From: Opitutia bacterium
GTDB lineage: Bacteria; Verrucomicrobiota; Verrucomicrobiia; Opitutales; Opitutaceae
DNA: 64,000 nt
Assembly (NCBI GenBank): GCA_947474365.1
Contig: CANJIU010000010.1
Location: 1-64,000, forward strand
Direction of reading: 5' to 3'
Shown here one piece after another: positions 1-64,000 of this stretch. The translations under genes and the position numbers were made by a program. Position 1 is the first letter of the stretch. The number at the start of each line of letters is the position of its first letter. A model generated the notes under the pieces. The model was not told the DNA's origin. It saw only the letters and a program-made list of their open reading frames with translations, and did no database searches.

Positions 1-263
1 AGTTCGCCAAGAAATCCGAGCACGGCTACAAGCACTCCGCGATCATCCACTCGCTCAACGTCGACCACATGACGATGATGGCGCGCGCCCTCGACACGAC
101 GCTCTTCGTCAAGAACGGCCCGAGCGTCGCGGGCCTCGGCCTCGGCGGCGAGGGTTACCTCAGCTACTCGATCGCCACCACGACGGGCGAGGGCATCACC
201 ACCCCGGAAACGTTCACCCGCACGCGCCGCTGCGTGATGGTCGACAACCTGCGCATCTACTGA
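1..263 (+). CDS. CoA-acylating aldehyde dehydrogenase, C-terminal end (partial)
   Basis: This is the last 86 or so codons of a gene that starts before the window; the frame opens at base 3. The residues match the C-terminus of PduP/EutE-type aldehyde dehydrogenases: a glycine-rich [21 protein letters not shown] stretch followed by a [20 protein letters not shown] ending. In this family the enzyme converts propionaldehyde, or lactaldehyde-derived aldehydes, to acyl-CoA with NAD+ inside a microcompartment. The gene lies 3 bases before a shell-vertex gene, so the two are surely in one operon. The catalytic cysteine lies outside the window, so substrate and completeness cannot be judged. Family assignment rests on the conserved tail and on the context. 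Confidence 0.85.
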
Positions 264-266
264 GCC

Positions 267-545
267 ATGATCATCGCCCGCGTTGATGGAGTGATCGTCA
301 CGACCGTTTGCCACCCCAGCATGAACGGTCATCGCATGATCATCTGTCAGCCGCTCGACGACCAGGGCCGCGAAGAGGGCGCGCCGATCCTCGCGCTCGA
401 TCCGCACAGCGCCGGCCAGCATCAGCGCGTGCTGATTTCGACCGACGGCTCGCACACCCGCCTCCACGTGAAGGATCCGAAATCTCCCCTGCGCAACATC
501 ATCCTTGGCGTGATCGACCACGAGGACGAGAGGGCGGGGAATTGA
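267..545 (+). CDS. BMC vertex protein, EutN/CcmL family (pentamer)
   Basis: A 92-residue protein of the EutN/CcmL (BMC-P) family, whose pentamers cap the corners of microcompartment shells. It opens with MIIARVDGVIVTTV, the first beta strands of the fold, and carries the family's core positions LDPHSAGQHQRVLISTDGS and a final NIILGVIDHEDE strand. Length is normal for the family, about 80 to 100 residues. It begins 3 bases after the aldehyde dehydrogenase stop codon, so the two are transcribed together. A second, diverged vertex gene follows after a repeat-filled gap. Several vertex paralogues per operon are typical of Planctomycetes-Verrucomicrobia microcompartments. Confidence 0.9.
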   Translation: MIIARVDGVIVTTVCHPSMNGHRMIICQPLDDQGREEGAPILALDPHSAGQHQRVLISTDGSHTRLHVKDPKSPLRNIILGVIDHEDERAGN

Positions 546-699
546 AAATGAGACCAAAGGACCAAATGACCAGAGACCAAGGGACAGGAAGACCATGGGG
601 TCCCTTCGCGGGACGCATGCGTCGGTCCAAGATTCCCGTGGCCAGTCTTCCTTTGGTCCCGTGGTCCGTTGGTCCCTTGGTCCCTTAAACCCTCCACCC
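546..699 (+). repeat. Inverted array of short GACCAAAGG-like units between vertex genes
   Basis: The left part (about 548-592) is a run of imperfect 7-9 base units such as GAGACCAAAGGACCAA. The right part (about 645-688) is the complementary series with units such as TTGGTCCCTTGGTCCC. The arms could pair over about 40 bases around a loop of about 50 bases, forming a long imperfect hairpin. The pyrimidine-rich right arm ends about a dozen bases before the ATG of the next vertex gene. A similar array with the same unit occurs at 997-1110. No coding function is apparent. Confidence 0.8.
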
Positions 700-996
700 A
701 TGCGCCTCGGACACGTCATCGGCCGCGTCACGCTTTCGCAGCAGGATCCCGCGTACAAGGGCGGCCGCTTCCTGCTCGTGCAGCCGTTCGCCCGCGAGCA
801 GTTCAAGGGCGCCGGCATGACGCCGCTCGCCAAGGGCAGCAGCCTCGTGGTGTACGACAATCTCGGAGCCGGCGTCGGCCACGTCATCGGGTTCACCGAG
901 GGTGCCGAGGCGACCGCGCCCTTCGAAAACCCGACCCCGGTCGACGCGTTCAACGCTGCGATCATCGACCAGATTTTCTACAATCCGCCAAAATGA
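700..996 (+). CDS. BMC vertex protein, EutN/CcmL family (second paralogue)
   Basis: A 98-residue BMC-P vertex protein. The N-terminus MRLGHVIGRVTLSQQDP is the usual first-strand signature. It continues with a GGRFLLVQPF strand, a SLVVYDNLGAGVGHVIGF segment and a C-terminal AAIIDQIFY, all at the positions expected for EutN/CcmL. It is clearly diverged from the vertex protein just upstream, so the shell may use mixed or specialised pentamers. The start is the ATG at 700, preceded by a pyrimidine-rich leader (CCTCCACCC) and no Shine-Dalgarno motif. It lies between two inverted repeat arrays that separate it from both neighbours. Confidence 0.88.
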   Translation: MRLGHVIGRVTLSQQDPAYKGGRFLLVQPFAREQFKGAGMTPLAKGSSLVVYDNLGAGVGHVIGFTEGAEATAPFENPTPVDAFNAAIIDQIFYNPPK

Positions 997-1110
997 CTAG
1001 GAGACCAGAGACCAAAGGACCAAGCGACAAAGGGACCCAAAACGTCTCGGTCGCTGGTTTTCGCGTCTCTTGGTCCCTTGGTCCTTTAGTCCCTTAGTCC
1101 CTCTTCAATC
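997..1110 (+). repeat. Inverted array of short GACCAAAGG-like units upstream of the aldolase gene
   Basis: Same architecture and unit as the array at 546-699. A purine-rich left arm (about 1000-1038, GGAGACCAGAGACCAAAGG and similar) faces a complementary right arm (about 1068-1106, CTTGGTCCCTTGGTCC and similar) across a loop of about 30 bases. The right arm runs to within 5 bases of the next ATG, so the hairpin would include the translation leader of the aldolase gene. Units are imperfect, which suggests repeated slippage with both arms kept complementary. Confidence 0.8.
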
Positions 1111-2229
1111 ATGCCCAAAGTCATTACCGCCCGTGAAGCCGAGGAGCTTTTCCGCAAAGGCGAGCAGCCGCCCGCCGGCTCGATTCTCACGCCCTCCGCG
1201 CGCGACGTGTTCGCCGGCGGCAGCCTGAAGCCATCGTACAAAGGTACCGGCACGCCGTCGGCCTCCGCTGGCGCCGCCAAGAAACCCGTTGTGCCGTCGA
1301 TTCCGGATTACGAGTTCAAGTGGACGCCCGGCTCGGATCCGAAGACGCCCGCGGAGATCGAGAAATTCTTCAACTCGCCCGCGATTCAGATCCTGAAGGA
1401 GCGCATGTGCGAGATGGGCCGGCGCCTCTGGCACAAGGACTACACTGACGGCAACGGCGGCAACATCACGATCCGCGTCGGCGACAATCTCGCCCTCTGC
1501 ACACCCACGCTCATCTGCAAGGGCTTCATGAAGCCCGAGGACATGTGCCTCGTCGATCTCGACGCCAACCAGCTTGCCGGCTCGCGGGTGCGCACCAGCG
1601 AGGCGAAGACACATTTCGGCATCATGAAACGCCAGCCGGCCGCCAAGTCGTGCGTGCACGCGCATCCGCCTCACGCGACGGCGTTCGCGATCGCCAACGT
1701 CAACATTCCGTCGTGCCTCATTCCCGAGGCCGAGGTGTTTCTCGGAAAAATCGGCGTCGCGAAATACCAGACTCCCGGCACGCCCGCCAACGCCGACGAG
1801 GTTGGCGAGGTTGGCAAGATTCACCAGGCCGTGCTCATGCAGAACCACGGCGTGATTTGCTGGGGCAAGGACGTCGAGGACGCGTATTGGAAGATGGAGA
1901 ACATCGACTCCTACTGCCGAACCGTGTGGATCGCCGCCGGCCTCGGCGGAGGTCTGCATCGCTTCACAGGCGGGCAGGCCAAGGAACTCATCGACCTGCG
2001 GCAGAAACTCGGCATGCCCGATCCGCGCGCCGGCTTGAAGGAGTGCGAGCTCTGCGACAGCGCCGAGTTTCGCCCCGGGGCAGTGTGCCAGGCGCCCGCC
2101 GCCCCCGCCAAGAGCGACTGCAGCTGTCAGACCGCGGACAAGGGCGAAAAGCCCGACCCGCAAATCGAAGCAATTGTCAGCGCCATCACCGAACAAATCT
2201 TGAAACAGCTGGCGGCGGCAAACAAGTAG
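1111..2229 (+). CDS. BMC-associated class II aldolase (fuculose/rhamnulose-1-phosphate type)
   Basis: A 372-residue class II aldolase/adducin-family protein. It probably cleaves L-fuculose- or L-rhamnulose-1-phosphate to dihydroxyacetone phosphate and L-lactaldehyde inside the shell. The zinc-binding motif HAH is at residues 183-185, the later metal-ligand histidine is about 246 in QNHGVICWG, and an acidic residue in TSEAKTH (about 164) fits the catalytic glutamate. Two extensions flank the aldolase core. The N-terminal 35 residues (ITAREAEELFRKG, then ILTPSARDVF) look like an amphipathic encapsulation helix plus linker. The last 22 residues (QIEAIVSAITEQILKQLAAA) form a second amphipathic helix. 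Family function follows the described Planctomycetes-Verrucomicrobia compartments; the choice between fuculose and rhamnulose is inferred from the rhamnose genes nearby. Confidence 0.88.
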   Translation: MPKVITAREAEELFRKGEQPPAGSILTPSARDVFAGGSLKPSYKGTGTPSASAGAAKKPVVPSIPDYEFKWTPGSDPKTPAEIEKFFNSPAIQILKERMCEMGRRLWHKDYTDGNGGNITIRVGDNLALCTPTLICKGFMKPEDMCLVDLDANQLAGSRVRTSEAKTHFGIMKRQPAAKSCVHAHPPHATAFAIANVNIPSCLIPEAEVFLGKIGVAKYQTPGTPANADEVGEVGKIHQAVLMQNHGVICWGKDVEDAYWKMENIDSYCRTVWIAAGLGGGLHRFTGGQAKELIDLRQKLGMPDPRAGLKECELCDSAEFRPGAVCQAPAAPAKSDCSCQTADKGEKPDPQIEAIVSAITEQILKQLAAANK

Positions 2230-2349
2230 CGAGCATAGAGTAGCGGGTAGCGAGCATATCAAACCGCGGCGGTCCGTCGCCTGTTCTACTCACTACTCAC
2301 TACTCACTACCCGCTACTCGCTACCCGCTACTCACTACTCTTTTCTCCC
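2230..2349 (+). repeat. Inverted array of AGTAGCGGGTAGCG-like units
   Basis: The left arm (about 2230-2259) contains GAGTAGCGGGTAGCGAGCAT. The longer right arm (about 2285-2340) is the complementary series of CTACTCACTACTC, CTACCCGCTACTCG and related units. The arms can pair around a loop of about 25 bases. The unit is unrelated in sequence to the GACCAAAGG arrays upstream, but the layout is the same: purine-rich left arm, pyrimidine-rich right arm, and a start codon about 10 bases after the right arm (TTTTCTCCC then ATG). Confidence 0.8.
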
Positions 2350-3279
2350 ATGAAAGTCTCCATCATCGGCGGCGGTGGCCGCGTCGGTTCCAACGCGGCG
2401 TTTGCCCTCCAGTGCGCGGGCGTCGTATCGGAAATCCAGATTCTCGACGCCAACAACGACATGGCCGAGGGCGAGGCCCTCGATCTTCTGCACGGCTCTT
2501 CGTCGATCGCCGACCAGCGCATCTACGCGGGCGATTACTCCAAGGCGAAGGACAGCGACATCTTCGTCATCACCGCCGGCCTGCGTCGCAAGCCCGATGA
2601 GTCGCGGCTTGATCTCATCAACCGCAATGTCGCGCTCTTCTCCGGCATCCTCGACAGCATCCGCAACGCCGGCTTCCGCAAGGATGCGCTCGTGTTCGTC
2701 GTCTCGAATCCCGTCGACATCCTTACGCAGCTCGCCGCCGCAAAGCTCGGGCTGCCGTGGTCGCAGGTGCTCGGCCTCGGCACGATGCTCGACACCGCGC
2801 GCTTCCGCTCGCTGATCGCGCAGGAGCTGAAGCTCGCGCCGACCCAGGTGAAGGCACTCATCCTCGGCGAGCACGGCGACTCGATGTTTCCCGTGTGGTC
2901 ATCGGCCACCTACGCGGGCCTGCCGCTGGCGAAGGTCCCCGGCTGCACGCCGACATTTCAGTCGCAGATTTTCGAACGCACGAAGGGCAGCGGAGCCGAG
3001 GTGATCCGGCGCAAGGGTGGCGCCGGCTGGGCCGTCGGCCTCACCATCGCCGAAGTCGTCCACGCCATCGCGCACGACAAGCGTCAGGTGTTGCCGGTGT
3101 CGACGGTGCAGCAGGGCGCCTACGGCTTGAAGGGCGTGGCAATCAGCGTGCCGACCGTCGTCGGCCGCGCCGGCGCGCTCGCGCACCTCGAGGTCGAGCT
3201 CTGGCCCAAGGAGCACCAGGCGCTGCAGGCGTCGGCCCGGGCTTTGAACGAGACGTTTGCGAAGGTGAAGGCCGGATAA
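2350..3279 (+). CDS. Lactate/malate dehydrogenase family protein of the BMC operon
   Basis: A 309-residue NAD-dependent 2-hydroxyacid dehydrogenase of the LDH/MDH family. It has the nucleotide-binding IIGGGGRVGSN at residues 5-15, GLGTMLDTARFR at 142-153 (Asp and Arg of the active site) and the catalytic histidine 175 in GEHGDS. The substrate-selection loop reads AGLRRKPDESR. The position that is Gln in lactate and Arg in malate dehydrogenases is Arg (about 80), although the ESR part is lactate-like. Homologues occur in Planctomycetes-Verrucomicrobia compartment operons, where they are thought to recycle NADH. Substrate here is therefore open. It is the last gene of the operon, followed by a hairpin. 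The start has a pyrimidine leader and no Shine-Dalgarno motif. Confidence 0.85.
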   Translation: MKVSIIGGGGRVGSNAAFALQCAGVVSEIQILDANNDMAEGEALDLLHGSSSIADQRIYAGDYSKAKDSDIFVITAGLRRKPDESRLDLINRNVALFSGILDSIRNAGFRKDALVFVVSNPVDILTQLAAAKLGLPWSQVLGLGTMLDTARFRSLIAQELKLAPTQVKALILGEHGDSMFPVWSSATYAGLPLAKVPGCTPTFQSQIFERTKGSGAEVIRRKGGAGWAVGLTIAEVVHAIAHDKRQVLPVSTVQQGAYGLKGVAISVPTVVGRAGALAHLEVELWPKEHQALQASARALNETFAKVKAG

Positions 3280-3296
3280 TGGGCACGTCGCCGTTT

Positions 3297-3321
3297 GCGG
3301 TCGAGCAAAACGCTCGACCGC
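3297..3321. terminator. Hairpin between convergent genes
   Basis: A perfect 10-base stem (GCGGTCGAGC pairing with GCTCGACCGC) around an AAAAC loop lies 17 bases after the dehydrogenase stop codon. It has no clear uridine tract. It probably marks the end of the microcompartment operon and could serve both converging transcripts. Confidence 0.6.
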
Positions 3322-3390
3322 GCCAATTATCGCGGGGTGGTGCACCGGGACGGGCCGCAGCGACGGTTTCTGGCCAGGCCACCGGTCCGC

Positions 3391-4824
3391 TCACGGTTGG
3401 CCCGGCGCCGGAAACTGCTTTTCCGCGTCGTCGAGGACCAAGACCCAGTCGTGATCGATCCCGTGTGAAGGCGGTACGAATTCCCGCACCCCGGTTTTGG
3501 CGAACGTACTGATCGGAGCGCTGGCTCCCGTGCGCGGATTAAACCAGGTGGCGGCGAGGGTTGCCCCCGACAGTTTTTCCAGCGCGATCGAGACGGGCTG
3601 ACCAAACGCCAGATAAACGAAGGCATAGCTGCCCGATGCATCGCGCGTTGCCTGGACGTGGTCGGGGCCTTCTTTTTCCGAGTTCGGGGAGGCGATGATC
3701 GTCTGATCAGGAACCCGCGTGAGAAACGGCCGCGATTCCAGCAGACGGCGGAGCCAAATCATTTGCGCGGCGCCGGGCAGATTGAGCGCTTCGCGCCATT
3801 CCATGCCAGGGTCCCAACGCTGACTGTAGTCGAGTGACGCCTTCGTAAACTGGTAGACTCCATTCGCTCCATACGTGAACCCGCAACCGCCCGCAAACAC
3901 CGTCCAGTACGCCACCCGCCGCACATCGTGCGTCTTGAATCGCTCTTCAAAGGGAACCTTGGCCGACATCGAGCGCGTCCCGCGCCTGGACAGGCCCTCG
4001 GGGATGTTCTCGAAGCCAGACTCCGAATCCATGGTGGGCTTTGCCGGCTGGCGCGCATAATCGCGGGCAATGAGCGTCGGTCGTGGATTTTCGGGCGGAC
4101 GATACCGTGAATGGCTTCCCTGGATACTGTTGAAGCTGAGCCAGGCATCGTGGTGGAAGCCGGTGGACGACGATGCGCCGCCCCGCGGTTTGAACGTCAT
4201 CAATTGGGTGCCGCCATGGCCCGCCAGCAGGCCCGCCGCCAAGCTTCGCATGACTGCTTCGTGTCCCCGGGGAGCCACGTCGCCGACCAGGGACCAGATC
4301 ACCGGTTGCTGCTTGTAGCGCCGCCCCAGGAATTCGCCGTAGGTCCGAGCTTCATCTTCCGTGAGGTCTTCCAGGAGTTTGTCCCAGATGGGAAACAGCG
4401 TCACGTGCAGGCCGAGCTTCGCGGCAACCGCCATCGCCCGGTCAACATGGAGGAAGAACGCCTCGTTGGGGCGGGAAAAATCGTCGGCCTTGGGCTTCCC
4501 CTTGCGCGCTTGGAACGTGCGTTCTCCGTTGATGGTGGGCAGCTGCTGGATGCCGCGCGTCAGCCCGGCCTCGATCACGGTGAACCCCTTCGCCGCCCGG
4601 TCGTTCAGATAATCGGCGATCTCGGGATCCGTGAGATTGTAAAACAGCATGTACGCTGCGTCCCCGAGGTAAAAGAACGGCTTGCCATCTGATTGGACGA
4701 GGTAGCGCCCGTTCTCACTCACGCGCAGGGGATCGGATACCGTGGCGTCGCAACGCAGGCCGCTCGATGCGACGGTCAATGTCAGCAAGAGGGCGGGCAG
4801 GTTGTACCTGAAATTCGAGTACAT
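3391..4824 (-). CDS. Secreted DUF4038 / apiosidase-like glycosidase
   Basis: The chosen start (4824) gives a 477-residue protein with a signal peptide (YNLPALLLTLTVASSG). An upstream in-frame ATG exists at 5070, but the residues between look non-coding. The body matches DUF4038 proteins, the family containing GH140 apiosidases of rhamnogalacturonan II. It has RYLVQSDGKPFFYLGDAAYMLF near the start, a TIM-barrel-like middle with QQPVIWSLVGDVAPRG, and a TMDSESGFENIP acidic motif likely to hold catalytic residues. The last 90 or so residues (SGATLAATWFNPRTG to the end) resemble the putative collagen-binding domain that usually follows. The start lacks a Shine-Dalgarno motif. The gene converges on the microcompartment operon. 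Activity on apiose is a family possibility, not shown here. Confidence 0.75.
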   Translation of the reverse strand: MYSNFRYNLPALLLTLTVASSGLRCDATVSDPLRVSENGRYLVQSDGKPFFYLGDAAYMLFYNLTDPEIADYLNDRAAKGFTVIEAGLTRGIQQLPTINGERTFQARKGKPKADDFSRPNEAFFLHVDRAMAVAAKLGLHVTLFPIWDKLLEDLTEDEARTYGEFLGRRYKQQPVIWSLVGDVAPRGHEAVMRSLAAGLLAGHGGTQLMTFKPRGGASSSTGFHHDAWLSFNSIQGSHSRYRPPENPRPTLIARDYARQPAKPTMDSESGFENIPEGLSRRGTRSMSAKVPFEERFKTHDVRRVAYWTVFAGGCGFTYGANGVYQFTKASLDYSQRWDPGMEWREALNLPGAAQMIWLRRLLESRPFLTRVPDQTIIASPNSEKEGPDHVQATRDASGSYAFVYLAFGQPVSIALEKLSGATLAATWFNPRTGASAPISTFAKTGVREFVPPSHGIDHDWVLVLDDAEKQFPAPGQP

Positions 4825-5193
4825 AGGAGCAACGGAGAGCGCATGATAGTGGGGTGGGGGCGGCGCGGCAATGCTTCGCGCGCGGCGGGGAGGATAGGGC
4901 TGGTCGCCTCGCAACAGCACGGCTGCCGCCCGCCACTGGAAAGACGGTCTGCGCCCGAACGGGATGGAGCGGTTTCGAGTCCCATGACGGGTGCCGGCAC
5001 GGTGGATCCTACTCGGCCGCGGTTCGAGCACGTCACGCACGTCGCCATCCGGGCCGTCTTGAAAACGCACTGACCGTAGTGTGAGATTTGGGTTTACGGT
5101 CGCAAAGATAACGGGTGACGCATGAGGTTTTCCGGCTTCCCACGCCCCGCGTGGTGCGGGCGTCGGACGATCGGAGGAAAATCAATCCAACAC
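4825..5193. other. Divergent intergenic region, nothing recognised
   Basis: About 370 bases separate the divergently transcribed DUF4038 gene and the KOW gene. No convincing coding frame, repeat or RNA fold was found. Promoters for both genes must lie here, but no clear -35/-10 pair stands out. Confidence 0.4.
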
Positions 5194-5382
5194 ATGAAAG
5201 AAAAATCAGCGAAGACGGTTAAGGACGGGGCGCAGTGCAAAGTCGTGGGCGGCGTTCACGCCGGCAAATCCGGTGTGGTGAGAGACCTCAAGACTGGGAA
5301 GACCGGCTTCGTTTCGATCACGGTGGTCCAGAAAGATGGCGAGCGTTTCAAAACCCTGGCCAAGAATGTCGTCGTGATCTGA
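5194..5382 (+). CDS. Small KOW-motif protein
   Basis: A 62-residue basic protein. Residues 10-50 (DGAQCKVVGGVHAGKSGVVRD and the following strand VSITVVQKDGERFK) form a KOW motif, the RNA-binding beta-barrel element found in ribosomal protein L24 and NusG. The start at ATG 5194 is preferred over an in-frame upstream ATG at 5122 because GGAGG lies at 5173-5177, though the spacing (about 16 bases) is long. It is one of few genes here with a purine-rich ribosome site. It stands alone between a divergent and a convergent neighbour. Role unknown; an RNA or ribosome partner is suggested only by the motif. Confidence 0.7.
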   Translation: MKEKSAKTVKDGAQCKVVGGVHAGKSGVVRDLKTGKTGFVSITVVQKDGERFKTLAKNVVVI

Positions 5383-5713
5383 ATCGCCCCGGTGGCGCGT
5401 AGCGCCGTGGGCTAAAGTCATCTGGCGCCAAGGTACGAGTGATGACTGCGGACCAGCCCCGCGGACTTTTCGCGGCTACGCTTCGATCACATCAAGCACT
5501 TCCGCGATCGACTCCGGCACGTACTTGCCCTGGCGCCCGACCAGCCCACGGTCTCGCGGACGATTCGAGGAATGCCCGGGAGACGGTTCGAATAATCCGG
5601 CCCGCGAAGCCGGAACCGGCGACCCATCGCGCGTGAACCCGCGGTGGGAAGCGTTCGCCCGCGGGTCCAACGCCCCTCGTTGCCTGGGTCGCTGACCCAT
5701 CCGGCTGCTCCCC
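5383..5713. other. Convergent intergenic region without a supported gene
   Basis: A stretch of 331 bases between the ends of the KOW gene and the membrane-protein gene. Open frames on the minus strand (for example ending near 5476 with GKYVPESIAEVLDVIEA) could be the decayed tail of an old gene, but no family was recognised. No hairpin with a uridine tract was found. Confidence 0.35.
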
Positions 5714-6805
5714 TCAACGCGGTTTATGCAGAGGGATCTGCTTCTTCAGCCCGCGCATCTGCCAAATCGATTCGGCGCGTGAGCCGATCAGCCAGAAGCT
5801 CAGCGCGAGGATGGCGAAGAGGATCGCCTTGTGCAGACCCTCCCAAAACAGTTCGAAAAAGCGCGTGTAGAGATTGATGCCAAGAAACGTCAGTCCGAAG
5901 CCGCGCAACACCCCGTCATCGTTGCGTAGCCCGAGGAATATGGCGCCGGCTGCCGCGAGACCGAAATACACCGACCAATGCAGCATTTGCCAGTGGCCGG
6001 AACGATGCCACGATTCGTAGTCCTGGTAATTTCCCCAGATCGAAAGAATCCAGAGCGCGATGAACAAATACAGCAGCCCCATCACCCGGGTTACTCCGAA
6101 CATCTCTGCAAAACGCCCCTGCCGCGCCATCAGCCAACTCGCACCCGTCAAACCTGCTCCAAACACCACGAATCGGAGCGGATAAGCCATGCCGAGATAA
6201 TACGCGCCCCAGCCGGATGCATAACCGGTCTCGGCACCGAACCAACCGCCGAGCGACATGAGGGTGAAGACCCAAATCAGCTTCGATTCGAGCAGCAGGC
6301 CCAGCACACCATATATCACCGTCGCCAGCAGCAGGAGCAACGAGAAGTGCCCGCTGCCATTGTCGAGCGCCTTGCCCAGACAAGCGATTGACCCGGCAAC
6401 GCCCAGCACGCCGAGAAAGAAAACCGCTTCGTTGCTAAATACCTTGGCCGGATACTTCCGCCGCCGGTTCAGGCCCAAAAAGATGATGCCCGCTGAAAGT
6501 GCCGCGCAAACCACGCTCTTGAGCGCCCACGGAAGGGAAAAGACCTTCTCCAGCAGGTCCATCAACCAACGATCTGCCACCGCCGCGCCCACGGCGATCA
6601 CCACGCAGACAATCGCGATGATAAACGAATAGCGCGCCAGTCGCCGCCAATCGAAAGCAATGCACTGGATGTTGGCGCGAATTTTTTCCGCAGTCGTGGC
6701 ATCGATCACCTGCTGGCGACTTAGTTCCTCAACGGCGTTTAGTACAATGCGTGCTTTCTTTTTCGGCAGCCGCAACGCCGGCTCTTGAGGCGGTGGAGTA
6801 GACAT
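5714..6805 (-). CDS. DUF2157-like multi-pass membrane protein
   Basis: A 363-residue integral membrane protein. The soluble N-terminus (about residues 20-50, VEELSRQQVIDATTAEKI) resembles the helical start of DUF2157 proteins. About nine or ten hydrophobic segments follow, for example YSFIIAIVCVVIAVGAAVA near 60-78 and LFIALWILSIWG near 250. No catalytic motif was recognised and the family's function is unknown. Base composition appears less GC-rich than the neighbouring operons. The 5' end overlaps the run-on frame of a truncated response regulator on the same strand, which suggests a recombination breakpoint just upstream. Confidence 0.7.
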   Translation of the reverse strand: MSTPPPQEPALRLPKKKARIVLNAVEELSRQQVIDATTAEKIRANIQCIAFDWRRLARYSFIIAIVCVVIAVGAAVADRWLMDLLEKVFSLPWALKSVVCAALSAGIIFLGLNRRRKYPAKVFSNEAVFFLGVLGVAGSIACLGKALDNGSGHFSLLLLLATVIYGVLGLLLESKLIWVFTLMSLGGWFGAETGYASGWGAYYLGMAYPLRFVVFGAGLTGASWLMARQGRFAEMFGVTRVMGLLYLFIALWILSIWGNYQDYESWHRSGHWQMLHWSVYFGLAAAGAIFLGLRNDDGVLRGFGLTFLGINLYTRFFELFWEGLHKAILFAILALSFWLIGSRAESIWQMRGLKKQIPLHKPR

Positions 6806-7208
6806 GGGACAAGGTAATCCACGTTTTCACCGACCTGGGCAACCTTGGGGACAGCCGAGAGTCGATTCGAATTAACCTGTCCCTTACACGTGCCGTGTTG
6901 AACGGTTTTGCCAGGTAATCGTCCGCGCCGCCCTTGAGGCCGCGGATGCGATCCTCCACCTCGGCGCGGGCGGTGAGCATGATGATGCGCGTGGTGGAAT
7001 TGCTGGCGCGGATCCGGGCCATCACCTCGAATCCGTCCACCGTCGGCAGATTGACGTCGAGCACGATCAAATCGGGTGGCGAATCGAGCGCCGCCTGCAG
7101 GCCGGCCGCACCGTCGTGCCGGACTTCCGCCGAGTGCCCGTGGCGGACCAGTGCCCCGCGGATATGGCGGGCCAGCTGCGGTTCGTCTTCGATGATCAGC
7201 GTGCGCAT
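6729..7208 (-). pseudogene. Truncated OmpR-type response regulator (receiver domain only)
   Basis: The first 103 residues form an almost complete receiver domain. It has acidic residues EDE at 7-9, phospho-acceptor Asp51 in LIVLDVNLP, Thr79 in IIMLTA and Lys101 in YLAKPF. Immediately after KPF (about base 6897) the sequence changes to unrelated residues (NTARVRDRLIRIDS and onward). The frame runs on into the start of the neighbouring membrane-protein gene. The last receiver helix and the whole winged-helix DNA-binding domain are missing. No kinase gene adjoins. I read it as a deletion remnant of a QseB/PmrA-like regulator; a functional single-domain receiver is possible but unlikely given the foreign tail. 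Confidence 0.7.
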
Positions 7209-7403
7209 GGGGCGGGACTGGGAGGAAATTGGATGCTCAGGAAAATTGCCGCTGCCGCGGCCGGGCGCGCCTCATGGTTGCAGAGTGTATCGAACAAGCG
7301 GGCCGCTTCCGGCGACGGCAAACTCGAAATTCCCTGCGGCGGGCCGGTTCGCGATCGGGCGGGCAATTGCCGGGAACGGTTCGGCGGCCCGGCGGCCGGA
7401 CAC

Positions 7404-7430
7404 AAAAAGCCCCGCCTCGGGAGGCGGGGC
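7404..7430 (-). terminator. Rho-independent terminator of the HAF-repeat gene
   Basis: On the minus strand a GC-only stem (GCCCCGCCTC pairing with GAGGCGGGGC) is followed by five T residues. It lies 26 bases beyond the stop codon of the gene at 7457-8581. This is the clearest intrinsic terminator in the window. Confidence 0.88.
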
Positions 7431-7456
7431 GCAGGAGCGGATGCGCAGTGGGAGGG

Positions 7457-8581
7457 TCAGAGGTTGGGAATCCAGACCACCGCATGACGCTCGCCAGTGG
7501 CGGTCATCATGTAACCGGAGACATAACCGGCGGAGTCGACCGACAAGGCCTGTGAACCCACGAAACCGGCGGGGAGGAAGGCGTTCAGATCGGTTGCCAC
7601 GCCGTTCGCGTCCCAGACGAGCGCGTGGTAATATGCGGGCGTGCCCAGCGCGCTGTTGTCCGCGCCGTAGCCGGAAATGTTGGGGCCGGAAACGCCCGTC
7701 GCGTAGGTGTGCCGGAAACGGCCGTCGTGGATGATGATCGCGCTGGTCGCCGTGCCCGACCAGACGGTCGCATACGTGAAGAGGGCGTTGTGGTTGCCGT
7801 TGGCGGCCTCGCTGCGAATTCGCACGTCGTAGATCGACGTCCCGACCTGGCGAACGCCGTCCGTCGCCGCAGCGGAGGACGAGGTTGCGTTCTTGGGATG
7901 AAGGACGACCAGCGACTTGCTCGTGCCGCGCCAGAGGGCGGCGTTGACTGTTCCTTTCACGATCTGGCCCACCTGCTGGCCACCGGCCACGCCGAGCGCC
8001 TGGGCGCTGAGGCCCAGGTCAACGACCGCGCCGGTCGCAAGATCCCACAGCATTGCGTGGCCGGCGTCCGTCGTGGTGCCGTCGCGGGCAAATCCGATCG
8101 CCGATCCCACCACCTGCGTTCCGTCCGTGCCGAGGGCGGTCGTGCTGTAGGTGGCAAAGGGAGCGAGCAGGGTCGCAGCGCTTTCCGCGGTGCCGCGCCA
8201 GACCAGGCCGACCATGCGGTTGGAGGTGTTCGGTCCCAGGCCCGAACCAACCTGCACGCCGTTCGCCACGCTGGTGGCGGTGGAGCGGGCCGTCGTGGAC
8301 GAACCCAGCAGCGCCGTCGGATGCAGGTCCGAGTAGGTCGTGCCATTCCACAGCGCCGCGCGCGTCACGAGTGAAGGACGCGTCGCGGTGCTGCCCACTG
8401 TCACACCCGCGCTCGTGTCGGCGGCCGAGTCGAAACCGCCGGCGGTGCTGAGGTCGACGACGGTGTAGCCGGTCTGGGCCCCGAGGTGCGAAACGGCGGC
8501 CGTCGCGGCGAGAGTGCCGAGCGCCAGGAGTCTGGCCAGGAGGGAGGAGGAGTTCGAAGGGAGCGTGTGTGCTTTGTTCAT
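7457..8581 (-). CDS. Secreted HAF-repeat-like extracellular protein
   Basis: A 374-residue secreted protein. The start at 8581 (MNKAHTLPSNSSSLLARLLAL) gives a typical signal peptide ending near AVSHLGAQ; an upstream frame extension looks non-coding. The mature part is built of repeated segments of about 45-55 residues with the pattern A-x-L-W-x-G/D...A-T-x-L/I...G...VVG, for example HAMLWDLATGAVVDLG and HALVWDANGVATDLNAFLP. This is the style of the HAF-type extracellular repeats, which likely fold as a beta-propeller-like array. No enzyme motif was found. A strong terminator follows. Its function is unknown; secretion and repeat structure are what can be seen. Confidence 0.7.
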   Translation of the reverse strand: MNKAHTLPSNSSSLLARLLALGTLAATAAVSHLGAQTGYTVVDLSTAGGFDSAADTSAGVTVGSTATRPSLVTRAALWNGTTYSDLHPTALLGSSTTARSTATSVANGVQVGSGLGPNTSNRMVGLVWRGTAESAATLLAPFATYSTTALGTDGTQVVGSAIGFARDGTTTDAGHAMLWDLATGAVVDLGLSAQALGVAGGQQVGQIVKGTVNAALWRGTSKSLVVLHPKNATSSSAAATDGVRQVGTSIYDVRIRSEAANGNHNALFTYATVWSGTATSAIIIHDGRFRHTYATGVSGPNISGYGADNSALGTPAYYHALVWDANGVATDLNAFLPAGFVGSQALSVDSAGYVSGYMMTATGERHAVVWIPNL

Positions 8582-8822
8582 GATGAGAGTTGGACGGAAA
8601 GCCCGGCGGAATCGGTTCCGCTGTGCTGGTGCGGCCGCACTCAATCCCGACTTTCGCGGGCCCCTCCAACGCATTCGGGTAACGAACTGGATACACTGCC
8701 GACGGGAGGCTGGATTTTCCGCGCGGTCGGTTCCCGAGGAGCCGATCTGGATCGCCGGCGGCCGAATCAGTGTAACCGGAAAAAAGATACAGGCGGCCCC
8801 GGCGGGCGGGGGCGGAACGCCG

Positions 8823-11039
8823 TCAGGGCGCCGACGCCGCACCCTCCGGGCGGCCGAACGCCGCGTCGACGGACCGCTGCAGGTGCTGGTAGCGTTGCTG
8901 GACTCCGTCGGGCACGCCCCAGATGAGGGCGCCCTGGTAGTGCAGCGAAACCGCCAGCGTGAGGGCAAGGGCCCAGGCCGTCGCGACGGCCAGCACGGTG
9001 CCCAGCGCGACGCGCGCGATCCGCGGCAGGCCCAGCAGGGCGGGGGCGCCCAACGCCGCGCCGCAGACCAGCGGGGCGCAAAAATCGGCGGTGTAACGCT
9101 GGGCGATGACGACGGCGGTGAACATCACCGCGGCCATTGGAATCACGGCGAGCCCTACGAGAAGGATCTGGCGGCGCGATTCCGGCCGGCGCGCGGCCAG
9201 GGCCGGGCCGACGGTCGCGAGCAGGAACAGTCCGGTCATGCCGAAGGGCAGGGCCAGCGTGCTCTCGGCGTAGTCCATCCTTGCCGAGGGAAATTCCCGC
9301 CCGGGTTTTGAGGTCGCGAGGAAGAGCCACGGAAACCGCGGCTCGATCCGGAAATTGGGCGAGAGGAGATAGGTGTGGATTGTGAAGGGAACGTTCGAGA
9401 GGTGAAACTGCCTCCCGTCGATGTGCGCGAGACGCCGGGCGTCGTACTGCACGTTCAATCGCACCGGCCAGCCGTTGAACGTGCCAAATTTCAGATAGCT
9501 GAGGCCGTTGAACGAAAGGGCGCCGGCCACTGTGAGCGCACCGATTGCCAGGTGCCGGGCCGCCGCCCGGCGTGCCGCGCGCGCCCCCCAGGCGAGGAAC
9601 GCCCCGATGCATCCGAGGAGCGTCAGGCAGAACAGGCCGCCCGGAGGCCGGGCATGCACCGCCAGCACTCCGCAGACGAGCGCGCCGATCCACCAGCGTG
9701 ACTCCGGCTGGAAAAAGTGGCGCCACGCGCACCAGCACCCCCAGAGGGCGAAGGCGGCGCCGCAGAGGATCGCCTCGTGATAGACATAGGCGCGGGAACC
9801 CAGGAAAAACAGCGTGCTGCCGAGCCCGAGGTTGAGTGTGAACAGCACCACCAGCCACGTCGGGCGGCGCGGGAGCGGTGGCGGCCGGCGCCGGAGTGCG
9901 TCGAGCAGGAGCAGGTAGGCCGCCACGAGGCACGCGGCATGGTAGGTCACGAGCGCGAACCGCGTGGATTCGCCGAAGCCCACGCCGAATATTACGCCGG
10001 GCAGTCGCAGCAGCGCCGGCGTGATTCCGAAATATCCGTAGTGCCGCCCGTTGTAGTTGAACGCCTCGTTGCCGATGGCTTCGAGCGGGACGTCGAGCCG
10101 GCCGTCGAGCAGGCTCATCGCCTGATAGTCGTAGAAATCGCCGAAGTTGTCGCGAAAGCGCAGCTGCCAGGATCCAGCGCTGACCAGCCCGGTGAACGCC
10201 GTCCCGCACACCAGCGCCGTCAACACGAACGCGCGGTGTGCCACCAGCGCGCCTCCCGCGATCGCCAGGCCTTGACGCACCTCCCGGAGTCCGATTCCGG
10301 CCGCGCGCCGCCAGAACCAGGTGACGAGAAATCCCGCGACCAGCACGCACCCAACCTGGCCGCGCGCATAGGTCAGCCAGCCGGCGAAACGCTCCGATCG
10401 CGTGAGGAGCTCGCGGACATTGCCCTCCCTGGTCCAGCCCTGGCGGTCGGTGATTCGGCCGCTGAATTCCCGACCGCACGCCGAACCGCCCAGTGGGTTG
10501 CGCCCAAACCAGGCGTGCGTCGGCCGCCGGAGATTCGCCCCCATCGGCTGGTCGATCAGGATCTGCCCGTTGAACACGACCCTCAGCCGCTCCTTCGGCG
10601 GGCTCGGATTGGCGTGAACCCGTGGCAGACTCGGCAGCGCCAGCTCAAGGGTCTGCGGAACGCCCGGGGAAAACGGGACCGGCCTGGAGACCGGACCGCC
10701 GCGGCCCCATTGATCATAGCCGAAGACGAGCGTGTGCTCGTCGAGATAGCGGACGTAGAGAAACGCCCCGTCTCCCGGCTGACCGGTGACAATGATCGGT
10801 TCGCTGGCGCCGGAGTGCGGGCGGTCGAAGGTCAGCAAAAGGAATTGGTCGGCCGGCAGCGGGGGGATGTGGTTCCAGAATACGCCGACGGTCAGGACCG
10901 CCACCGCCAACACGCCGGCGATCCAGGCGGGCACTCGTAATCCCGCAAGCCCTACCGCTCCCTTCGTGCCATGCCTCGCGCCCGGGCCGGACGGCGGGCC
11001 GACGGTGTCAGCCGGGGGGAGATCGGGAGGTTGCTTCAA
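8823..11039 (-). CDS. Large multi-pass membrane protein, glycosyltransferase-like
   Basis: About 738 residues if translation begins at the TTG at 11039. The open frame extends to 11321, but that part has no coding character and there is no ATG near the first hydrophobic helix, so the start is uncertain. One N-terminal membrane helix (AGVLAVAVLTVGVFW) precedes a soluble beta-rich domain of about 200 residues. About nine further helices follow, with a loop NFGDFYDYQAMSLLDGRLDV and FNYNGRHYGYFGITPALLR. Proteins with this plan are often annotated as GT39/PMT-like, with an acidic first loop. I see no decisive catalytic motif. The gene is divergent from the TonB receptor. Confidence 0.6.
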   Translation of the reverse strand: MKQPPDLPPADTVGPPSGPGARHGTKGAVGLAGLRVPAWIAGVLAVAVLTVGVFWNHIPPLPADQFLLLTFDRPHSGASEPIIVTGQPGDGAFLYVRYLDEHTLVFGYDQWGRGGPVSRPVPFSPGVPQTLELALPSLPRVHANPSPPKERLRVVFNGQILIDQPMGANLRRPTHAWFGRNPLGGSACGREFSGRITDRQGWTREGNVRELLTRSERFAGWLTYARGQVGCVLVAGFLVTWFWRRAAGIGLREVRQGLAIAGGALVAHRAFVLTALVCGTAFTGLVSAGSWQLRFRDNFGDFYDYQAMSLLDGRLDVPLEAIGNEAFNYNGRHYGYFGITPALLRLPGVIFGVGFGESTRFALVTYHAACLVAAYLLLLDALRRRPPPLPRRPTWLVVLFTLNLGLGSTLFFLGSRAYVYHEAILCGAAFALWGCWCAWRHFFQPESRWWIGALVCGVLAVHARPPGGLFCLTLLGCIGAFLAWGARAARRAAARHLAIGALTVAGALSFNGLSYLKFGTFNGWPVRLNVQYDARRLAHIDGRQFHLSNVPFTIHTYLLSPNFRIEPRFPWLFLATSKPGREFPSARMDYAESTLALPFGMTGLFLLATVGPALAARRPESRRQILLVGLAVIPMAAVMFTAVVIAQRYTADFCAPLVCGAALGAPALLGLPRIARVALGTVLAVATAWALALTLAVSLHYQGALIWGVPDGVQQRYQHLQRSVDAAFGRPEGAASAP

Positions 11040-11311
11040 GGCGTGTTTCGTGCGGGGGCGACGACGAAACGCGCCCGGGCCGCGACAATCCGGAGGAATT
11101 GCCCGATAAGCAATCCGAGACGAACGCCCGGCACGAATGTGCGCCGGCGCAACGATCGGACTCGAGGAAGCCGTCCGTGGCGACGCCGGGCAGGCGTGGC
11201 GACGTGACGAAACGCCGCGCCGCGTGCGTACCTGGTGCGCTGCGGGACAGAATACCGTTGGCATTTTTCCGGGTCGTGGCCTGCTACGGGCCACACCCCC
11301 TCCTTCGCCCC

Positions 11312-14300
11312 ATGATTGCATCGCTTCGACGGCTGACCGCGGCCTGGTTGTTCCTCTCCCTCGGTGTCGCGTTCGCCGCCACCGGCACGATCACCGGTCG
11401 CGTGCAGAACGTCGTCACCGGCCAATACCTCAACAAGGCCCGCGTCACGCTGCGCGGCGGCGACCAGGTCGTGTTCACCGACAATTTCGGCACGTACCAG
11501 CTCGTCGGCGTTCCCGCCGGGTCCGTGACCGTCGAATATTTCTACACCGACCTCGATCCGGTCGTCGTCAGCTTCACCGTGCCGGACGGCGGCACGATCG
11601 AGCGCAACGTCGATCTCACGAGCGCCCAGCGGTATGGCCGCGACGCGGCGGCGGTGAAGCTGGACGCCTTCGTCGTCGCCACCGACAAGGAGACCGATGC
11701 GCAGGCCATCGCGACGAACGAGCAGCGCTTCGCCCCGAACCTGAAGAACGTCCTCTCGACCGATGCGCTCGGCGACGTGCTGGGCGGCAGCGTGGGGGAG
11801 TTCCTGAAATTCATGCCCGGCCTCACGGCCGATTTCGACAATGCCGACATCGCGGGCGTCTCCGTGCGCGGCCTCGGCGGCGCGATGACCTCGATCACCG
11901 CCGACGGCGCGCCCGCCACCAACATCTGGACCGGCGCCACGCGCACCGTCGATGTGCGCTCGATGGCGCTCAACGACATCTCCCGCATCGAACTCTCGAA
12001 GGTCCCCACGCCGGCCAACCCCGCCGACTCGCTCGGCGGCTCCGTGAATCTCGTCAGCAAGAGCGCGTTCGAACGCAGCGGCCGGCAGCTGCGGTGGGGA
12101 GTCAACGTCGTCGGCAATCACGAGGAACTCTCCCTCAGCCGCACGCCGCACTCTCAGCAGGACCGGCTGGAGCACACCATCATCCCCGGCGCCAACTTCG
12201 ACTTCACGTGGCCGGTGACGCGCGACTTCGGTCTCGTGATCGCCGGCACCGCGACCGAAATCTACAACGAGCAGCATTTCGCGCGCACGACCTGGGCGAC
12301 GACGGGGGCGGGCGGTGCGCTCGCCACGGCCTCGCAGACGAATCCCTATCTCCAGTCCTTCCTGCTGCTCGACGGCCCGCGCAACATCTCCCGCAATTCC
12401 ATCAGTGCGAAGGCCGACTGGCGCGTGTGGCGGCACGGGGTCATCTCCCTCGGCCACGTCATGAACCGCTCGACCACGCGCATCGGCGCGCTCCAGCTCA
12501 CGTTCAACGCCGGCAACAACGGCACACCCACGCCCGCCAATGCCTCGCCCAACGCCACCTGGGATCCCACGTCTTTCCGCGGCGCCCTCGGCCGCGCCAC
12601 CATCACCAACAACGGCACGGCGCAGCTCGCCAACCAAAAGAGCGACAACACCAACCTCACGTTCCGCTACGACGACGGCCGCTGGCGGTTCGAGTCCGGC
12701 CTCAGCCGCTCCGAGTCGCGCTTCAAGCGCCGCTACTGGGACGGCGGCTTCTTCTATCAGGCCCTCGCCACCAACAGCCGCCCGATTCGCGTCAACTTCC
12801 TCGACATCGCGGGTGACAAGCCGGGCCGCATCGAGGTCTTCGACGCCACCAACCAGCCCTTCGACTGGCGCTCGCTCTCGAACTACCGTCCGACCACGAC
12901 CAACGTCGCCGACACCAACACCATCAACCTCGCGGGCAACGGCTACCTCAACATCCGCCGCCGCCTCGATTTCCTCCCGTTCCCCACCGCGCTCCAGATC
13001 GGCGGCGCCCAGCGCATGCAGCGCCTCGACACGAATCCGCAGACGATCAACTGGACCTTTGCCGGACCCGCCGGCGTCACGGCCGAGCCCTACCGCATGC
13101 AGGTCTATCGCAACATGGACTCGCACTACGGCTATTTTGGCATCGAGTGGATGGCGCCGGTCCGCGCCTTTCAGGCCTATCAGGCCAATCCGGCGCTCTA
13201 CACCAAGACCGAGGCGCAGGCGGTGGCCGAGGGCAACGCCCGGATCGACGGCTCGGAATTCGTCCGCGAGACCGTCCGCTCCGCCTATGCCCAGACCGAC
13301 GTCGCATTTTTTCACAACCGCCTGCGTTTCCTCGGCGGTGTGCGTTTTGAGGACACCCACGACGAGGGCCAGGGCGGTCTCAACAACGCCGACGCCGTCT
13401 GGCAGCGCAACCCCGACGGCTCCTACGTCCGCAACGCCGCCGGCGCGCGCGTGCGCAAACCCGAGGCCGGACTCGCCAACTCTTACGCGCAGTTCCTCCT
13501 CACGCGCAAGATGCGCGCCGTCTCCTCCGACCGTACCTACAGCGGCTACTACCCGAGCGCGCATCTGAATTTCAACGTCACCGAGAATTTCGTCGCCCGT
13601 GCCGCGTGGGCCCGGACCTACGGCCGCCCCAACTTCACCGACATCATCCCGCGCACCGTCGCCACCGCGGCCGACCTCGACGACGACGATCCCGATCCCG
13701 TCACCGGCCGGGGCACACTCACCATCCGCAACCCTGCGCTCAAGCCCTGGACCGCCGACAACTTCGATCTCTCCTTCGAGTACTACACGCCGCAGGGCGG
13801 CCTCGTCAGCGCCGGCATCTTCCGCAAGGACATCGCCAACTTCTTCGGCGACTCCGCCCGCATCGCCGACGCCGCGTTGCTCGGCGAGCTCGGCCTCGAC
13901 CCGCGCTATCTCGGCTGGAACGTTCTCACCAAGTTCAACGCCGGCGACGCCCGAATCACCGGCGCCGAGTTCAACGTCCGCCACTCACTGCGTGTGCTCG
14001 GCCGCCTCGGTGCGCCCTTCACCGTCTTTGCCAACGCCACGTTCCTCGACCTCGACGGCGGCCCGCGCGCGGCGTTCACGAGCTTCGTCCCCAAAAGCGG
14101 CAACTGGGGCGCCACGTTCGCCCACAAGCGCCTTTCCGTCACCGCCCGGTGGAACTACCGCGGCGAGGACCGGCGGGCGCCGCAGGCGGTGTTCGGCCTC
14201 GACGGTTACGAATACTACAAGGCCCGCATCACGCTCGACATGAACGCCACCTGGCAGCTGACGCGCCGGCTCTCCCTTGCCGCGAGCGTGAATAACGCCC

Positions 14301-14416
14301 TCAACGAGCCGCAGACGCTCCTCCGCTACGGCCCGCAAACCCCCGCGTACGCCCGCCAATACCAGGAAACCGAATACGGCATCCAGCTCTCCGCCGGTGT
14401 GCGGGGGACGTTTTGA
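11312..14416 (+). CDS. TonB-dependent outer-membrane receptor with carboxypeptidase-regulatory-like N-domain
   Basis: A 1034-residue receptor. A signal peptide (LFLSLGVAFAATG) is followed by a carboxypeptidase-regulatory-like beta domain (about residues 25-110, ITGRVQNVVTGQYLNKARV). A plug domain comes next (about 130-260, with VSVRGLGGAMTSITADGAP and LGGSVNLVSKSAF), then a 22-strand-type barrel ending in a terminal phenylalanine (AGVRGTF). The architecture is that of TonB receptors for complex glycans or their breakdown products in Verrucomicrobia and Caulobacter-like bacteria. The ATG at 11312 has a pyrimidine-rich leader (CTCCTTCGCCCC) instead of a Shine-Dalgarno motif. No partner SusD-type lipoprotein is nearby. 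The substrate cannot be told from sequence. Confidence 0.9.
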   Translation: MIASLRRLTAAWLFLSLGVAFAATGTITGRVQNVVTGQYLNKARVTLRGGDQVVFTDNFGTYQLVGVPAGSVTVEYFYTDLDPVVVSFTVPDGGTIERNVDLTSAQRYGRDAAAVKLDAFVVATDKETDAQAIATNEQRFAPNLKNVLSTDALGDVLGGSVGEFLKFMPGLTADFDNADIAGVSVRGLGGAMTSITADGAPATNIWTGATRTVDVRSMALNDISRIELSKVPTPANPADSLGGSVNLVSKSAFERSGRQLRWGVNVVGNHEELSLSRTPHSQQDRLEHTIIPGANFDFTWPVTRDFGLVIAGTATEIYNEQHFARTTWATTGAGGALATASQTNPYLQSFLLLDGPRNISRNSISAKADWRVWRHGVISLGHVMNRSTTRIGALQLTFNAGNNGTPTPANASPNATWDPTSFRGALGRATITNNGTAQLANQKSDNTNLTFRYDDGRWRFESGLSRSESRFKRRYWDGGFFYQALATNSRPIRVNFLDIAGDKPGRIEVFDATNQPFDWRSLSNYRPTTTNVADTNTINLAGNGYLNIRRRLDFLPFPTALQIGGAQRMQRLDTNPQTINWTFAGPAGVTAEPYRMQVYRNMDSHYGYFGIEWMAPVRAFQAYQANPALYTKTEAQAVAEGNARIDGSEFVRETVRSAYAQTDVAFFHNRLRFLGGVRFEDTHDEGQGGLNNADAVWQRNPDGSYVRNAAGARVRKPEAGLANSYAQFLLTRKMRAVSSDRTYSGYYPSAHLNFNVTENFVARAAWARTYGRPNFTDIIPRTVATAADLDDDDPDPVTGRGTLTIRNPALKPWTADNFDLSFEYYTPQGGLVSAGIFRKDIANFFGDSARIADAALLGELGLDPRYLGWNVLTKFNAGDARITGAEFNVRHSLRVLGRLGAPFTVFANATFLDLDGGPRAAFTSFVPKSGNWGATFAHKRLSVTARWNYRGEDRRAPQAVFGLDGYEYYKARITLDMNATWQLTRRLSLAASVNNALNEPQTLLRYGPQTPAYARQYQETEYGIQLSAGVRGTF

Positions 14417-14720
14417 GGTTGCCGTGTCGCTTTCGTGTACCGGCCGGCGGGGTGCATCTCCCGTCCGGTTTCTATCCGCACCGTAACCGATGCGGCTGTG
14501 GTATTTCATTTTTATAGCCGCGTGGGTTACGGCGCAGCGGGCGTGGCTAACCTGCCATTTCATGATTTCCGAAGTCGTCGCACACATGCACGATCTGGAT
14601 CGTTATTTGCACGGCTGTCGTTCCTCCGCCCCTTCCCATCGGATGGGCACTCGACGAATCAGCTTGTGCGCACGTGCGCGCGTGGCTCCCCTCGGTCGTT
14701 TGTTGTAATCAAGGAAATCC
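14417..14720. other. Intergenic region containing one copy of a dispersed repeat
   Basis: This 304-base gap between the receptor and mrr genes holds an inverted-repeat element (about 14441-14541), described separately. The rest (about 14545-14720) is relatively AT-rich and presumably carries the mrr promoter, but no clear -35/-10 pair was picked out. No coding sequence is supported. Confidence 0.5.
14441..14541 (-). repeat. Dispersed two-hairpin element, copy 1 (reverse orientation)
   Basis: Read on the minus strand, this segment matches the segment at 42498-42600. Both carry a GCGCCGTAACC block, a GCGGC/TAGCCGC pair around an AT-rich centre, CGGTTACGGTGCGG, then an AACCG, CGGGAGA and CCGCCGG tail. 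Each half can fold as a small hairpin with GTAACC or GGTTAC at its tip. The layout is like a REP/BIME-type element. No transposase is near. Confidence 0.7.
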
Positions 14721-15644
14721 ATGCCGATACCCGACTACCAAACCTGCATGCTTCCACTTTTGCGATTCGTAGCGGACGGTGATGAGCATACATTCAAAGA
14801 TGCAGTCGAAGCGCTGGCCACCGAATTTGAGCTCACGGAAGCGGAACGCGGTGAGTACCTGCCCAGCGGCCAGCAGCCGGTGATCGATAATCGCGTGGGC
14901 TGGGCCAGTACCTACATGAAGAAGGCGGGATTACTGTCGGCTCCACGACGTGGAATCATCAAGATTACCGAACGAGGTCGGGTGATTCTCGAAAAGCCAC
15001 CAGCCAGGCTCGACCTCGCCTATCTTGGAAAATTTCCCGAGTTCATTGCGTTCAAGAAGCTGCGCCATAAAAAGAATGGCGACGAATCGCCGTCAGAAGC
15101 ATTCGTGCCTTCTCGCGAAGAAGATAACACCCCGCACGAGGCGGTTGAAGCTGCAATTGATCGATTAAGGTCAGAACTTGCAGCGGAAATCCTCGCGAAG
15201 ATGAAGTCGTCATCGCCCGTCCTGTTTGAGGAGGTCGTCGTGGACCTCTTGGTGAAGATGGGCTACGGTGGCTCAAGGAAGGATGCCGGTCAGGCAATTG
15301 GACGTCGCGGAGATGAAGGTATCGACGGAATCATCAAAGAAGATCGGCTCGGTTTGGACATCATTTACATCCAGGCGAAGCGTTGGGAAGCGACGGTTGG
15401 CCGCCCCGAAATCCAAAAATTCGCGGGAGCTTTGGACGGTCAGCGTGCGAGGAAAGGTATTTTTATCACCACGTCTGACTTTTCGCGCGAGGCCCAAGAC
15501 TACGTGTCGCGGATCGAGAAAAAGATAATCCTTATCGATGGTGCAGAATTCGCACGCCTCATGATCGACTACGGCGTGGGCGTCACGTCAGTCGTCACCT
15601 ACGAGGTAAAAAGGCTGGATACTGATTACTTCGAGACCTCGTAG
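14721..15644 (+). CDS. mrr: Mrr-type modification-dependent restriction endonuclease
   Basis: A 307-residue protein close in length to E. coli Mrr (304). Residues 1-110 are the winged-helix Mrr N-domain (YLPSGQQPVIDNRVGWASTY is typical). Residues 165-290 are the nuclease domain with FEEVVVDLLVKMGYGG, Asp202 in DEGIDGII, and Gln218-x-Lys220 in IYIQAKRW. This matches the D...QxK variant of the PD-(D/E)xK fold. In this family the enzyme cuts DNA carrying foreign methylation and acts alone, and no methyltransferase adjoins. Codon use looks less GC-biased than in its neighbours, which fits horizontal acquisition. A hairpin terminator follows. The start is the ATG at 14721, preceded by AAGGAAATCC, a plausible ribosome site. 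Confidence 0.9.
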   Translation: MPIPDYQTCMLPLLRFVADGDEHTFKDAVEALATEFELTEAERGEYLPSGQQPVIDNRVGWASTYMKKAGLLSAPRRGIIKITERGRVILEKPPARLDLAYLGKFPEFIAFKKLRHKKNGDESPSEAFVPSREEDNTPHEAVEAAIDRLRSELAAEILAKMKSSSPVLFEEVVVDLLVKMGYGGSRKDAGQAIGRRGDEGIDGIIKEDRLGLDIIYIQAKRWEATVGRPEIQKFAGALDGQRARKGIFITTSDFSREAQDYVSRIEKKIILIDGAEFARLMIDYGVGVTSVVTYEVKRLDTDYFETS

Positions 15645-15693
15645 GAAAGGACCCAATGCCACTGGAGCCGTCCCATCGGCTTCCCACGGAATC

Positions 15694-15742
15694 AAAAAGA
15701 CCGCAGATGGAGAAATTTCCGGCTCTGCATCTGTGGTCTTTC
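15694..15742. terminator. Bidirectional-type terminator hairpin after mrr
   Basis: A 14-base stem (AAAGACCGCAGATG at 15696-15709 with CATCTGTGGTCTTT at 15728-15741, one G-U pair) encloses an 18-base loop. It is flanked by an A-tract on the left and a T-rich stretch on the right. It lies about 50 bases after the mrr stop codon. Confidence 0.78.
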
Positions 15743-15819
15743 TGGATCTATGGGAGCCCCGTGGTTTCCAAGCGTGATTCAGATCGCATCTCCACCCTCG
15801 TCCGCGTAGCTCTCCGCTC

Positions 15820-16806
15820 ATGAACATACCCACCGTCCGGGATGCCGTCCTGCTGCTCGCCCTCGCTTTCAGCGTCGCGTTGCCCGCCCAAACGGCGAAG
15901 CCGCCGTCGTTGACAAAGACCGACTTCGAACGCGCGATGAAGGACCTCTCCAATTGGGGGCGCTGGGGCGCCACCGATGAGCTCGGCGCGCTGAATCTCA
16001 TCACGCCGGAAAAGCGGCGCGAGGCGGCGAAGCTCGTGCGCGAAGGCGTGGCCGTGTCGCTGTCGCACGATGCCGAAAAGGAAAAGGCGGCCGACAACCC
16101 GCGTCCGTTCATCCACGAGATGCTGTCGACGTCCGCGACACCCGGCGCGCAGTCCCATGGCGACTCGTTCACGATCGCCCACCACGGACTCGCCCACACA
16201 CACCTCGATGCGCTCTGCCATTTTTTCTACGACGGAAAAATGTACAACGGCTTTGCCCGGGAGGAAGTCACCGCGAAGGGCGCGGCCAAGTTGTCCGTCT
16301 ACAACGTGCACAACGGGATTTTCACGAGGGGCATCCTGATGGACATTCCGCGGCTGAAGGGCGTGCCGTATCTGGAACCGGGCACCCCAATATATCCAGA
16401 GGACTTGGACGCTTGGGAAAAGCAGGCAGGGTTGCGCGTGCAGCCGGGCGACGTCGTGTTGATCCGGACAGGGCGTTGGGCACGTCGGTCGGAAAAGGGA
16501 CCGTGGTCCGGTGAGCTGGCGGGCCTGCACATGACGTCCGCGCGCTGGCTCAAGAGCCGCGACGTCGCCGTACTCGGCAGCGATGCCGCACAGGACGTGA
16601 TGCCGTCGGGAGTGGAGGGTGTGCGACAGCCCATCCACCTGCTGGTGCTCGTCGCGATGGGGATGCCGATTCTGGACAATAGCGATCTGGAGGAGCTGAG
16701 CAAAGCCGCCCAGCAGCGAAAACGGTGGGATTTTCTGATCACGACCTCGCCGCTCGCCGTGCCGGGCGCGACCGGGTCGGCGCTCAATCCGATTGCGCTT
16801 TTTTGA
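15820..16806 (+). CDS. Secreted cyclase / kynurenine-formamidase-like family protein
   Basis: A 328-residue member of the cyclase family (metal-dependent hydrolases related to bacterial kynurenine formamidase). A signal peptide covers about residues 1-25 (LLLALAFSVALPAQ), so it is exported, unlike classical formamidases. The metal-binding signature is at 122-134 (HGLAHTHLDALCH), a variant of HxGTHxDxPxH. Other family marks are the N-terminal WGRWGATDELGALNL, which is typical of the longer members, and DVVLIRTGRW. The chemistry is probably hydrolysis of an amide or lactone, with unknown substrate. It stands alone, downstream of the mrr terminator. Start at ATG 15820 with a CT-rich leader. Confidence 0.8.
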   Translation: MNIPTVRDAVLLLALAFSVALPAQTAKPPSLTKTDFERAMKDLSNWGRWGATDELGALNLITPEKRREAAKLVREGVAVSLSHDAEKEKAADNPRPFIHEMLSTSATPGAQSHGDSFTIAHHGLAHTHLDALCHFFYDGKMYNGFAREEVTAKGAAKLSVYNVHNGIFTRGILMDIPRLKGVPYLEPGTPIYPEDLDAWEKQAGLRVQPGDVVLIRTGRWARRSEKGPWSGELAGLHMTSARWLKSRDVAVLGSDAAQDVMPSGVEGVRQPIHLLVLVAMGMPILDNSDLEELSKAAQQRKRWDFLITTSPLAVPGATGSALNPIALF

Positions 16807-17019
16807 GGGTGTTTGGCGAGTTCTGGCGACGAACGGCGCCCCGGCTACACCTGTGGGGTGACGCGGCGTTTTCGCGGGTGCCGGGACTTCGTGTGGTGGC
16901 GTACTGAGCGAACGCGACCGCGAAGCGGTACACCTGTTCTCGGACCGTCCGCCGCTATCACAGCAACGGTCTTTGACCCGGCCGGAGGGATTTGATTCAA
17001 TTTCGATCCCATTTCCACC

Positions 17020-19212
<2,193 letters not shown>

Positions 19213-19226
19213 GACCAGTATCGTAG

Positions 19227-19248
19227 GGCGGGGTCGCCGAACCCCGCC
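19227..19248 (+). terminator. Stem-loop after rhaEW
   Basis: An 8-base perfect stem (GGCGGGGT pairing with ACCCCGCC) with a CGCCGA loop lies 15 bases after the rhaEW stop codon. No strong T-tract follows (GTCTTCGCTGGTTTT), so termination strength is uncertain. It may also be a repeat element, since a second GC-rich dyad follows near 19290. Confidence 0.5.
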
Positions 19249-19425
19249 GTCTTCGCTGGTTTTGGTGTACAGCCACCAGGAATCGAGGTGGGGCGGGCGC
19301 CCCCCACACTTTCGTGCGGGGCCCCGGATTCGGGCTCGCGCCGCGGGCCTGCGCGTGCTGAAAACAGTATCCCGGGACTGCAGCGATGCATCCCGGGATT
19401 TCCTCGCCTCCTTTTGCCCCTCCCG

Positions 19426-22400
19426 ATGAAGAACCCTTTTTGCGTTTTGCCGTGGCTCGCCGTTGCCGCGCTCGATGTTGTTCAGGCTGCTCCCGTGGCA
19501 CGGTGGGACTTTGGCGAGGAGGATGTTTCTCGGTTGGTGGCCGTCGGCGGGGTACAACGCGAGGTGCCGGGCCCGCGTCCGCCGGAATTTCCCGAATTCG
19601 AGGCCAACAACACCGCCGTCCACTTCGATGGCAAGGGGGCTCATTTTTCTCTCACGGACAGCGGTGCCGGCAGTCCACTGGACTTCACGACCGGCGACGC
19701 CATCACACTGGAGGCGTGGGTAAAGGTCGATGGGTTGCGCAGCGGCGACAATCTCTACGTCATCGGCAAGGGCCGCACTGGCGAGGCGGGCTTCACGGCG
19801 GATAACCAAAACTGGGCGCTACGCTTGCGGGCGATGGAGGGCCAGTTCTCGCTGAATTTTCTCTTTGCGACACCCCGGGAGGCGGGTGCGGCCAAGTCCG
19901 ATGCGCACTGGCATCGCTGGACGAGCAAGCGCGGTTTCGGAGCGAACACCGGCTGGCATCACGTCGCAGTCACCTATCGTTTTGGCGAACCGGCGAGCAT
20001 CCGCGGGTGGGTCGACGGACGTCTGCAGCCGGGAACTTGGGACATGGGTGGCGCCACGACCGTGGCACCGGTGGTTGACGACGACGCCGTGTGGATCGGG
20101 TCGTCGATGAAGGGGAGTGCCTCGGCGAGTTTTCGCGGCGCGATGGATGCGATCGCGCTGCACCGCGAAATTCTGAGCGATGCGGAACTTAAGGCGCGCT
20201 TCCGGCGCGTGGGCGGCCCGGTGGTCGCGAAATCCGCGCCGGCCGTGATGCCTGCACTGGGGCCGCTGCCGGCCGGCCGGGTGCTGGCGACGTTTCATGA
20301 AGCCATGCCGGCGCACGATCGCTGGCTCAATGCCGACGAAAAAATCCCAGCGGAAGTCACCCGCTGGTCCGGCACCGAGTTTCTGCTGCCGCGGCTGCCG
20401 TTGCGCTACGACGACTGGGGGATTCGCGCGAGCTGGAAGGCCCCGGTGCTCGCGCGGCTGGCGGCCGACGTGAACTTGCCGCCCGGCACGCACCGGGTGG
20501 TGTTGCGCGCCCGGGGGCTCACCCGACTCTGGGCCAACGGGACACTCGTGGCCGCGACCAAGGCGCAAAAGAGCGACTCGGGTGGACACGATCCGATCTC
20601 GCCCATCGCCGCACCGCCACTACCCGGGCTGCGTCCGGTGGGATTCGGCATCGAGGAGGTTTTGGGCGAAGTGGTCGTGAAGCCCGGTGCGCCGGTGCGC
20701 GTCGTCGTCGAGAGCCTCTCCGGCGGCAAACGCTATCGTCCCGAACCGGGCGAGCTCACCGTCGCCGTGCAGACGGCGGACGGGCGCTCGTTTTCCCTCC
20801 TGCAGGCTGCGGGCGCGACCGGGGAGCCGGTGGCGTTGACGGATGTCGCGGTGACGGCGAGCCTGGCCCGGATCGAGGCGTCGTTGGGCGCGCTCGACGA
20901 GCAGACGCGCCGGGCCGGGGCGGTGACGCAGGAGTCCTTCTGGCGCGAGCGCCACGAGCAGGCACGCCGCTGGGCGGCGCAGCAGCCGGCGCTGGTGGTG
21001 CCCGCTGGGGCGAAGCATCCGATCGATGCGTTTCTCGCCGCCAAGGTGGATCGCGCCGTGGCCGAGGCCGCGAAGTCGCCCGCGGCGGAGGCGAAGAAAT
21101 TTCACGACGAGGTGCTGCCGATCCTGCGCGAGGGCTGTTTCCGCTGCCACGGCGAAAAGGAAAAGGGCGGCCTGAAGCTCGACACGCTGGCCGCGGCGCA
21201 GCTGGGCGGGGAATCGAAACAGCCCGCGATCGTGCCGGGGCGGGCGTTGGCCAGCGAATTGATCGCCCGCGTCAAACATCCGGACGAGGAGGAGCGGATG
21301 CCGCCGAAGGGTGACGCGCTGACGCCGGCGCAGATCGCGACCCTGGAGGCGTGGATCAACGCCGGCGCCCTCTGGCCCGCACCGCCGGTGGCGCCTGAAT
21401 CCGTCAACCCGGCGCCGATCGTGGGCGACGCGGCGTTCCTGCGTCGGGTGTTTTTCGATACGGTCGGGGTGCCGCCGACCGAGCGGGAGGTGCGGGCGTT
21501 TCTGGCCGACCGCGCGCCAGACAAGCGCGAACGCGTGGTGGACCGGCTGCTCGCCGACGAGCGTTGGGCGGACCACTGGGTGAGCTATTGGCAGGACGTG
21601 CTCGCGGAAAATCCCAGCATGCTCAAACCGAGCCTCAACAACACCGGCCCCTTCCGCTGGTATCTTTATGAAGCGTTGCGCGACGGGAAGCCGATGGACC
21701 GAATCGTGACAGAGCTGATTCTGTTGCGCGGCAGCGAGCGGGAGGGCGGCAGTGCGGGCTTCGGACTCGCGGCGGACAACGACGCACCGTTTGCCGCCAA
21801 GGGGCACATCGTCGCGACGGCCTTTCTTGGCATCGAGCTGCAATGCGCCCGCTGCCACGACTCCCCTTATCACAGCACGAAGCAGCGCGATCTTTATTCC
21901 CTCGCGGCGTACTTCGAGCGAAAGCCTGTCACGGTGCCGAAATCGAGCATGGTGCCGGCGGCGTTCTTCGAGAAGAAAACGCGGGAGTCACTGATCAAGG
22001 TAACCCTGCCGCCGGGTGAACCCGTCGCGCCGCTCTGGCCGTTTTCCGCCGTCACGGGTGTGGCGGACGATGCGGGGCTGGATGCACTGATGCAGAATCC
22101 GAAGGACACGCGCGAACGGCTGGCCGCGCTCGTCACGGCCCCGGCCAACACGCGTTTTGCGCAGGTGATTGTGAACCGGGTGTGGAAGCGCCTGATCGGG
22201 GCGGGCTTCGTTGAGCCGGCTCACGACTGGGAAGGCCGGGTCCCGAGTCACCCCGAGTTGCTCGCCTGGCTGGCGCGGGAATTTGTCGCGCACAAATACG
22301 ACCTGCGGCGGCTGGCGCGGCTCATCATGACGTCGCAGGTTTACCAGCGCGCCGCGACGGGGCGGAATCTCAATGCCGCGGCCGGGCAGCGATTCTTTGC

Positions 22401-23136
22401 CGCGCCCGAGCCGCGCCGGCTTTCGGCCGAGCAGGTGGTGGACTCGCTCTTCGCCGTCTCGGGGCAGCCGATCGACGTCGAGGAGATCACACTCGATGGT
22501 GAGGCCCGGCGGCCGGCGGACTCTTTCATTTCACTCGGGGCCCCGCGCCGGGCGTGGATGTTTGCGAGCCTTTCCAACGAGCGGGATCGTCCCAGTCTCA
22601 ATCTGCCGCGGGCCCAGCTCGTGGTCGACGTACTTGAGGCGTTTGGCTGGAACGGCTCGCGGCAGAGTCCGCGGACTGACCGCGAGTCGGAGGCCAACGT
22701 GCTGCAGCCGGGCGTGCTGGCCAACAGCATCGTCTCAGTGTGGGTGACGCGGGCGGCGGAGGGCAGCGAGCTGGCGGATCTGGCCGTCACGGCGACGTCG
22801 CCCGAGCGGCTCGTCGAGAGCCTGTTTTTGCGTTTTTACGGGCGGCCGCCGGCGCCGGACGAGCAGACCGCGATGGTGCGCGCGCTCACGCCGGGTTTTG
22901 CCACGCGCGTACTGCCACCGGGCGAGGTGAGGCCGGTGTCGCGTCCGCCGGCGTTGCCCGCGGTCTCCTGGGCCAACCATCTCGTGGCCGAGGCGAACTC
23001 GATCAAGCTCGAGATGGAGCAGCGCGCGCGGGCCGGACCGCCGGCGGATCCGCGGTTGCGGCCCGCCTGGAGGGAAGTGTACGAAGACGCTGCCTGGAGT
23101 TTGATCAACACCCGCGAATTTGTCTGGCTGCCCTGA
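19426..23136 (+). CDS. Planctomycete-type cytochrome protein with LamG, PSCyt1, DUF1549 and DUF1553 domains
   Basis: A 1236-residue exported protein; the ATG at 19426 gives a signal peptide ([14 protein letters not shown]). Domains in order: a LamG/concanavalin-like domain (about 20-265), a region of about 250 residues without a recognised family, a PSCyt1 c-type cytochrome with CFRCH at 571-575, DUF1549 (PSCyt2) with a second heme-like motif CARCH at 807-811, and DUF1553 (PSD1) to the end. This gene type is abundant in Planctomycetes and Verrucomicrobia and is normally paired with a DUF1501 gene, as here 20 bases downstream. The function is unproven; redox-linked handling of sulfated or complex glycans has been suggested from gene contexts. 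Both heme motifs are intact. Confidence 0.88.
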
Positions 23137-23156
23137 ACCTCCTCCGACTCTCCGCC

Positions 23157-24428
23157 ATGAACCGCCGCGAATTCCTCACCGCCTCTGTCGGCGCCGCGCT
23201 GTTGCCCCGTCTCGCCCAGGCGGCGGCCGCGCCTGCCCCGTTGCTGAAGGGCAAGGCCGAGCACGTCATCTCGATTTGGCTTGGGGGCGGGATGGGGCAA
23301 ATCGACACGTTTGATCCGAAGCGCCGCGGCGATCCGACGAAAAAGCTGGCCGGCTCGTACTACGACAGCATCCCGACCGCGGTCGCGGGGGTGAGCGTCT
23401 GCGAACACCTCGGGCGGACCGCCCGGCTGATGGATCGCGTCACGGCGGTGAGGAGCGTTTTCCACGACGTCATCGACGAGCACGCGGCGGCCACGAACCG
23501 GATGCACACCGGGCGGCCGGTGAGCGGCACGGTGGCCTATCCGTCGCTCGGTTCGGTCGTGGCGCATGAACGGCGCGCCGCCATCGATGGCGTGCCGCCG
23601 TATGTCTTAATCGGATATCCCAACGTCACGCGCGGCCCGGGCTTCCTCGGCTCGCGCGCCGGCTATCTCTATCTCACCGACACGAGCCAGGGTCCGGCCG
23701 GGCTGTCGCGGCCCGAGGGCATTGGGGCGGAGCGGCAGGCGCGGCGCGAGGCGATGCTGGCGGGGTTGCGGGACCGGGCGCCGGTGACGACTGACACCCG
23801 GCTGGGCGACTACGACACCGCGATCGATCAGAGCCTGAAGCTGAGCAGTCCGGATTTCACGCGCAGCTTCCGGATCAACGAGGAGAAAGCCGATTTGCGG
23901 GAGGGCTACGGTGGCGAGTTCGGGCAGCGCTGCCTGCTCGCGCGCCGGTTGGTCGAGCGCGGGGTGCGGTTCATCGAGGTCTCGCACAATCTGAATTTCA
24001 TCAACGGCACGGGCTGGGACGTGCACAACGCCGGAATCAAGCAGCAGCACGGCCTGATCGCCGATCTCGACCGCGCGCTGTCGGCGCTCATTTTGGATTT
24101 GGAGGCGAAACGGCTGCTCGACAAGACGCTCATCGTCGTCACTGGCGAGTTTGGCCGGCCGCCGGAATTCGACAGCGGTGGCGGCCGCGGGCACCAATGC
24201 CGGGCCTTCACCTGCGTGCTCGCGGGCGGCGGACTGCGGCACCGCGGCGCCTATGGCGAAACCGACGAACTCTCGAAAAAAATCGCGCGCGACCCGGTGA
24301 GCGTGCCGGACTTCTTCGCCACGATTCACGCGGCGATGGGCATCGATTACACGAAGAACCTGTACGACGGCGATCGGCCGGTGCCGATCACGGACGGCGG
24401 CCGGCCCATTGGGGCGCTGTTTGGCTGA
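23157..24428 (+). CDS. DUF1501 family protein, Tat-exported
   Basis: A 423-residue DUF1501 protein, related in fold to sulfatases and alkaline phosphatases. The N-terminus [20 protein letters not shown] is a twin-arginine signal. Family marks include [41 protein letters not shown] and [19 protein letters not shown] near the C-terminus. It starts 20 bases after the PSCyt/DUF1553 gene and forms with it the standard two-gene operon of these bacteria. The partner is predicted periplasmic too. The chosen start is the only one that gives the Tat motif. Enzymatic activity is unknown. Confidence 0.9.
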
Positions 24429-24538
24429 GCGGTTGGCACTCAGTTTTCCTGTTGCACCGGATCGGTAACCGGAGTTCCTCGTCCCAGTTTTTCCGGACTA
24501 CTCCCCGCTTCCGTCTCCAGCGAACTTCCGCTGCCGTC

Positions 24539-27500
24539 ATGATCTCACTTCCCCGTCTTGTTCCGTCCGCCGGCCGACGCTTGGCCGGAATTCTCCTCGT
24601 TGGGTGGGCCGCCTTCATGGCGACCACGGGCCGCGCCCAGTTGGCCTGGAGTGTGTTTGATGAGTCCGCGATCACCCCGGTGGCGAGCAGTGGCGAGCGC
24701 GTGACGGTGACCGTGCCCGCGGGCCAGCGGGTGACCCTGGTGGCGACGAACATCGTGCCGATCGACCTCACGGCCGCGACCGCTCCGTCTGTTGCGATTT
24801 CGCTCACCTTCACGGTCAGCGGCGGTCTTACTCCGCTCGCCGGCGGCACGCGGGCCATCGGATTTGGCCTCTTCAACAACAACGCGAGCGGCCCCAATTT
24901 CACCGACGACTCCGGTTATTTTGTGTGGGTCAACGGCCGCTCCACCGGCAGCCTGCTGGAGATGCGGCGCCGCAACGGCAACGGGCCCTCGCCGAGTCTC
25001 CTCAATCCCACCGGCGCGTCCTTCGCGAATCTTGGCACGGGCAGCGCGACCCAGACCGCCGGGGCCCTGACCGACGGCGTGCCTTACGTGCTCACGTTCC
25101 GGCTCAACCGTTCAGCGACGGGCATTTCCCTTGGAACCAATACGGGAACCGACGTTGCCGGGGCGTGGCTCCGCGGCGACGGGCTCAGCCAGACCGCCTA
25201 CACCAACCCGGACACTCCGCCCGTGGCCACGCAGTTCAACGAACTGGCGTTCATGTTTCTCAACACGACGGGCGGGCCCGTCACGCTTTCCCTCGACTCC
25301 GTCACGGGGGTCACGGCGGTCTCCGCTCCCGTCATCACGGCGCAGCCGCAACAACTCATCGTCAACCCCAACCAGGGCGGAGCGCTGACTGTCACCGCCA
25401 CGGGCACGCCGCCGCTCGCGTACCAATGGCGGAGGGAGGGAGTTCCGATCGGCGGAGCCAACAGCGCGACCTACACCTTCAGCGCGATCACGGCGGCGGA
25501 GGTCGGTGCCTATAGCGTGGTCGTCTCGAATGCCTACGGCAGCGCCATCAGCAGCCCGGTGCCGGTGATTGTTTCGACGACCCCGGTCGCGGTGACGATC
25601 GAGACGCACCCCGCTTCGCAGACGGTCAACGCCGGGCAGACGGTGACGTTTGCAGTCAATGCCTTTGGCTCCGCTCCGCTCACGTTCGAGTGGCAGAAGA
25701 ACAGCGTCGGGATCCCCGGCGCCAACGGCTCCACGCTCGCCCTCTCCGGGGTCACGTCGGCCGACTCGGGCATTTACACCGTCGTGGTGCGCAACTCCGT
25801 CACCGCGGCGGTGAGCAACCCCGCCACGCTCCTGGTGAATGCGCCGCCGACCATCACGGCCCAGCCCGTGAGCGTCACGGTGAACGCCGGCCAGTCCGCC
25901 CAGTTTGCCGTCACCGCGGCCGGAACGGCTCCCCTCACGTATCAATGGCTCAAGGACGGCGCACCGGTCAGCGGGGCAACGTTCGCCACCCTGGCGTTCA
26001 CCAACGTGGCGGCGGCCAACCTCGGCAGCTATGCCGTGCGGGTGACGAACGCCACCGGTTCGGTCGTCAGCTCCCCGGCGGTCCTCACCTCGCCCTCCAC
26101 GATGACGGTGGTGACGCGGTTTCCGGCCACGGGCGCGCTGGCCGCGAACCCGGATTCGCCCCTGCGGCTGACCTTCGACCGGCCGGTGCGCGCGGGCGTG
26201 TCCGGGCGCGTCCGGATTCTGCGGGCCTCGGACAACACCGTCATCGACACGCTCGATCTCGGGGCGAATCCCACGCGGCTCGTGGGGACGAATCCCGCGC
26301 CGTACAGTTTTCTGCCGGTCATCGCGACGGGGAACTCCGTGACGATTTATCCCCGGTCCGGGACGCTGGCCTACAACCAGACGTATTATGTGACGATGGA
26401 GAGCGGTGTGGTGCTGGAGAGCAACGGCGCGAGTTTCACCGGCATCACCGATCCAGCGGTGTGGCGGTTTACGACGAAGAACGCCGGTCCGATTCCAGGA
26501 TCGCCGGCGGTCAGTGTGGCGGCGGACGGCACGGGCGATTTCTCCACCGTGCAGGGCGCGATCGATTTCGTGCCGGCCGGCAATACGACGCGGGTGGTCA
26601 TCACGGTGCGGCGCGGCACCTACAACGAATTGAACTACATCGGCTCGAACAAGCCGTTCATCACGGTGCGAGGGGAGGACCGGGAGCAGACCGTCATCGC
26701 CTATCCGAACAACGCCAATTTCAACGGCGGCAACAACCGGGCCATGTTCTCCGTCGACGGCAACGACTTCACGCTGGAGACGATCACGCTGCGCAACACC
26801 ACGCCGAAGGGCGGCTCACAGGCCGAGGCGATTCGCGGCAACGGCCAGCGCGGGGTTTTGAGCCGCGTCAGCCTCTCCAGCTACCAGGACACGCTGCTGT
26901 GGAACGGCCCGCTCTTCGTTACCGACAGTTTCATCGAGGGCGACGTCGACTTCATGTGGGGCAACGGTGCGTGCTATTTTCAGCGGTGCGAGCTGAAGGC
27001 GCTGTCGTCCGGCGGCTACTACGCCCAAGTCCGCAACGGCCAGGGGCAGAAGGGCAACGTCTACGTCGACTGCCGCCTGACGGCCGCCGAGGGCGTGACA
27101 GGATCCTATCTCGCGCGCATCGATCCGCGCGATGGAGTCGCCAACACCTGGCCCTACAGCCAGGTGGTTTTTCTCAACTGCGCGATGGGCACGCACATCA
27201 TCCGCGAAGGCTGGCGCCTGGACAACGCCACGACGGCGCCCACCGTCCAGTTCTGGGAATACAAGTCGACCGCCGCCGATGGCGCGTCGCTCGATGTGAG
27301 CGGGCGGCTCCGCGACGCGAAGCAGATCGACGACGCGACGGCGGCGCAGTACCGCGACCCGCAGTTTGTCGTCGGCTTCGCTCCGCAGATTCTTCCGACG
27401 ATCGAAATCGCGCCGGCCACACAGAGCGCATTGGTGGGCGCCAACGTGCGCCTGACGGTGGTCGCCAACGGATCGCCCGCCCCAGTTTATCAGTGGCTGA

Positions 27501-29032
27501 AGGGCAACGTGGCGATTGGCGGGGCCAACGACGCCACTCTTGTGTTGCCCAACGTGCAGCCCGCCGATGCCGGCGCCTATGCGGTGCGGGTGACGAACGC
27601 CGGTGGGACGGTGACGAGCGCGGCGGCGGCGCTGACGGTGACCCGCGGAGCGTTTGCCGGAGTGTATTTCGGCACGATTGGCGGTGGCGGGGCCTTTGCG
27701 CTTTATGTGCGCGACAATAACTCCGGCGTGCTGCTCGCCCGTGGGGCCGGGATCGCCGGTGCGATCGCGTCGCACACCGTGACGGTCGATGACGGCGGAC
27801 GCTTTCGGGTGACGGCGGGAACTGCGGTGGTCGATGCCTCAATCAACGGCGGATCGGGCTTTGTCACGGGGACGGGCCCGGCCGGCGCAATCCTGGCGGG
27901 AACGCGCTCCGCCGCCGCTGGTGGGACGCAGGGTTTTGCCGGGTATTACACCCTGCGGGTCGCCGGCGGTTCGCTGGCGGTGGACGCGATTGTCGGGTCG
28001 GCGGGCCAGGCGTTCGCCGTGGTGTTGGAAGGGACCAACGATGCCGGTTCCGGGACGGTGGACGAGACGGGCCAACTCAACGTCACGACGGCCGGGGGCA
28101 GCACGTTGACGGCATCGCTCACCGGGCAGAGTGGCACGCTGCGCACTCTGCAGGGGACCGTGACCCGAATCAGCCCGCTGAGTGCGAACAACGACGCCGT
28201 GGCTCCGGCGCAACGTCTCACGGGTCTCGCGACACGGGCGCGAGCGAGCGCGGGTGACGGTGCGGCGATTGTGGGCTTTGTGATCACGGGTGATGCGCCG
28301 CGGTCGGTGTTGGTGCGCGGAATCGGGCCGGCGCTGGCGGCGCTGGGCGTGAGCACGGCGATCACGGCGCCGAAGCTGGATCTGTTTCGCGGTTCGACGC
28401 TGCTGGCGACGAACACGGGTTGGTCCGGCGGGGGCAACGCGGCGTCGCTGACGGCGGCGTTTGCCAGTGTGGGCCTCTTCGCCCTTGCGCAGGGCAGTGC
28501 TGACGCCGCGCTGGCCGTCACGCTCGCCCCGGGGGCGTACACCGCGACGATCACCGGGGTGGGTGGAGCAGCGGGAAATGCGCTGGTGGAAATCTACGAT
28601 CTCGCTCCGACGAATCTCGCGCAGCGGATTTCGAATCTCTCGACGCGGGCGTTTGCCGGGCGCGGCGAGGACACGCTGATCGGCGGGATGATTGTCGCGG
28701 GAGCCGTGCCGAAACGAATGCTGGTGCGGGCGGTCGGGCCGGGACTCGCGCAGTTTGGCGTGGGAGGTGCGTTGCTACGCCCTTCGCTGACGGTGTTTGA
28801 GGGTAGCCGAGCCGTGGCGCAGAACAGCAATTGGAGCACGGGGCCCGATGCCGCCGCGATCACGGTGGCCAGTGCCGAATCAGGGGCGTTTCCGTTGGCC
28901 CCGGCGGCAGCCACGGCCAACTCGGACGCCGCGCTGTTGCTGAATCTTGCTCCAGGCAACTACACGGCTCAGGTCACGGGGTCAGATGGATCGACCGGGG
29001 TGGCTTTGCTGGAGATCTACGAGTTGCCGTAG
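24539..29032 (+). CDS. Giant secreted pectinesterase with Ig-like domains and paired C-terminal modules
   Basis: A 1497-residue exported protein. Domains: signal peptide to about 35, an N-terminal beta domain (40-260), three Ig-like domains (about 262-520, each with a YQWxxxGxPxxGA-like core), a Big_5-like domain (about 525-645), the pectinesterase beta-helix (about 657-950), a fourth Ig domain (about 955-1035), a linker region, and two copies of a module of about 130 residues at the C-terminus (about 1225-1360 and 1363-1497). Pectinesterase residues visible are Gln783-Asp784 in SYQDTLL, Asp804 in GDVDFMWGNG and Arg860. The usual GRPW motif is replaced by ARID, so the substrate-stacking Trp is absent. 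It would remove methyl, or possibly acetyl, groups from pectin outside the cell. The pectate lyase follows 49 bases later. Confidence 0.85.
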   Translation: MISLPRLVPSAGRRLAGILLVGWAAFMATTGRAQLAWSVFDESAITPVASSGERVTVTVPAGQRVTLVATNIVPIDLTAATAPSVAISLTFTVSGGLTPLAGGTRAIGFGLFNNNASGPNFTDDSGYFVWVNGRSTGSLLEMRRRNGNGPSPSLLNPTGASFANLGTGSATQTAGALTDGVPYVLTFRLNRSATGISLGTNTGTDVAGAWLRGDGLSQTAYTNPDTPPVATQFNELAFMFLNTTGGPVTLSLDSVTGVTAVSAPVITAQPQQLIVNPNQGGALTVTATGTPPLAYQWRREGVPIGGANSATYTFSAITAAEVGAYSVVVSNAYGSAISSPVPVIVSTTPVAVTIETHPASQTVNAGQTVTFAVNAFGSAPLTFEWQKNSVGIPGANGSTLALSGVTSADSGIYTVVVRNSVTAAVSNPATLLVNAPPTITAQPVSVTVNAGQSAQFAVTAAGTAPLTYQWLKDGAPVSGATFATLAFTNVAAANLGSYAVRVTNATGSVVSSPAVLTSPSTMTVVTRFPATGALAANPDSPLRLTFDRPVRAGVSGRVRILRASDNTVIDTLDLGANPTRLVGTNPAPYSFLPVIATGNSVTIYPRSGTLAYNQTYYVTMESGVVLESNGASFTGITDPAVWRFTTKNAGPIPGSPAVSVAADGTGDFSTVQGAIDFVPAGNTTRVVITVRRGTYNELNYIGSNKPFITVRGEDREQTVIAYPNNANFNGGNNRAMFSVDGNDFTLETITLRNTTPKGGSQAEAIRGNGQRGVLSRVSLSSYQDTLLWNGPLFVTDSFIEGDVDFMWGNGACYFQRCELKALSSGGYYAQVRNGQGQKGNVYVDCRLTAAEGVTGSYLARIDPRDGVANTWPYSQVVFLNCAMGTHIIREGWRLDNATTAPTVQFWEYKSTAADGASLDVSGRLRDAKQIDDATAAQYRDPQFVVGFAPQILPTIEIAPATQSALVGANVRLTVVANGSPAPVYQWLKGNVAIGGANDATLVLPNVQPADAGAYAVRVTNAGGTVTSAAAALTVTRGAFAGVYFGTIGGGGAFALYVRDNNSGVLLARGAGIAGAIASHTVTVDDGGRFRVTAGTAVVDASINGGSGFVTGTGPAGAILAGTRSAAAGGTQGFAGYYTLRVAGGSLAVDAIVGSAGQAFAVVLEGTNDAGSGTVDETGQLNVTTAGGSTLTASLTGQSGTLRTLQGTVTRISPLSANNDAVAPAQRLTGLATRARASAGDGAAIVGFVITGDAPRSVLVRGIGPALAALGVSTAITAPKLDLFRGSTLLATNTGWSGGGNAASLTAAFASVGLFALAQGSADAALAVTLAPGAYTATITGVGGAAGNALVEIYDLAPTNLAQRISNLSTRAFAGRGEDTLIGGMIVAGAVPKRMLVRAVGPGLAQFGVGGALLRPSLTVFEGSRAVAQNSNWSTGPDAAAITVASAESGAFPLAPAAATANSDAALLLNLAPGNYTAQVTGSDGSTGVALLEIYELP

Positions 29033-29081
29033 GACGCGACAATCGGCCGACTATTATGCCGCGCACGCAGGCACAAAATTT

Positions 29082-30410
29082 ATGAAGATGCTTCACTGCG
29101 TTTCTGCGCTGATTGGTGCGTGCCTCGCTCGTTCATTGCTGGCGGCGGCACCCACCGCGCTGCCGGCTTTTCCTGGAGCGGAGGGTTTTGGTGCGACCAC
29201 GCCGGGTGGCCGCGGCGGGCGCGTCATCGCGGTCACCACGCTCGACGATGCGGGGCCGGGGAGTTTTCGGGCGGCGTGCGACGTGGCGGGTCCGCGCATT
29301 GTTGTCTTTCGGGTCGCGGGCACGATTTCGCTGCGCCGCGCGATCACGGTGAAGGAGCCGTTTCTCACCATCGCGGGTCAGACGGCGCCGGGTGACGGGA
29401 TTTGCCTGCGGGGCTATCCGTTTGGGATCGCGACGCACGATGTGGTCGTACGCTACCTGCGTTGCCGGCTGGGTGACGAAACGTCGCAGGAGGCGGATTG
29501 CATCGATCTTCTGCATGGGGCGCGGGACTGCGTCATCGACCATTGTTCCGCGACGTGGTCGATCGACGAATGCCTTTCGCTGTCGGGTGACGTGCAGAAC
29601 TGTACAATCCAATGGTGCATCATCGGTGAGTCGCTGCGGCAGAGCCAACACAAGAAGGGCGCGCACGGCTACGGCTCCCTGTCGCGCGCCAACGGACCGA
29701 TTTCTTGGCATCACAATCTCTGGATTCACAACGACGCCCGCAACCCGCGGCTCGGCGACAACTACGGGGAGCCGCCGTTTCCGACCTTCGATGTCCGCAA
29801 CAATGTGATTTATGATTTTGGCGGAACGGCCTCGGGCCTGACCCAGGGCAACCTAAAGGTGAACTACGTCGCAAACGTGATCCGCCCTGGACCGGACAGC
29901 CATAACAAAGCGCCTATTGTCACGGGCGGAAAGTCCGACATGCAGTTCTTCATCCGCGACAACCTGCTCGAGGGAAACGAAGCGCTGACGCAGGACAATT
30001 CCCGGTTCTTTACCGCGGTGGAATTTGAGGGCCGACGGCAGGTGAACACCGTCGCGAGCCCCTTTGCGGCGCCGGCCGTGACGACGGTGGCCGCGAACGA
30101 ACTGGCTGCGTTCTTGCTGGCGAAAGTTGGCGCCAACCGGCCCGTGCGCGATGCCGTCGACGCGCGGTTGGTGGAGCACGTGCGCACCCGCACGGGACAC
30201 ATGATTAACTCGCAGAAGGACGTTGGTGGCTGGCCGGTCCTGAAATCGGGACCGGCGCCGCGGGACACGGATGGCGACGGCATTCCCGATGAGTGGGAGG
30301 CGAGTCATGGCCTTAACCCGAGGGATCCTTCCGATGGCACTGCGCGCCGCGACCGCGAAGGGTACACCCACGTCGAGGTGTATTTGAACAGTCTGGTGGG
30401 AGGGAATTGA
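29082..30410 (+). CDS. Secreted pectate lyase-like protein (PL1-type beta-helix) with calcium-binding tail
   Basis: A 442-residue exported protein with a signal peptide (LHCVSALIGACLARSLLAAA). The N-terminal pattern FPGAEGFGATTPGGRGG and the TLDDAGPGSFR motif, followed by SLRRAITVKEPFLTIAGQTAPGDGI, is characteristic of the pectate-lyase-like proteins common in Verrucomicrobia and Bacteroidetes. ADCIDLLHGARDCVIDHCSATWSIDE carries the Asp cluster expected to bind calcium. Near the C-terminus DTDGDGIPDEWEASHGLNP is a calcium-binding thrombospondin-3/EF-like motif often seen at the end of such enzymes. It cleaves polygalacturonate by beta-elimination in the described relatives. It stands directly downstream of the pectinesterase gene and is likely cotranscribed with it. 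Confidence 0.87.
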   Translation: MKMLHCVSALIGACLARSLLAAAPTALPAFPGAEGFGATTPGGRGGRVIAVTTLDDAGPGSFRAACDVAGPRIVVFRVAGTISLRRAITVKEPFLTIAGQTAPGDGICLRGYPFGIATHDVVVRYLRCRLGDETSQEADCIDLLHGARDCVIDHCSATWSIDECLSLSGDVQNCTIQWCIIGESLRQSQHKKGAHGYGSLSRANGPISWHHNLWIHNDARNPRLGDNYGEPPFPTFDVRNNVIYDFGGTASGLTQGNLKVNYVANVIRPGPDSHNKAPIVTGGKSDMQFFIRDNLLEGNEALTQDNSRFFTAVEFEGRRQVNTVASPFAAPAVTTVAANELAAFLLAKVGANRPVRDAVDARLVEHVRTRTGHMINSQKDVGGWPVLKSGPAPRDTDGDGIPDEWEASHGLNPRDPSDGTARRDREGYTHVEVYLNSLVGGN

Positions 30411-30440
30411 CCGGGTGCCGCACTCGCCCGTGGCGGACGG

Positions 30441-30458
30441 TCTGACAATATTGTCAGA
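30441..30458. promoter_or_regulatory. Perfect 18-base palindrome, candidate operator
   Basis: TCTGACAATATTGTCAGA is an uninterrupted palindrome located 31 bases after the pectate lyase stop codon and 150 bases before the next start. With no loop and an AT centre, it fits a dimeric repressor site better than a terminator. No nearby regulator gene is an obvious partner. Confidence 0.5.
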
Positions 30459-30607
30459 GAGGAAAGCGTTGCCATCACGGCGCGGCGGGATTTGATCAGG
30501 CGTGTCTGCTGGCTTTGGTCTGCGTCCATTGCCGGATATTCCTGACGCGATTGACCTCGCGTTTGTCGACCCGAACAAACCTACCCCCTTACACCTCTGG
30601 CTGAACC

Positions 30608-32848
30608 GTGAAGTCGCTCCTGCGTTCTGTCATTTCCTCCGTGTTGCCGGTCGCTGTCACTGCGACGCTCTGGCGGGTCGCATGGGGTGTGCTGGCGGTC
30701 GCGGTGCTCATCGTTACGCGGGCGTGTGGCTACGATTTCGGCGCAGTGGCGCGCTACCTCGCCTATTTGGGTCTGTATGTGGCGCTCCCCGGAATCGTGG
30801 TGATGTATGTGATGAATCGCGGACCATTGTCTTTGGCGAAGGTCATGGCGCTGGCGCTACCGACGGGATTTGCGATTGAAATTTTTTCCTACCTTGGGCT
30901 GTCGTACGTGGGAGCGAAGGCGATCTATATGTGGATGCCCGTCGGATGGGCGGCATTTGCCGTGGCCATCCGGTTGAGCACTCGTCACTGGCCGGTGCGG
31001 GCCCGGTTCTCGGCCAACCATGCCGGCCTGGCCGTCGGCCTGGCGGTGGCGTTTCTGCTGACCGCGATGATGGCGGCGAGCCAGATGTTTTCGGAGTCAC
31101 CGCTCGCGCAGGGGCTGCCGACCCGGGCCATTTTTCATGACTGGGTCTATCTGGTGAGCCGGGCGGCGGTGATCAAAAACAACTGGCCGCTCGACGACCC
31201 GAGCCTTTCCGGGACGCCGCTCCAGTACCATTATTTCATGATGGTGCACGCGGCGGCGGTCTCGTGGACGACGAACGTTGAGATCACCGCGGTGCTCCTG
31301 CGGCTCGTCTTTTTGCCGCTCGGTGCGGTGCTGGTGGCGCAGACCTATCTGCTGGGGCGAGCGGTCTCGCGGAGTCCCTGGGGTGGAGTGGTGGCGGCGC
31401 TGTTGGTGGTGGTGGCGAGCGAATTGTCCTTCTCCCCGAGCTACGGCGATCCGATGTTTCTCGGCCTCTTCGTGCGCTGGCTCTTTGTGAGTCCGACGTT
31501 TTTTTTCGGGATGATTTTCTGCGGCGCGCTCCTGCTGGGGGTCGCGCGCTGCATGCGTCGCGACCACTTCGATGTGCGGGATCTGCTCTGGCTGTTCCTG
31601 CTCGGGACGGCCGGGACCGGCGCCAAGGGAACGTTGCTCCCGGTGATCATCGGTGCGGTTGGCGTCTGGGGGAGCTGGCTTTGGTGGCAGAACCGGCGGC
31701 CGCCCGTGCGGCTGATGGTGGTGGGCGTCTGTCTCGCGGCGGCATTTCTCGCCGTGTACTATCCGACGATGTCCCAGTGGCGGACCGGCGATGCGGCGCT
31801 GCGGCCGTTTCATGTTTTTCAGCTCACCGGATTTTGGAAGCAGCACCTGCCGGTCTGGAGTGCTTGGCTGGCCCAGGGGCTGCCCCGGGGAGTGGCGGTG
31901 ACGCTCGCGAGCCTCGCGTGTGCGACAATCGTGTTTGGCGGAACATGCGGTGTACGACTGCTGGCGATACCCTATCTTTTCTGGGGTGAAACGGAGCAAC
32001 GCGATCGGTTGCTCGTGGGCTGGATCGGATCGTTCTTCGTCGCCAGCGCCGGGATGGGAATGCTGATGGAGCTGAACAGCTACGGGGAGCTTTACGTCAT
32101 TCTCATGATGCGGGTGCCCATGGCGGTGCTGACGGCGGGCTTTCTGGTGTCCGCGGCCCGGCGCATCGCGCGCTGGTGGCGTGAACAGCGCTTGGTGCCT
32201 TCCCGGGCGTCCCGCTCGCCGTTCGCCCATCACGATCTCATGGGGCCGGCGGAGTCGCGGGCGAACGATGTCCGCGGAGGTGTGACCCGTCTGACCGTGG
32301 GTGTTGGCGTGGCCGTGCTGGTTCTCGCTGTCGGCGTGCAGACGTCGATGTGGTGGACGCGCAACCAATCGGGATGGCGCGAATGGTGGAAGACCCCCAC
32401 GGATCTCAAGCCCGATGCCTACATGCGCGAATTGCAGGAGGCGCTGCTCTGGGTGCGCGGCCACACGGAGCGCAATGCTGTGCTCGTCTCCAACGCCTGC
32501 ACGCCGGAGAACATGAAGAAGGATCACTGGGGAGCGCTCGAACGCACCCTGACCGGGGTGCATTTCTACTACTCGGCGATCTCGGAGCGGCGGCTTTGGT
32601 TCGAGGGGCCCAATTACATCCTGGACACCTCCCGGGCCCGGTTGCGCGCCAACCTGGCTTCAAGTTTTTTCTACCGGGGACGCCCACTTGAGTCGACCGT
32701 CGTCACGCCGGGGCCATGTTATATCCTGCTCGATCGGAGCCTGGCGGATGGCGCGCGGGTGGCGCTGCCTGAGGAGCGGCGCGTCTTCGCCAACGCGCGC
32801 ATGGAGGTCTACCGGCTGTCGGGTGCGATAACCGAAGGCTCGCAGTGA
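30608..32848 (+). CDS. Large polytopic membrane protein, function unknown
   Basis: A 746-residue membrane protein with about 12 predicted helices, beginning at GTG 30608 (no better ATG near the first helix LWRVAWGVLAVAVLIV). The loop LPTRAIFHDWVYLVSRAAVIKNNWPLDDPSLSGTPLQYHYF follows the third or fourth helix. The last 150 residues are soluble and resemble the periplasmic tail of GT39/PMT-like or YfhO-like proteins (ELQEALLWVRGHTERNAVLVSN). No catalytic signature is certain. It has the same overall plan as the membrane protein at 8823 but no close similarity was noticed. It sits between pectin genes and rhamnulokinase, converging on the latter with 22 bases between stops. Confidence 0.65.
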   Translation: MKSLLRSVISSVLPVAVTATLWRVAWGVLAVAVLIVTRACGYDFGAVARYLAYLGLYVALPGIVVMYVMNRGPLSLAKVMALALPTGFAIEIFSYLGLSYVGAKAIYMWMPVGWAAFAVAIRLSTRHWPVRARFSANHAGLAVGLAVAFLLTAMMAASQMFSESPLAQGLPTRAIFHDWVYLVSRAAVIKNNWPLDDPSLSGTPLQYHYFMMVHAAAVSWTTNVEITAVLLRLVFLPLGAVLVAQTYLLGRAVSRSPWGGVVAALLVVVASELSFSPSYGDPMFLGLFVRWLFVSPTFFFGMIFCGALLLGVARCMRRDHFDVRDLLWLFLLGTAGTGAKGTLLPVIIGAVGVWGSWLWWQNRRPPVRLMVVGVCLAAAFLAVYYPTMSQWRTGDAALRPFHVFQLTGFWKQHLPVWSAWLAQGLPRGVAVTLASLACATIVFGGTCGVRLLAIPYLFWGETEQRDRLLVGWIGSFFVASAGMGMLMELNSYGELYVILMMRVPMAVLTAGFLVSAARRIARWWREQRLVPSRASRSPFAHHDLMGPAESRANDVRGGVTRLTVGVGVAVLVLAVGVQTSMWWTRNQSGWREWWKTPTDLKPDAYMRELQEALLWVRGHTERNAVLVSNACTPENMKKDHWGALERTLTGVHFYYSAISERRLWFEGPNYILDTSRARLRANLASSFFYRGRPLESTVVTPGPCYILLDRSLADGARVALPEERRVFANARMEVYRLSGAITEGSQ

Positions 32849-32870
32849 ACCGCTTTTCGCCGAGCCCCGC

Positions 32871-34322
32871 TCAACTTGGCTTCGGTTGGTAGACGGTCTG
32901 GACGAGGTTGGCGCCGAGATGCCGGCGGAAGGTGGCGAGATCCTTGACGGCGCCAATCGCGATGAGCTGGCTTGCGATATTGCCGACGGCAGTGCCCTCG
33001 AGCGCGAAGCTCACCACCGGAATGCCGGCGGCGTTGGCCGTGGCCTGGCAGAGGATGCGGTTTTTGGAGCCGCCGCCGACGATGAGGATGCGGCGGAATT
33101 TTTTCTCCGCCATCGTTTCGAAGGCCCGCATGGCGTCGGCGTGACCCCGGCCGAGCGAGTCGCAGATCAAACGCGTGTAACCGGCGAGGTTCGCGGGCAC
33201 GCGGACCTTGCGCTTCTTCAGGTGGGCGTCGATCGCGGCTTTCATCGAGGGAGGATTGGCGAAGGACGGGTCGTTGACATCGAGAAGGGCCGCCGGCGCC
33301 GGGAGTTTTTCCGCGGCGGTGATGAGCGCGGCCCATTCCCGATCGTTGGTCGGGTGCGAGGCGAAATCCTTCAAGGTGCCTTCAAGCAGCCAGAGGCCGA
33401 TGACATTCGTCAGGGGGCGATAGCGGCCGTCGCCGATGCGTTCGTTGGAAATCCGCGCGGCCATCGCCTTGGTGCCAAGAATCGGGCGATCACTCTCGAA
33501 GCCCACCAGCGACCACGTGCCGGAACTGAGGAAGAGGTCGCCGCCATCGGGAGAGGCGGGCATCGCGTCATACGCGGCGGCGGTGTCGTGTCCGGGGACG
33601 GCGATGACCTGGGTCTTTGCGAGGGCGGGTGACGTTGCGGAAAATTCGCGGCGCAACCGGCCGAGCTTGGCACCGGAGAGAATCGGCGGACTGAACCACT
33701 GCGGGGGGATGCGAAAATACCGCAACGCCTCCTGCGACCAGGTGGTGGAGTGGACGTCGAGGAGTTGCGACGTGCTCGCGATCGTAAGTTCGTTTTCCAT
33801 CCGGCCCGACAGCAGAAAATTGAAATAGTCGGGGAGGAAGAGGCAGCGGGTGGCGAGATCCGTGATCGCGGGGCAGTTGGCGACGGTTTCCTCGAGATGC
33901 AGCGAGGAGTTGTAGAACACATTGGGAATCCCGGTCGCCGCGTAGATTCGGTCGAGGGCAGCGCGGGTGTTGGCGAGGCGCCGCAGGCCGGGCTGCGAGC
34001 GCGCGTCGCGATAGGCGTGCACGGGAAACACCAGGCGGCCGGCATCGTTGAGCAGCACGAAGTCGACGCCCCAGCAATCGACACCCACCGAGGCGAGCGT
34101 GGCGCCACGGGGCAGGGTGGCCACGGCCTTGCGGAGGCCGGCCTGGGCTTCGTGCCACAGCGTGCCGAGATCCCAGTAATCGTGGCCGTTGAGAGTGTGA
34201 AAGGCGTTCGGAAAACGGTGCACCTCGGTGAGGGTGAGCCGGTTCTTCGACCACTGACCGAGAATGACGCGGCCGCTGGTGGCGCCGAAATCGAGGGCGG
34301 CGGTGTAAATGGTGCGAGGCAT
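32871..34322 (-). CDS. rhaB: Rhamnulokinase (FGGY sugar kinase)
   Basis: A 483-residue FGGY-family kinase that fits rhamnulokinase (RhaB), which phosphorylates L-rhamnulose at C1. The N-terminal ATP-site motif AALDFGATSGRVILG begins the ASKHA fold. VGVDCWGVDFVLL, HAYRDARS, PDYFNFLLSG and the catalytic-Asp motif VPGHDTAAAYDA follow. The C-terminal ATP motif ILIVGGGSKNRILCQATANAAGIPV has the Gln/Ala spacing characteristic of RhaB. The product, rhamnulose-1-phosphate, is the substrate of rhaEW (17020) and probably of the microcompartment aldolase (1111). It is divergent from the lut operon with a 131-base shared upstream region, so co-regulation is plausible. Confidence 0.92.
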   Translation of the reverse strand: MPRTIYTAALDFGATSGRVILGQWSKNRLTLTEVHRFPNAFHTLNGHDYWDLGTLWHEAQAGLRKAVATLPRGATLASVGVDCWGVDFVLLNDAGRLVFPVHAYRDARSQPGLRRLANTRAALDRIYAATGIPNVFYNSSLHLEETVANCPAITDLATRCLFLPDYFNFLLSGRMENELTIASTSQLLDVHSTTWSQEALRYFRIPPQWFSPPILSGAKLGRLRREFSATSPALAKTQVIAVPGHDTAAAYDAMPASPDGGDLFLSSGTWSLVGFESDRPILGTKAMAARISNERIGDGRYRPLTNVIGLWLLEGTLKDFASHPTNDREWAALITAAEKLPAPAALLDVNDPSFANPPSMKAAIDAHLKKRKVRVPANLAGYTRLICDSLGRGHADAMRAFETMAEKKFRRILIVGGGSKNRILCQATANAAGIPVVSFALEGTAVGNIASQLIAIGAVKDLATFRRHLGANLVQTVYQPKPS

Positions 34323-34387
34323 GGTGTGGGAGAAGGGAAACGAACGCCGCCCGTGCGGTCACGGAAAAATCGCGGGCGTTTGCATGC

Positions 34388-34444
34388 CAAGAAGTGACGC
34401 TATTTCACCACGTGACGGTCGGGCTTTTCGGTTGCAAGAAGTGA
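34388..34444. promoter_or_regulatory. Direct-repeat CAAGAAGTGA in the rhaB/lutA divergent region
   Basis: The 10-base sequence CAAGAAGTGA occurs at 34388-34397 and again at 34435-34444, 47 bases (between four and five helical turns) apart. Both lie in the 131-base region between the divergent rhaB and lutA starts. The second copy runs into the probable Shine-Dalgarno GAGG of lutA. This could be a pair of half-sites for a shared regulator; no dyad symmetry was seen. Confidence 0.4.
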
Positions 34445-34453
34445 GGCGCACGG

Positions 34454-35236
34454 ATGGTTTTGCCTTTCATGCTCAACACGGAGCGAAGTCCCATCACCGG
34501 CCGGCGCGTCCAGCTCATGGCCACCTGCCTTTGCGATGCCTTTTACGACGACGTGGCTGCGGCCACGGTGGAGGTGCTGGAGCACCTCGGCGTCGAGGTC
34601 GTCTTTCCCGAGGCGCAGACCTGCTGCGGCCAGCCGGCCTTCAATGGTGGCGACTGGGCGGCGTCGCGCAAGGTCGTCCGCCACACGGTGCGCACCTTCG
34701 CCGGCGACGAACCCGTGGTGGTGCCGAGCGGCTCATGCGCGGCGATGATGTTTCACGGCGCGGTGCTCGAATTTGAAAAGGAGCCCGATGTCGCCGAGGT
34801 TGAGGCATTGGGCCGGCGCACCTGGGAACTGGCGGATTTCATCGTCAACGGGCTGGGAGTGAAGTCTTGGCCCGGCCGATACGATGCGACGGTCGCGTTT
34901 CACCGTTCCTGTCACTCGCGCGGCACCAAGAGCGGCGAGGCTTCGCTGACCCTGCTCCACGCGATTGCCGGGCTCAAGGTGGTCGAGTTTGGCGAAGGCG
35001 AGCAGTGCTGCGGCTTCGGCGGCACCTTCTCGGTATCGTTTCCCAAGATCTCGACCGCGATGGGCGCGCTGAAACTCGACCATGTGCGCGCGGCGCAGCC
35101 GGATTTTTTCATCTCGGGCGACATGAGCTGCATGATGCATTTGGGCGGCCTGGCCGCGAAGGAAGGCAAACCGATCCGGACCCGCCATCTCGCGCAGGTG
35201 TTGCGCGACGCGCTGAAAACCGGGAAACCGAGCTGA
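34454..35236 (+). CDS. lutA: Lactate utilization protein LutA (CCG-domain Fe-S oxidoreductase subunit)
   Basis: A 260-residue protein of the LutA/YkgE family, with two CCG (cysteine-rich) domains: TCCGQPAFNGG with the Cys pair at 57-58, and QCCGFGG with the pair at 185-186. These bind Fe-S clusters. The N-terminus RVQLMATCLCDAFYDDVAAA aligns with the normal family start. ATG 34454 is chosen because GAGG lies 7 bases upstream; the family's usual beginning is some 20 residues further in, so a shorter start is possible. LutABC oxidises L-lactate to pyruvate in described systems, feeding electrons to the quinone pool. Here lactate would come from lactaldehyde produced from rhamnose or fucose. Next gene is lutB, 5 bases on. 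Confidence 0.92.
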   Translation: MVLPFMLNTERSPITGRRVQLMATCLCDAFYDDVAAATVEVLEHLGVEVVFPEAQTCCGQPAFNGGDWAASRKVVRHTVRTFAGDEPVVVPSGSCAAMMFHGAVLEFEKEPDVAEVEALGRRTWELADFIVNGLGVKSWPGRYDATVAFHRSCHSRGTKSGEASLTLLHAIAGLKVVEFGEGEQCCGFGGTFSVSFPKISTAMGALKLDHVRAAQPDFFISGDMSCMMHLGGLAAKEGKPIRTRHLAQVLRDALKTGKPS

Positions 35237-35241
35237 CCGCC

Positions 35242-36627
<1,386 letters not shown>

Positions 36628-36656
36628 AAGCGTACCGCGTCCGGCCGGCCTGCGTC

Positions 36657-38951
36657 ATGATCCCCAAGAAATCGTTCGAGCCCTTCATCCCCGCCCACGT
36701 CTCGATGGAGGAGTTCACCGTTCGCGCGGTGCTGACGGGCACGATTCTCGGCATGGTGTTCGGCGCGTCGTCGCTCTATCTCGTGTTGAAGGTTGGCATG
36801 ACGGTGAGCGCGTCGATTCCGGTCGCCGTCATCTCGCTCGCGCTGTTTCGCGGTTGGGCGAAGCTCGGCGGGCGCGACTCGACCATCCTCGAGAACAACA
36901 TCACCCAGACTGCCGGATCCGCGGGTGAATCGATCTCATTTGGCGTCGGGGTCACGATGCCGGCGATTCTCATCCTCGGTTTCGATCTCGAACTCACCCG
37001 CGTCCTGCTCGTCGCGCTGCTCGGTGGATTGCTCGGCATCCTGATGATGATTCCCCTGCGGCGGGCGCTGATCGTCAAGGAACACGAAACTCTCAAGTAT
37101 CCCGAGGGCACGGCGTGCGCCGCAGTCCTCAAGGCCGGTGCCAACGCTGGGTCGCTCGCTCTGGCGTCGCCTTCGGCCCAGGCCGAGATGCGGGCGGCCG
37201 CGGCGGCCGGTCTTGGCGCGACGCCGGGCGCAAAGGTGGTCGTCACGGGCTTCTTCGTCGGGCTCGCCTACAAGACGCTCAACGTGGCGTTCAAGGGTTG
37301 GAAGGACGTGCCGGAGAAAGTGTTTGGGGCTCCGTTCAAGGCCGGATCGGTGGGGGCGGAGATTTCGCCGGAACTGGTCGGCGTCGGATACATCATCGGT
37401 CCGCGGATCGCGTCGATCATGTGTGCCGGGGGAGTGCTCTCGTACCTGATGCTGATTCCGCTCATCAAGTTTTTCGGCGAAGGCCTGACCACCCCGCTCG
37501 CGCCCGGCACCAAGCTGATTTCCGCAATGGACGCCAACGGTATTCGCGGTGCCTACGTCCTCTACATTGGCGCGGGGGCGGTCGCGGCGGGCGGCATCAT
37601 CAGCCTCGTGCAGGCGCTGCCGACGATTTGGCATGGCATGCGCGGCGGGATGGCGGACCTCGGCTTCGGTGGGGCGCAGGGAGCGGCGCATGCCGGGGAA
37701 GATGTACCGCGCACGGATCGCGATCTTTCCCTGAAGGTCGTCGGCATCGGCATCATCGCGCTGATGGCGGTCATCATGATGGCGCCGTCACTGCACATGA
37801 ATTTCCTCGGGGCCGTGCTCATTATCCTGTTCGGATTTCTGTTCGTGACCGTGTCGTCGCGGCTCACGGGTGAAATCGGTTCCACCTCGTGTCCCACCTC
37901 CGGCATGACGGTGGCGACGCTCCTCTTCACCTGTCTGGTGTTCCTGCTCGTGGGGTGGAGAGGCGGCACGTACTACGTCACCGCGCTGTCGGTCGGCGCC
38001 ATCGTCTGCATCGCATCGTCGAACGGAGGCACGACGTCGCAGGACCTGAAGACGGGTTTCCTCCTCGGCAGCACGCCCAAGCTGCAACAGTACGCGATCC
38101 TCATTGGGGCGTTTGCCTCGGCCGTCGTACTTGGTCCGATTCTGCTGCGCCTGAACGAGTCGGCCATTGTTTATGTGCCGGCGGCGCAGGTGGCGGCGGG
38201 ACTGAAAACCGATGTCGCCGGGTTGGAGAAGAGCACGCAGGGCCTCGTCGGTCCGCAGAAGAAGGACGATCCCGCGCAGTATCGCGTGTGGCACAAGACC
38301 GACGACGTCGGCGGCCCGGCGGGAAAATACCTGGTCAACGACCGCGGCGAGGCGGTCTGGCTTGTCGATCCGGGAATCAACGGCGCGTACCACAAGCGGC
38401 CGGATGGTTCGGAGGTGCGGAAGTTTGATGCGCCGAAGGCGACACTCGTTTCCTACATCATCAAGGGCATCCTCGACCAGAAGCTCCCCTGGGCGCTGGT
38501 GCTGCTCGGTGTGATGATCGCCGTGACGCTGCAAATGTCGTTCGTGCCGGCCTTGGCGTTTGCCGTGGGCGTCTACCTGCCGCTGTCCGCGTCGACTCCG
38601 ATTATGGTCGGTGGATTTGTCCGCTGGTTGGTGGACCGTCGCACGCGGCAACAGTCATCCCACGCGGAGTTGACCGAGGAGCAGTTTGCGGCCGAGACCG
38701 ACAAGAGCCCGGGCGTGCTGCTGTCGTCGGGCTACATCGCCGGCGGGGCGATCGCCGGCATCGTGATCGCGTTTCTCGCGGGGGTGATGGATAACTTGGA
38801 TGCGGCGGTGACGAAGTGGTCGACGGCGCACAACCCGTTTTTCGAGGGGGAAAATGCCGATCTGCTCTCGTTGCTCCCGTTCGCGGCGATCGTGATCTTT
38901 CTCTACCTGGTGGCGCGCGAAAAACTGCTCGCGCCGCGGAAAACAACCTGA
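36657..38951 (+). CDS. OPT-family transporter embedded in the lut operon
   Basis: A 764-residue polytopic protein of the oligopeptide transporter (OPT) family. The opening FEPFIPAHVSMEEFTVRAVLTG and SLYLVLKVGMTVSASIPVAV are the standard OPT signature. About 14-16 membrane helices follow, with TGEIGSTSCPTSGMTVATLL and SSNGGTTSQDLKTGFLLGSTPK motifs. Between the last helical groups sits a soluble insertion (about residues 510-590, YRVWHKTDDVGGPAGKYLVN), which some bacterial members have. The ATG at 36657 is preferred over one at 36603, which would overlap lutB. Known substrates are peptides and metal chelates. Its place between lutB and lutC suggests a role in uptake linked to lactate metabolism, which is inference. 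Confidence 0.88.
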   Translation: MIPKKSFEPFIPAHVSMEEFTVRAVLTGTILGMVFGASSLYLVLKVGMTVSASIPVAVISLALFRGWAKLGGRDSTILENNITQTAGSAGESISFGVGVTMPAILILGFDLELTRVLLVALLGGLLGILMMIPLRRALIVKEHETLKYPEGTACAAVLKAGANAGSLALASPSAQAEMRAAAAAGLGATPGAKVVVTGFFVGLAYKTLNVAFKGWKDVPEKVFGAPFKAGSVGAEISPELVGVGYIIGPRIASIMCAGGVLSYLMLIPLIKFFGEGLTTPLAPGTKLISAMDANGIRGAYVLYIGAGAVAAGGIISLVQALPTIWHGMRGGMADLGFGGAQGAAHAGEDVPRTDRDLSLKVVGIGIIALMAVIMMAPSLHMNFLGAVLIILFGFLFVTVSSRLTGEIGSTSCPTSGMTVATLLFTCLVFLLVGWRGGTYYVTALSVGAIVCIASSNGGTTSQDLKTGFLLGSTPKLQQYAILIGAFASAVVLGPILLRLNESAIVYVPAAQVAAGLKTDVAGLEKSTQGLVGPQKKDDPAQYRVWHKTDDVGGPAGKYLVNDRGEAVWLVDPGINGAYHKRPDGSEVRKFDAPKATLVSYIIKGILDQKLPWALVLLGVMIAVTLQMSFVPALAFAVGVYLPLSASTPIMVGGFVRWLVDRRTRQQSSHAELTEEQFAAETDKSPGVLLSSGYIAGGAIAGIVIAFLAGVMDNLDAAVTKWSTAHNPFFEGENADLLSLLPFAAIVIFLYLVAREKLLAPRKTT

Positions 38952-38957
38952 CGACCC

Positions 38958-39572
38958 ATGACCGACGATCGCGAAGCCATCCTGTCCCGCGTCCGGGGCG
39001 CGCTCACTCCCCTGCGGGACCGGGCTCCCTTGCCCGCCTACGATTCCGAGATTGCCGTGATGCGCAACCTCATCACCGGTCGTGATCCGGTGGAGCTGTT
39101 CATCGAGCGAACGCGGCGGGTGAGTGGGGTGGCCTTTACCGATCCGGCGCTGCTGGTCGCGCATCTGCGGGCCGGCGGCTGGCTGCGCGGTTACTGCGAT
39201 CCGGTGCTCTGGCCACAACTCGCACCACACTTTGCCGGCGGTGATTTTCGTGTCGAATTCGAGTTCGATCGCACGCGGGTCGACGACTATGCGTTTGGCA
39301 TCACGCGGGCCGCCGGGGCGATCGCGGAGTCGGGGACGATTGTGCTGAACGATGCCACCACCTCGCGCCGGCTCGCCGCGCTGGCGCCGTGGGTGCATGT
39401 GGCGGTGGTCGGGCACGCGACGATTTTTTCCGACATCTCCCAGGCGGTCGCGGCGCTCGGCGCGGACCGCAATGTGATCTGGTGCACCGGTCCGTCAAAA
39501 ACGGCCGATGTCGAAGGCATCCTAATCGAGGGCGTGCACGGCCCGGGAACGCAGATCGCGCTGATCGTTTGA
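38958..39572 (+). CDS. lutC: Lactate utilization protein LutC (LUD domain)
   Basis: A 204-residue LUD-domain protein matching LutC. DDYAFGITRAAGAIAESGTIVL is the central family motif, then HVAVVGHATIFSDISQAV and WCTGPSKTADVEGILIEGVHGPG at the C-terminus, which is the most conserved part. LutC is the small third subunit of the LutABC lactate oxidation system. It starts 6 bases after the OPT transporter stop, so it belongs to the same transcript. A short hairpin follows. Confidence 0.93.
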   Translation: MTDDREAILSRVRGALTPLRDRAPLPAYDSEIAVMRNLITGRDPVELFIERTRRVSGVAFTDPALLVAHLRAGGWLRGYCDPVLWPQLAPHFAGGDFRVEFEFDRTRVDDYAFGITRAAGAIAESGTIVLNDATTSRRLAALAPWVHVAVVGHATIFSDISQAVAALGADRNVIWCTGPSKTADVEGILIEGVHGPGTQIALIV

Positions 39573-39590
39573 CGGGCGTCGGGACGCCCG
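39573..39590. terminator. Hairpin between convergent lutC and the Ig-domain gene
   Basis: An 8-base stem (CGGGCGTC pairing with GACGCCCG) with a 2-base loop fills most of the 22-base gap between the two stop codons. No long T-tract is seen on either side, so it is a candidate bidirectional terminator only. Confidence 0.5.
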
Positions 39591-39594
39591 GACC

Positions 39595-41316
39595 TCACGG
39601 ATCCAGATCGTAGACCTCGACCAGCGCTGTGCCGGTCGTGTTGCCGACTCCGGAGACGACGACGGTGTAGCCGCCGGGCGGCAAACGGATGACGACGGCG
39701 GCGTCGTTGCTCCCGGCGGGCAGTGCAAAAGCGCCGGCCTGGGCGAATGCGGACTGCAGCGCGGCGGAGCCGCCCCAATTGTCGTTGGCCGCGACGGCGT
39801 AATCCTTGCCGAGGGGGGCCAGTGAGAGTTGCGGATCCGCCAGCACGCCGGTGACGCCGAATTGGGTAAGTCCGGGGCCGACGGCGCGGATGAGGAGCAA
39901 CTTCGGCGCGCTGCCTCCGACGAAGAATCCCGGAACAAGGGCCTGCTCGCCGATGCCGACAAAGCCGTTCGTGGAAACATTGACCAGTCTGACAGGGGAA
40001 CCGGACGGCTCCTCATCGTAGACTTCGGCGAGCGCGATGCCCGAGGCGGAAGCATTTTTCGACGTGATGCGCACGGTGTAACCGCTCGCGCCCGTGGCGT
40101 TGAGCGCGGTTTCGACCGAGGCGTCCGCCGAGTTGGACGCGGCGAGCGGAAACGCTCCCACGCGGCTGAAGGCGGTCTGCAGCGTGGCCGTGCCGCCCCA
40201 ATTGTCGTTCGAGATGATGGGGGTGGCTCCGCCGAGCGGAATCACGTCCATCATCGGATCGGCCAGTGTGCCGCCGACTCCGAATGAACGGAGGGTGGGC
40301 CCGACTCCGCGGATGACGACGGTCTTGCTGGACACTCCCTGCAGGACGAAGCCAGGGGTGAGTGCGCCGCCGGGCGGGACGAAGCCGCGGGTGGACACGT
40401 TGACGAGCCGGCTGCCGCCGCCGGTGTTGACCGTGAGCGCGGCCATGGCGGAGGTGGCGGTGTTGGCTCCGGAGGTCACGGTTACCGAGTAGAATCCCAT
40501 CGTGTCGGCCGAGGCGTTGGGCAACGTGAGGCTGGCAGACGTCGCCCCGGGGAGTGGAGCGCCGTCCTTGCTCCATTGGTAAGCCAGGCCGGTGCCGGTC
40601 GCGCCGACCGACAACACCGCGGTCGCGCCGGGCGTGACGTATTGGGATTGCGGCTGCGACGTGAGGCCGAATGCCGTGGTGGCGGCCGTCACGGTGAGGA
40701 CGGCGGCGTTGCTGGTCACGATGCCAGCGGAATTGGAAACGACGACGGTATAGGAGCCGGCGTTGACCGTTTGGACGTTGGACAAGGCGAGGGTCGCGTT
40801 GGTCGCGCCGGTGAGGGCGGTGCCGTCATTCCTCCATTGATACGTCGGAGCCGGGCTGCCCGTGGCGGCGACGGAGAACGTGACATTGGCCCCGGCGGTG
40901 ACGGACTGACCCGCGGGCTGGCTCGTGAACGTGGGGCCGACGGCGGCGGCACCGTTCACGATGACCGTGTAGGGAAAGAGGGAGGAGTTGTCACCGGTGG
41001 CGTTCACCTTTTCCCAGGCGCGCAGAGTGATCGTATAGGTTCCCGGCGTGGTCGGCGTCCCGCTCAGAATCAGGGTGGAAATGTTAACCGTGCCACTGGT
41101 CTTGCCGGAAAAGCTCAGGCCGGGAGGAACCGATCCGGACACGCTCCACGAGGCGGCCGCGGTCTGCGCCCCAGTGACGACCAGCCCGATTTGTACGGTG
41201 GACCCGACGGTGACGGTCGCGGGGGTTGGCTGGGTGGCGACGAGTTGCGTGGCACCGGCCATCGATTGCACTGCACCAAGGGAGGCCGCGGAAACAAACG
41301 CCGCCTTGAGGAGCAT
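39595..41316 (-). CDS. Secreted Ig-like domain protein with paired C-terminal modules
   Basis: A 573-residue surface protein if it starts at ATG 41316, which gives a clean signal peptide (LLKAAFVSAASLGAVQSMAGA). In-frame ATGs also exist at 41436 and 41511. The 41511 one overlaps the stop of the EF-hand gene (TAATG), but a stable hairpin lies between it and 41436. Domains: a putative-Ig/cadherin-like domain (about 25-120), two Ig-like domains (about 125-300, cores YQWRNDGTALTGA and YQWSKDGAPLPGA), then two copies of the roughly 130-residue module at about 302-435 and 442-573. No enzyme domain is present, so it may act in adhesion. It is the last gene of a minus-strand series (kinase, sigma factor, EF-hand, this). 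Confidence 0.75.
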   Translation of the reverse strand: MLLKAAFVSAASLGAVQSMAGATQLVATQPTPATVTVGSTVQIGLVVTGAQTAAASWSVSGSVPPGLSFSGKTSGTVNISTLILSGTPTTPGTYTITLRAWEKVNATGDNSSLFPYTVIVNGAAAVGPTFTSQPAGQSVTAGANVTFSVAATGSPAPTYQWRNDGTALTGATNATLALSNVQTVNAGSYTVVVSNSAGIVTSNAAVLTVTAATTAFGLTSQPQSQYVTPGATAVLSVGATGTGLAYQWSKDGAPLPGATSASLTLPNASADTMGFYSVTVTSGANTATSAMAALTVNTGGGSRLVNVSTRGFVPPGGALTPGFVLQGVSSKTVVIRGVGPTLRSFGVGGTLADPMMDVIPLGGATPIISNDNWGGTATLQTAFSRVGAFPLAASNSADASVETALNATGASGYTVRITSKNASASGIALAEVYDEEPSGSPVRLVNVSTNGFVGIGEQALVPGFFVGGSAPKLLLIRAVGPGLTQFGVTGVLADPQLSLAPLGKDYAVAANDNWGGSAALQSAFAQAGAFALPAGSNDAAVVIRLPPGGYTVVVSGVGNTTGTALVEVYDLDP

Positions 41317-41462
41317 CACAATGCGCGAGGGGGCGACATATTCTCCGGCGGTTGCGGCGACCCGCAGTACCGGGGTGCGCTGCAACAGCAGGAGCAGCCA
41401 GGCCGTGGAGAAATTGATCCAGCGGGTTCGTTTCATCGCATACATGAGGAGGGCATCAATCT

Positions 41463-41495
41463 GAGGCAGCACGGCTTTCGGACGCGTGCTGCCTC
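41463..41495. terminator. Strong hairpin between EF-hand gene and Ig-domain gene
   Basis: A perfect 11-base stem (GAGGCAGCACG pairing with CGTGCTGCCTC) with an 11-base loop. It lies 16 bases past the EF-hand stop codon on the minus strand. No T-tract follows in that direction, so it may be an attenuator or an mRNA 3' stabiliser rather than a full terminator. Confidence 0.6.
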
Positions 41496-41510
41496 CTTTA
41501 AGTTCCGCCA

Positions 41511-42110
41511 TTATTCCGCTTTCGGCGGCAGCGGACGGAGTTCGTCGAAGGTCAGCTTGCCATCCTTGTTCGCGTCGAGGGCGGCGAGGCTGGCCGGTGC
41601 ATTCGCGATTTCCACGGCGGAGAGCGCTCTGTCGCCGTTGGCGTCGAGCGCGAGCATCACGGGGTCAACGGGCCGAGGATGGCCCGGGGCGGCTTCGGGC
41701 CGGCCGGGTCCGCCCGGAGGACGGCCTGGAGCTCCCTCTGGGCGACCGGGAGCGTCGGCGGGTGGTGTCGGAGCATTGGCAGGGCGAACGGGGCGCAGTT
41801 CGTCGGGCGAGATGATTCCGTCCTTGTTGGCGTCAAGGGTGAGAATAGCGGCGGAGGCATTCGCAATTTCGCTGGCGGAGAGTTCGCCATTCCGATCCGC
41901 GTCCAACGTGCGGACAATGATCATTCCGGCGGGCGGGCGTCCGAAGCCCCGACCGGGACCATGCGGCCCGCCCGGGCCCCCGTGACCGCCCGGGCCGCCG
42001 GGACCACCGGGTCGTGATCCTGGTTCGCCGTCGGGTGGCGTGGGTTGTGCCGACGCCAAGGATGCCGCGGTGAGGAGGGAGGTGATGAAGAGACGAGTGA
42101 GGTTGTTCAT
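41511..42110 (-). CDS. Exported EF-hand protein with Gly/Pro-rich regions
   Basis: A 199-residue protein with a signal peptide (LFITSLLTAASLASA). Residues 27-62 are rich in Gly, Pro, His and Arg (GPGGHGGPGGPHGPGRGFG). Four EF-hand-like loops begin near Asp70 (DADRNGELSASE), Asp93 (DANKDGIISPDE), Asp156 (DANGDRALSAVE) and Asp179 (DANKDGKLTFDE). They form two pairs separated by a proline-rich linker (108-150). It would bind calcium in the periplasm or outside the cell. The third loop has Arg161 in place of the usual Gly and is probably weaker. It lies downstream of an ECF sigma factor and a sensor kinase whose periplasmic domain has a strikingly similar Gly/Pro/Arg/Phe composition, so it may be a regulated sensor partner. 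Confidence 0.85.
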   Translation of the reverse strand: MNNLTRLFITSLLTAASLASAQPTPPDGEPGSRPGGPGGPGGHGGPGGPHGPGRGFGRPPAGMIIVRTLDADRNGELSASEIANASAAILTLDANKDGIISPDELRPVRPANAPTPPADAPGRPEGAPGRPPGGPGRPEAAPGHPRPVDPVMLALDANGDRALSAVEIANAPASLAALDANKDGKLTFDELRPLPPKAE

Positions 42111-42629
42111 TTTAATGTGGGCTCTTCTGTCGGCCGCCGCCTTCCGGAGGGAGGGCGAACAAGCGGAGTTGAGGAGAGCGTATGAGGAATGACGCCCGCA
42201 TTGTTCGGCTTCGGTTAGCGTCGGCGGGAGAATTGTTACGCTCGCGTAAATCTCCGCGGTTTCTGTGCGGACAAGCTTCGCGGTGCGGAGGAAAGCCGCG
42301 GAACGGCGATCGAAAAACGCGCAGGCGGTGCCTTCGTCCCTGTATTTCGATCCGCCGAAAACGGGCGTTCAATCCCCGGGGCCGCTTCCGGTTGCCCGAG
42401 CGCAAGTCTTGAACCCGTCGCGACGTGCCCGCCGGATCGGGGCGCAACTGCCGATTGACGGTGGCGGCGACTTGATACCGTGCAGGTCGGCCTCACCTGA
42501 CCGCGCCGTAACCGGCGCGGCGACCAAAACGAATTTTTGTAGCCGCACCGGTTACGGTGCGGTTGGGAACCGTCAAACGGGAGACGTGCCCGCCGGATCG
42601 AGATGCGTGGAAAAAATCGCCGCTCGGAC
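42111..42629. other. Non-coding stretch with a dispersed repeat and duplicated GACGTGCCCGCCGGATCG
   Basis: No supported gene lies in these 519 bases between the EF-hand and sigma-factor genes. They contain copy 2 of the two-hairpin element (42498-42600). The 18-base string GACGTGCCCGCCGGATCG occurs twice, near 42422 and again near 42583 at the end of the element, which suggests a duplication or target-site relationship. The EF-hand promoter should lie in the left part. Confidence 0.5.
42498..42600 (+). repeat. Dispersed two-hairpin element, copy 2
   Basis: Two GC-rich hairpins, GCGCC-GTAACC-GGCGC and CCGCACC-GGTTAC-GGTGCGG, flank an AT-rich centre (AAAACGAATTTTTGT). A tail, AACCGTCAAACGGGAGACG then CCCGCCGG, follows. 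Copy 1, inverted, is at 14441-14541. The same tip sequences and tail in both copies show common descent rather than chance. Confidence 0.72.
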
Positions 42630-43355
42630 TCAGGCCGCCAGACTGGCGCCCGGCGTCCAGTTGCCGCGCGAACGCCGGCGGGACGTCGTACAACGACGGT
42701 CGGCGCCGGGCTGGCGGGTGTCGGTCATTTCGCCAATCCAACTGCGGAGAAACGGCCGGACGCGATGCAGACGCACCTTGACGGTCGCGAGGGAGAGCCC
42801 GGTGCGGGCGGCGATCTCGGCGTAGGTCTCACCGGCGACAAACTGGGTTACCAGACTGCGATCGAGCGGATCCAGCCGCGTCAATGCCCGGTCGAGGGCC
42901 GCTTGGATTTCCGCCGAGGCGCCGGTGTTGGCGGGATCGGCGATTTGGTTGATTTCATCGTCCAGGGCGACGGTCGAAGGACGGCAACGGCGGCGGCGGA
43001 TGAAGTCCAGGCCGGTGTTGCGGGCGAGGGTGAAAAGCCACGACTCGAAAACGGCCGGATCGCGCAGTCGCCCGAGGCGGCGAAACATTTTTATGAATAC
43101 AATCTGGGTGACGTCTTCCTCGGCGTCCGGCTGGCGGATGATCGCACGCACGAAGCCGGCGACGCGGCGGGTGTACCGTTTGACGAGTTCCGACTGCGCC
43201 GCGGGATCGCCGGACTCCGCGCGGCGGACGAGTTCGATTAGGGCGGTCTTTTCGGCGGAGAGCGCCGGGGGGGCGAGGTTAAGGTCGTCCGGATTTTCGA
43301 CCGGGCCGTCGGAAACGGATCCCGGGGAGATGAGATCGTGATTCGGCAGGATCAT
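42630..43355 (-). CDS. ECF-type RNA polymerase sigma factor
   Basis: A 241-residue sigma-70 family factor of the ECF type. Region 2 spans about residues 55-125 (AQSELVKRYTRRVAGFVRAI, DAEEDVTQIVFIKMFRRL, FESWLFTLARNTGLDFIRRRR). Region 4 spans about 150-205 (LDRSLVTQFVAGETYAEIAARTGLSLATVKVRLHR). An N-terminal extension of about 35 residues and a tail of about 30 arginine-rich residues are not conserved-looking. No anti-sigma gene adjoins; the upstream gene on the same strand is a sensor histidine kinase 147 bases away. It may direct transcription of the EF-hand, Ig-module or YHYH genes nearby, which is inference. Confidence 0.9.
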   Translation of the reverse strand: MILPNHDLISPGSVSDGPVENPDDLNLAPPALSAEKTALIELVRRAESGDPAAQSELVKRYTRRVAGFVRAIIRQPDAEEDVTQIVFIKMFRRLGRLRDPAVFESWLFTLARNTGLDFIRRRRCRPSTVALDDEINQIADPANTGASAEIQAALDRALTRLDPLDRSLVTQFVAGETYAEIAARTGLSLATVKVRLHRVRPFLRSWIGEMTDTRQPGADRRCTTSRRRSRGNWTPGASLAA

Positions 43356-43502
43356 GGCGGCGCCAGTAGACCGCGATCGTGTTTGGGAATCGTGTCGTGC
43401 CGGACGAGAATTGTTAAGCTCGTGTAAAGTTGGCGCGATCCCGGCTGTCGCCGCGCTTCCCGGGGTGGCAATGTGGCGTTGAAACGAGACCGGCGGCTGG
43501 TT

Positions 43503-45122
43503 TCAGCTGGCGGCGAGGCGCAGTTCGGCGCGAAATCCCTGGGGCACGCGGTTGGCGAATCGCACTTCACCACCGCAGGCCGCGATACTGGTGCGGACGA
43601 TGGCGAGGCCGAGCCCGACCCCGCCGCTTTCACGGGTTCGTGCCAGTTCCGGGCGGAAAAACGGCTCGCCAAGCCGGTCGAGATCCGCGGCCGGGACCCC
43701 AGGCCCGTTGTCTTCGACGACAATGGCGATCCCCTTTTCGTCGGGTGCAGCGGTGACGGTGATCGGTCCGGTGTCGCCCGCATAGCGGAGGGCGTTCCGC
43801 ACGAGATTGCCGAGGGCGCGGGAAAGGAGATCCGGGTCCGCCTTGGCGGTGAGGGCCGGGGGGCAGTTGAGCGTGACACGTTGGCCGGCATCTTCGCGGG
43901 CCAGGACCTCTCGGGCGAGCGGCTCCAGTTCAATGATTCCGATGGCCACGTCGCGCGGCTGCATGCCGGCCTTGGTGAACGCGAGCAGTTCGTTCACCAA
44001 CGAACTCATCTGCTGCACTTCATCGCGGACGTCCGTCACGGTTTCCTGCAGTTCCTTGGGGGCCTGCTCGGCGAGGATGCCAGTGGCCATTTGCAGGCGG
44101 GCCAGTGGCGAGCAGAGTTCGTGCGCGACATCGCCGAGAAAACGCTTCTGCCCGGTCATGTGCGCGTCGAGACGCGATGCCATCCGGTTTACCGAATCCC
44201 CCAGTTTGCCAAGTTCGTCGCGCCGGTGTGTGGTGACCCGGGTTTCAAATCGACCCTCGGCGATTTGTTCGGTGGCGGTGGTGAGCTGGCCGACCGAACG
44301 GGTGATGCTACGTACGAGCGGCAGCCAGAACAGCACCGAGAGGGCGAGCACGCCAGTGCCGGCGAGGACCCACGATTGGAGATTGAGCAGATGGAGGAGC
44401 GCCCACAGCGAACCGACGCGCACGATGAGCCGGGCGGGGACGAAGCGCGCTCGTTCACCCGACACAAAGGGCACCCGTAATCCGACCCAATAGGCCGCCG
44501 GTGTCCCGGCGCGAATCACAAAACGGCCTGCCAGCACCTCGGGGGGAGGCAGCGGCATCGCGGCATTGAAGGGTGGCGGCTCTCGTTGGCCCAGCTCCGG
44601 AGGCGGCGGGCGTCCCTTTTCGGCGGATTCGGGCGGGCCGAACTCGGTCGAAAGTGGTTCGCGCCGTCTTGGACCCTCGAATTCGCCGGCTTCGTGGCCC
44701 GGTCGAAATCCCTCGCCGCGAAACCCTTCGCCCCGCGGACCAAATCCCCGGCGCTCGCCGTAACCGCCGGGAGGTCCCCCGCGTGAACCGCGAAATTCCA
44801 GCCGTGCGCGCACGGCCTCGGGCAGTTCCACGTTGCGGCCCGCCATCCGGCCTTCGGGATTGAAGAGGAAAAACTCTGCGTTGTAGGCGGCGCCGAAGCG
44901 TTTCAGCACCTCATTGCGGGCCTCGCCCGTGGCCGCCGCAGCCTCACCTGCGATGACGTTGGCGAGATTCTGCATCCGTTCGCCGCTCGGGCCCGCCACC
45001 AGCGCGTCCCAGCGCAAACCGCCGTTCACGACAAAGAACCCGATGCCGACCCCCGCGAGCAGCAGGAGATTCAACATCAGCCACAGCGAAACTTTCAGGG
45101 ACAGCGGGTAGGAGACCTTCAT
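43503..45122 (-). CDS. CpxA-like sensor histidine kinase with Gly/Pro/Arg-rich periplasmic domain
   Basis: A 539-residue membrane kinase starting at ATG 45122 (KVSYPLSLKVSLWLMLNLLLLAGVG, first helix). The periplasmic domain (about 35-260) contains an extreme low-complexity part at 110-190 rich in Gly, Arg, Phe, Pro and Glu (GEGFRGEGFRPGHEAGEFEG). Then come a second helix, HAMP (about 280-330), HisKA with phospho-acceptor His334 in DVAHELCSPLARLQ, and HATPase with NALRYAG, DNGPGVP and GGVGLGLAI. The H-box HELxSPLARLQ is the CpxA type. No regulator gene adjoins on the same strand; the most likely partner is the CpxR-like regulator at 52164, about 7 kb away. The CpxA family senses envelope stress. 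Confidence 0.88.
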   Translation of the reverse strand: MKVSYPLSLKVSLWLMLNLLLLAGVGIGFFVVNGGLRWDALVAGPSGERMQNLANVIAGEAAAATGEARNEVLKRFGAAYNAEFFLFNPEGRMAGRNVELPEAVRARLEFRGSRGGPPGGYGERRGFGPRGEGFRGEGFRPGHEAGEFEGPRRREPLSTEFGPPESAEKGRPPPPELGQREPPPFNAAMPLPPPEVLAGRFVIRAGTPAAYWVGLRVPFVSGERARFVPARLIVRVGSLWALLHLLNLQSWVLAGTGVLALSVLFWLPLVRSITRSVGQLTTATEQIAEGRFETRVTTHRRDELGKLGDSVNRMASRLDAHMTGQKRFLGDVAHELCSPLARLQMATGILAEQAPKELQETVTDVRDEVQQMSSLVNELLAFTKAGMQPRDVAIGIIELEPLAREVLAREDAGQRVTLNCPPALTAKADPDLLSRALGNLVRNALRYAGDTGPITVTAAPDEKGIAIVVEDNGPGVPAADLDRLGEPFFRPELARTRESGGVGLGLAIVRTSIAACGGEVRFANRVPQGFRAELRLAAS

Positions 45123-45273
45123 CGACAATGGGGCGAGACGCAGGGAAACTGTACGAGTTAATGGGAAGAAGTCGCAACGTTTACCGAGGCTTAACAATTC
45201 TGCGCCCATCCCCACACATGGGCTTAACCGCCGGGCGGTTTACTTCGGTCCACACCTCCGCTTCCCACCTCCC

Positions 45274-47595
45274 ATGAATTCCCACTTCCGTTCCCTGCGC
45301 CTCACTTCGGCCGGTCTCGTCGCCGCGGGCCTGACACTGGCCTCTGCGTCGGCCGCCGATCCGCAGCTTGAGTCCTGGCAGACGGCCAACACGCGGCGCT
45401 ATGCCCGCATCTACGAGACCGATGCCACCCGGCTTGCCGGTGCCGCCGTCACCACTTGGACCCGTGGCGCGACTTCACAGACGACCCCGAGCTATGCCGG
45501 CGTAATCCAGGTTTCATCGTCGGCCAACTGGGTCTATCTCCGCTCCACCGGGCTCGGCACCCATGTGATGGGTCCGTGGTACGGCAATGCTGCGCACACC
45601 CAGGCCTTTCCGAGTTACCCGGCGAACATGGGCGTGCTCTACCGGATTCCGCGCACGCCCACGATTCCGTCCACCAAGACCCTCACCGGCCTTGCCGCGA
45701 TCGGTTACTTCGTCGACGGCGTGGCCGCCTTCGACAATCGCGATGCGTTTTCCTACGCGACCGCGAACGGCACGGACGCCTCCCCGGTCAACGGACTGCG
45801 CGGCGACGGAGTCTGGAACCGGGAGGCCTATCACAACGAGGGCATGACGTTCGATCCGGCCTTTGCGCATCAGGCGATGACAAACCACCACTACCACGCC
45901 AACGCACCGGCCGTCCGCTTTCAGCTCGGGGACCACGTCGATTTCAACACCACCACCAAGATCTACACGGAGAGCACCGGACCGGTGACGGCGCACTCGC
46001 CCATTGTCGCCTGGCTGGCGGACGGCCTGCCCGTGTATGGCCCTTACGGCTACGCGTCACCGCTGAATCCCGCGAGCGGCCTGCGGCGCATGACGTCCGG
46101 TTATGTCAAGCGCGACGGCACCAACGGCACGACCAACCTCGCGGCAACCGGTCGCACCGCGCTCCCCGCCTGGGCGGCGCGGGCGCAGAATCGTAGCGTC
46201 ACGCTGCCCGCCAACGTCTACGGCCCGGCGGTCAGCGCGGCCTACGTCCTCGGGCACTTCATCGAAGACTATGACTACCTCGGCGACCTCGGAAAAATTC
46301 AGGGCACGGATTTCGACCTCAACGAGTACAATGTCCGGTTCTGCGTGACCCCTGAGTTTCCGAACGGCACGTACGCGTATTTTCTCACGATCGAGGCCGA
46401 CGGCACGCCGAAGTTTCCCAACATGGTCGGCCGCTGGTTTTTTGGCGCCGCCACCGGCGGCAACGTCAACGCGATCAACGAGCCTGTTGTCGAATTTGCC
46501 CGGGCGAGCCAGGCGTCCCCGATTGCCGTGACCGCGACCAATTCCGGCGGCACGGTGGCGATCGTCTGGTCCTCGGTCGAGGGTGCGACCTACAAAATTG
46601 AAACCTCCCCCGACGCGACGACCTGGTCGGCCCTCGCCAGTGCCGCCGCAGTCACGAGCGACGGCGGCGACAAGACCAGTTTCTCCACCACGACGATCGC
46701 GGCGAACTACCGCGTGACCCTCACCGCACTGGCTGCCTACGACACGCGTGGCTCCGGCGGCCTCACTGGAATCGGCAATTCCGCGACTGCGATCGCCGCC
46801 GTCGGCTCCGCCGGCACGGCGCGGCTCGTCAATATCGCCACGCGCGCTGCGCTGGGCGGAGCGGCCGGCACGCCGATTCCGGGTTTTGTCCTCGGCGGCG
46901 CGGGCACGAAACAGATGCTCGTGCGCGCGGTGGGCCCGACGCTGGGCGGCTTCGGCGTGGGCGGAGCGTTGGCCGATCCCCGGCTCAGTCTCGTGAGCGG
47001 CTCGACGACCGTGGGCAGCAACGACAATTGGCTTGCGACCGACTCCGCGACGATGGCCGGCGCCGGGGCGTTTGCGCTCGCGGCTGCGAGCAAGGATGCC
47101 GCGCTCGTCGCGACTCTTGCGCCCGGCGCGTACACCGCTCCCGTGACGGCGACGGACAACGGCAGTGGGGTCGCGCTCCTGGAGGTCTACGATGCTTCGA
47201 CGGCCGGCACGATGTCGGTCGTCAACGCCTCCACCCGCGCCTTCGTCGGCACGGGCGACTCGGTCCTTATCCCTGGTTTTACGATCAGTGGCACGGGTAC
47301 GCTGCGGCTGCTGATCCGTGCAGTGGGCCCGACGCTTGGCACCTTTGGTGTCGGTGGGGTGCTCGCGGACCCGACGATCACGCTCTACAGCGGCGCGACG
47401 GCGCTGGCGACCAACGACAACTGGGCCGCCGCTGATGCCGCGACGATGGCCGCGGTCGGCGCGTTTGCGTTGCCCGCGGGCAGCAGGGACGCCGCGATTG
47501 TCACGACCCTTGCCGCCGGTTCCTACACCGCGGTGGTCAGTGGCGTCGGCAACACCACCGGCACCGCGCTCGTCGAACTCTACGTCGTCCCATGA
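45274..47595 (+). CDS. YHYH-domain secreted protein with paired C-terminal modules
   Basis: A 773-residue exported protein (signal peptide about 1-28, LVAAGLTLASASAA). Residues 30-400 form a YHYH-family domain, with the eponymous motif seen as NHHYH at 204-208 and further marks GLPVYGPYGYA, VKRDGTNGTTNLAA and IEDYDYLGDLGKIQGTDFDLNEYN. A beta domain (about 420-490) follows, with ATYKIETSPDATTWS as in FN3/discoidin-like segments. Two copies of the roughly 130-residue module end the protein (about 516-640 and 645-773). The first Tyr of YHYH is His here. Metal binding is plausible from the His cluster but unproven. The gene overlaps the sulfatase gene by 4 bases (ATGA), so translation is coupled. 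The paralogue is at 49694. Confidence 0.83.
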   Translation: MNSHFRSLRLTSAGLVAAGLTLASASAADPQLESWQTANTRRYARIYETDATRLAGAAVTTWTRGATSQTTPSYAGVIQVSSSANWVYLRSTGLGTHVMGPWYGNAAHTQAFPSYPANMGVLYRIPRTPTIPSTKTLTGLAAIGYFVDGVAAFDNRDAFSYATANGTDASPVNGLRGDGVWNREAYHNEGMTFDPAFAHQAMTNHHYHANAPAVRFQLGDHVDFNTTTKIYTESTGPVTAHSPIVAWLADGLPVYGPYGYASPLNPASGLRRMTSGYVKRDGTNGTTNLAATGRTALPAWAARAQNRSVTLPANVYGPAVSAAYVLGHFIEDYDYLGDLGKIQGTDFDLNEYNVRFCVTPEFPNGTYAYFLTIEADGTPKFPNMVGRWFFGAATGGNVNAINEPVVEFARASQASPIAVTATNSGGTVAIVWSSVEGATYKIETSPDATTWSALASAAAVTSDGGDKTSFSTTTIAANYRVTLTALAAYDTRGSGGLTGIGNSATAIAAVGSAGTARLVNIATRAALGGAAGTPIPGFVLGGAGTKQMLVRAVGPTLGGFGVGGALADPRLSLVSGSTTVGSNDNWLATDSATMAGAGAFALAAASKDAALVATLAPGAYTAPVTATDNGSGVALLEVYDASTAGTMSVVNASTRAFVGTGDSVLIPGFTISGTGTLRLLIRAVGPTLGTFGVGGVLADPTITLYSGATALATNDNWAAADAATMAAVGAFALPAGSRDAAIVTTLAAGSYTAVVSGVGNTTGTALVELYVVP

Positions 47596-49679
47596 AACCC
47601 TCCATGCGCCTCGCGCTTGTGGTCCTTGCGTTCGCCCTCCTCGTCGTGGGGCGGGCTGGCGCGGCGGCCCCGAACGTCCTCCTCATCATCTCCGACGATC
47701 AGGGCTGGGGCGACGTCCCGTGGCGCGGGAGTCCGGCGCGCATGCCGAATCTGGATACGCTGCGTCGGAGCGGGACCGAGCTGATGCGATTTTATGCGAG
47801 TCCGGTCTGCAGTCCCACGCGGGCCGCGCTCTACACCGGCCGCTCGGCGTTCCAGCAGGGGATCCGCGATCAATTTGCCCCGGTCGAGGATGGGCTCTCG
47901 CTGCTGGAACACTTGATGCCGGAGAGCTTCCGTGCGGCCGGCTATCAGACGGCCCTCACCGGCAAGTGGCATCTTGGGTCCACCAGCGCGGAGCGCCTGC
48001 CACACCGGCGCGGGTTCGATCAATTTTACGGTTTCGCGGGCCCCGCGATCGATTTTTACACGCACCGTTTTTCCGGCCCGGGCAACGCGGTCGACTGGCA
48101 GCGCAACGGCACCACGCTGATCGAGGAAGGCTATTCGACCGACCTCATCGCTGCCGAGGAAGTCCGCTTATTGCGCACGCGGGACACGACGCGGCCGTTT
48201 CTCCATGTCGTCGCCTTCAACGCCCCGCACACGCCTTACGCCGCGCCCGAGGCGTTGAAGGCGAATTATCCCACGCTCGCGGGCGACGCACAGACTTACG
48301 CCGCGATGCTGGAGAGTCTCGATCTTGGAATTGGCGCGATCCTTGCCGAACTCGCGACGCAGGGGCTCGTCAACGACACCCTGGTGGCATTCGTTTCCGA
48401 CAACGGGGGTGCTGGGAACTCACCCGCGCGCAACACACCTTTGCGGCTCAACAAGGGCAACGTTTACGACGGCGGCATCCGCGTGCCGGCCCTCCTGCGC
48501 TGGCCCGGAGTGATCCGTTCCGGGGCGACGAGTGAACAGTTCATCGCGGCGCACGACCTGTTTCCGACGATTGCGGCTGCCGTCGGCGTGACCCCGCGGA
48601 ACGGACTTCCATTGGACGGCGTAAATGTGTGGACGCCGCTCCGTACGGGCGGGGCCACCGTCGATCGCTCGTTTACCGTGGCGACCGAGACGAATTACGC
48701 TCAGTTCGAAGGACGCTTGAAACTGGTCCGTATCGGCAACCGCGACGAACTCTACGACATCGTCGCCGATCCGTCCGAAGCCACCAACCTGGCCACCACG
48801 CAACCTGCCGTTCTCGCCCGTCTGCAGGCCGCGCTTGCCGCCGCCACTACGCGATCGCTCAGTGCCGAGACGGCCGGCGATGCGCGTGTGACCAACCTCT
48901 CCGCCCGCGCGGCGGTGGGTGGAACTGCCGGCACACCGATCCTTGGCTTCGTCGTGGCTGGCGGTGAGCAACGGGTAATCGTGCGCGGGATCGGTCCCGG
49001 GTTGGCCGGGTTTGGTGTCGCGGGTACGCTCGCGGACCCGTTGCTCGAATTGCGGCAGGGCCCGACCCTCGTGCAATCCAACGATAACTGGTCCGCCGTC
49101 GATTCCGCTACCTTTGCCGCCAACGGCGCCTTCGCCCTCGCGGCAGCAAGCCGGGACGCTGCGCTCGTGGTGACGCTTCCGCCCGCGGCCTACACCGCCC
49201 AAACGTCGTCTGTCGCCGCCGGTGGCAGCGGCGTGGCGCTGGTCGAGATCTACGACACCGGCGCGGGCAACTCTACCGCGCGCCTCGTCAACGCTTCGAC
49301 CCGCGCCTTTGTCGGGACCGGAGCCTCGATTCTCATCCCGGGCATCGCGGTGGGAGGAAGCGGTGCGGCCGGCCTGCTGATTCGCGCCGCCGGCCCCGCG
49401 CTCGGAAAATTCGGCGTGACGGATGCACTCGTCGATCCCGTGATCACCTTGTATCGCGGGGGCAGTCTCATCGCGACCAATGACGATTGGGGATCGGCGA
49501 CGAATGCGGCCCAAGTGACCGCCGCCGCGTCTGCGACGGGCGCATTTTCCTTTGATTCCGGCAGTCGCGACGCGGCGCTGCTCACCACGCTCCCCGCCGG
49601 CACGAACTACACCGTCCAGGTCAGCGGCAAGAACAACACCACGGGTACCGTGCTCGTGGAATTCTACGCCGTCCCGTAA
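47592..49679 (+). CDS. Sulfatase fused to paired C-terminal modules
   Basis: A 695-residue exported sulfatase (signal peptide about 1-24). The formylglycine-type signature CSPTRAALYTG has Cys73, which would be converted to formylglycine by a maturase not in this window. NVLLIISDDQGWGD holds the first metal ligands, GKWHLG the conserved Lys/His pair and FVSDNGG the later Asp-Asn pair. The catalytic part ends about residue 425. Two copies of the roughly 130-residue module follow (about 431-560 and 562-695), exactly as in the preceding YHYH gene. Normal arylsulfatases lack such tails, so the module is likely for surface attachment or display. It overlaps the upstream YHYH gene by 4 bases and precedes the second YHYH gene by 14 bases. 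Confidence 0.88.
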   Translation: MKPSMRLALVVLAFALLVVGRAGAAAPNVLLIISDDQGWGDVPWRGSPARMPNLDTLRRSGTELMRFYASPVCSPTRAALYTGRSAFQQGIRDQFAPVEDGLSLLEHLMPESFRAAGYQTALTGKWHLGSTSAERLPHRRGFDQFYGFAGPAIDFYTHRFSGPGNAVDWQRNGTTLIEEGYSTDLIAAEEVRLLRTRDTTRPFLHVVAFNAPHTPYAAPEALKANYPTLAGDAQTYAAMLESLDLGIGAILAELATQGLVNDTLVAFVSDNGGAGNSPARNTPLRLNKGNVYDGGIRVPALLRWPGVIRSGATSEQFIAAHDLFPTIAAAVGVTPRNGLPLDGVNVWTPLRTGGATVDRSFTVATETNYAQFEGRLKLVRIGNRDELYDIVADPSEATNLATTQPAVLARLQAALAAATTRSLSAETAGDARVTNLSARAAVGGTAGTPILGFVVAGGEQRVIVRGIGPGLAGFGVAGTLADPLLELRQGPTLVQSNDNWSAVDSATFAANGAFALAAASRDAALVVTLPPAAYTAQTSSVAAGGSGVALVEIYDTGAGNSTARLVNASTRAFVGTGASILIPGIAVGGSGAAGLLIRAAGPALGKFGVTDALVDPVITLYRGGSLIATNDDWGSATNAAQVTAAASATGAFSFDSGSRDAALLTTLPAGTNYTVQVSGKNNTTGTVLVEFYAVP

Positions 49680-49693
49680 TTTCTTTTTTCCCC

Positions 49694-51991
49694 ATGAATG
49701 CCCGATTCCCCTGTGTTCGCTTGATCTCTTGTCTTGCGGTTTTGTGTGTCGCCGCCGAAGCCGCGGACGATCCACGCCTCGCCTCCTGGCTCGCGCCAGC
49801 GAGTGTCAACTACGCCCGGCTTTACACGTCCGATGTGGCCAAGACCGCCGGCACTTCCGTCACGACCTGGAGTCGGGGGCAGGGCGCGCAGTCGACCCCG
49901 GCCTACGCCGGGGTCGCGCAGGTGTCGTCGTCAACCGACTGGGTCTACCTGCGGACGTCCGGCCTCGGCCTGCACACGATGGGTCCGTGGTATCTGGACG
50001 CAGCGCACACGCAAAATTTTCCGAATTTTCCGGCCAACACGGCGACGATTTACCGTGTGCCGCGTACGCCGACGGTGCCGGGCACGAAGACGCTCACCGG
50101 GCTCGGGGCCATCGGCTATTTCGTCGACGGCGTCGCGATGTTCGACAACCGCGACAGTTTTTCCTACTCGAACGCGTCCGGCAGGGATGCCGATCCGACC
50201 AACGGACTCACGGGTGACGGCATTTGGACGCGCGACGCGTTCGCCAACGAGGGCGTCACCTTCGATCCGGCGAACGCTCACCAGGCGGGAGCGACGTATC
50301 ATTATCACGCCAACCCACCAGCGCTCCGCCACCGGGTCGGCGATCACGTCACCTACAACGCCACGACCAAGACCTACGCCGAAAGCACGGCCACGCCGAC
50401 GCATTCGCCGATCCTGGGCTGGGTGCGCGACGGTTACCCGATCTACGGACCATATGGCTATGCCAACGCCTCCAGCGCAACCAGCGGAGTGCGTCGCATG
50501 ATTTCGGGCTACGTGAAACGGGACGGCACCAACGGCACTACGAATCTCGCCGCCAGCGGTCGCAGCACTCTGCCCGTGTGGGCGGGGATGGCGCAGGGGC
50601 GCGGCACCACGCTCACTGGCGCGCAATCCGGTCCCGCCGTGAGCACGGCCTATGCGCTCGGTCATTACCTCGAGGATTTTGATTACCTCGGGGACCTGGG
50701 CAAGACGCAGGGCGTGGACTTCGATCTCGATCTCTACAATGGCCGGTTCTGTGTGACGCCGGAATTTCCGGGAGGCACCTACGCTTACTTCGTCGCGATC
50801 GAGGCGGACGGCACGCCGAAATTTCCCTACAATATCGGTCGCTGGTTTTACGGTAGTCCGACCGGCAGCACGGTCACTGCGATCACGGAAACCGTCACCG
50901 CTTATTCTACCGGTGGTCCGGCGGCGGTCATCACGGTCAGCGCGGCGGCTGCCGGCTCCGGTGTAGTGTTGACGTGGGCATCCGTCGAAGGCGCGACCTA
51001 CAAGGTCGAGTCGTCTGCGGATGGAACAAACTGGACCGTGCTCACCTCCAGCGTGACCAGTGCGGGGGCGACGACCACCTACACCGCGGCGACGCCCGCG
51101 AACCAATTCCGGGTCACGGTCACCGCGGTCGCCACCTACGACACCCGGGGTACGGTGGGTACCCCCGTGGGCACGACCGGGAGCGCAACTTTCACCGTCG
51201 CTGCGACAACCCCGGTGATCACCACGGCACCCGCCGCAGTGGCGACCGGCGCCGGAGGAACCGCGGTTTTCTCCGTGACGGCCACGGGCGCGGGTCCGCT
51301 GAGTTATCAATGGCAGAAGGACACCGTCGCGATCCCGGGAGCGACGAATGCGACCCTGACTCTTTCCGGCGTGCAGGCCGCCCAAGCCGGCGCCTATCGC
51401 GTCGTGGTCACGAATTCCCTCGGCAACGCCACCAGTGATCCGGTGATGCTCACGCTCGTGAGCGGCGCCTACGCGGTGGTGGGATCCGGGTATGTTGCCG
51501 GCGGCACAATTACGCTCGGGCAGACGATCGTTTACTCCGGCTCGTTGGCGCAACTCGGCTGGCAATTGCTGCTGCCGGCGGGCTGGAGTTTCGCGAGTTC
51601 GAACGCGACCGGCACCGCGAGCGCGCCGACCGCGGGAGCCACCTCGCTGGCGGAGTGGATCTGGACGAACGTGCCGGCCAGCCCGGTCACTCTGCGTTGC
51701 GTGCTCAATGTGCCGGCGGGCACGACCGGACCGGTGTCACTCAACGCGATCGTCACAGGCCGCCGCACGGACAGTTCGACGTTTCAGGTGCTCGCGCAAC
51801 CGGATCCGCTTTCGGCCGGAGCCGCGAACCCGGCGACATGGCACAGTGCGGATTCCGATCTGGACGGACGCATCTCGCTCGGGGAATTGACGCGCGTGAT
51901 CGAACTCTACAACCACCGCACCGGATCTCTGCGTGATGGCAAGTATCACGTCGATCCGACGGGCGAGGACGGTTTCGCGCCCGGGCCCTGA
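49694..51991 (+). CDS. Second YHYH-domain secreted protein, with Ig-like domain and dockerin-like tail
   Basis: A 765-residue paralogue of the protein at 45274. The N-terminal half is the YHYH domain with a perfect YHYH at 202-205 plus GYPIYGPYGYAN and VKRDGTNGTTNLAASGRS. A beta segment (ATYKVESSADGTNWTVL) and one Ig-like domain (about 505-595, core SYQWQKDTVAIPGA) follow. In place of the paired modules it ends with a different unit: a cohesin-like beta domain (about 596-710) and a tail LDGRISLGELTRVIELYNHR, then a GEDGFAPGP ending. This tail reads like a single EF-hand/dockerin-like segment. Leader is the pure pyrimidine stretch TTTCTTTTTTCCCC before the ATG. It is the third gene of the operon. 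Confidence 0.82.
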   Translation: MNARFPCVRLISCLAVLCVAAEAADDPRLASWLAPASVNYARLYTSDVAKTAGTSVTTWSRGQGAQSTPAYAGVAQVSSSTDWVYLRTSGLGLHTMGPWYLDAAHTQNFPNFPANTATIYRVPRTPTVPGTKTLTGLGAIGYFVDGVAMFDNRDSFSYSNASGRDADPTNGLTGDGIWTRDAFANEGVTFDPANAHQAGATYHYHANPPALRHRVGDHVTYNATTKTYAESTATPTHSPILGWVRDGYPIYGPYGYANASSATSGVRRMISGYVKRDGTNGTTNLAASGRSTLPVWAGMAQGRGTTLTGAQSGPAVSTAYALGHYLEDFDYLGDLGKTQGVDFDLDLYNGRFCVTPEFPGGTYAYFVAIEADGTPKFPYNIGRWFYGSPTGSTVTAITETVTAYSTGGPAAVITVSAAAAGSGVVLTWASVEGATYKVESSADGTNWTVLTSSVTSAGATTTYTAATPANQFRVTVTAVATYDTRGTVGTPVGTTGSATFTVAATTPVITTAPAAVATGAGGTAVFSVTATGAGPLSYQWQKDTVAIPGATNATLTLSGVQAAQAGAYRVVVTNSLGNATSDPVMLTLVSGAYAVVGSGYVAGGTITLGQTIVYSGSLAQLGWQLLLPAGWSFASSNATGTASAPTAGATSLAEWIWTNVPASPVTLRCVLNVPAGTTGPVSLNAIVTGRRTDSSTFQVLAQPDPLSAGAANPATWHSADSDLDGRISLGELTRVIELYNHRTGSLRDGKYHVDPTGEDGFAPGP

Positions 51992-52018
51992 GCAGTGGGC
52001 GTCGCCTTACCCGTGGAA

Positions 52019-52150
52019 ACTCAGTTGAGAGTTGAGTGCTGAGAGTTGAGAGCCCCGACACCAAAAGGTGAATCTTGTCTCCAAACGTGATGGCGCGGGT
52101 TTTCGCTCTGAAGATCGACCTCTCAACCCTCAACTCTCAGCTCTCAACGG
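52019..52150. repeat. Inverted array of GAGAGTTGAG-like units
   Basis: The left arm (about 52019-52052) carries GAGAGTTGAGTGCTGAGAG and related units. The right arm (about 52120-52148) carries the complementary CTCTCAACCCTCAACTCTCAG. The loop is about 65 bases. The layout matches the arrays of the microcompartment operon, but the unit is different. Here it lies between the convergent ends of a YHYH gene and a response-regulator gene, so it could act at the 3' end of both transcripts. Confidence 0.78.
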
Positions 52151-52163
52151 CCTGGATTTTGGC

Positions 52164-52895
52164 TTACTCAGGCCCCACCATCATATAACCCGCCGATCGC
52201 ACCGTCCGGATATACTTGGGCTCCTTGGCGTCGTCCCCCAGTTTCTTTCGCAGCGAAGAGATATGCACATCAATCGAACGATCGAAGACGTCGTAATTTC
52301 GGTCGCGGCACTCGTCGAGCAGGGCCTCACGCGTCTTTACGCGACCCTTGGCCTTGGCGAGGCTGGCCAGCAGATCGAATTCGACCGGGGTCAGCACAAG
52401 CGGCGTGGTGTCCATCACGGCGGAACGGGCGTCGAGATTCACGCGCAGCGGCCCGATGACAACTTCGGTGGGCGGGGCCCCGGCGGATTTTTCGGCGGCG
52501 GCGGTGGCCGCGCTGCGGCGCAGGACGGCGCGGAGACGCGCGAGCAGTTCGCGCGTGGAAAATGTCTTCGGCAGGTAGTCATCGGCGCCGACCTCAAGTC
52601 CGACGATGCGATCCGTTTCGTCGCCGCGGGCGGTGAGCATCAGGACGGGCACCGTGCTCTTGGCTCGGATGCGTTTCAAGACCTCGAAGCCGTCGAGGCC
52701 CGGCAGCATCACATCGAGGAGGATGGCATGCCACGGTTCTTCGACGGTCGTGGCGCGCTCCACGCCCTCCGGTCCGGTGTGGACGGCGGTCACGTCAAAA
52801 CCCAGCGGCTGAAGATACGTGGTGACGAGCCGGCAAAGTTTCCGGTCATCGTCGATCATCAGGAGTCGGGTGCGGCCTTCGGGGCGGTCAGACAT
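52164..52895 (-). CDS. CpxR/OmpR-type response regulator with an altered receiver motif
   Basis: A 243-residue regulator. In the receiver domain (about 10-125), acidic residues are Asp15-17, the phospho-acceptor is Asp61 in ILLDVMLPG, Thr88 is in MLTARG, and the conserved Lys110 is in YLPKTF. The residue after Lys is Thr111, where almost all OmpR-type receivers have a cis-proline (KPF). The winged-helix domain (about 145-240) has LTPVEFDLLASLAKAKGRV, SIDVHISSLRKKLGDD and YIRTVRSAGYMM. Sequence style (DDDRKL at the start, DECRDRNYDVFDRSIDVHI) is CpxR-like. It pairs best with the CpxA-like kinase at 43503. It is divergent from the MbnP-MbnH gene; the two ATGs are 3 bases apart, so their promoters must overlap coding sequence. 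Confidence 0.9.
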   Translation of the reverse strand: MSDRPEGRTRLLMIDDDRKLCRLVTTYLQPLGFDVTAVHTGPEGVERATTVEEPWHAILLDVMLPGLDGFEVLKRIRAKSTVPVLMLTARGDETDRIVGLEVGADDYLPKTFSTRELLARLRAVLRRSAATAAAEKSAGAPPTEVVIGPLRVNLDARSAVMDTTPLVLTPVEFDLLASLAKAKGRVKTREALLDECRDRNYDVFDRSIDVHISSLRKKLGDDAKEPKYIRTVRSAGYMMVGPE

Positions 52896-52898
52896 GGG

Positions 52899-54704
52899 AT
52901 GGTTGTGGAAAATTTAATTCGCGGGTGCAACAGCCGGAGTGAGGTCGGGCGTCGTTCCGTTTTGCTTGGTGTCGGATTGTTCGGCCTGACGGCGGTCGCA
53001 TCGGCTGCCGATCTCACGATCGCAGTCGAGCCGCGCTGGCGGCAGGAGAAACTGGCGGTGCCGTCCACGGTCAGGGTCAACGATGCTGGGCAGTCGCTGC
53101 GCGTCACGCGGCTGTCCGCGTTGTTTTCGAGCGTCGCCCTGTTGCGCGCCGACGGCAGCCGGGTCCAGTTGGAGGGACAGTATGGTTTTGTCGACGCGGA
53201 GAGCGGGCGGCGGGAATTCACAGTGCGGGGTGCGCCGGACGGCGAGTTCGTGGGACTCGAATTCGACGTGGGCGTTCCCCCGGATGCGAATCATGGCGAC
53301 CCCGGGCGGTGGGGCGTCGGGCATCCGCTCAATCCGCTCGTCAACGGCCTGCATTGGAGCTGGCAGGGCGGCTATGTGTTTTTCGCCGTCGAGGGCCGGT
53401 GGAGCGATGCCCAGGGCGCCGCGGGCGAACGCGGGTTTTCCTATCATCTGGCGACCGATGCGCGGAAAATCCCGGTGCGGTTCCGGTCTGATTTCCGGAT
53501 CCAGGGGGATACGACCATCGCGTTCGCGCTGGATTTTGCCCGTATTCTCGCGGCGCAACGGCTCGCGGTCGACGATGCCAGCGAGTCGACGCACTCGGCG
53601 GGGGGCGACAAGTTGGCGGAGCGATTGGCGACCGCGGTGGAGCGGGCGTGGTTCTGGCTGGGCGCCGCACCGACGACGCGTGGCCGCGAGCGCCAGCGAG
53701 TGGAGGTCGATGGAAATCCGCTGGCTGGCGCTCGCAGCCACGGCGGGACGCCTCACGCGTTTGTCGTTCCCGCCGGATTTCCGCAGCCTTCGCTGCCGGT
53801 CGACAATCCGCTCACCGTGGAGGGAATTGCCCTGGGTGAAGTCTTGTTTTCCGATCCGCGGCTGGCCGGTAATGGGGCGCAGTCGTGCGCGAGCTGTCAT
53901 GCCCCGAGCCGGGCGTTCAGCGATTCCGTCGCGCTGAGCCGGGGAGCGGAGGGTGACCTTGGAAAACGCAATGCGATGCCGCTGTTCAATCTCGCCTGGT
54001 CGCCGAACTATGCCTGGGACGGCAGCCAGCCGAAGATTCGCGACCAGGCGCTGGCCGCCTGGACCAATCCGATCGAGATGCGCGCCGATCCCGCGGTCGT
54101 CGTGGCGGCGCTGGGACGGGATGCCGCGCTCACGGCGCGGTTCGCGGCGGTATTCGGCAGCGCGGAAGTCACGCCGGCGCGGGTGACGTTGGCGCTGGAG
54201 CAGTACCTGCTGACGCTGGTTTCGGCTGATTCCAAATTTGACCGTGCGCTGCGCGGCGAGGTGCAGTTCGCCGATGACGAGAAACGCGGCTTCGAGTTGT
54301 TCGCGATGGAATTTGATCCGGTCCGCGACCGTCGAGGAGCCGATTGTTTTCACTGCCACGGCGGCGCGCTTTTTTCGGACTATTCGCTGAAAAACAACGG
54401 GCTCGAACTCGTCGCGGTGGATCAGGGCCGCGAGCAGGTCACGGGTGCGGCGACGGATCGCGCCAAGTTCAAGACGCCCTCGTTGCGCAACGTCGCCGTC
54501 ACGGCCCCCTACATGCACGATGGACGGTTCGCCACGCTCGAGGACGTGGTCGCGCACTACGATCACGGCGTCAAGCGGACGTCCACGCTCGATCCCAATC
54601 TCGCGAAACACCCCGATGCCGGGCTGCAGTTGTCCCGCGACGATCAACGGGCGCTGGTGGCGTTCCTGCGGACGTTGACGGACGTACGGTACGAGGGGCG
54701 GTGA
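52899..54704 (+). CDS. MbnP-like domain fused to a di-heme MbnH/MauG-type peroxidase
   Basis: A 601-residue exported protein. The signal peptide is VGRRSVLLGVGLFGLTAVASA; the ATG at 52899 is the only plausible ATG. Residues about 38-250 match the MbnP family (RVNDAGQSLRVTRLSALFSSVALL, HPLNPLVNGLHWSWQGGYVFF), with candidate modified tryptophans 153 and 155. Residues about 285-600 are a cytochrome-c-peroxidase/MauG-type domain with LTVEGIALGEVLFSDPRL, heme motifs CASCH (330-334) and CFHCH (483-487), and FKTPSLRNVAVTAPYMHDGRF. In described systems MbnH is a separate di-heme enzyme that oxidises a Trp of MbnP to kynurenine. Here both sit in one chain. Both heme sites are intact. The start is uncertain because of the 3-base divergent gap. 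Confidence 0.82.
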   Translation: MVVENLIRGCNSRSEVGRRSVLLGVGLFGLTAVASAADLTIAVEPRWRQEKLAVPSTVRVNDAGQSLRVTRLSALFSSVALLRADGSRVQLEGQYGFVDAESGRREFTVRGAPDGEFVGLEFDVGVPPDANHGDPGRWGVGHPLNPLVNGLHWSWQGGYVFFAVEGRWSDAQGAAGERGFSYHLATDARKIPVRFRSDFRIQGDTTIAFALDFARILAAQRLAVDDASESTHSAGGDKLAERLATAVERAWFWLGAAPTTRGRERQRVEVDGNPLAGARSHGGTPHAFVVPAGFPQPSLPVDNPLTVEGIALGEVLFSDPRLAGNGAQSCASCHAPSRAFSDSVALSRGAEGDLGKRNAMPLFNLAWSPNYAWDGSQPKIRDQALAAWTNPIEMRADPAVVVAALGRDAALTARFAAVFGSAEVTPARVTLALEQYLLTLVSADSKFDRALRGEVQFADDEKRGFELFAMEFDPVRDRRGADCFHCHGGALFSDYSLKNNGLELVAVDQGREQVTGAATDRAKFKTPSLRNVAVTAPYMHDGRFATLEDVVAHYDHGVKRTSTLDPNLAKHPDAGLQLSRDDQRALVAFLRTLTDVRYEGR

Positions 54705-54774
54705 GGCCCGCGTCAACGGATGCGTCTGGGGCGCAGTGTGGTCTTCTGCCGCTGTGCGCTGTGTTGCCAGAAGG

Positions 54775-56325
54775 TTATGGCAAGCGCGTGCGCGAACCGG
54801 TCTGAATTTCCGCGAGGCGCGCGGCGAGACGGGCGGCGGTGGCCGTTTCTGTCCCCGCGAGGTTGCGCGTCTCGTGCGGATCGGCGTCAAGATGGTAGAG
54901 CTGCGCGACGGTCTCGCCGGTGGCGATCTTGACCTCCCGCGGCATGCTGAAGCCGCCGCTGCCACGGGCGGGGGCGAATTTCCACGGGCCTTCGCGGAGG
55001 GCGAAGACGCCGTGTAGCGAATGATGCACGGCGAAGGCGCGTCCGGCTTTTTTCCCAGCGGGATCCGTGAGCGGGGCGATGAAACTGAAGCTGTCTTCCG
55101 CGGCATCGGCGGGAAGCGGGACGCCCAGCGCGGCGGCGATGGTGGCGAAGGTGTCGGTGAGTTCGATGAGCGCAGAGCTTGCGACGCCGGGTGCCACGCG
55201 GCCGGGCCAGCGGACGAGGTAGGGCACGCGGTGGCCGCCCTCCCAGATGTCGGCCTTGGTGCCGCGGAGTTCGGCGTTGCTGTGATGTCCGACCTTGGCG
55301 TTGGCTTGGCCGCGCGGTGTGGGCTTGTAGCCGGCGATGTCGTCGGCCTCCTCGGGTTTCCAGGTGTGCCAGAGACCGCCGTTGTCGCTGGTGAAAATGA
55401 CAATCGTGTTGTCCGCGAGCTTGGCGCGCTCAAGCGCGGCGAGGACTTCGCCGACGCGGGCGTCGGTCTCCATCACAAAATCGCCATACGCGCCGGCGCC
55501 GCTTTTGCCCTGGAAGGCTTTGGCGGGAACGACCGGCAGATGTGGCGAGGTGAGGGGGAGATAGAGGAAGAACGGCGCGGTCTGGCCGGCGCGCGAATCG
55601 ACGAAGCGCACGGCGCGCTGCGCGAGATCGCCGAGGACGTTCTCGAGTTCGAAGCCTGCGGCAACGGGGCCGGGGCTTTGATTGAGCACGAGGGATTTGG
55701 ATTCCGGCGCCGAACCGGTGGGCGCCGCGATGGCGCGCCGGCCTTCGACGTAGACGTACGGAGGCATGTCGAGCGAAGCGCTGATGCCGAAGTAGGAATC
55801 GAAGCCGACGTCGAGCGGGCCGCCCTGGGTGTCGCGAGCGAAATCCGCCCCGACATCGCCGCGGTGAGGACCGCGCCCGTTGCCGCGATCGGGAACCGTC
55901 TGACCATTCGTGGTGGCCCACGTCATGCCGAGATGCCACTTGCCGATGGCGGCGGTGGCGTAGCCCTGCTTTTTGAGAAACGAGGCGAGCGTGACGCGGC
56001 CCGTTTCGATCAGCGGCGGATCGAAACCGTCGAGGACGCCGTTTTTAAGTCGGGTGCGCCACGAATATCGGCCGGTCAACAAACCGTAGCGCGTGGGTGA
56101 ACAGACCGCCGACGGGGTGTGGGCGTCGGTGAAACGCATCCCCTGGGCCGCGAGGCGGTCGAGGTGCGGCGTGGGAATTTTCGACGCGGGGTTGTAACTC
56201 TTGAGATCACCGTAGCCGAGATCGTCGGCGAGGATGAGCAGGATGTTGGGACGGGGCGCGGCGTGGGCGGCGGCAAACGTGAGGGACAGCGCAACCAGGC
56301 GGCGGAGGATCTTCAAGACGGGCAT
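54775..56325 (-). CDS. Arylsulfatase-type sulfatase
   Basis: A 516-residue exported sulfatase with a signal peptide (LVALSLTFAAAHA). The formylglycine signature CSPTRYGLLTGR has Cys75. NILLILADDLGYGD carries the metal-binding Asp pair, IGKWHLGM and FTSDNGGLWHTW the other active-site residues, and HHSNAELRGTKADIWEGGHRVP the C-terminal signature of arylsulfatase A-like enzymes. Length is normal for the family, without the C-terminal modules seen in the sulfatase at 47592. It converges on the MbnP-MbnH gene and is on the same strand as the oxidoreductase upstream (72 bases between). Substrate is unknown; a sulfated polysaccharide is likely from the context. Confidence 0.9.
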   Translation of the reverse strand: MPVLKILRRLVALSLTFAAAHAAPRPNILLILADDLGYGDLKSYNPASKIPTPHLDRLAAQGMRFTDAHTPSAVCSPTRYGLLTGRYSWRTRLKNGVLDGFDPPLIETGRVTLASFLKKQGYATAAIGKWHLGMTWATTNGQTVPDRGNGRGPHRGDVGADFARDTQGGPLDVGFDSYFGISASLDMPPYVYVEGRRAIAAPTGSAPESKSLVLNQSPGPVAAGFELENVLGDLAQRAVRFVDSRAGQTAPFFLYLPLTSPHLPVVPAKAFQGKSGAGAYGDFVMETDARVGEVLAALERAKLADNTIVIFTSDNGGLWHTWKPEEADDIAGYKPTPRGQANAKVGHHSNAELRGTKADIWEGGHRVPYLVRWPGRVAPGVASSALIELTDTFATIAAALGVPLPADAAEDSFSFIAPLTDPAGKKAGRAFAVHHSLHGVFALREGPWKFAPARGSGGFSMPREVKIATGETVAQLYHLDADPHETRNLAGTETATAARLAARLAEIQTGSRTRLP

Positions 56326-56397
56326 GGGAAATAAATGGGTGCCGGAGTTTGGACTGCGGCCGGAAACAAAGCTGACGAGTGACTGTGATTTCGAGCC

Positions 56398-57780
56398 TCA
56401 CACGCCCCAGCCCGGGCGATAGTCGTAACCGGGGCCGATGAAGCGGTTGGCGGAGGCAAGATTCGTCACGCGGCCGGCGGCGCTGTCCCAGACGAGGCGG
56501 GATTGCGCGCGAATCGCGGCCACGCCGAGCAAGGCGGTTTCCACCAGCGGTCGGGCGATTTCGAAGTCGGAGCCGCAGCGTTTGCCGGCGCGAATGGCAT
56601 TGACCCATTCGATGTGCGGTCCGCCGGAGACGCGGGGGATGGTCTTCGGTGGCAGCGAGCGAGCGAGTTCCTGCATGCGCGACTCCGGCAGGAAGCGCGC
56701 GGTTGAACTGTGCGAAGCGACCCAGAGCGCGCCTTTTTCGCCGTAGAAAATGCTGCCGCCTTCCGGGCGAAACGTGAAACCCTCGATCGGCTGCGGCGGC
56801 AGGATTCCGCCGTCGAACCATTTGAGTGTAACGGGACCGCGCGCGCCGCGCGCCGGAAATTCGTAGGTGAGCGTGTTGACGGCGGGAAACGTCTCTGGCT
56901 TCGGCTCGGTCGTGGCCGCCTCGATCGACGTCGGAGCATCGAGGTCGAGGGCGTAGTACGCGGCGTCCATCTGGTGGCACGCCCAGTCGCCGAGCCGGCC
57001 GGTGCCGTAGTCCACGCACCCGCGCCACGATTGGTGGCCACGGAATCGTCTGTACGGGCGCTCGGGCGCGACACCCTGCCAAAGATCATAGTGCAAAGTC
57101 GGCGGCGGGGTCTCGGGTGCGGCGTCGCGCTTCGGAAGATCGTGCGAGTAAAAGCCGGTGGTCCCGCCGTTGGTCCACGCATGGACGGTGTGAACACGAC
57201 CGAGGAGGCCGGCCTGCACCCATTCACGGGCGAGGCGAATGCCCTCGGCGGTGCGTCCCTGGTTGCCCATCTGCGTGACGACGCCGGCTTTTTTTGCCGC
57301 GGCCTGCAACGCGCGCACTTCGGTGATGCAACGGCAGAGCGGCTTTTCGACGTAGAGGTGCTTCCCGTAGCGAAGCGCGGTCATCGCGATCGGGAAGTGC
57401 ATGTGGTCGGGCACCGTCACGACCACGGCGTCGATCTGGTCGGACATCTGCTCGAACATCAGCCGATAATCGTGAAACCACTTCGCCTGCGGGAAGCGTG
57501 CGAGTGACGGCCCCGATTTCCGGTCGGCGGCCACCTGGTCGCGTCCGCGGGCGAAATCGACGTCGCAGAACGCGACGATCTGTTCGTGATCGAGAGCGGT
57601 GAGTCCGGCCTTGCCGCGCTGGCCCACACCGATGAGGGCGAGTTGGAGCCGGGAGTTGGCGGCGGTGGACGCCGCTGCGCGCGACGTCGCGCGTGAGAGC
57701 AGAAGAGCGCCAGTGGCGAGCGCGCCGGATTTCAGGAAGTCACGGCGTGAAGGGGAGTCGGGGAAGACCGGGAGGTTCAT
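56398..57780 (-). CDS. Tat-exported Gfo/Idh/MocA-family oxidoreductase
   Basis: A 460-residue protein. ATG 57780 is chosen because it places the twin-arginine motif SRRDFLKSGALATGALLLS at residues 11-29. The NAD(P)-binding fold has ALIGVGQRGKAG at 49-59, and the sugar-dehydrogenase motif YVEKPLC is at 143-149 (Lys146). GDWACHQMDAAYYAL is the usual metal- or substrate-binding segment of this exported subgroup. Exported members are common in Planctomycetes and Verrucomicrobia, and their cofactor is probably bound before export. They act on sugars or inositols, but the exact substrate is unknown. It lies between a sulfatase and a cupin gene on the same strand, suggesting a glycan-processing cluster. 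Confidence 0.88.
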   Translation of the reverse strand: MNLPVFPDSPSRRDFLKSGALATGALLLSRATSRAAASTAANSRLQLALIGVGQRGKAGLTALDHEQIVAFCDVDFARGRDQVAADRKSGPSLARFPQAKWFHDYRLMFEQMSDQIDAVVVTVPDHMHFPIAMTALRYGKHLYVEKPLCRCITEVRALQAAAKKAGVVTQMGNQGRTAEGIRLAREWVQAGLLGRVHTVHAWTNGGTTGFYSHDLPKRDAAPETPPPTLHYDLWQGVAPERPYRRFRGHQSWRGCVDYGTGRLGDWACHQMDAAYYALDLDAPTSIEAATTEPKPETFPAVNTLTYEFPARGARGPVTLKWFDGGILPPQPIEGFTFRPEGGSIFYGEKGALWVASHSSTARFLPESRMQELARSLPPKTIPRVSGGPHIEWVNAIRAGKRCGSDFEIARPLVETALLGVAAIRAQSRLVWDSAAGRVTNLASANRFIGPGYDYRPGWGV

Positions 57781-57844
57781 CGGGGGAGGCGACGTCCGGC
57801 ATTCTTTCACGCTTGGTGCGGAAAGGGCGACACCGGAATTCGGA

Positions 57845-58867
57845 TCACTCCTCGCCGTCCCAATAGTCGATGGCGGTCGTTCGAAAAAACTGCCGTGGTT
57901 CGCGGAGGCCCCATTTGTTGGAATCGGGGTAGTGCCAGTAGTCGGCGGGCGGGTTGTCGGCGATCAGGAAGAACACGAGCGGAGTGTCGCCGGTGTTGCT
58001 GAGCTGGTGCGCTTCGCCCGGCGGGTGCAGCACAACGTCGCCCGGTCCCACGGGGACCGTCTCGGCGCCCGCGCGCAGCGTGCCGCGACCCTCGCGGATG
58101 AGAAACATCTCCCATTGCGCCGCGTGGCTGTGAAACGGACAGCCGCTTTCGCCTGGGGCGAAGCGGCTTAATTCCAAGTCGAAGGGATGGCCGCCGAGTC
58201 CGATGGGTGTATTACGTTTGGCGCCGAGCGCGATTGAGAGCTCCTTGCTTTGGCCGCGGAATTTCTTCTTCGGCGAGGTCCATTCCTCCCAGGCGAGCGC
58301 ATCGGGATGAGCTTTGCGTTGCGTGAACGGCAACGTAGGTGCCGGCGCGGGCGATCCGGAAGGGACGTAGGGTGCCGCACCCGGGAGCGGCGGTTCCTCG
58401 CCGTCGAAATAGCCGACCTCGGTCATCCGAAAATATTTTCCCGGCGGGCGCAGGCCCCATTTGTTGGAGTCGGGATAGTGAAACGCGTCCAGCGGCGGAT
58501 TGTCGGCAATGATGAGCACCTCAAGATCGGCCGTGCCGGAGTTGATCAACTGGTGGGGCTCGCCGGGTGGATGGAGGAACACCTCGCCCGTTTGAATCGC
58601 ATGGGTTTCGTTGCCGGCGCGCACGGTGCCGGCGCCCGCCTCGACGACGAATAGTTCCCATTGAGCGAGGTGGGCGTGAAACGGGCACACGCTCGCGCCG
58701 GGCGGAATCCGTCTGATCTGCACGTCGAAGGGATGCCCGCCGCACCACGTGCCGCCGTTGCGCTGGCCGCCAAGCGCGAGGGAGACGTTGCGGCAATACG
58801 AGTGAAATTTCCTTCCGGGAGAGTGTTGTTCCTCCCAGGGGAGCGCGGGAATGTGGACGCGGGGCAT
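57845..58867 (-). CDS. Internally duplicated two-cupin protein
   Basis: A 340-residue protein made of two similar halves. Each half has WEEW or PWEEQ plus a KKF/RKF region, a cupin motif 1 (CPFHAHLAQWELFVV and CPFHSHAAQWEMFLI), a cupin motif 2 (HPPGEPHQLINSG and HPPGEAHQLSNTG), and an identical stretch YPDSNKWGLR near residues 130 and 320. Each half ends with GYFDGEE or DYWDGEE. The metal ligands HxH...E...H are present in both cupins, so each could bind a metal. Single-cupin relatives of about 160 residues exist as sugar-phosphate isomerase-like and unknown proteins. No signal peptide was seen. It is 65 bases upstream of the Tat oxidoreductase gene. Confidence 0.82.
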   Translation of the reverse strand: MPRVHIPALPWEEQHSPGRKFHSYCRNVSLALGGQRNGGTWCGGHPFDVQIRRIPPGASVCPFHAHLAQWELFVVEAGAGTVRAGNETHAIQTGEVFLHPPGEPHQLINSGTADLEVLIIADNPPLDAFHYPDSNKWGLRPPGKYFRMTEVGYFDGEEPPLPGAAPYVPSGSPAPAPTLPFTQRKAHPDALAWEEWTSPKKKFRGQSKELSIALGAKRNTPIGLGGHPFDLELSRFAPGESGCPFHSHAAQWEMFLIREGRGTLRAGAETVPVGPGDVVLHPPGEAHQLSNTGDTPLVFFLIADNPPADYWHYPDSNKWGLREPRQFFRTTAIDYWDGEE

Positions 58868-59075
58868 GCCGCCAACCTAGGCGCTGTCCGATGCGAGTGG
58901 AGTGCGAAATTGCCTATCGCTGCCGGGTGAGTCCACAGCACCGGTCAATTGGCACCGGCACACGCGATCGGCGCACGACCGCGACAAAAACGGTCACAAT
59001 TGAGCGGCGGAGAATGCCAAGATCTGCGGCGTGGTTGACGTTCAATTCCCGGCCGGTTTGGCCCAGTGTTCCGCC

Positions 59076-61625
59076 ATGCACCCCGTTGCGATTCTCCGCC
59101 GGAGCGCGGTCCTTCCTTGCTTCTGTTTTTCGCTCAGCCTCGCCGCGGCCGCCGAGCGTTTCCCTTTTGTCATTCCGGGTGACGATGCCTCGCCGTCGGT
59201 GACGAGCCTGGCGGCGCTCTCTCCGCGGCCCGCCGGGGCGGACGGTTTTGTGCGGGTCCGCGACGCGCATTTTTTCACGGAAACCGGCCGGGTGAAATTT
59301 TGGGGCGTGAACACCTGCTTCGCCGGGAATTTTCCGGAGCACGCCGACGCGGAGAAGGTGGCGGCGCATCTCGCCAAGCTCGGCCTCAACGCCGTGCGGA
59401 TGCACCATCACGACACCTCCGGCGGATCGCGTGGCATCTGGGGTCCGGTGATCGATGGGCGCCGCACGTTGAGCTCGACCCAATTGGAGCGGCAGGATTA
59501 TTTTCTCAATGAGCTGCACCGCCAGGGCCTCTACGCGAATCTCAACCTACATGTCGGTCGCGAACTCACGGAGGCTGAGGGCTTCTCTCGCGATGGACTG
59601 CCTTACGCGACGCGCTTCGACAAGTACCTCCTCTATTTTGAACCGCAGGCGAAGCTGCGGCTGAAGGAGTTTGCCCGTGACTATCTCCTGCACCTGAACC
59701 CCTATCGCAAGCTGCGGCGCGTCGACGATCCCGGCATCGCGATGATCGAGATCACGAACGAGAACTCGTTCAGCAAATTCGGACCGGAAATCGCGGCGGG
59801 CCTGCCTGAACCGCACCGCGGTGAATTCAAGCGCCAGTGGAACGCGTGGTTGGCGGGGCACTACGACGGAACGGCGGCGCTGCGAAAGGCCTGGGGCGGG
59901 AGCAACGAGGCGCTCGGGACGACACTGGCCGAATCGACAGCGTGGCGCGACGGACTCGGTGCGTGGCGGTTGAAACAAAGTCGCGAATTTCCGTTGCGGG
60001 CCATTCCAGGCCAGAAAGGCCCGCAGCCTGATCTCCCGGCGCTGCGCTTGGAGCCGCACGGGGCGGCGCCGGATCTGAATTCGCAGGAAATGCAGTACCC
60101 GAACCTCGTAGTCGAGGCGGGCCAGGTTTACACGCTGACGTTTTGGGTGCGGGCCGATGCGCCGCGTTCGTTGTTCGTCGATGTCTCAAATGCCGGACCG
60201 GGTAATTGGAATCCCGTGGGCTACCGGGAGACGCTGGCATTGCGGCCCGAGTGGCAACGCGTGCACCGGGTGTTTCGGGCGGCCGATTCAATTCCGGGCG
60301 GCACGCGCCTGTGCTTCAAGTTCGGTGGCGGCGGCGTGCCATTTGCATTGGCCGGGCTGACCCTGCGCCGGGGCGGCGACTGGATCGTCGTGCCGGCGGG
60401 CCAGACCCTGGAGGGGCGCGACGTCGAGATCCCGGTCGCCGGCTGGAGCGAAGTGGCGCAACGCGACGCGGTACGGTTCATGGCGGACACCGAGGAGGCG
60501 TTCATTCGCGAGATGGTGGATTTTCTGAAAAAAGATCTCGGCGTGCGCGTGCCGATCACGGCGTCGCAGATCACCTATCATTCGCCGCAAATTGTCGCCG
60601 CGACCTGCGACTACACCGACATTCATTCCTATTGGCAGCACCCGCGTTTCCCGCGCAAGCCGTGGGATCCCGTCGACTGGGAGATCCGCAACACCCCGAT
60701 GGAGACCGTGCCCGACTCTGACGCGTTGCTGAGCCGCGCGCCGTGGCGCCTGCTCGACCGGCCGTTCACGATCTCAGAGTGGAACATCCCCGATCCCCAT
60801 GACACCGCCGCGAGCGTGGTGCCGTTTGCCGCGATGGTGGCGGCGCTGCAGGACTGGGACGGTGTCTTCTTTTTCCAATATCACGGGGGCGGCGATTCCG
60901 GCTGGTACGACGACAAGGTGCAGCGCTTCTTCTCGTTTAACGGCCAGCCCGCCAAGCTCGCGTTGCTGACCGCGTGCGCGCACCTCTTCCGGCGCGGCGA
61001 TCTTGCCCCGCTTGCCGGAGTTGCCGCCGGCACGTTGGAAAAGATGATGCCCGCCACGATGGGGCTGAGTCGCCGGGTTGGAATCGATCCGAAGGCCACG
61101 ACGGCGGCGAAGGAAGCGCCTTCTACCGGGAAGCGGCTCGCGACTCCGGACGAGAGCGTGGTATGGGATGCCACTGATGCCGCCCGGGCCCGAGTGGTCG
61201 TCAACACACCGGGAACGCTCGCTGCGTGGGGATTGTTGGGTGGCCAGCGGATCGCGCTGGGCGATACCACCTTCGTCCTCGGAACGATTGAACGGGACTA
61301 TGCGGCGGTGGTGCTCACGAGCATGGATGGCGCGCCGCTCGCGACGACGAAACGCGCGCTCTTGACGGCGGTCGGTTCCGCGACGAACCCGGGTATGAAG
61401 TGGAACACGAGCCGCACCTCGGTGGGCAAAGACTGGGGAACCGGCCCGGCCGAAGTGAACGGCATTGAGGTGGAGTTGGCGCTGAGCCGTGCGGGCGCGC
61501 GCGTGTACGCCCTCGACGGCCGCGGGGCGCGGAAGGGCGAAGTGGCGGCGAGCGATGGCCCGGGCGGCCGGCGCTTTCAGTTCGGATCGGAACATCGTAC
61601 GCTCTGGTACGAAATCGCGTGGTAG
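59076..61625 (+). CDS. Exported GH5-like glycoside hydrolase with an internal CBM-like insertion
   Basis: An 849-residue exported enzyme. ATG 59076 gives a signal peptide (VLPCFCFSLSLAAAA). The TIM-barrel begins with FWGVNTCFAGNFPEHADAEK and NAVRMHHHDT. A catalytic acid candidate is Glu229 in ITNENSF and a nucleophile candidate Glu568 in TISEWNIPDP; this order and spacing fit clan GH-A. Between them (about 300-470) is an inserted carbohydrate-binding-like beta domain (WVRADAPRSLFVDVSNAGPGNW) of the CBM4/9 type. A C-terminal beta domain follows (about 700-849). The subfamily is not recognised; related Opitutaceae proteins are only annotated as putative cellulase or glycosidase. It is monocistronic and divergent from the cupin gene. 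Confidence 0.78.
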   Translation: MHPVAILRRSAVLPCFCFSLSLAAAAERFPFVIPGDDASPSVTSLAALSPRPAGADGFVRVRDAHFFTETGRVKFWGVNTCFAGNFPEHADAEKVAAHLAKLGLNAVRMHHHDTSGGSRGIWGPVIDGRRTLSSTQLERQDYFLNELHRQGLYANLNLHVGRELTEAEGFSRDGLPYATRFDKYLLYFEPQAKLRLKEFARDYLLHLNPYRKLRRVDDPGIAMIEITNENSFSKFGPEIAAGLPEPHRGEFKRQWNAWLAGHYDGTAALRKAWGGSNEALGTTLAESTAWRDGLGAWRLKQSREFPLRAIPGQKGPQPDLPALRLEPHGAAPDLNSQEMQYPNLVVEAGQVYTLTFWVRADAPRSLFVDVSNAGPGNWNPVGYRETLALRPEWQRVHRVFRAADSIPGGTRLCFKFGGGGVPFALAGLTLRRGGDWIVVPAGQTLEGRDVEIPVAGWSEVAQRDAVRFMADTEEAFIREMVDFLKKDLGVRVPITASQITYHSPQIVAATCDYTDIHSYWQHPRFPRKPWDPVDWEIRNTPMETVPDSDALLSRAPWRLLDRPFTISEWNIPDPHDTAASVVPFAAMVAALQDWDGVFFFQYHGGGDSGWYDDKVQRFFSFNGQPAKLALLTACAHLFRRGDLAPLAGVAAGTLEKMMPATMGLSRRVGIDPKATTAAKEAPSTGKRLATPDESVVWDATDAARARVVVNTPGTLAAWGLLGGQRIALGDTTFVLGTIERDYAAVVLTSMDGAPLATTKRALLTAVGSATNPGMKWNTSRTSVGKDWGTGPAEVNGIEVELALSRAGARVYALDGRGARKGEVAASDGPGGRRFQFGSEHRTLWYEIAW

Positions 61626-61746
61626 CAGCGGCGCGTTTGAGGCTTGATGACGCTTCGGCGTGGGTTCTTGTTTCGACGCGCGCCGTCCCGAAGATGCGCG
61701 TTTCGACTCAATTCCCCGGGAGTCGGATGTTGTCCGAGGAGAAACA

Positions 61747-64000
61747 ATGAACTTCGCACCCACCGCCGCTCCCATCCTTCCGCTTCGACGCGCACTCCGG
61801 TCCGCTGCCGGAGGGAGGAACCTCCTTTGGCTCGCCGTCGCCATGACCCTGCTCGGGATGACCGGTCGGGCGGCCTTCGCGCAAGGTCTCCAGCCACCCG
61901 GATTTCGCCCGCTTCCTCCCGGGGTTCATGCGCTCGTTGGTGGGAAGGTGGTCATGAAGCCAGGGGCGGTGCTCGATCGCGCCACCATCGTTGTGCGCGA
62001 TGGCTACATCGCCGCGGTCGGGGGCGACGTGACCGTGCCGCCGGACGCCCGGGTGTGGGACATGGCGGGCCTGACGATTTACGCCGGCTTCATCGAGCCG
62101 TATCTCCAGCTGGGAGAAACCGCACCGCCGGTGTCCACGACCTTTGTGGAACCGATCGGGGCCTCCACTCGCACTGCCGGTGGTGGGGTTAACTTCTTCG
62201 GTGTGCCATCGCAAAAGCCGGACGGCACAGCGCGGGGTACGGGAAACGCCGTCGGCAAGGTCACGCCCGAAGTCCGCGCGGTGCGCACCTATCAACCTGA
62301 CGCGAAATTGCTCCGTTCCCTGCGCGAACTTGGTTTCACCACCGCCGTTGTCGCGCCCGGCCGCGGCATCATCCGTGGATCCAGTGCGCTCGTGACGCTG
62401 ATCGACGAGGACCCGAACCGCCTCGTGATCAAGCCCGACGTCTTCCAGCATGTGGCGCTCGAGACGCACACCGACGACGACAAGCCGTATCCTGGATCTC
62501 TGATGGGAGCGATCGCGACGGTGCGGCAGAGTTTTTTCGACGCCCGGCATTACGCCTTGAACCAGGCCGACTGGCAGGTACGGCCGCAGGGTCGGCTCCG
62601 GCCCGAGTTCGATCCCTCGCTCGAAGGTCTTCAGCCCGCTGCAAGCGGCAAGCAACGGGTGCTGATCGAGCCGGGGAGTGTCCTGATGGTGGATCGCGTT
62701 GCCCGCGTGGCCCGTGAACTCGAACTTGATTTCGCCATCGTCGCCTGCGGCGAAGAATGGCGTCGCCCCGATCTCCTCGCTGAAATGGGAGCGACCTTCG
62801 TCGTGCCACTGGATTTTCCCGCCCTGCCGAAGCTGCCCGACGACGACGATTGGGAACAGGTCCGGCTGGATCATTTGCGCGCTTGGGACTGGGCCGCGGA
62901 AAACCCTGCGATCCTGCGCCAGCAGAAGCGCGACATCGCCCTGACGACCTACGGCCTGGGCGACCGCAAGCAATTCCGCCCGAACCTGCGACTCGCACTG
63001 GAACGCGGTCTCTCGGAGGAAGACGCCCTCGCCGCGCTCACCACGGTGCCAGCGGGACTTTGCGGTGTCGCGCAGCAACTCGGCACCATCGAGCCCGGCA
63101 AGATCGCCAACCTGACGGTCGTGGAGGGCAAGGGCTACTTCGATCCCGAGGCCCGCGTCCGCGCCGTCTGGGTCGACGGTCGCCACGTGTTCGTGCAGCC
63201 CGCGAAGGAAACGCCGCCGGCGACTCCGGCGCCCGACGCCACCGCCGCCGCGAAAGAAACCGCGGACAAGGAGGAAAAGGAGAAGAAGGAAAAGGAACTG
63301 AAGGATCTGCGCCGGCAGCGAATCGCGCGCAGTCCGCTCGACGACCGCGGCCCGCTCCCGGGGCCTTCATCGCTGATCCTGCGCCATGCGACGGTGTGGA
63401 CCTCCGCCGCTGCGGGTGTCATTCCGGACGGTGAGGTGGTTGTCGCCGACGGCCGAATCACTGCGGTGCGCGCGGCAACCACCGCCACCGGCAATGTGAT
63501 CGACCTTACCGGACTCGTCCTCACGCCGGGGTTGATCGATGCCCACAGCCACACCGCCATCCTCGGCCTCGTCAATGAGTCGACCCTGCCGTCGACGGCG
63601 ATGTGCCGGATCGGCGATGTGGTGAATTCGGAGACGCGCACGATTTCTGAGCAACTGGCCGGCGGCCTGACGACGGTCAGTCTCCTGCACGGTTCGGCCA
63701 ATCCGATTGGCGGGCAGAACCAGGTGATCAAGATGCGCGATGGCGCCAGCCCCGAAGGTTTGAAATTCGCGGCCGCGCCGTCGGGCATCAAATTTGCCCT
63801 GGGAGAAAACGTGAAGCAGTCGAATTGGGGCGACAAGATGAAGTCACGGTTCCCGCAGACGCGCATGGGCGTGCCGGCGTTTTACGCCAACCGGTTTACC
63901 GCGGCCCGCCAGTACCTCGAGGACTGGGCCCGGTTCGGCCAGTCTGGCGGTTTGCCGCCCCGCCGCGATCTTGAGTTGGAGGCCCTGGGCGAAATCCTCG
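61747..64000 (+). CDS. Exported tandem amidohydrolase (partial, cut by window end)
   Basis: The frame is open from ATG 61747 to the last base (751 codons so far). A good Shine-Dalgarno AGGAG lies at 61737-61741, one of few in the window. The signal peptide is NLLWLAVAMTLLGMTGRAAFAQ. The first amidohydrolase-like half (about 55-480) has the opening strand HALVGGKVVMKPGAVLDRATI and a closing EPGKIANLTVVEGKGYFDPE, but at the metal site it reads YAGFIEPYLQL without the HxH, so it appears inactive. A highly charged linker (about 490-525, EEKEKKEKELKDLRRQ) precedes a second half with TPGLIDAHSHTAI, where the HxH pair is intact. Such imidazolonepropionase-like exported pairs are of unknown substrate. 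The rest lies beyond the window. Confidence 0.85.
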   Translation, partial: MNFAPTAAPILPLRRALRSAAGGRNLLWLAVAMTLLGMTGRAAFAQGLQPPGFRPLPPGVHALVGGKVVMKPGAVLDRATIVVRDGYIAAVGGDVTVPPDARVWDMAGLTIYAGFIEPYLQLGETAPPVSTTFVEPIGASTRTAGGGVNFFGVPSQKPDGTARGTGNAVGKVTPEVRAVRTYQPDAKLLRSLRELGFTTAVVAPGRGIIRGSSALVTLIDEDPNRLVIKPDVFQHVALETHTDDDKPYPGSLMGAIATVRQSFFDARHYALNQADWQVRPQGRLRPEFDPSLEGLQPAASGKQRVLIEPGSVLMVDRVARVARELELDFAIVACGEEWRRPDLLAEMGATFVVPLDFPALPKLPDDDDWEQVRLDHLRAWDWAAENPAILRQQKRDIALTTYGLGDRKQFRPNLRLALERGLSEEDALAALTTVPAGLCGVAQQLGTIEPGKIANLTVVEGKGYFDPEARVRAVWVDGRHVFVQPAKETPPATPAPDATAAAKETADKEEKEKKEKELKDLRRQRIARSPLDDRGPLPGPSSLILRHATVWTSAAAGVIPDGEVVVADGRITAVRAATTATGNVIDLTGLVLTPGLIDAHSHTAILGLVNESTLPSTAMCRIGDVVNSETRTISEQLAGGLTTVSLLHGSANPIGGQNQVIKMRDGASPEGLKFAAAPSGIKFALGENVKQSNWGDKMKSRFPQTRMGVPAFYANRFTAARQYLEDWARFGQSGGLPPRRDLELEALGEIL

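Follow-up and report, generated by a model that had tools for sequence, protein, structure and literature searches.

Copper proteins of the kynurenine type are known mainly from copper uptake in methanotrophs. The pair formed by MbnP and MbnH (PDB 7l6g and 6e1c) is known from Methylosinus trichosporium and from other bacteria. The classical MbnP copper site consists of His and Met. In this separate system, the first Trp of the WxW motif is the one reported as oxidized in a 2021 PNAS paper on MbnP. The MbnP and MbnH genes occur as a pair far beyond methanobactin producers (PMC3621798). In MopE and CorA, Cu(I) is bound by two His residues together with a kynurenine close by, and in these methanotroph systems, MopE/SACCP and CorA/CorB, a di-heme peroxidase comes from a co-transcribed gene (PMC3423442; PMC3912023). 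The latter paper also describes MauG as acting on two Trp residues of a separate protein (PMC3912023).

The window analyzed here is the whole stretch of 64,000 nucleotides. One of its genes, at 52899..54704 on the plus strand, had been read in the original prediction as a single-chain fusion of MbnP with a di-heme oxidase, and profile searches bear this out. The frame contains no internal stops and encodes a product of 601 amino acids (P0001). The protein has a hydrophobic, signal-like N-terminus, followed by the MbnP domain and then the di-heme domain. Residues about 1-36 (52899..53006, plus strand), read from the sequence, are a probable export signal. PF20243 (MbnP) matches residues 38-223 (53010..53567, plus strand) with 101.4 bits and an E-value of 7e-29, well past its curated cut-off of 27, so the original prediction withstands its own check for an MbnP match within residues 38-250. 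PF03150 (CCP_MauG) matches residues 308-455 with 161.8 bits (E 2e-47; cut-off 25.6). The MbnH/MauG-type di-heme domain as a whole spans residues 300-596 (53796..54686, plus strand), where the NCBIfam MbnH model (TIGR04039) scores 215.3 bits. This is under its cut-off of 362.85, but TIGR04039 is nevertheless the top NCBIfam model for the fusion. The NCBIfam MbnP WxW model (TIGR04052) also scores under its cut-off, with 42.8 bits against 140 at residues 101-185.

Among solved structures, MbnH 6e1c comes closest to the heme half by sequence (E 2.5e-43). The MbnP structure 7l6g is a weak match, with an E-value of 0.013 for the full query and 0.0028 for the N-terminal part alone. An AlphaFold2 model of the whole chain, built from 45 sequences, has a pLDDT of 87.8 and a pTM of 0.87 and has no bearing on the Trp-heme distance. 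Its top Foldseek match was MbnH 6e1c (2.2e-22), and 7l6g was absent among the 50 matches listed. When the N-terminal domain was modeled alone (pLDDT 95.5), six chains of 7l6g were the only PDB folds with an E-value of 1e-3 or less (best 2.5e-9), at a TM score of 0.52-0.59 by query length.

The fusion is divergent from a gene for an OmpR-type response regulator (52164..52895, minus strand), identified from the open reading frame list and by profile. Only 3 bases lie between the fusion ATG at 52899 and the regulator start at 52895 (window positions 52893-52901), so the start codon of the fusion is unsure. Probably one of the two divergent starts is placed too early, or the promoters lie inside the genes. 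A sensor histidine kinase found by profile (43509..45209, minus strand) may pair with this regulator.

The fused chain is a variant of a known pair, and each of its halves has been described before. Like the MbnP/MbnH pair, it has both domains, the WxW motif and a di-heme enzyme with the MauG-type Tyr. Unlike the pair, which is two proteins, it is one chain with no Met in its MbnP half, both of its NCBIfam scores fall under the cut-offs, and its neighbors are YHYH or galactose-oxidase genes. MauG, which works on pre-methylamine dehydrogenase, is likewise a di-heme enzyme that oxidizes protein Trp, and the equivalent of its Tyr294 is present here. However, the substrate of MauG is a separate protein, whereas the fusion carries its MbnP domain in the same chain. 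The literature surveyed, which was not searched for the fusion specifically, makes no mention of a single-chain form or of links to copper radical oxidases or YHYH proteins. The fused layout may well appear in public listings of domain architectures.

The distribution of the fusion was determined in several collections. PF20243 was present in 22 of 387 genomes sampled from the window's phylum, as 27 rows, and frame extraction gave 24 intact two-domain fusion genes in 20 of these 22 genomes. The own genome of the window had a single PF20243 gene by profile search, the fusion itself. The remaining rows belong to G108 (two rows, one frame-broken gene) and G121 (one row). In G121 (L137, 3731-7546), the N- and C-terminal pieces lie ~2.5 kb apart with transposase-type frames between them; the fusion was apparently split by a pair of DDE transposase-type frames that run in opposite directions. 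No separate MbnP/MbnH pair was found among the 27 rows. In Verrucomicrobiota, MbnP usually occurs in this fused form.

A collection of species genomes was scanned with the fusion alignment, and the best 80 of 582 related stretches were kept. Of these 80, 25 were one-frame stretches, 51 had adjacent separate genes, and four had the heme gene only within the stretch examined. The one-frame stretches, one of which (L055) is cut by a contig end, carry Verrucomicrobiota titles in 24 of 25 cases, and L048 is titled only as a bacterium. The 51 adjacent pairs mostly, but not all, carry Bacteroidota titles. One of the four stretches with the heme gene only, L051 (Opitutus), carries an integrase-core frame in place of the MbnP half. 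A draw of 345 genomes from the phylum of G387 (L070, Cryomorpha, Bacteroidota) had 88 with PF20243, and none of these 88 held a frame of fusion length, the longest PF20243 frame being 517 amino acids. A second phylum draw was rejected as an independent sample since it contained nearly the same genomes as the Bacteroidota draw. No one-frame fusion was found on plasmids among the matches listed (20 of 330 records); the one match covered by more than 80% in one place is made up of two pieces that stretch over 2.6 kb and across four annotated features. Within the collections searched, the fusion is confined to Verrucomicrobiota.

The window protein and 44 relatives, comprising 24 genes from the phylum sample and 21 from the species collection, were aligned as 45 distinct fusions. 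Left out were L040 and L057 (the same loci as L030 and L017), L055 (contig start cut), L058 (N gap), L051 (no MbnP half), L023/L032 (the broken G108) and L028 (the interrupted G121). The frame of L058 had looked like a still larger fusion, but it crosses a run of N into a YHYH gene and was rejected as such. Because 45 distinct fusions share the layout, the window's included, the fusion is not due to chance or a frame error.

We favor the reading that this gene encodes a copper protein that is exported, modifies itself and acts for a neighboring partner, with a rough probability of 0.6. A single exported protein would combine an MbnP-type copper-binding domain with its own tethered MbnH-type di-heme oxidase. 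After heme loading outside the cytoplasm, peroxide would activate the heme domain, electrons would be withdrawn, and Trp153, the first Trp of the WxW motif, would be oxidized to kynurenine in the protein's own chain or in a sister chain. Kynurenine 153, together with His183 and some of His142, His152 and His232, would then complete a copper(I) site. The copper might be stored, or it might be passed to the product of the neighboring gene, which would be a YHYH protein in the window and a galactose-oxidase-like copper enzyme in other members. That the fused heme domain oxidizes Trp153, be it in its own chain or in another, is the part that we consider likely, while the supply of copper from the fusion to its neighbor is a tentative suggestion.

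The nearest partner gene upstream of the fusion encodes a YHYH-domain protein (PF14240; 49694..51991, plus strand), and a second YHYH-domain protein (PF14240) is encoded at 45112..47592 on the plus strand, both found by profile. A sulfatase gene is flanked by these two YHYH genes. The survey of neighborhoods covered 48 distinct loci. Of these, 26 came from the phylum sample, with the window and both broken genes among them, and 22 came from the species scan, L058 included. The stretches examined extended at most about 8 kb to each side of the fusion and often less. L040 and L128 denote one locus, as do L017 and L057, and each was counted once. A YHYH gene was near the fusion in 27/48 loci, a giant with a galactose oxidase domain adjoined it in 11/48, and neither gene was present in 10/48. 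For the phylum sample alone, these numbers were 17, 7 and 2 of 26. In one set of 48 loci, response regulators were 6 kb or less away in 16. Among 54 loci that lack an intact fusion, YHYH was detected only at L066, which does not carry a Bacteroidota title, by a phmmer search that may miss distant ones; the separate Bacteroidota pairs thus differ from the fusion in this respect as well as in being two chains. The neighbors of the fusion are non-random. YHYH occurred in 48 of the 387 phylum-sample genomes and in all 22 with MbnP. The hypergeometric probability of this co-occurrence is 7e-23 by genome and 2e-14 by genus (16 of 197 genera), values for which related genomes are not independent. Our literature search found neither a function for the YHYH family nor a paper tying it to copper.

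The 11 giants (L037, L041, L043, L053, L057, L119, L127, L129, L130, L131 and L133) contain a galactose-oxidase-like copper domain along with Ig, PKD, PA14 or lectin domains. The L057 giant (8946-16079; 2377 amino acids) is the only complete one, and its N-terminal part matches solved galactose oxidase at 3e-92. All 11 have the motifs His-Asp/Glu-Met/Leu-Phe-Cys and Arg-x-Tyr-His-Ser, which in galactose oxidase contain the cross-linked Cys and the Tyr and His that bind copper. A CCP_MauG-type match occurs further along in three of the four giants scanned (L057, L127 and L133). At L041 and L043, the start of the giant overlaps the stop of the fusion.

Such neighbors could also be the substrates of the enzyme. 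The heme domain would then mature the neighboring YHYH protein or copper radical oxidase, by Tyr or Trp oxidation for example, and the MbnP domain would be a docking, copper-carrying module. MauG, as the titles of PDB complexes also indicate, acts on a separate protein, and the neighbor counts, the stop/start overlaps at the two loci and the occurrence of YHYH in every MbnP genome all fit this explanation. However, a mere docking module would not need Trp153, which is found in all 45 fusions. Galactose oxidase also needs no enzyme other than itself to form its Tyr-Cys link, given copper and oxygen, and the 10 loci with neither gene leave the enzyme without such a substrate nearby. We therefore consider maturation of a partner unlikely compared to self-modification of the fused chain.

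The heme half was examined for catalytic hallmarks. The two CxxCH motifs are at the positions claimed originally: CASCH at residues 330-334 (53886..53900, plus strand) and CFHCH at residues 483-487 (54345..54359, plus strand). C330, C333 and H334 of the first heme c motif and C483, C486 and H487 of the second are present in 45/45 fusions, as are W373, Q383, E393 and Tyr554 (54558..54560, plus strand), and the alignment has 73 invariant columns. The catalytic Trp, Gln and Glu of MauG are residues 93, 103 and 113; W373, Q383 and E393 were equated with them through an alignment to 1iqc and equal spacing rather than by direct alignment to MauG. Tyr554 aligns with MauG Tyr294, as numbered by counting from the printed MauG chain start (261), and Tyr294 of MauG is an axial ligand of the second heme. 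Bacterial cytochrome c peroxidases proper have a Met ligand and a distal His. In the alignment, Ala350 of the window protein is opposite a His of the Nitrosomonas peroxidase that serves as this distal ligand, and His is found at position 350 in just 2/45 fusions.

If the heme half were an ordinary cytochrome c peroxidase that clears peroxide near copper, MbnP would bind copper without Trp oxidation. PF03150 and several peroxidase structures do match well. On the other side, the Tyr at 554 is invariant, His at 350 is rare, MbnH 6e1c is the closest relative by both sequence and fold, and Trp153 is retained in every fusion. Since Tyr554 is invariant and position 350 is seldom His, the marks of the heme domain, as judged by alignment, are those of MauG/MbnH and not those of peroxidases. 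We rejected the ordinary peroxidase as improbable. Another PF03150 di-heme protein is encoded elsewhere in the own genome (L002, contig C61), with EF-hand matches in its C-terminal part.

Next to the heme half, the self-modifying protein would need a target Trp. The window protein reads HWSW at residues 152-155, and the WxW motif W153-S-W155 (53355..53363, plus strand) contains the proposed kynurenine site, Trp153. The original prediction had suggested that the fusion could help define whether Trp153 or Trp155 is the target, and the answer is divided. The fusions favor Trp153 (45/45 against 43/45), but the difference is small, arising from a Pro at position 155 in L027 and L039. The 58 separate MbnP domains show no preference, with Trp153 kept in 51/58 and Trp155 in 49/58. 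Because these residues have been lost in seven and nine of the 58, respectively, it appears that the MbnP fold can outlive the chemistry. In L065, L072, L076, L078, L105, L109 and L111, Phe or Met (as aligned) replaces the first Trp of the motif; four of the seven retain Trp155, and an MbnH gene still adjoins all of them.

The oxidized residue could thus be Trp155 or another Trp. Trp155 is present in nearly all fusions, the separate MbnP domains keep both residues about equally, and the N-terminal part of the window protein has further Trp residues at 47, 138, 168, 251 and 253. However, the two Pro155 members lack Trp155, each of the further positions is Trp in no more than 19/45 fusions, and the reported target in the separate system is the first Trp. 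This makes a target other than Trp153 quite improbable, slightly more so than the ordinary peroxidase. Since it is present in 45/45 fusions and corresponds to the reported target in the separate system, Trp153 is the best candidate for the target, but it is not proven.

A copper site could be built from several His residues of the MbnP half. These candidate ligands, whose role would be to hold copper, are His142 (53322..53324), His152 (53352..53354), His183 (53445..53447) and His232 (53592..53594), all on the plus strand. His142 is found in 43/45 fusions, with Asp in the other two, and His152 is found in 44/45, with Gln in the other. His183 is present in 45/45 fusions and 57/58 separate MbnP domains, and His232 in 45/45 and 32/58. 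At position 152, only 19/58 separate MbnP domains have His. Two residues ahead of Trp153, 7l6g has Met, as do 35/58 separate MbnP domains, compared to Leu in 41/45 fusions. Residues 2-359 of the window protein include no Met, so its MbnP half cannot supply the His and Met of the classical site, and no Met is conserved in the N-terminal domain of the fusions, where any position is Met in at most 12/45. Because the MbnP half lacks Met, the predicted site is His-based, and copper, if bound, is likely held by His and kynurenine. A His and kynurenine site together with a di-heme peroxidase partner would resemble MopE and CorA. In those systems, the partner enzyme is separate, whereas here it is fused, and the motif is Trp-x-His (Kyn62/His64 and Kyn130/His132) compared to His152-Trp153-x-Trp155 in the fusion (PMC3423442; PMC3912023). 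The Trp-x-His motif is absent at the WxW of the window protein, where Trp153-Ser-Trp155 is found.

The origin of the fusion was examined with trees of each domain, from which L040, L055, L057 and L058 were left out. In the heme-domain tree with all 127 rows, the fusions form one clade with L051 and L066 (SH-aLRT 92), and the same clade was recovered without two long branches, L067_sep_8942 and L074_sep_4 (SH-aLRT 95.9). The MbnP tree places the fusions with L066 in a single clade with a support of 80 (not starred). In both trees, most of the nearest relatives without a fusion are separate Bacteroidota pairs. Forcing the fusions together without L066 (with L051 in the heme tree) was not rejected, with p-AU values of 0.845 and 0.873, and the forced trees had a higher likelihood than the unforced ones. 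Both domain trees are compatible with a single fusion event. In L066, whose contig bears the title Sumerlaeota, separate genes for YHYH, MbnP and MbnH lie side by side, and MbnH begins with a signal-like stretch of its own; this layout may be the pre-fusion state. In 14 of the 51 adjacent separate pairs, the frames agree and one stop codon lies between the genes, which is no more than expected by chance. Two side observations came from the trees. Seven loci (L060, L070, L071, L091, L100, L104 and L112) have one MbnP gene followed by two different tandem MbnH-type genes that fall on two separate branches of the heme tree. Also, L091 is titled Phycisphaerales, but its genome was assigned to the phylum of a Bacteroidota genome in the draw described above, and its genes nest among Bacteroidota in the heme tree; this genome is probably misnamed.

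The two domains are joined by a linker at residues 259-295 (53673..53783, plus strand), which has a pLDDT below 50 at residues 265-274 and no second signal-like stretch. Across the fusions, the linker is 21-44 residues long, and its peak hydropathy is at most 1.78 in 45/45. Ahead of the separate MbnH domain, the peak is at least 1.99 in 74/76. Judged by hydropathy, the fused linker has lost the signal-like stretch that precedes separate MbnH. The starts of three of the 45 fusions are not clearly hydrophobic, with peaks of 0.47, 1.24 and 1.33 for the start codons as chosen. A decaying gene or a lost-stop artifact, which the frame changes of G108 and the transposase-like insertions of G121 might suggest, is extremely improbable and is taken as refuted for the fusion family, given the 24 intact genes that 20 genomes of the phylum sample carry, a further 21 from the species collection, the invariant columns of the alignment and the loss of the internal signal-like stretch, and an assembly artifact is ruled out by the 44 relatives.

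A self-modifying fusion would join an enzyme to its own substrate, which fixes both their pairing and their stoichiometry. The conversion of Trp to kynurenine would also be easier to study, with one polypeptide, one construct and point mutants at 153 and 155, and the two natural Pro155 members offer a handle on the roles of both Trp residues. The neighborhood ties kynurenine-type copper proteins to a copper radical oxidase and to the uncharacterized YHYH family. A more speculative and, for now, doubtful extension is that Verrucomicrobiota possess a one-chain, self-activating copper-loading factor for specific exported enzymes, with a Met-free site of His and kynurenine. If this is true, its targets would be the giant galactose-oxidase-type copper radical oxidases, which have di-heme-type domains of their own, as well as the YHYH proteins, and YHYH would be an unrecognized family of copper (or MbnH-matured) proteins.
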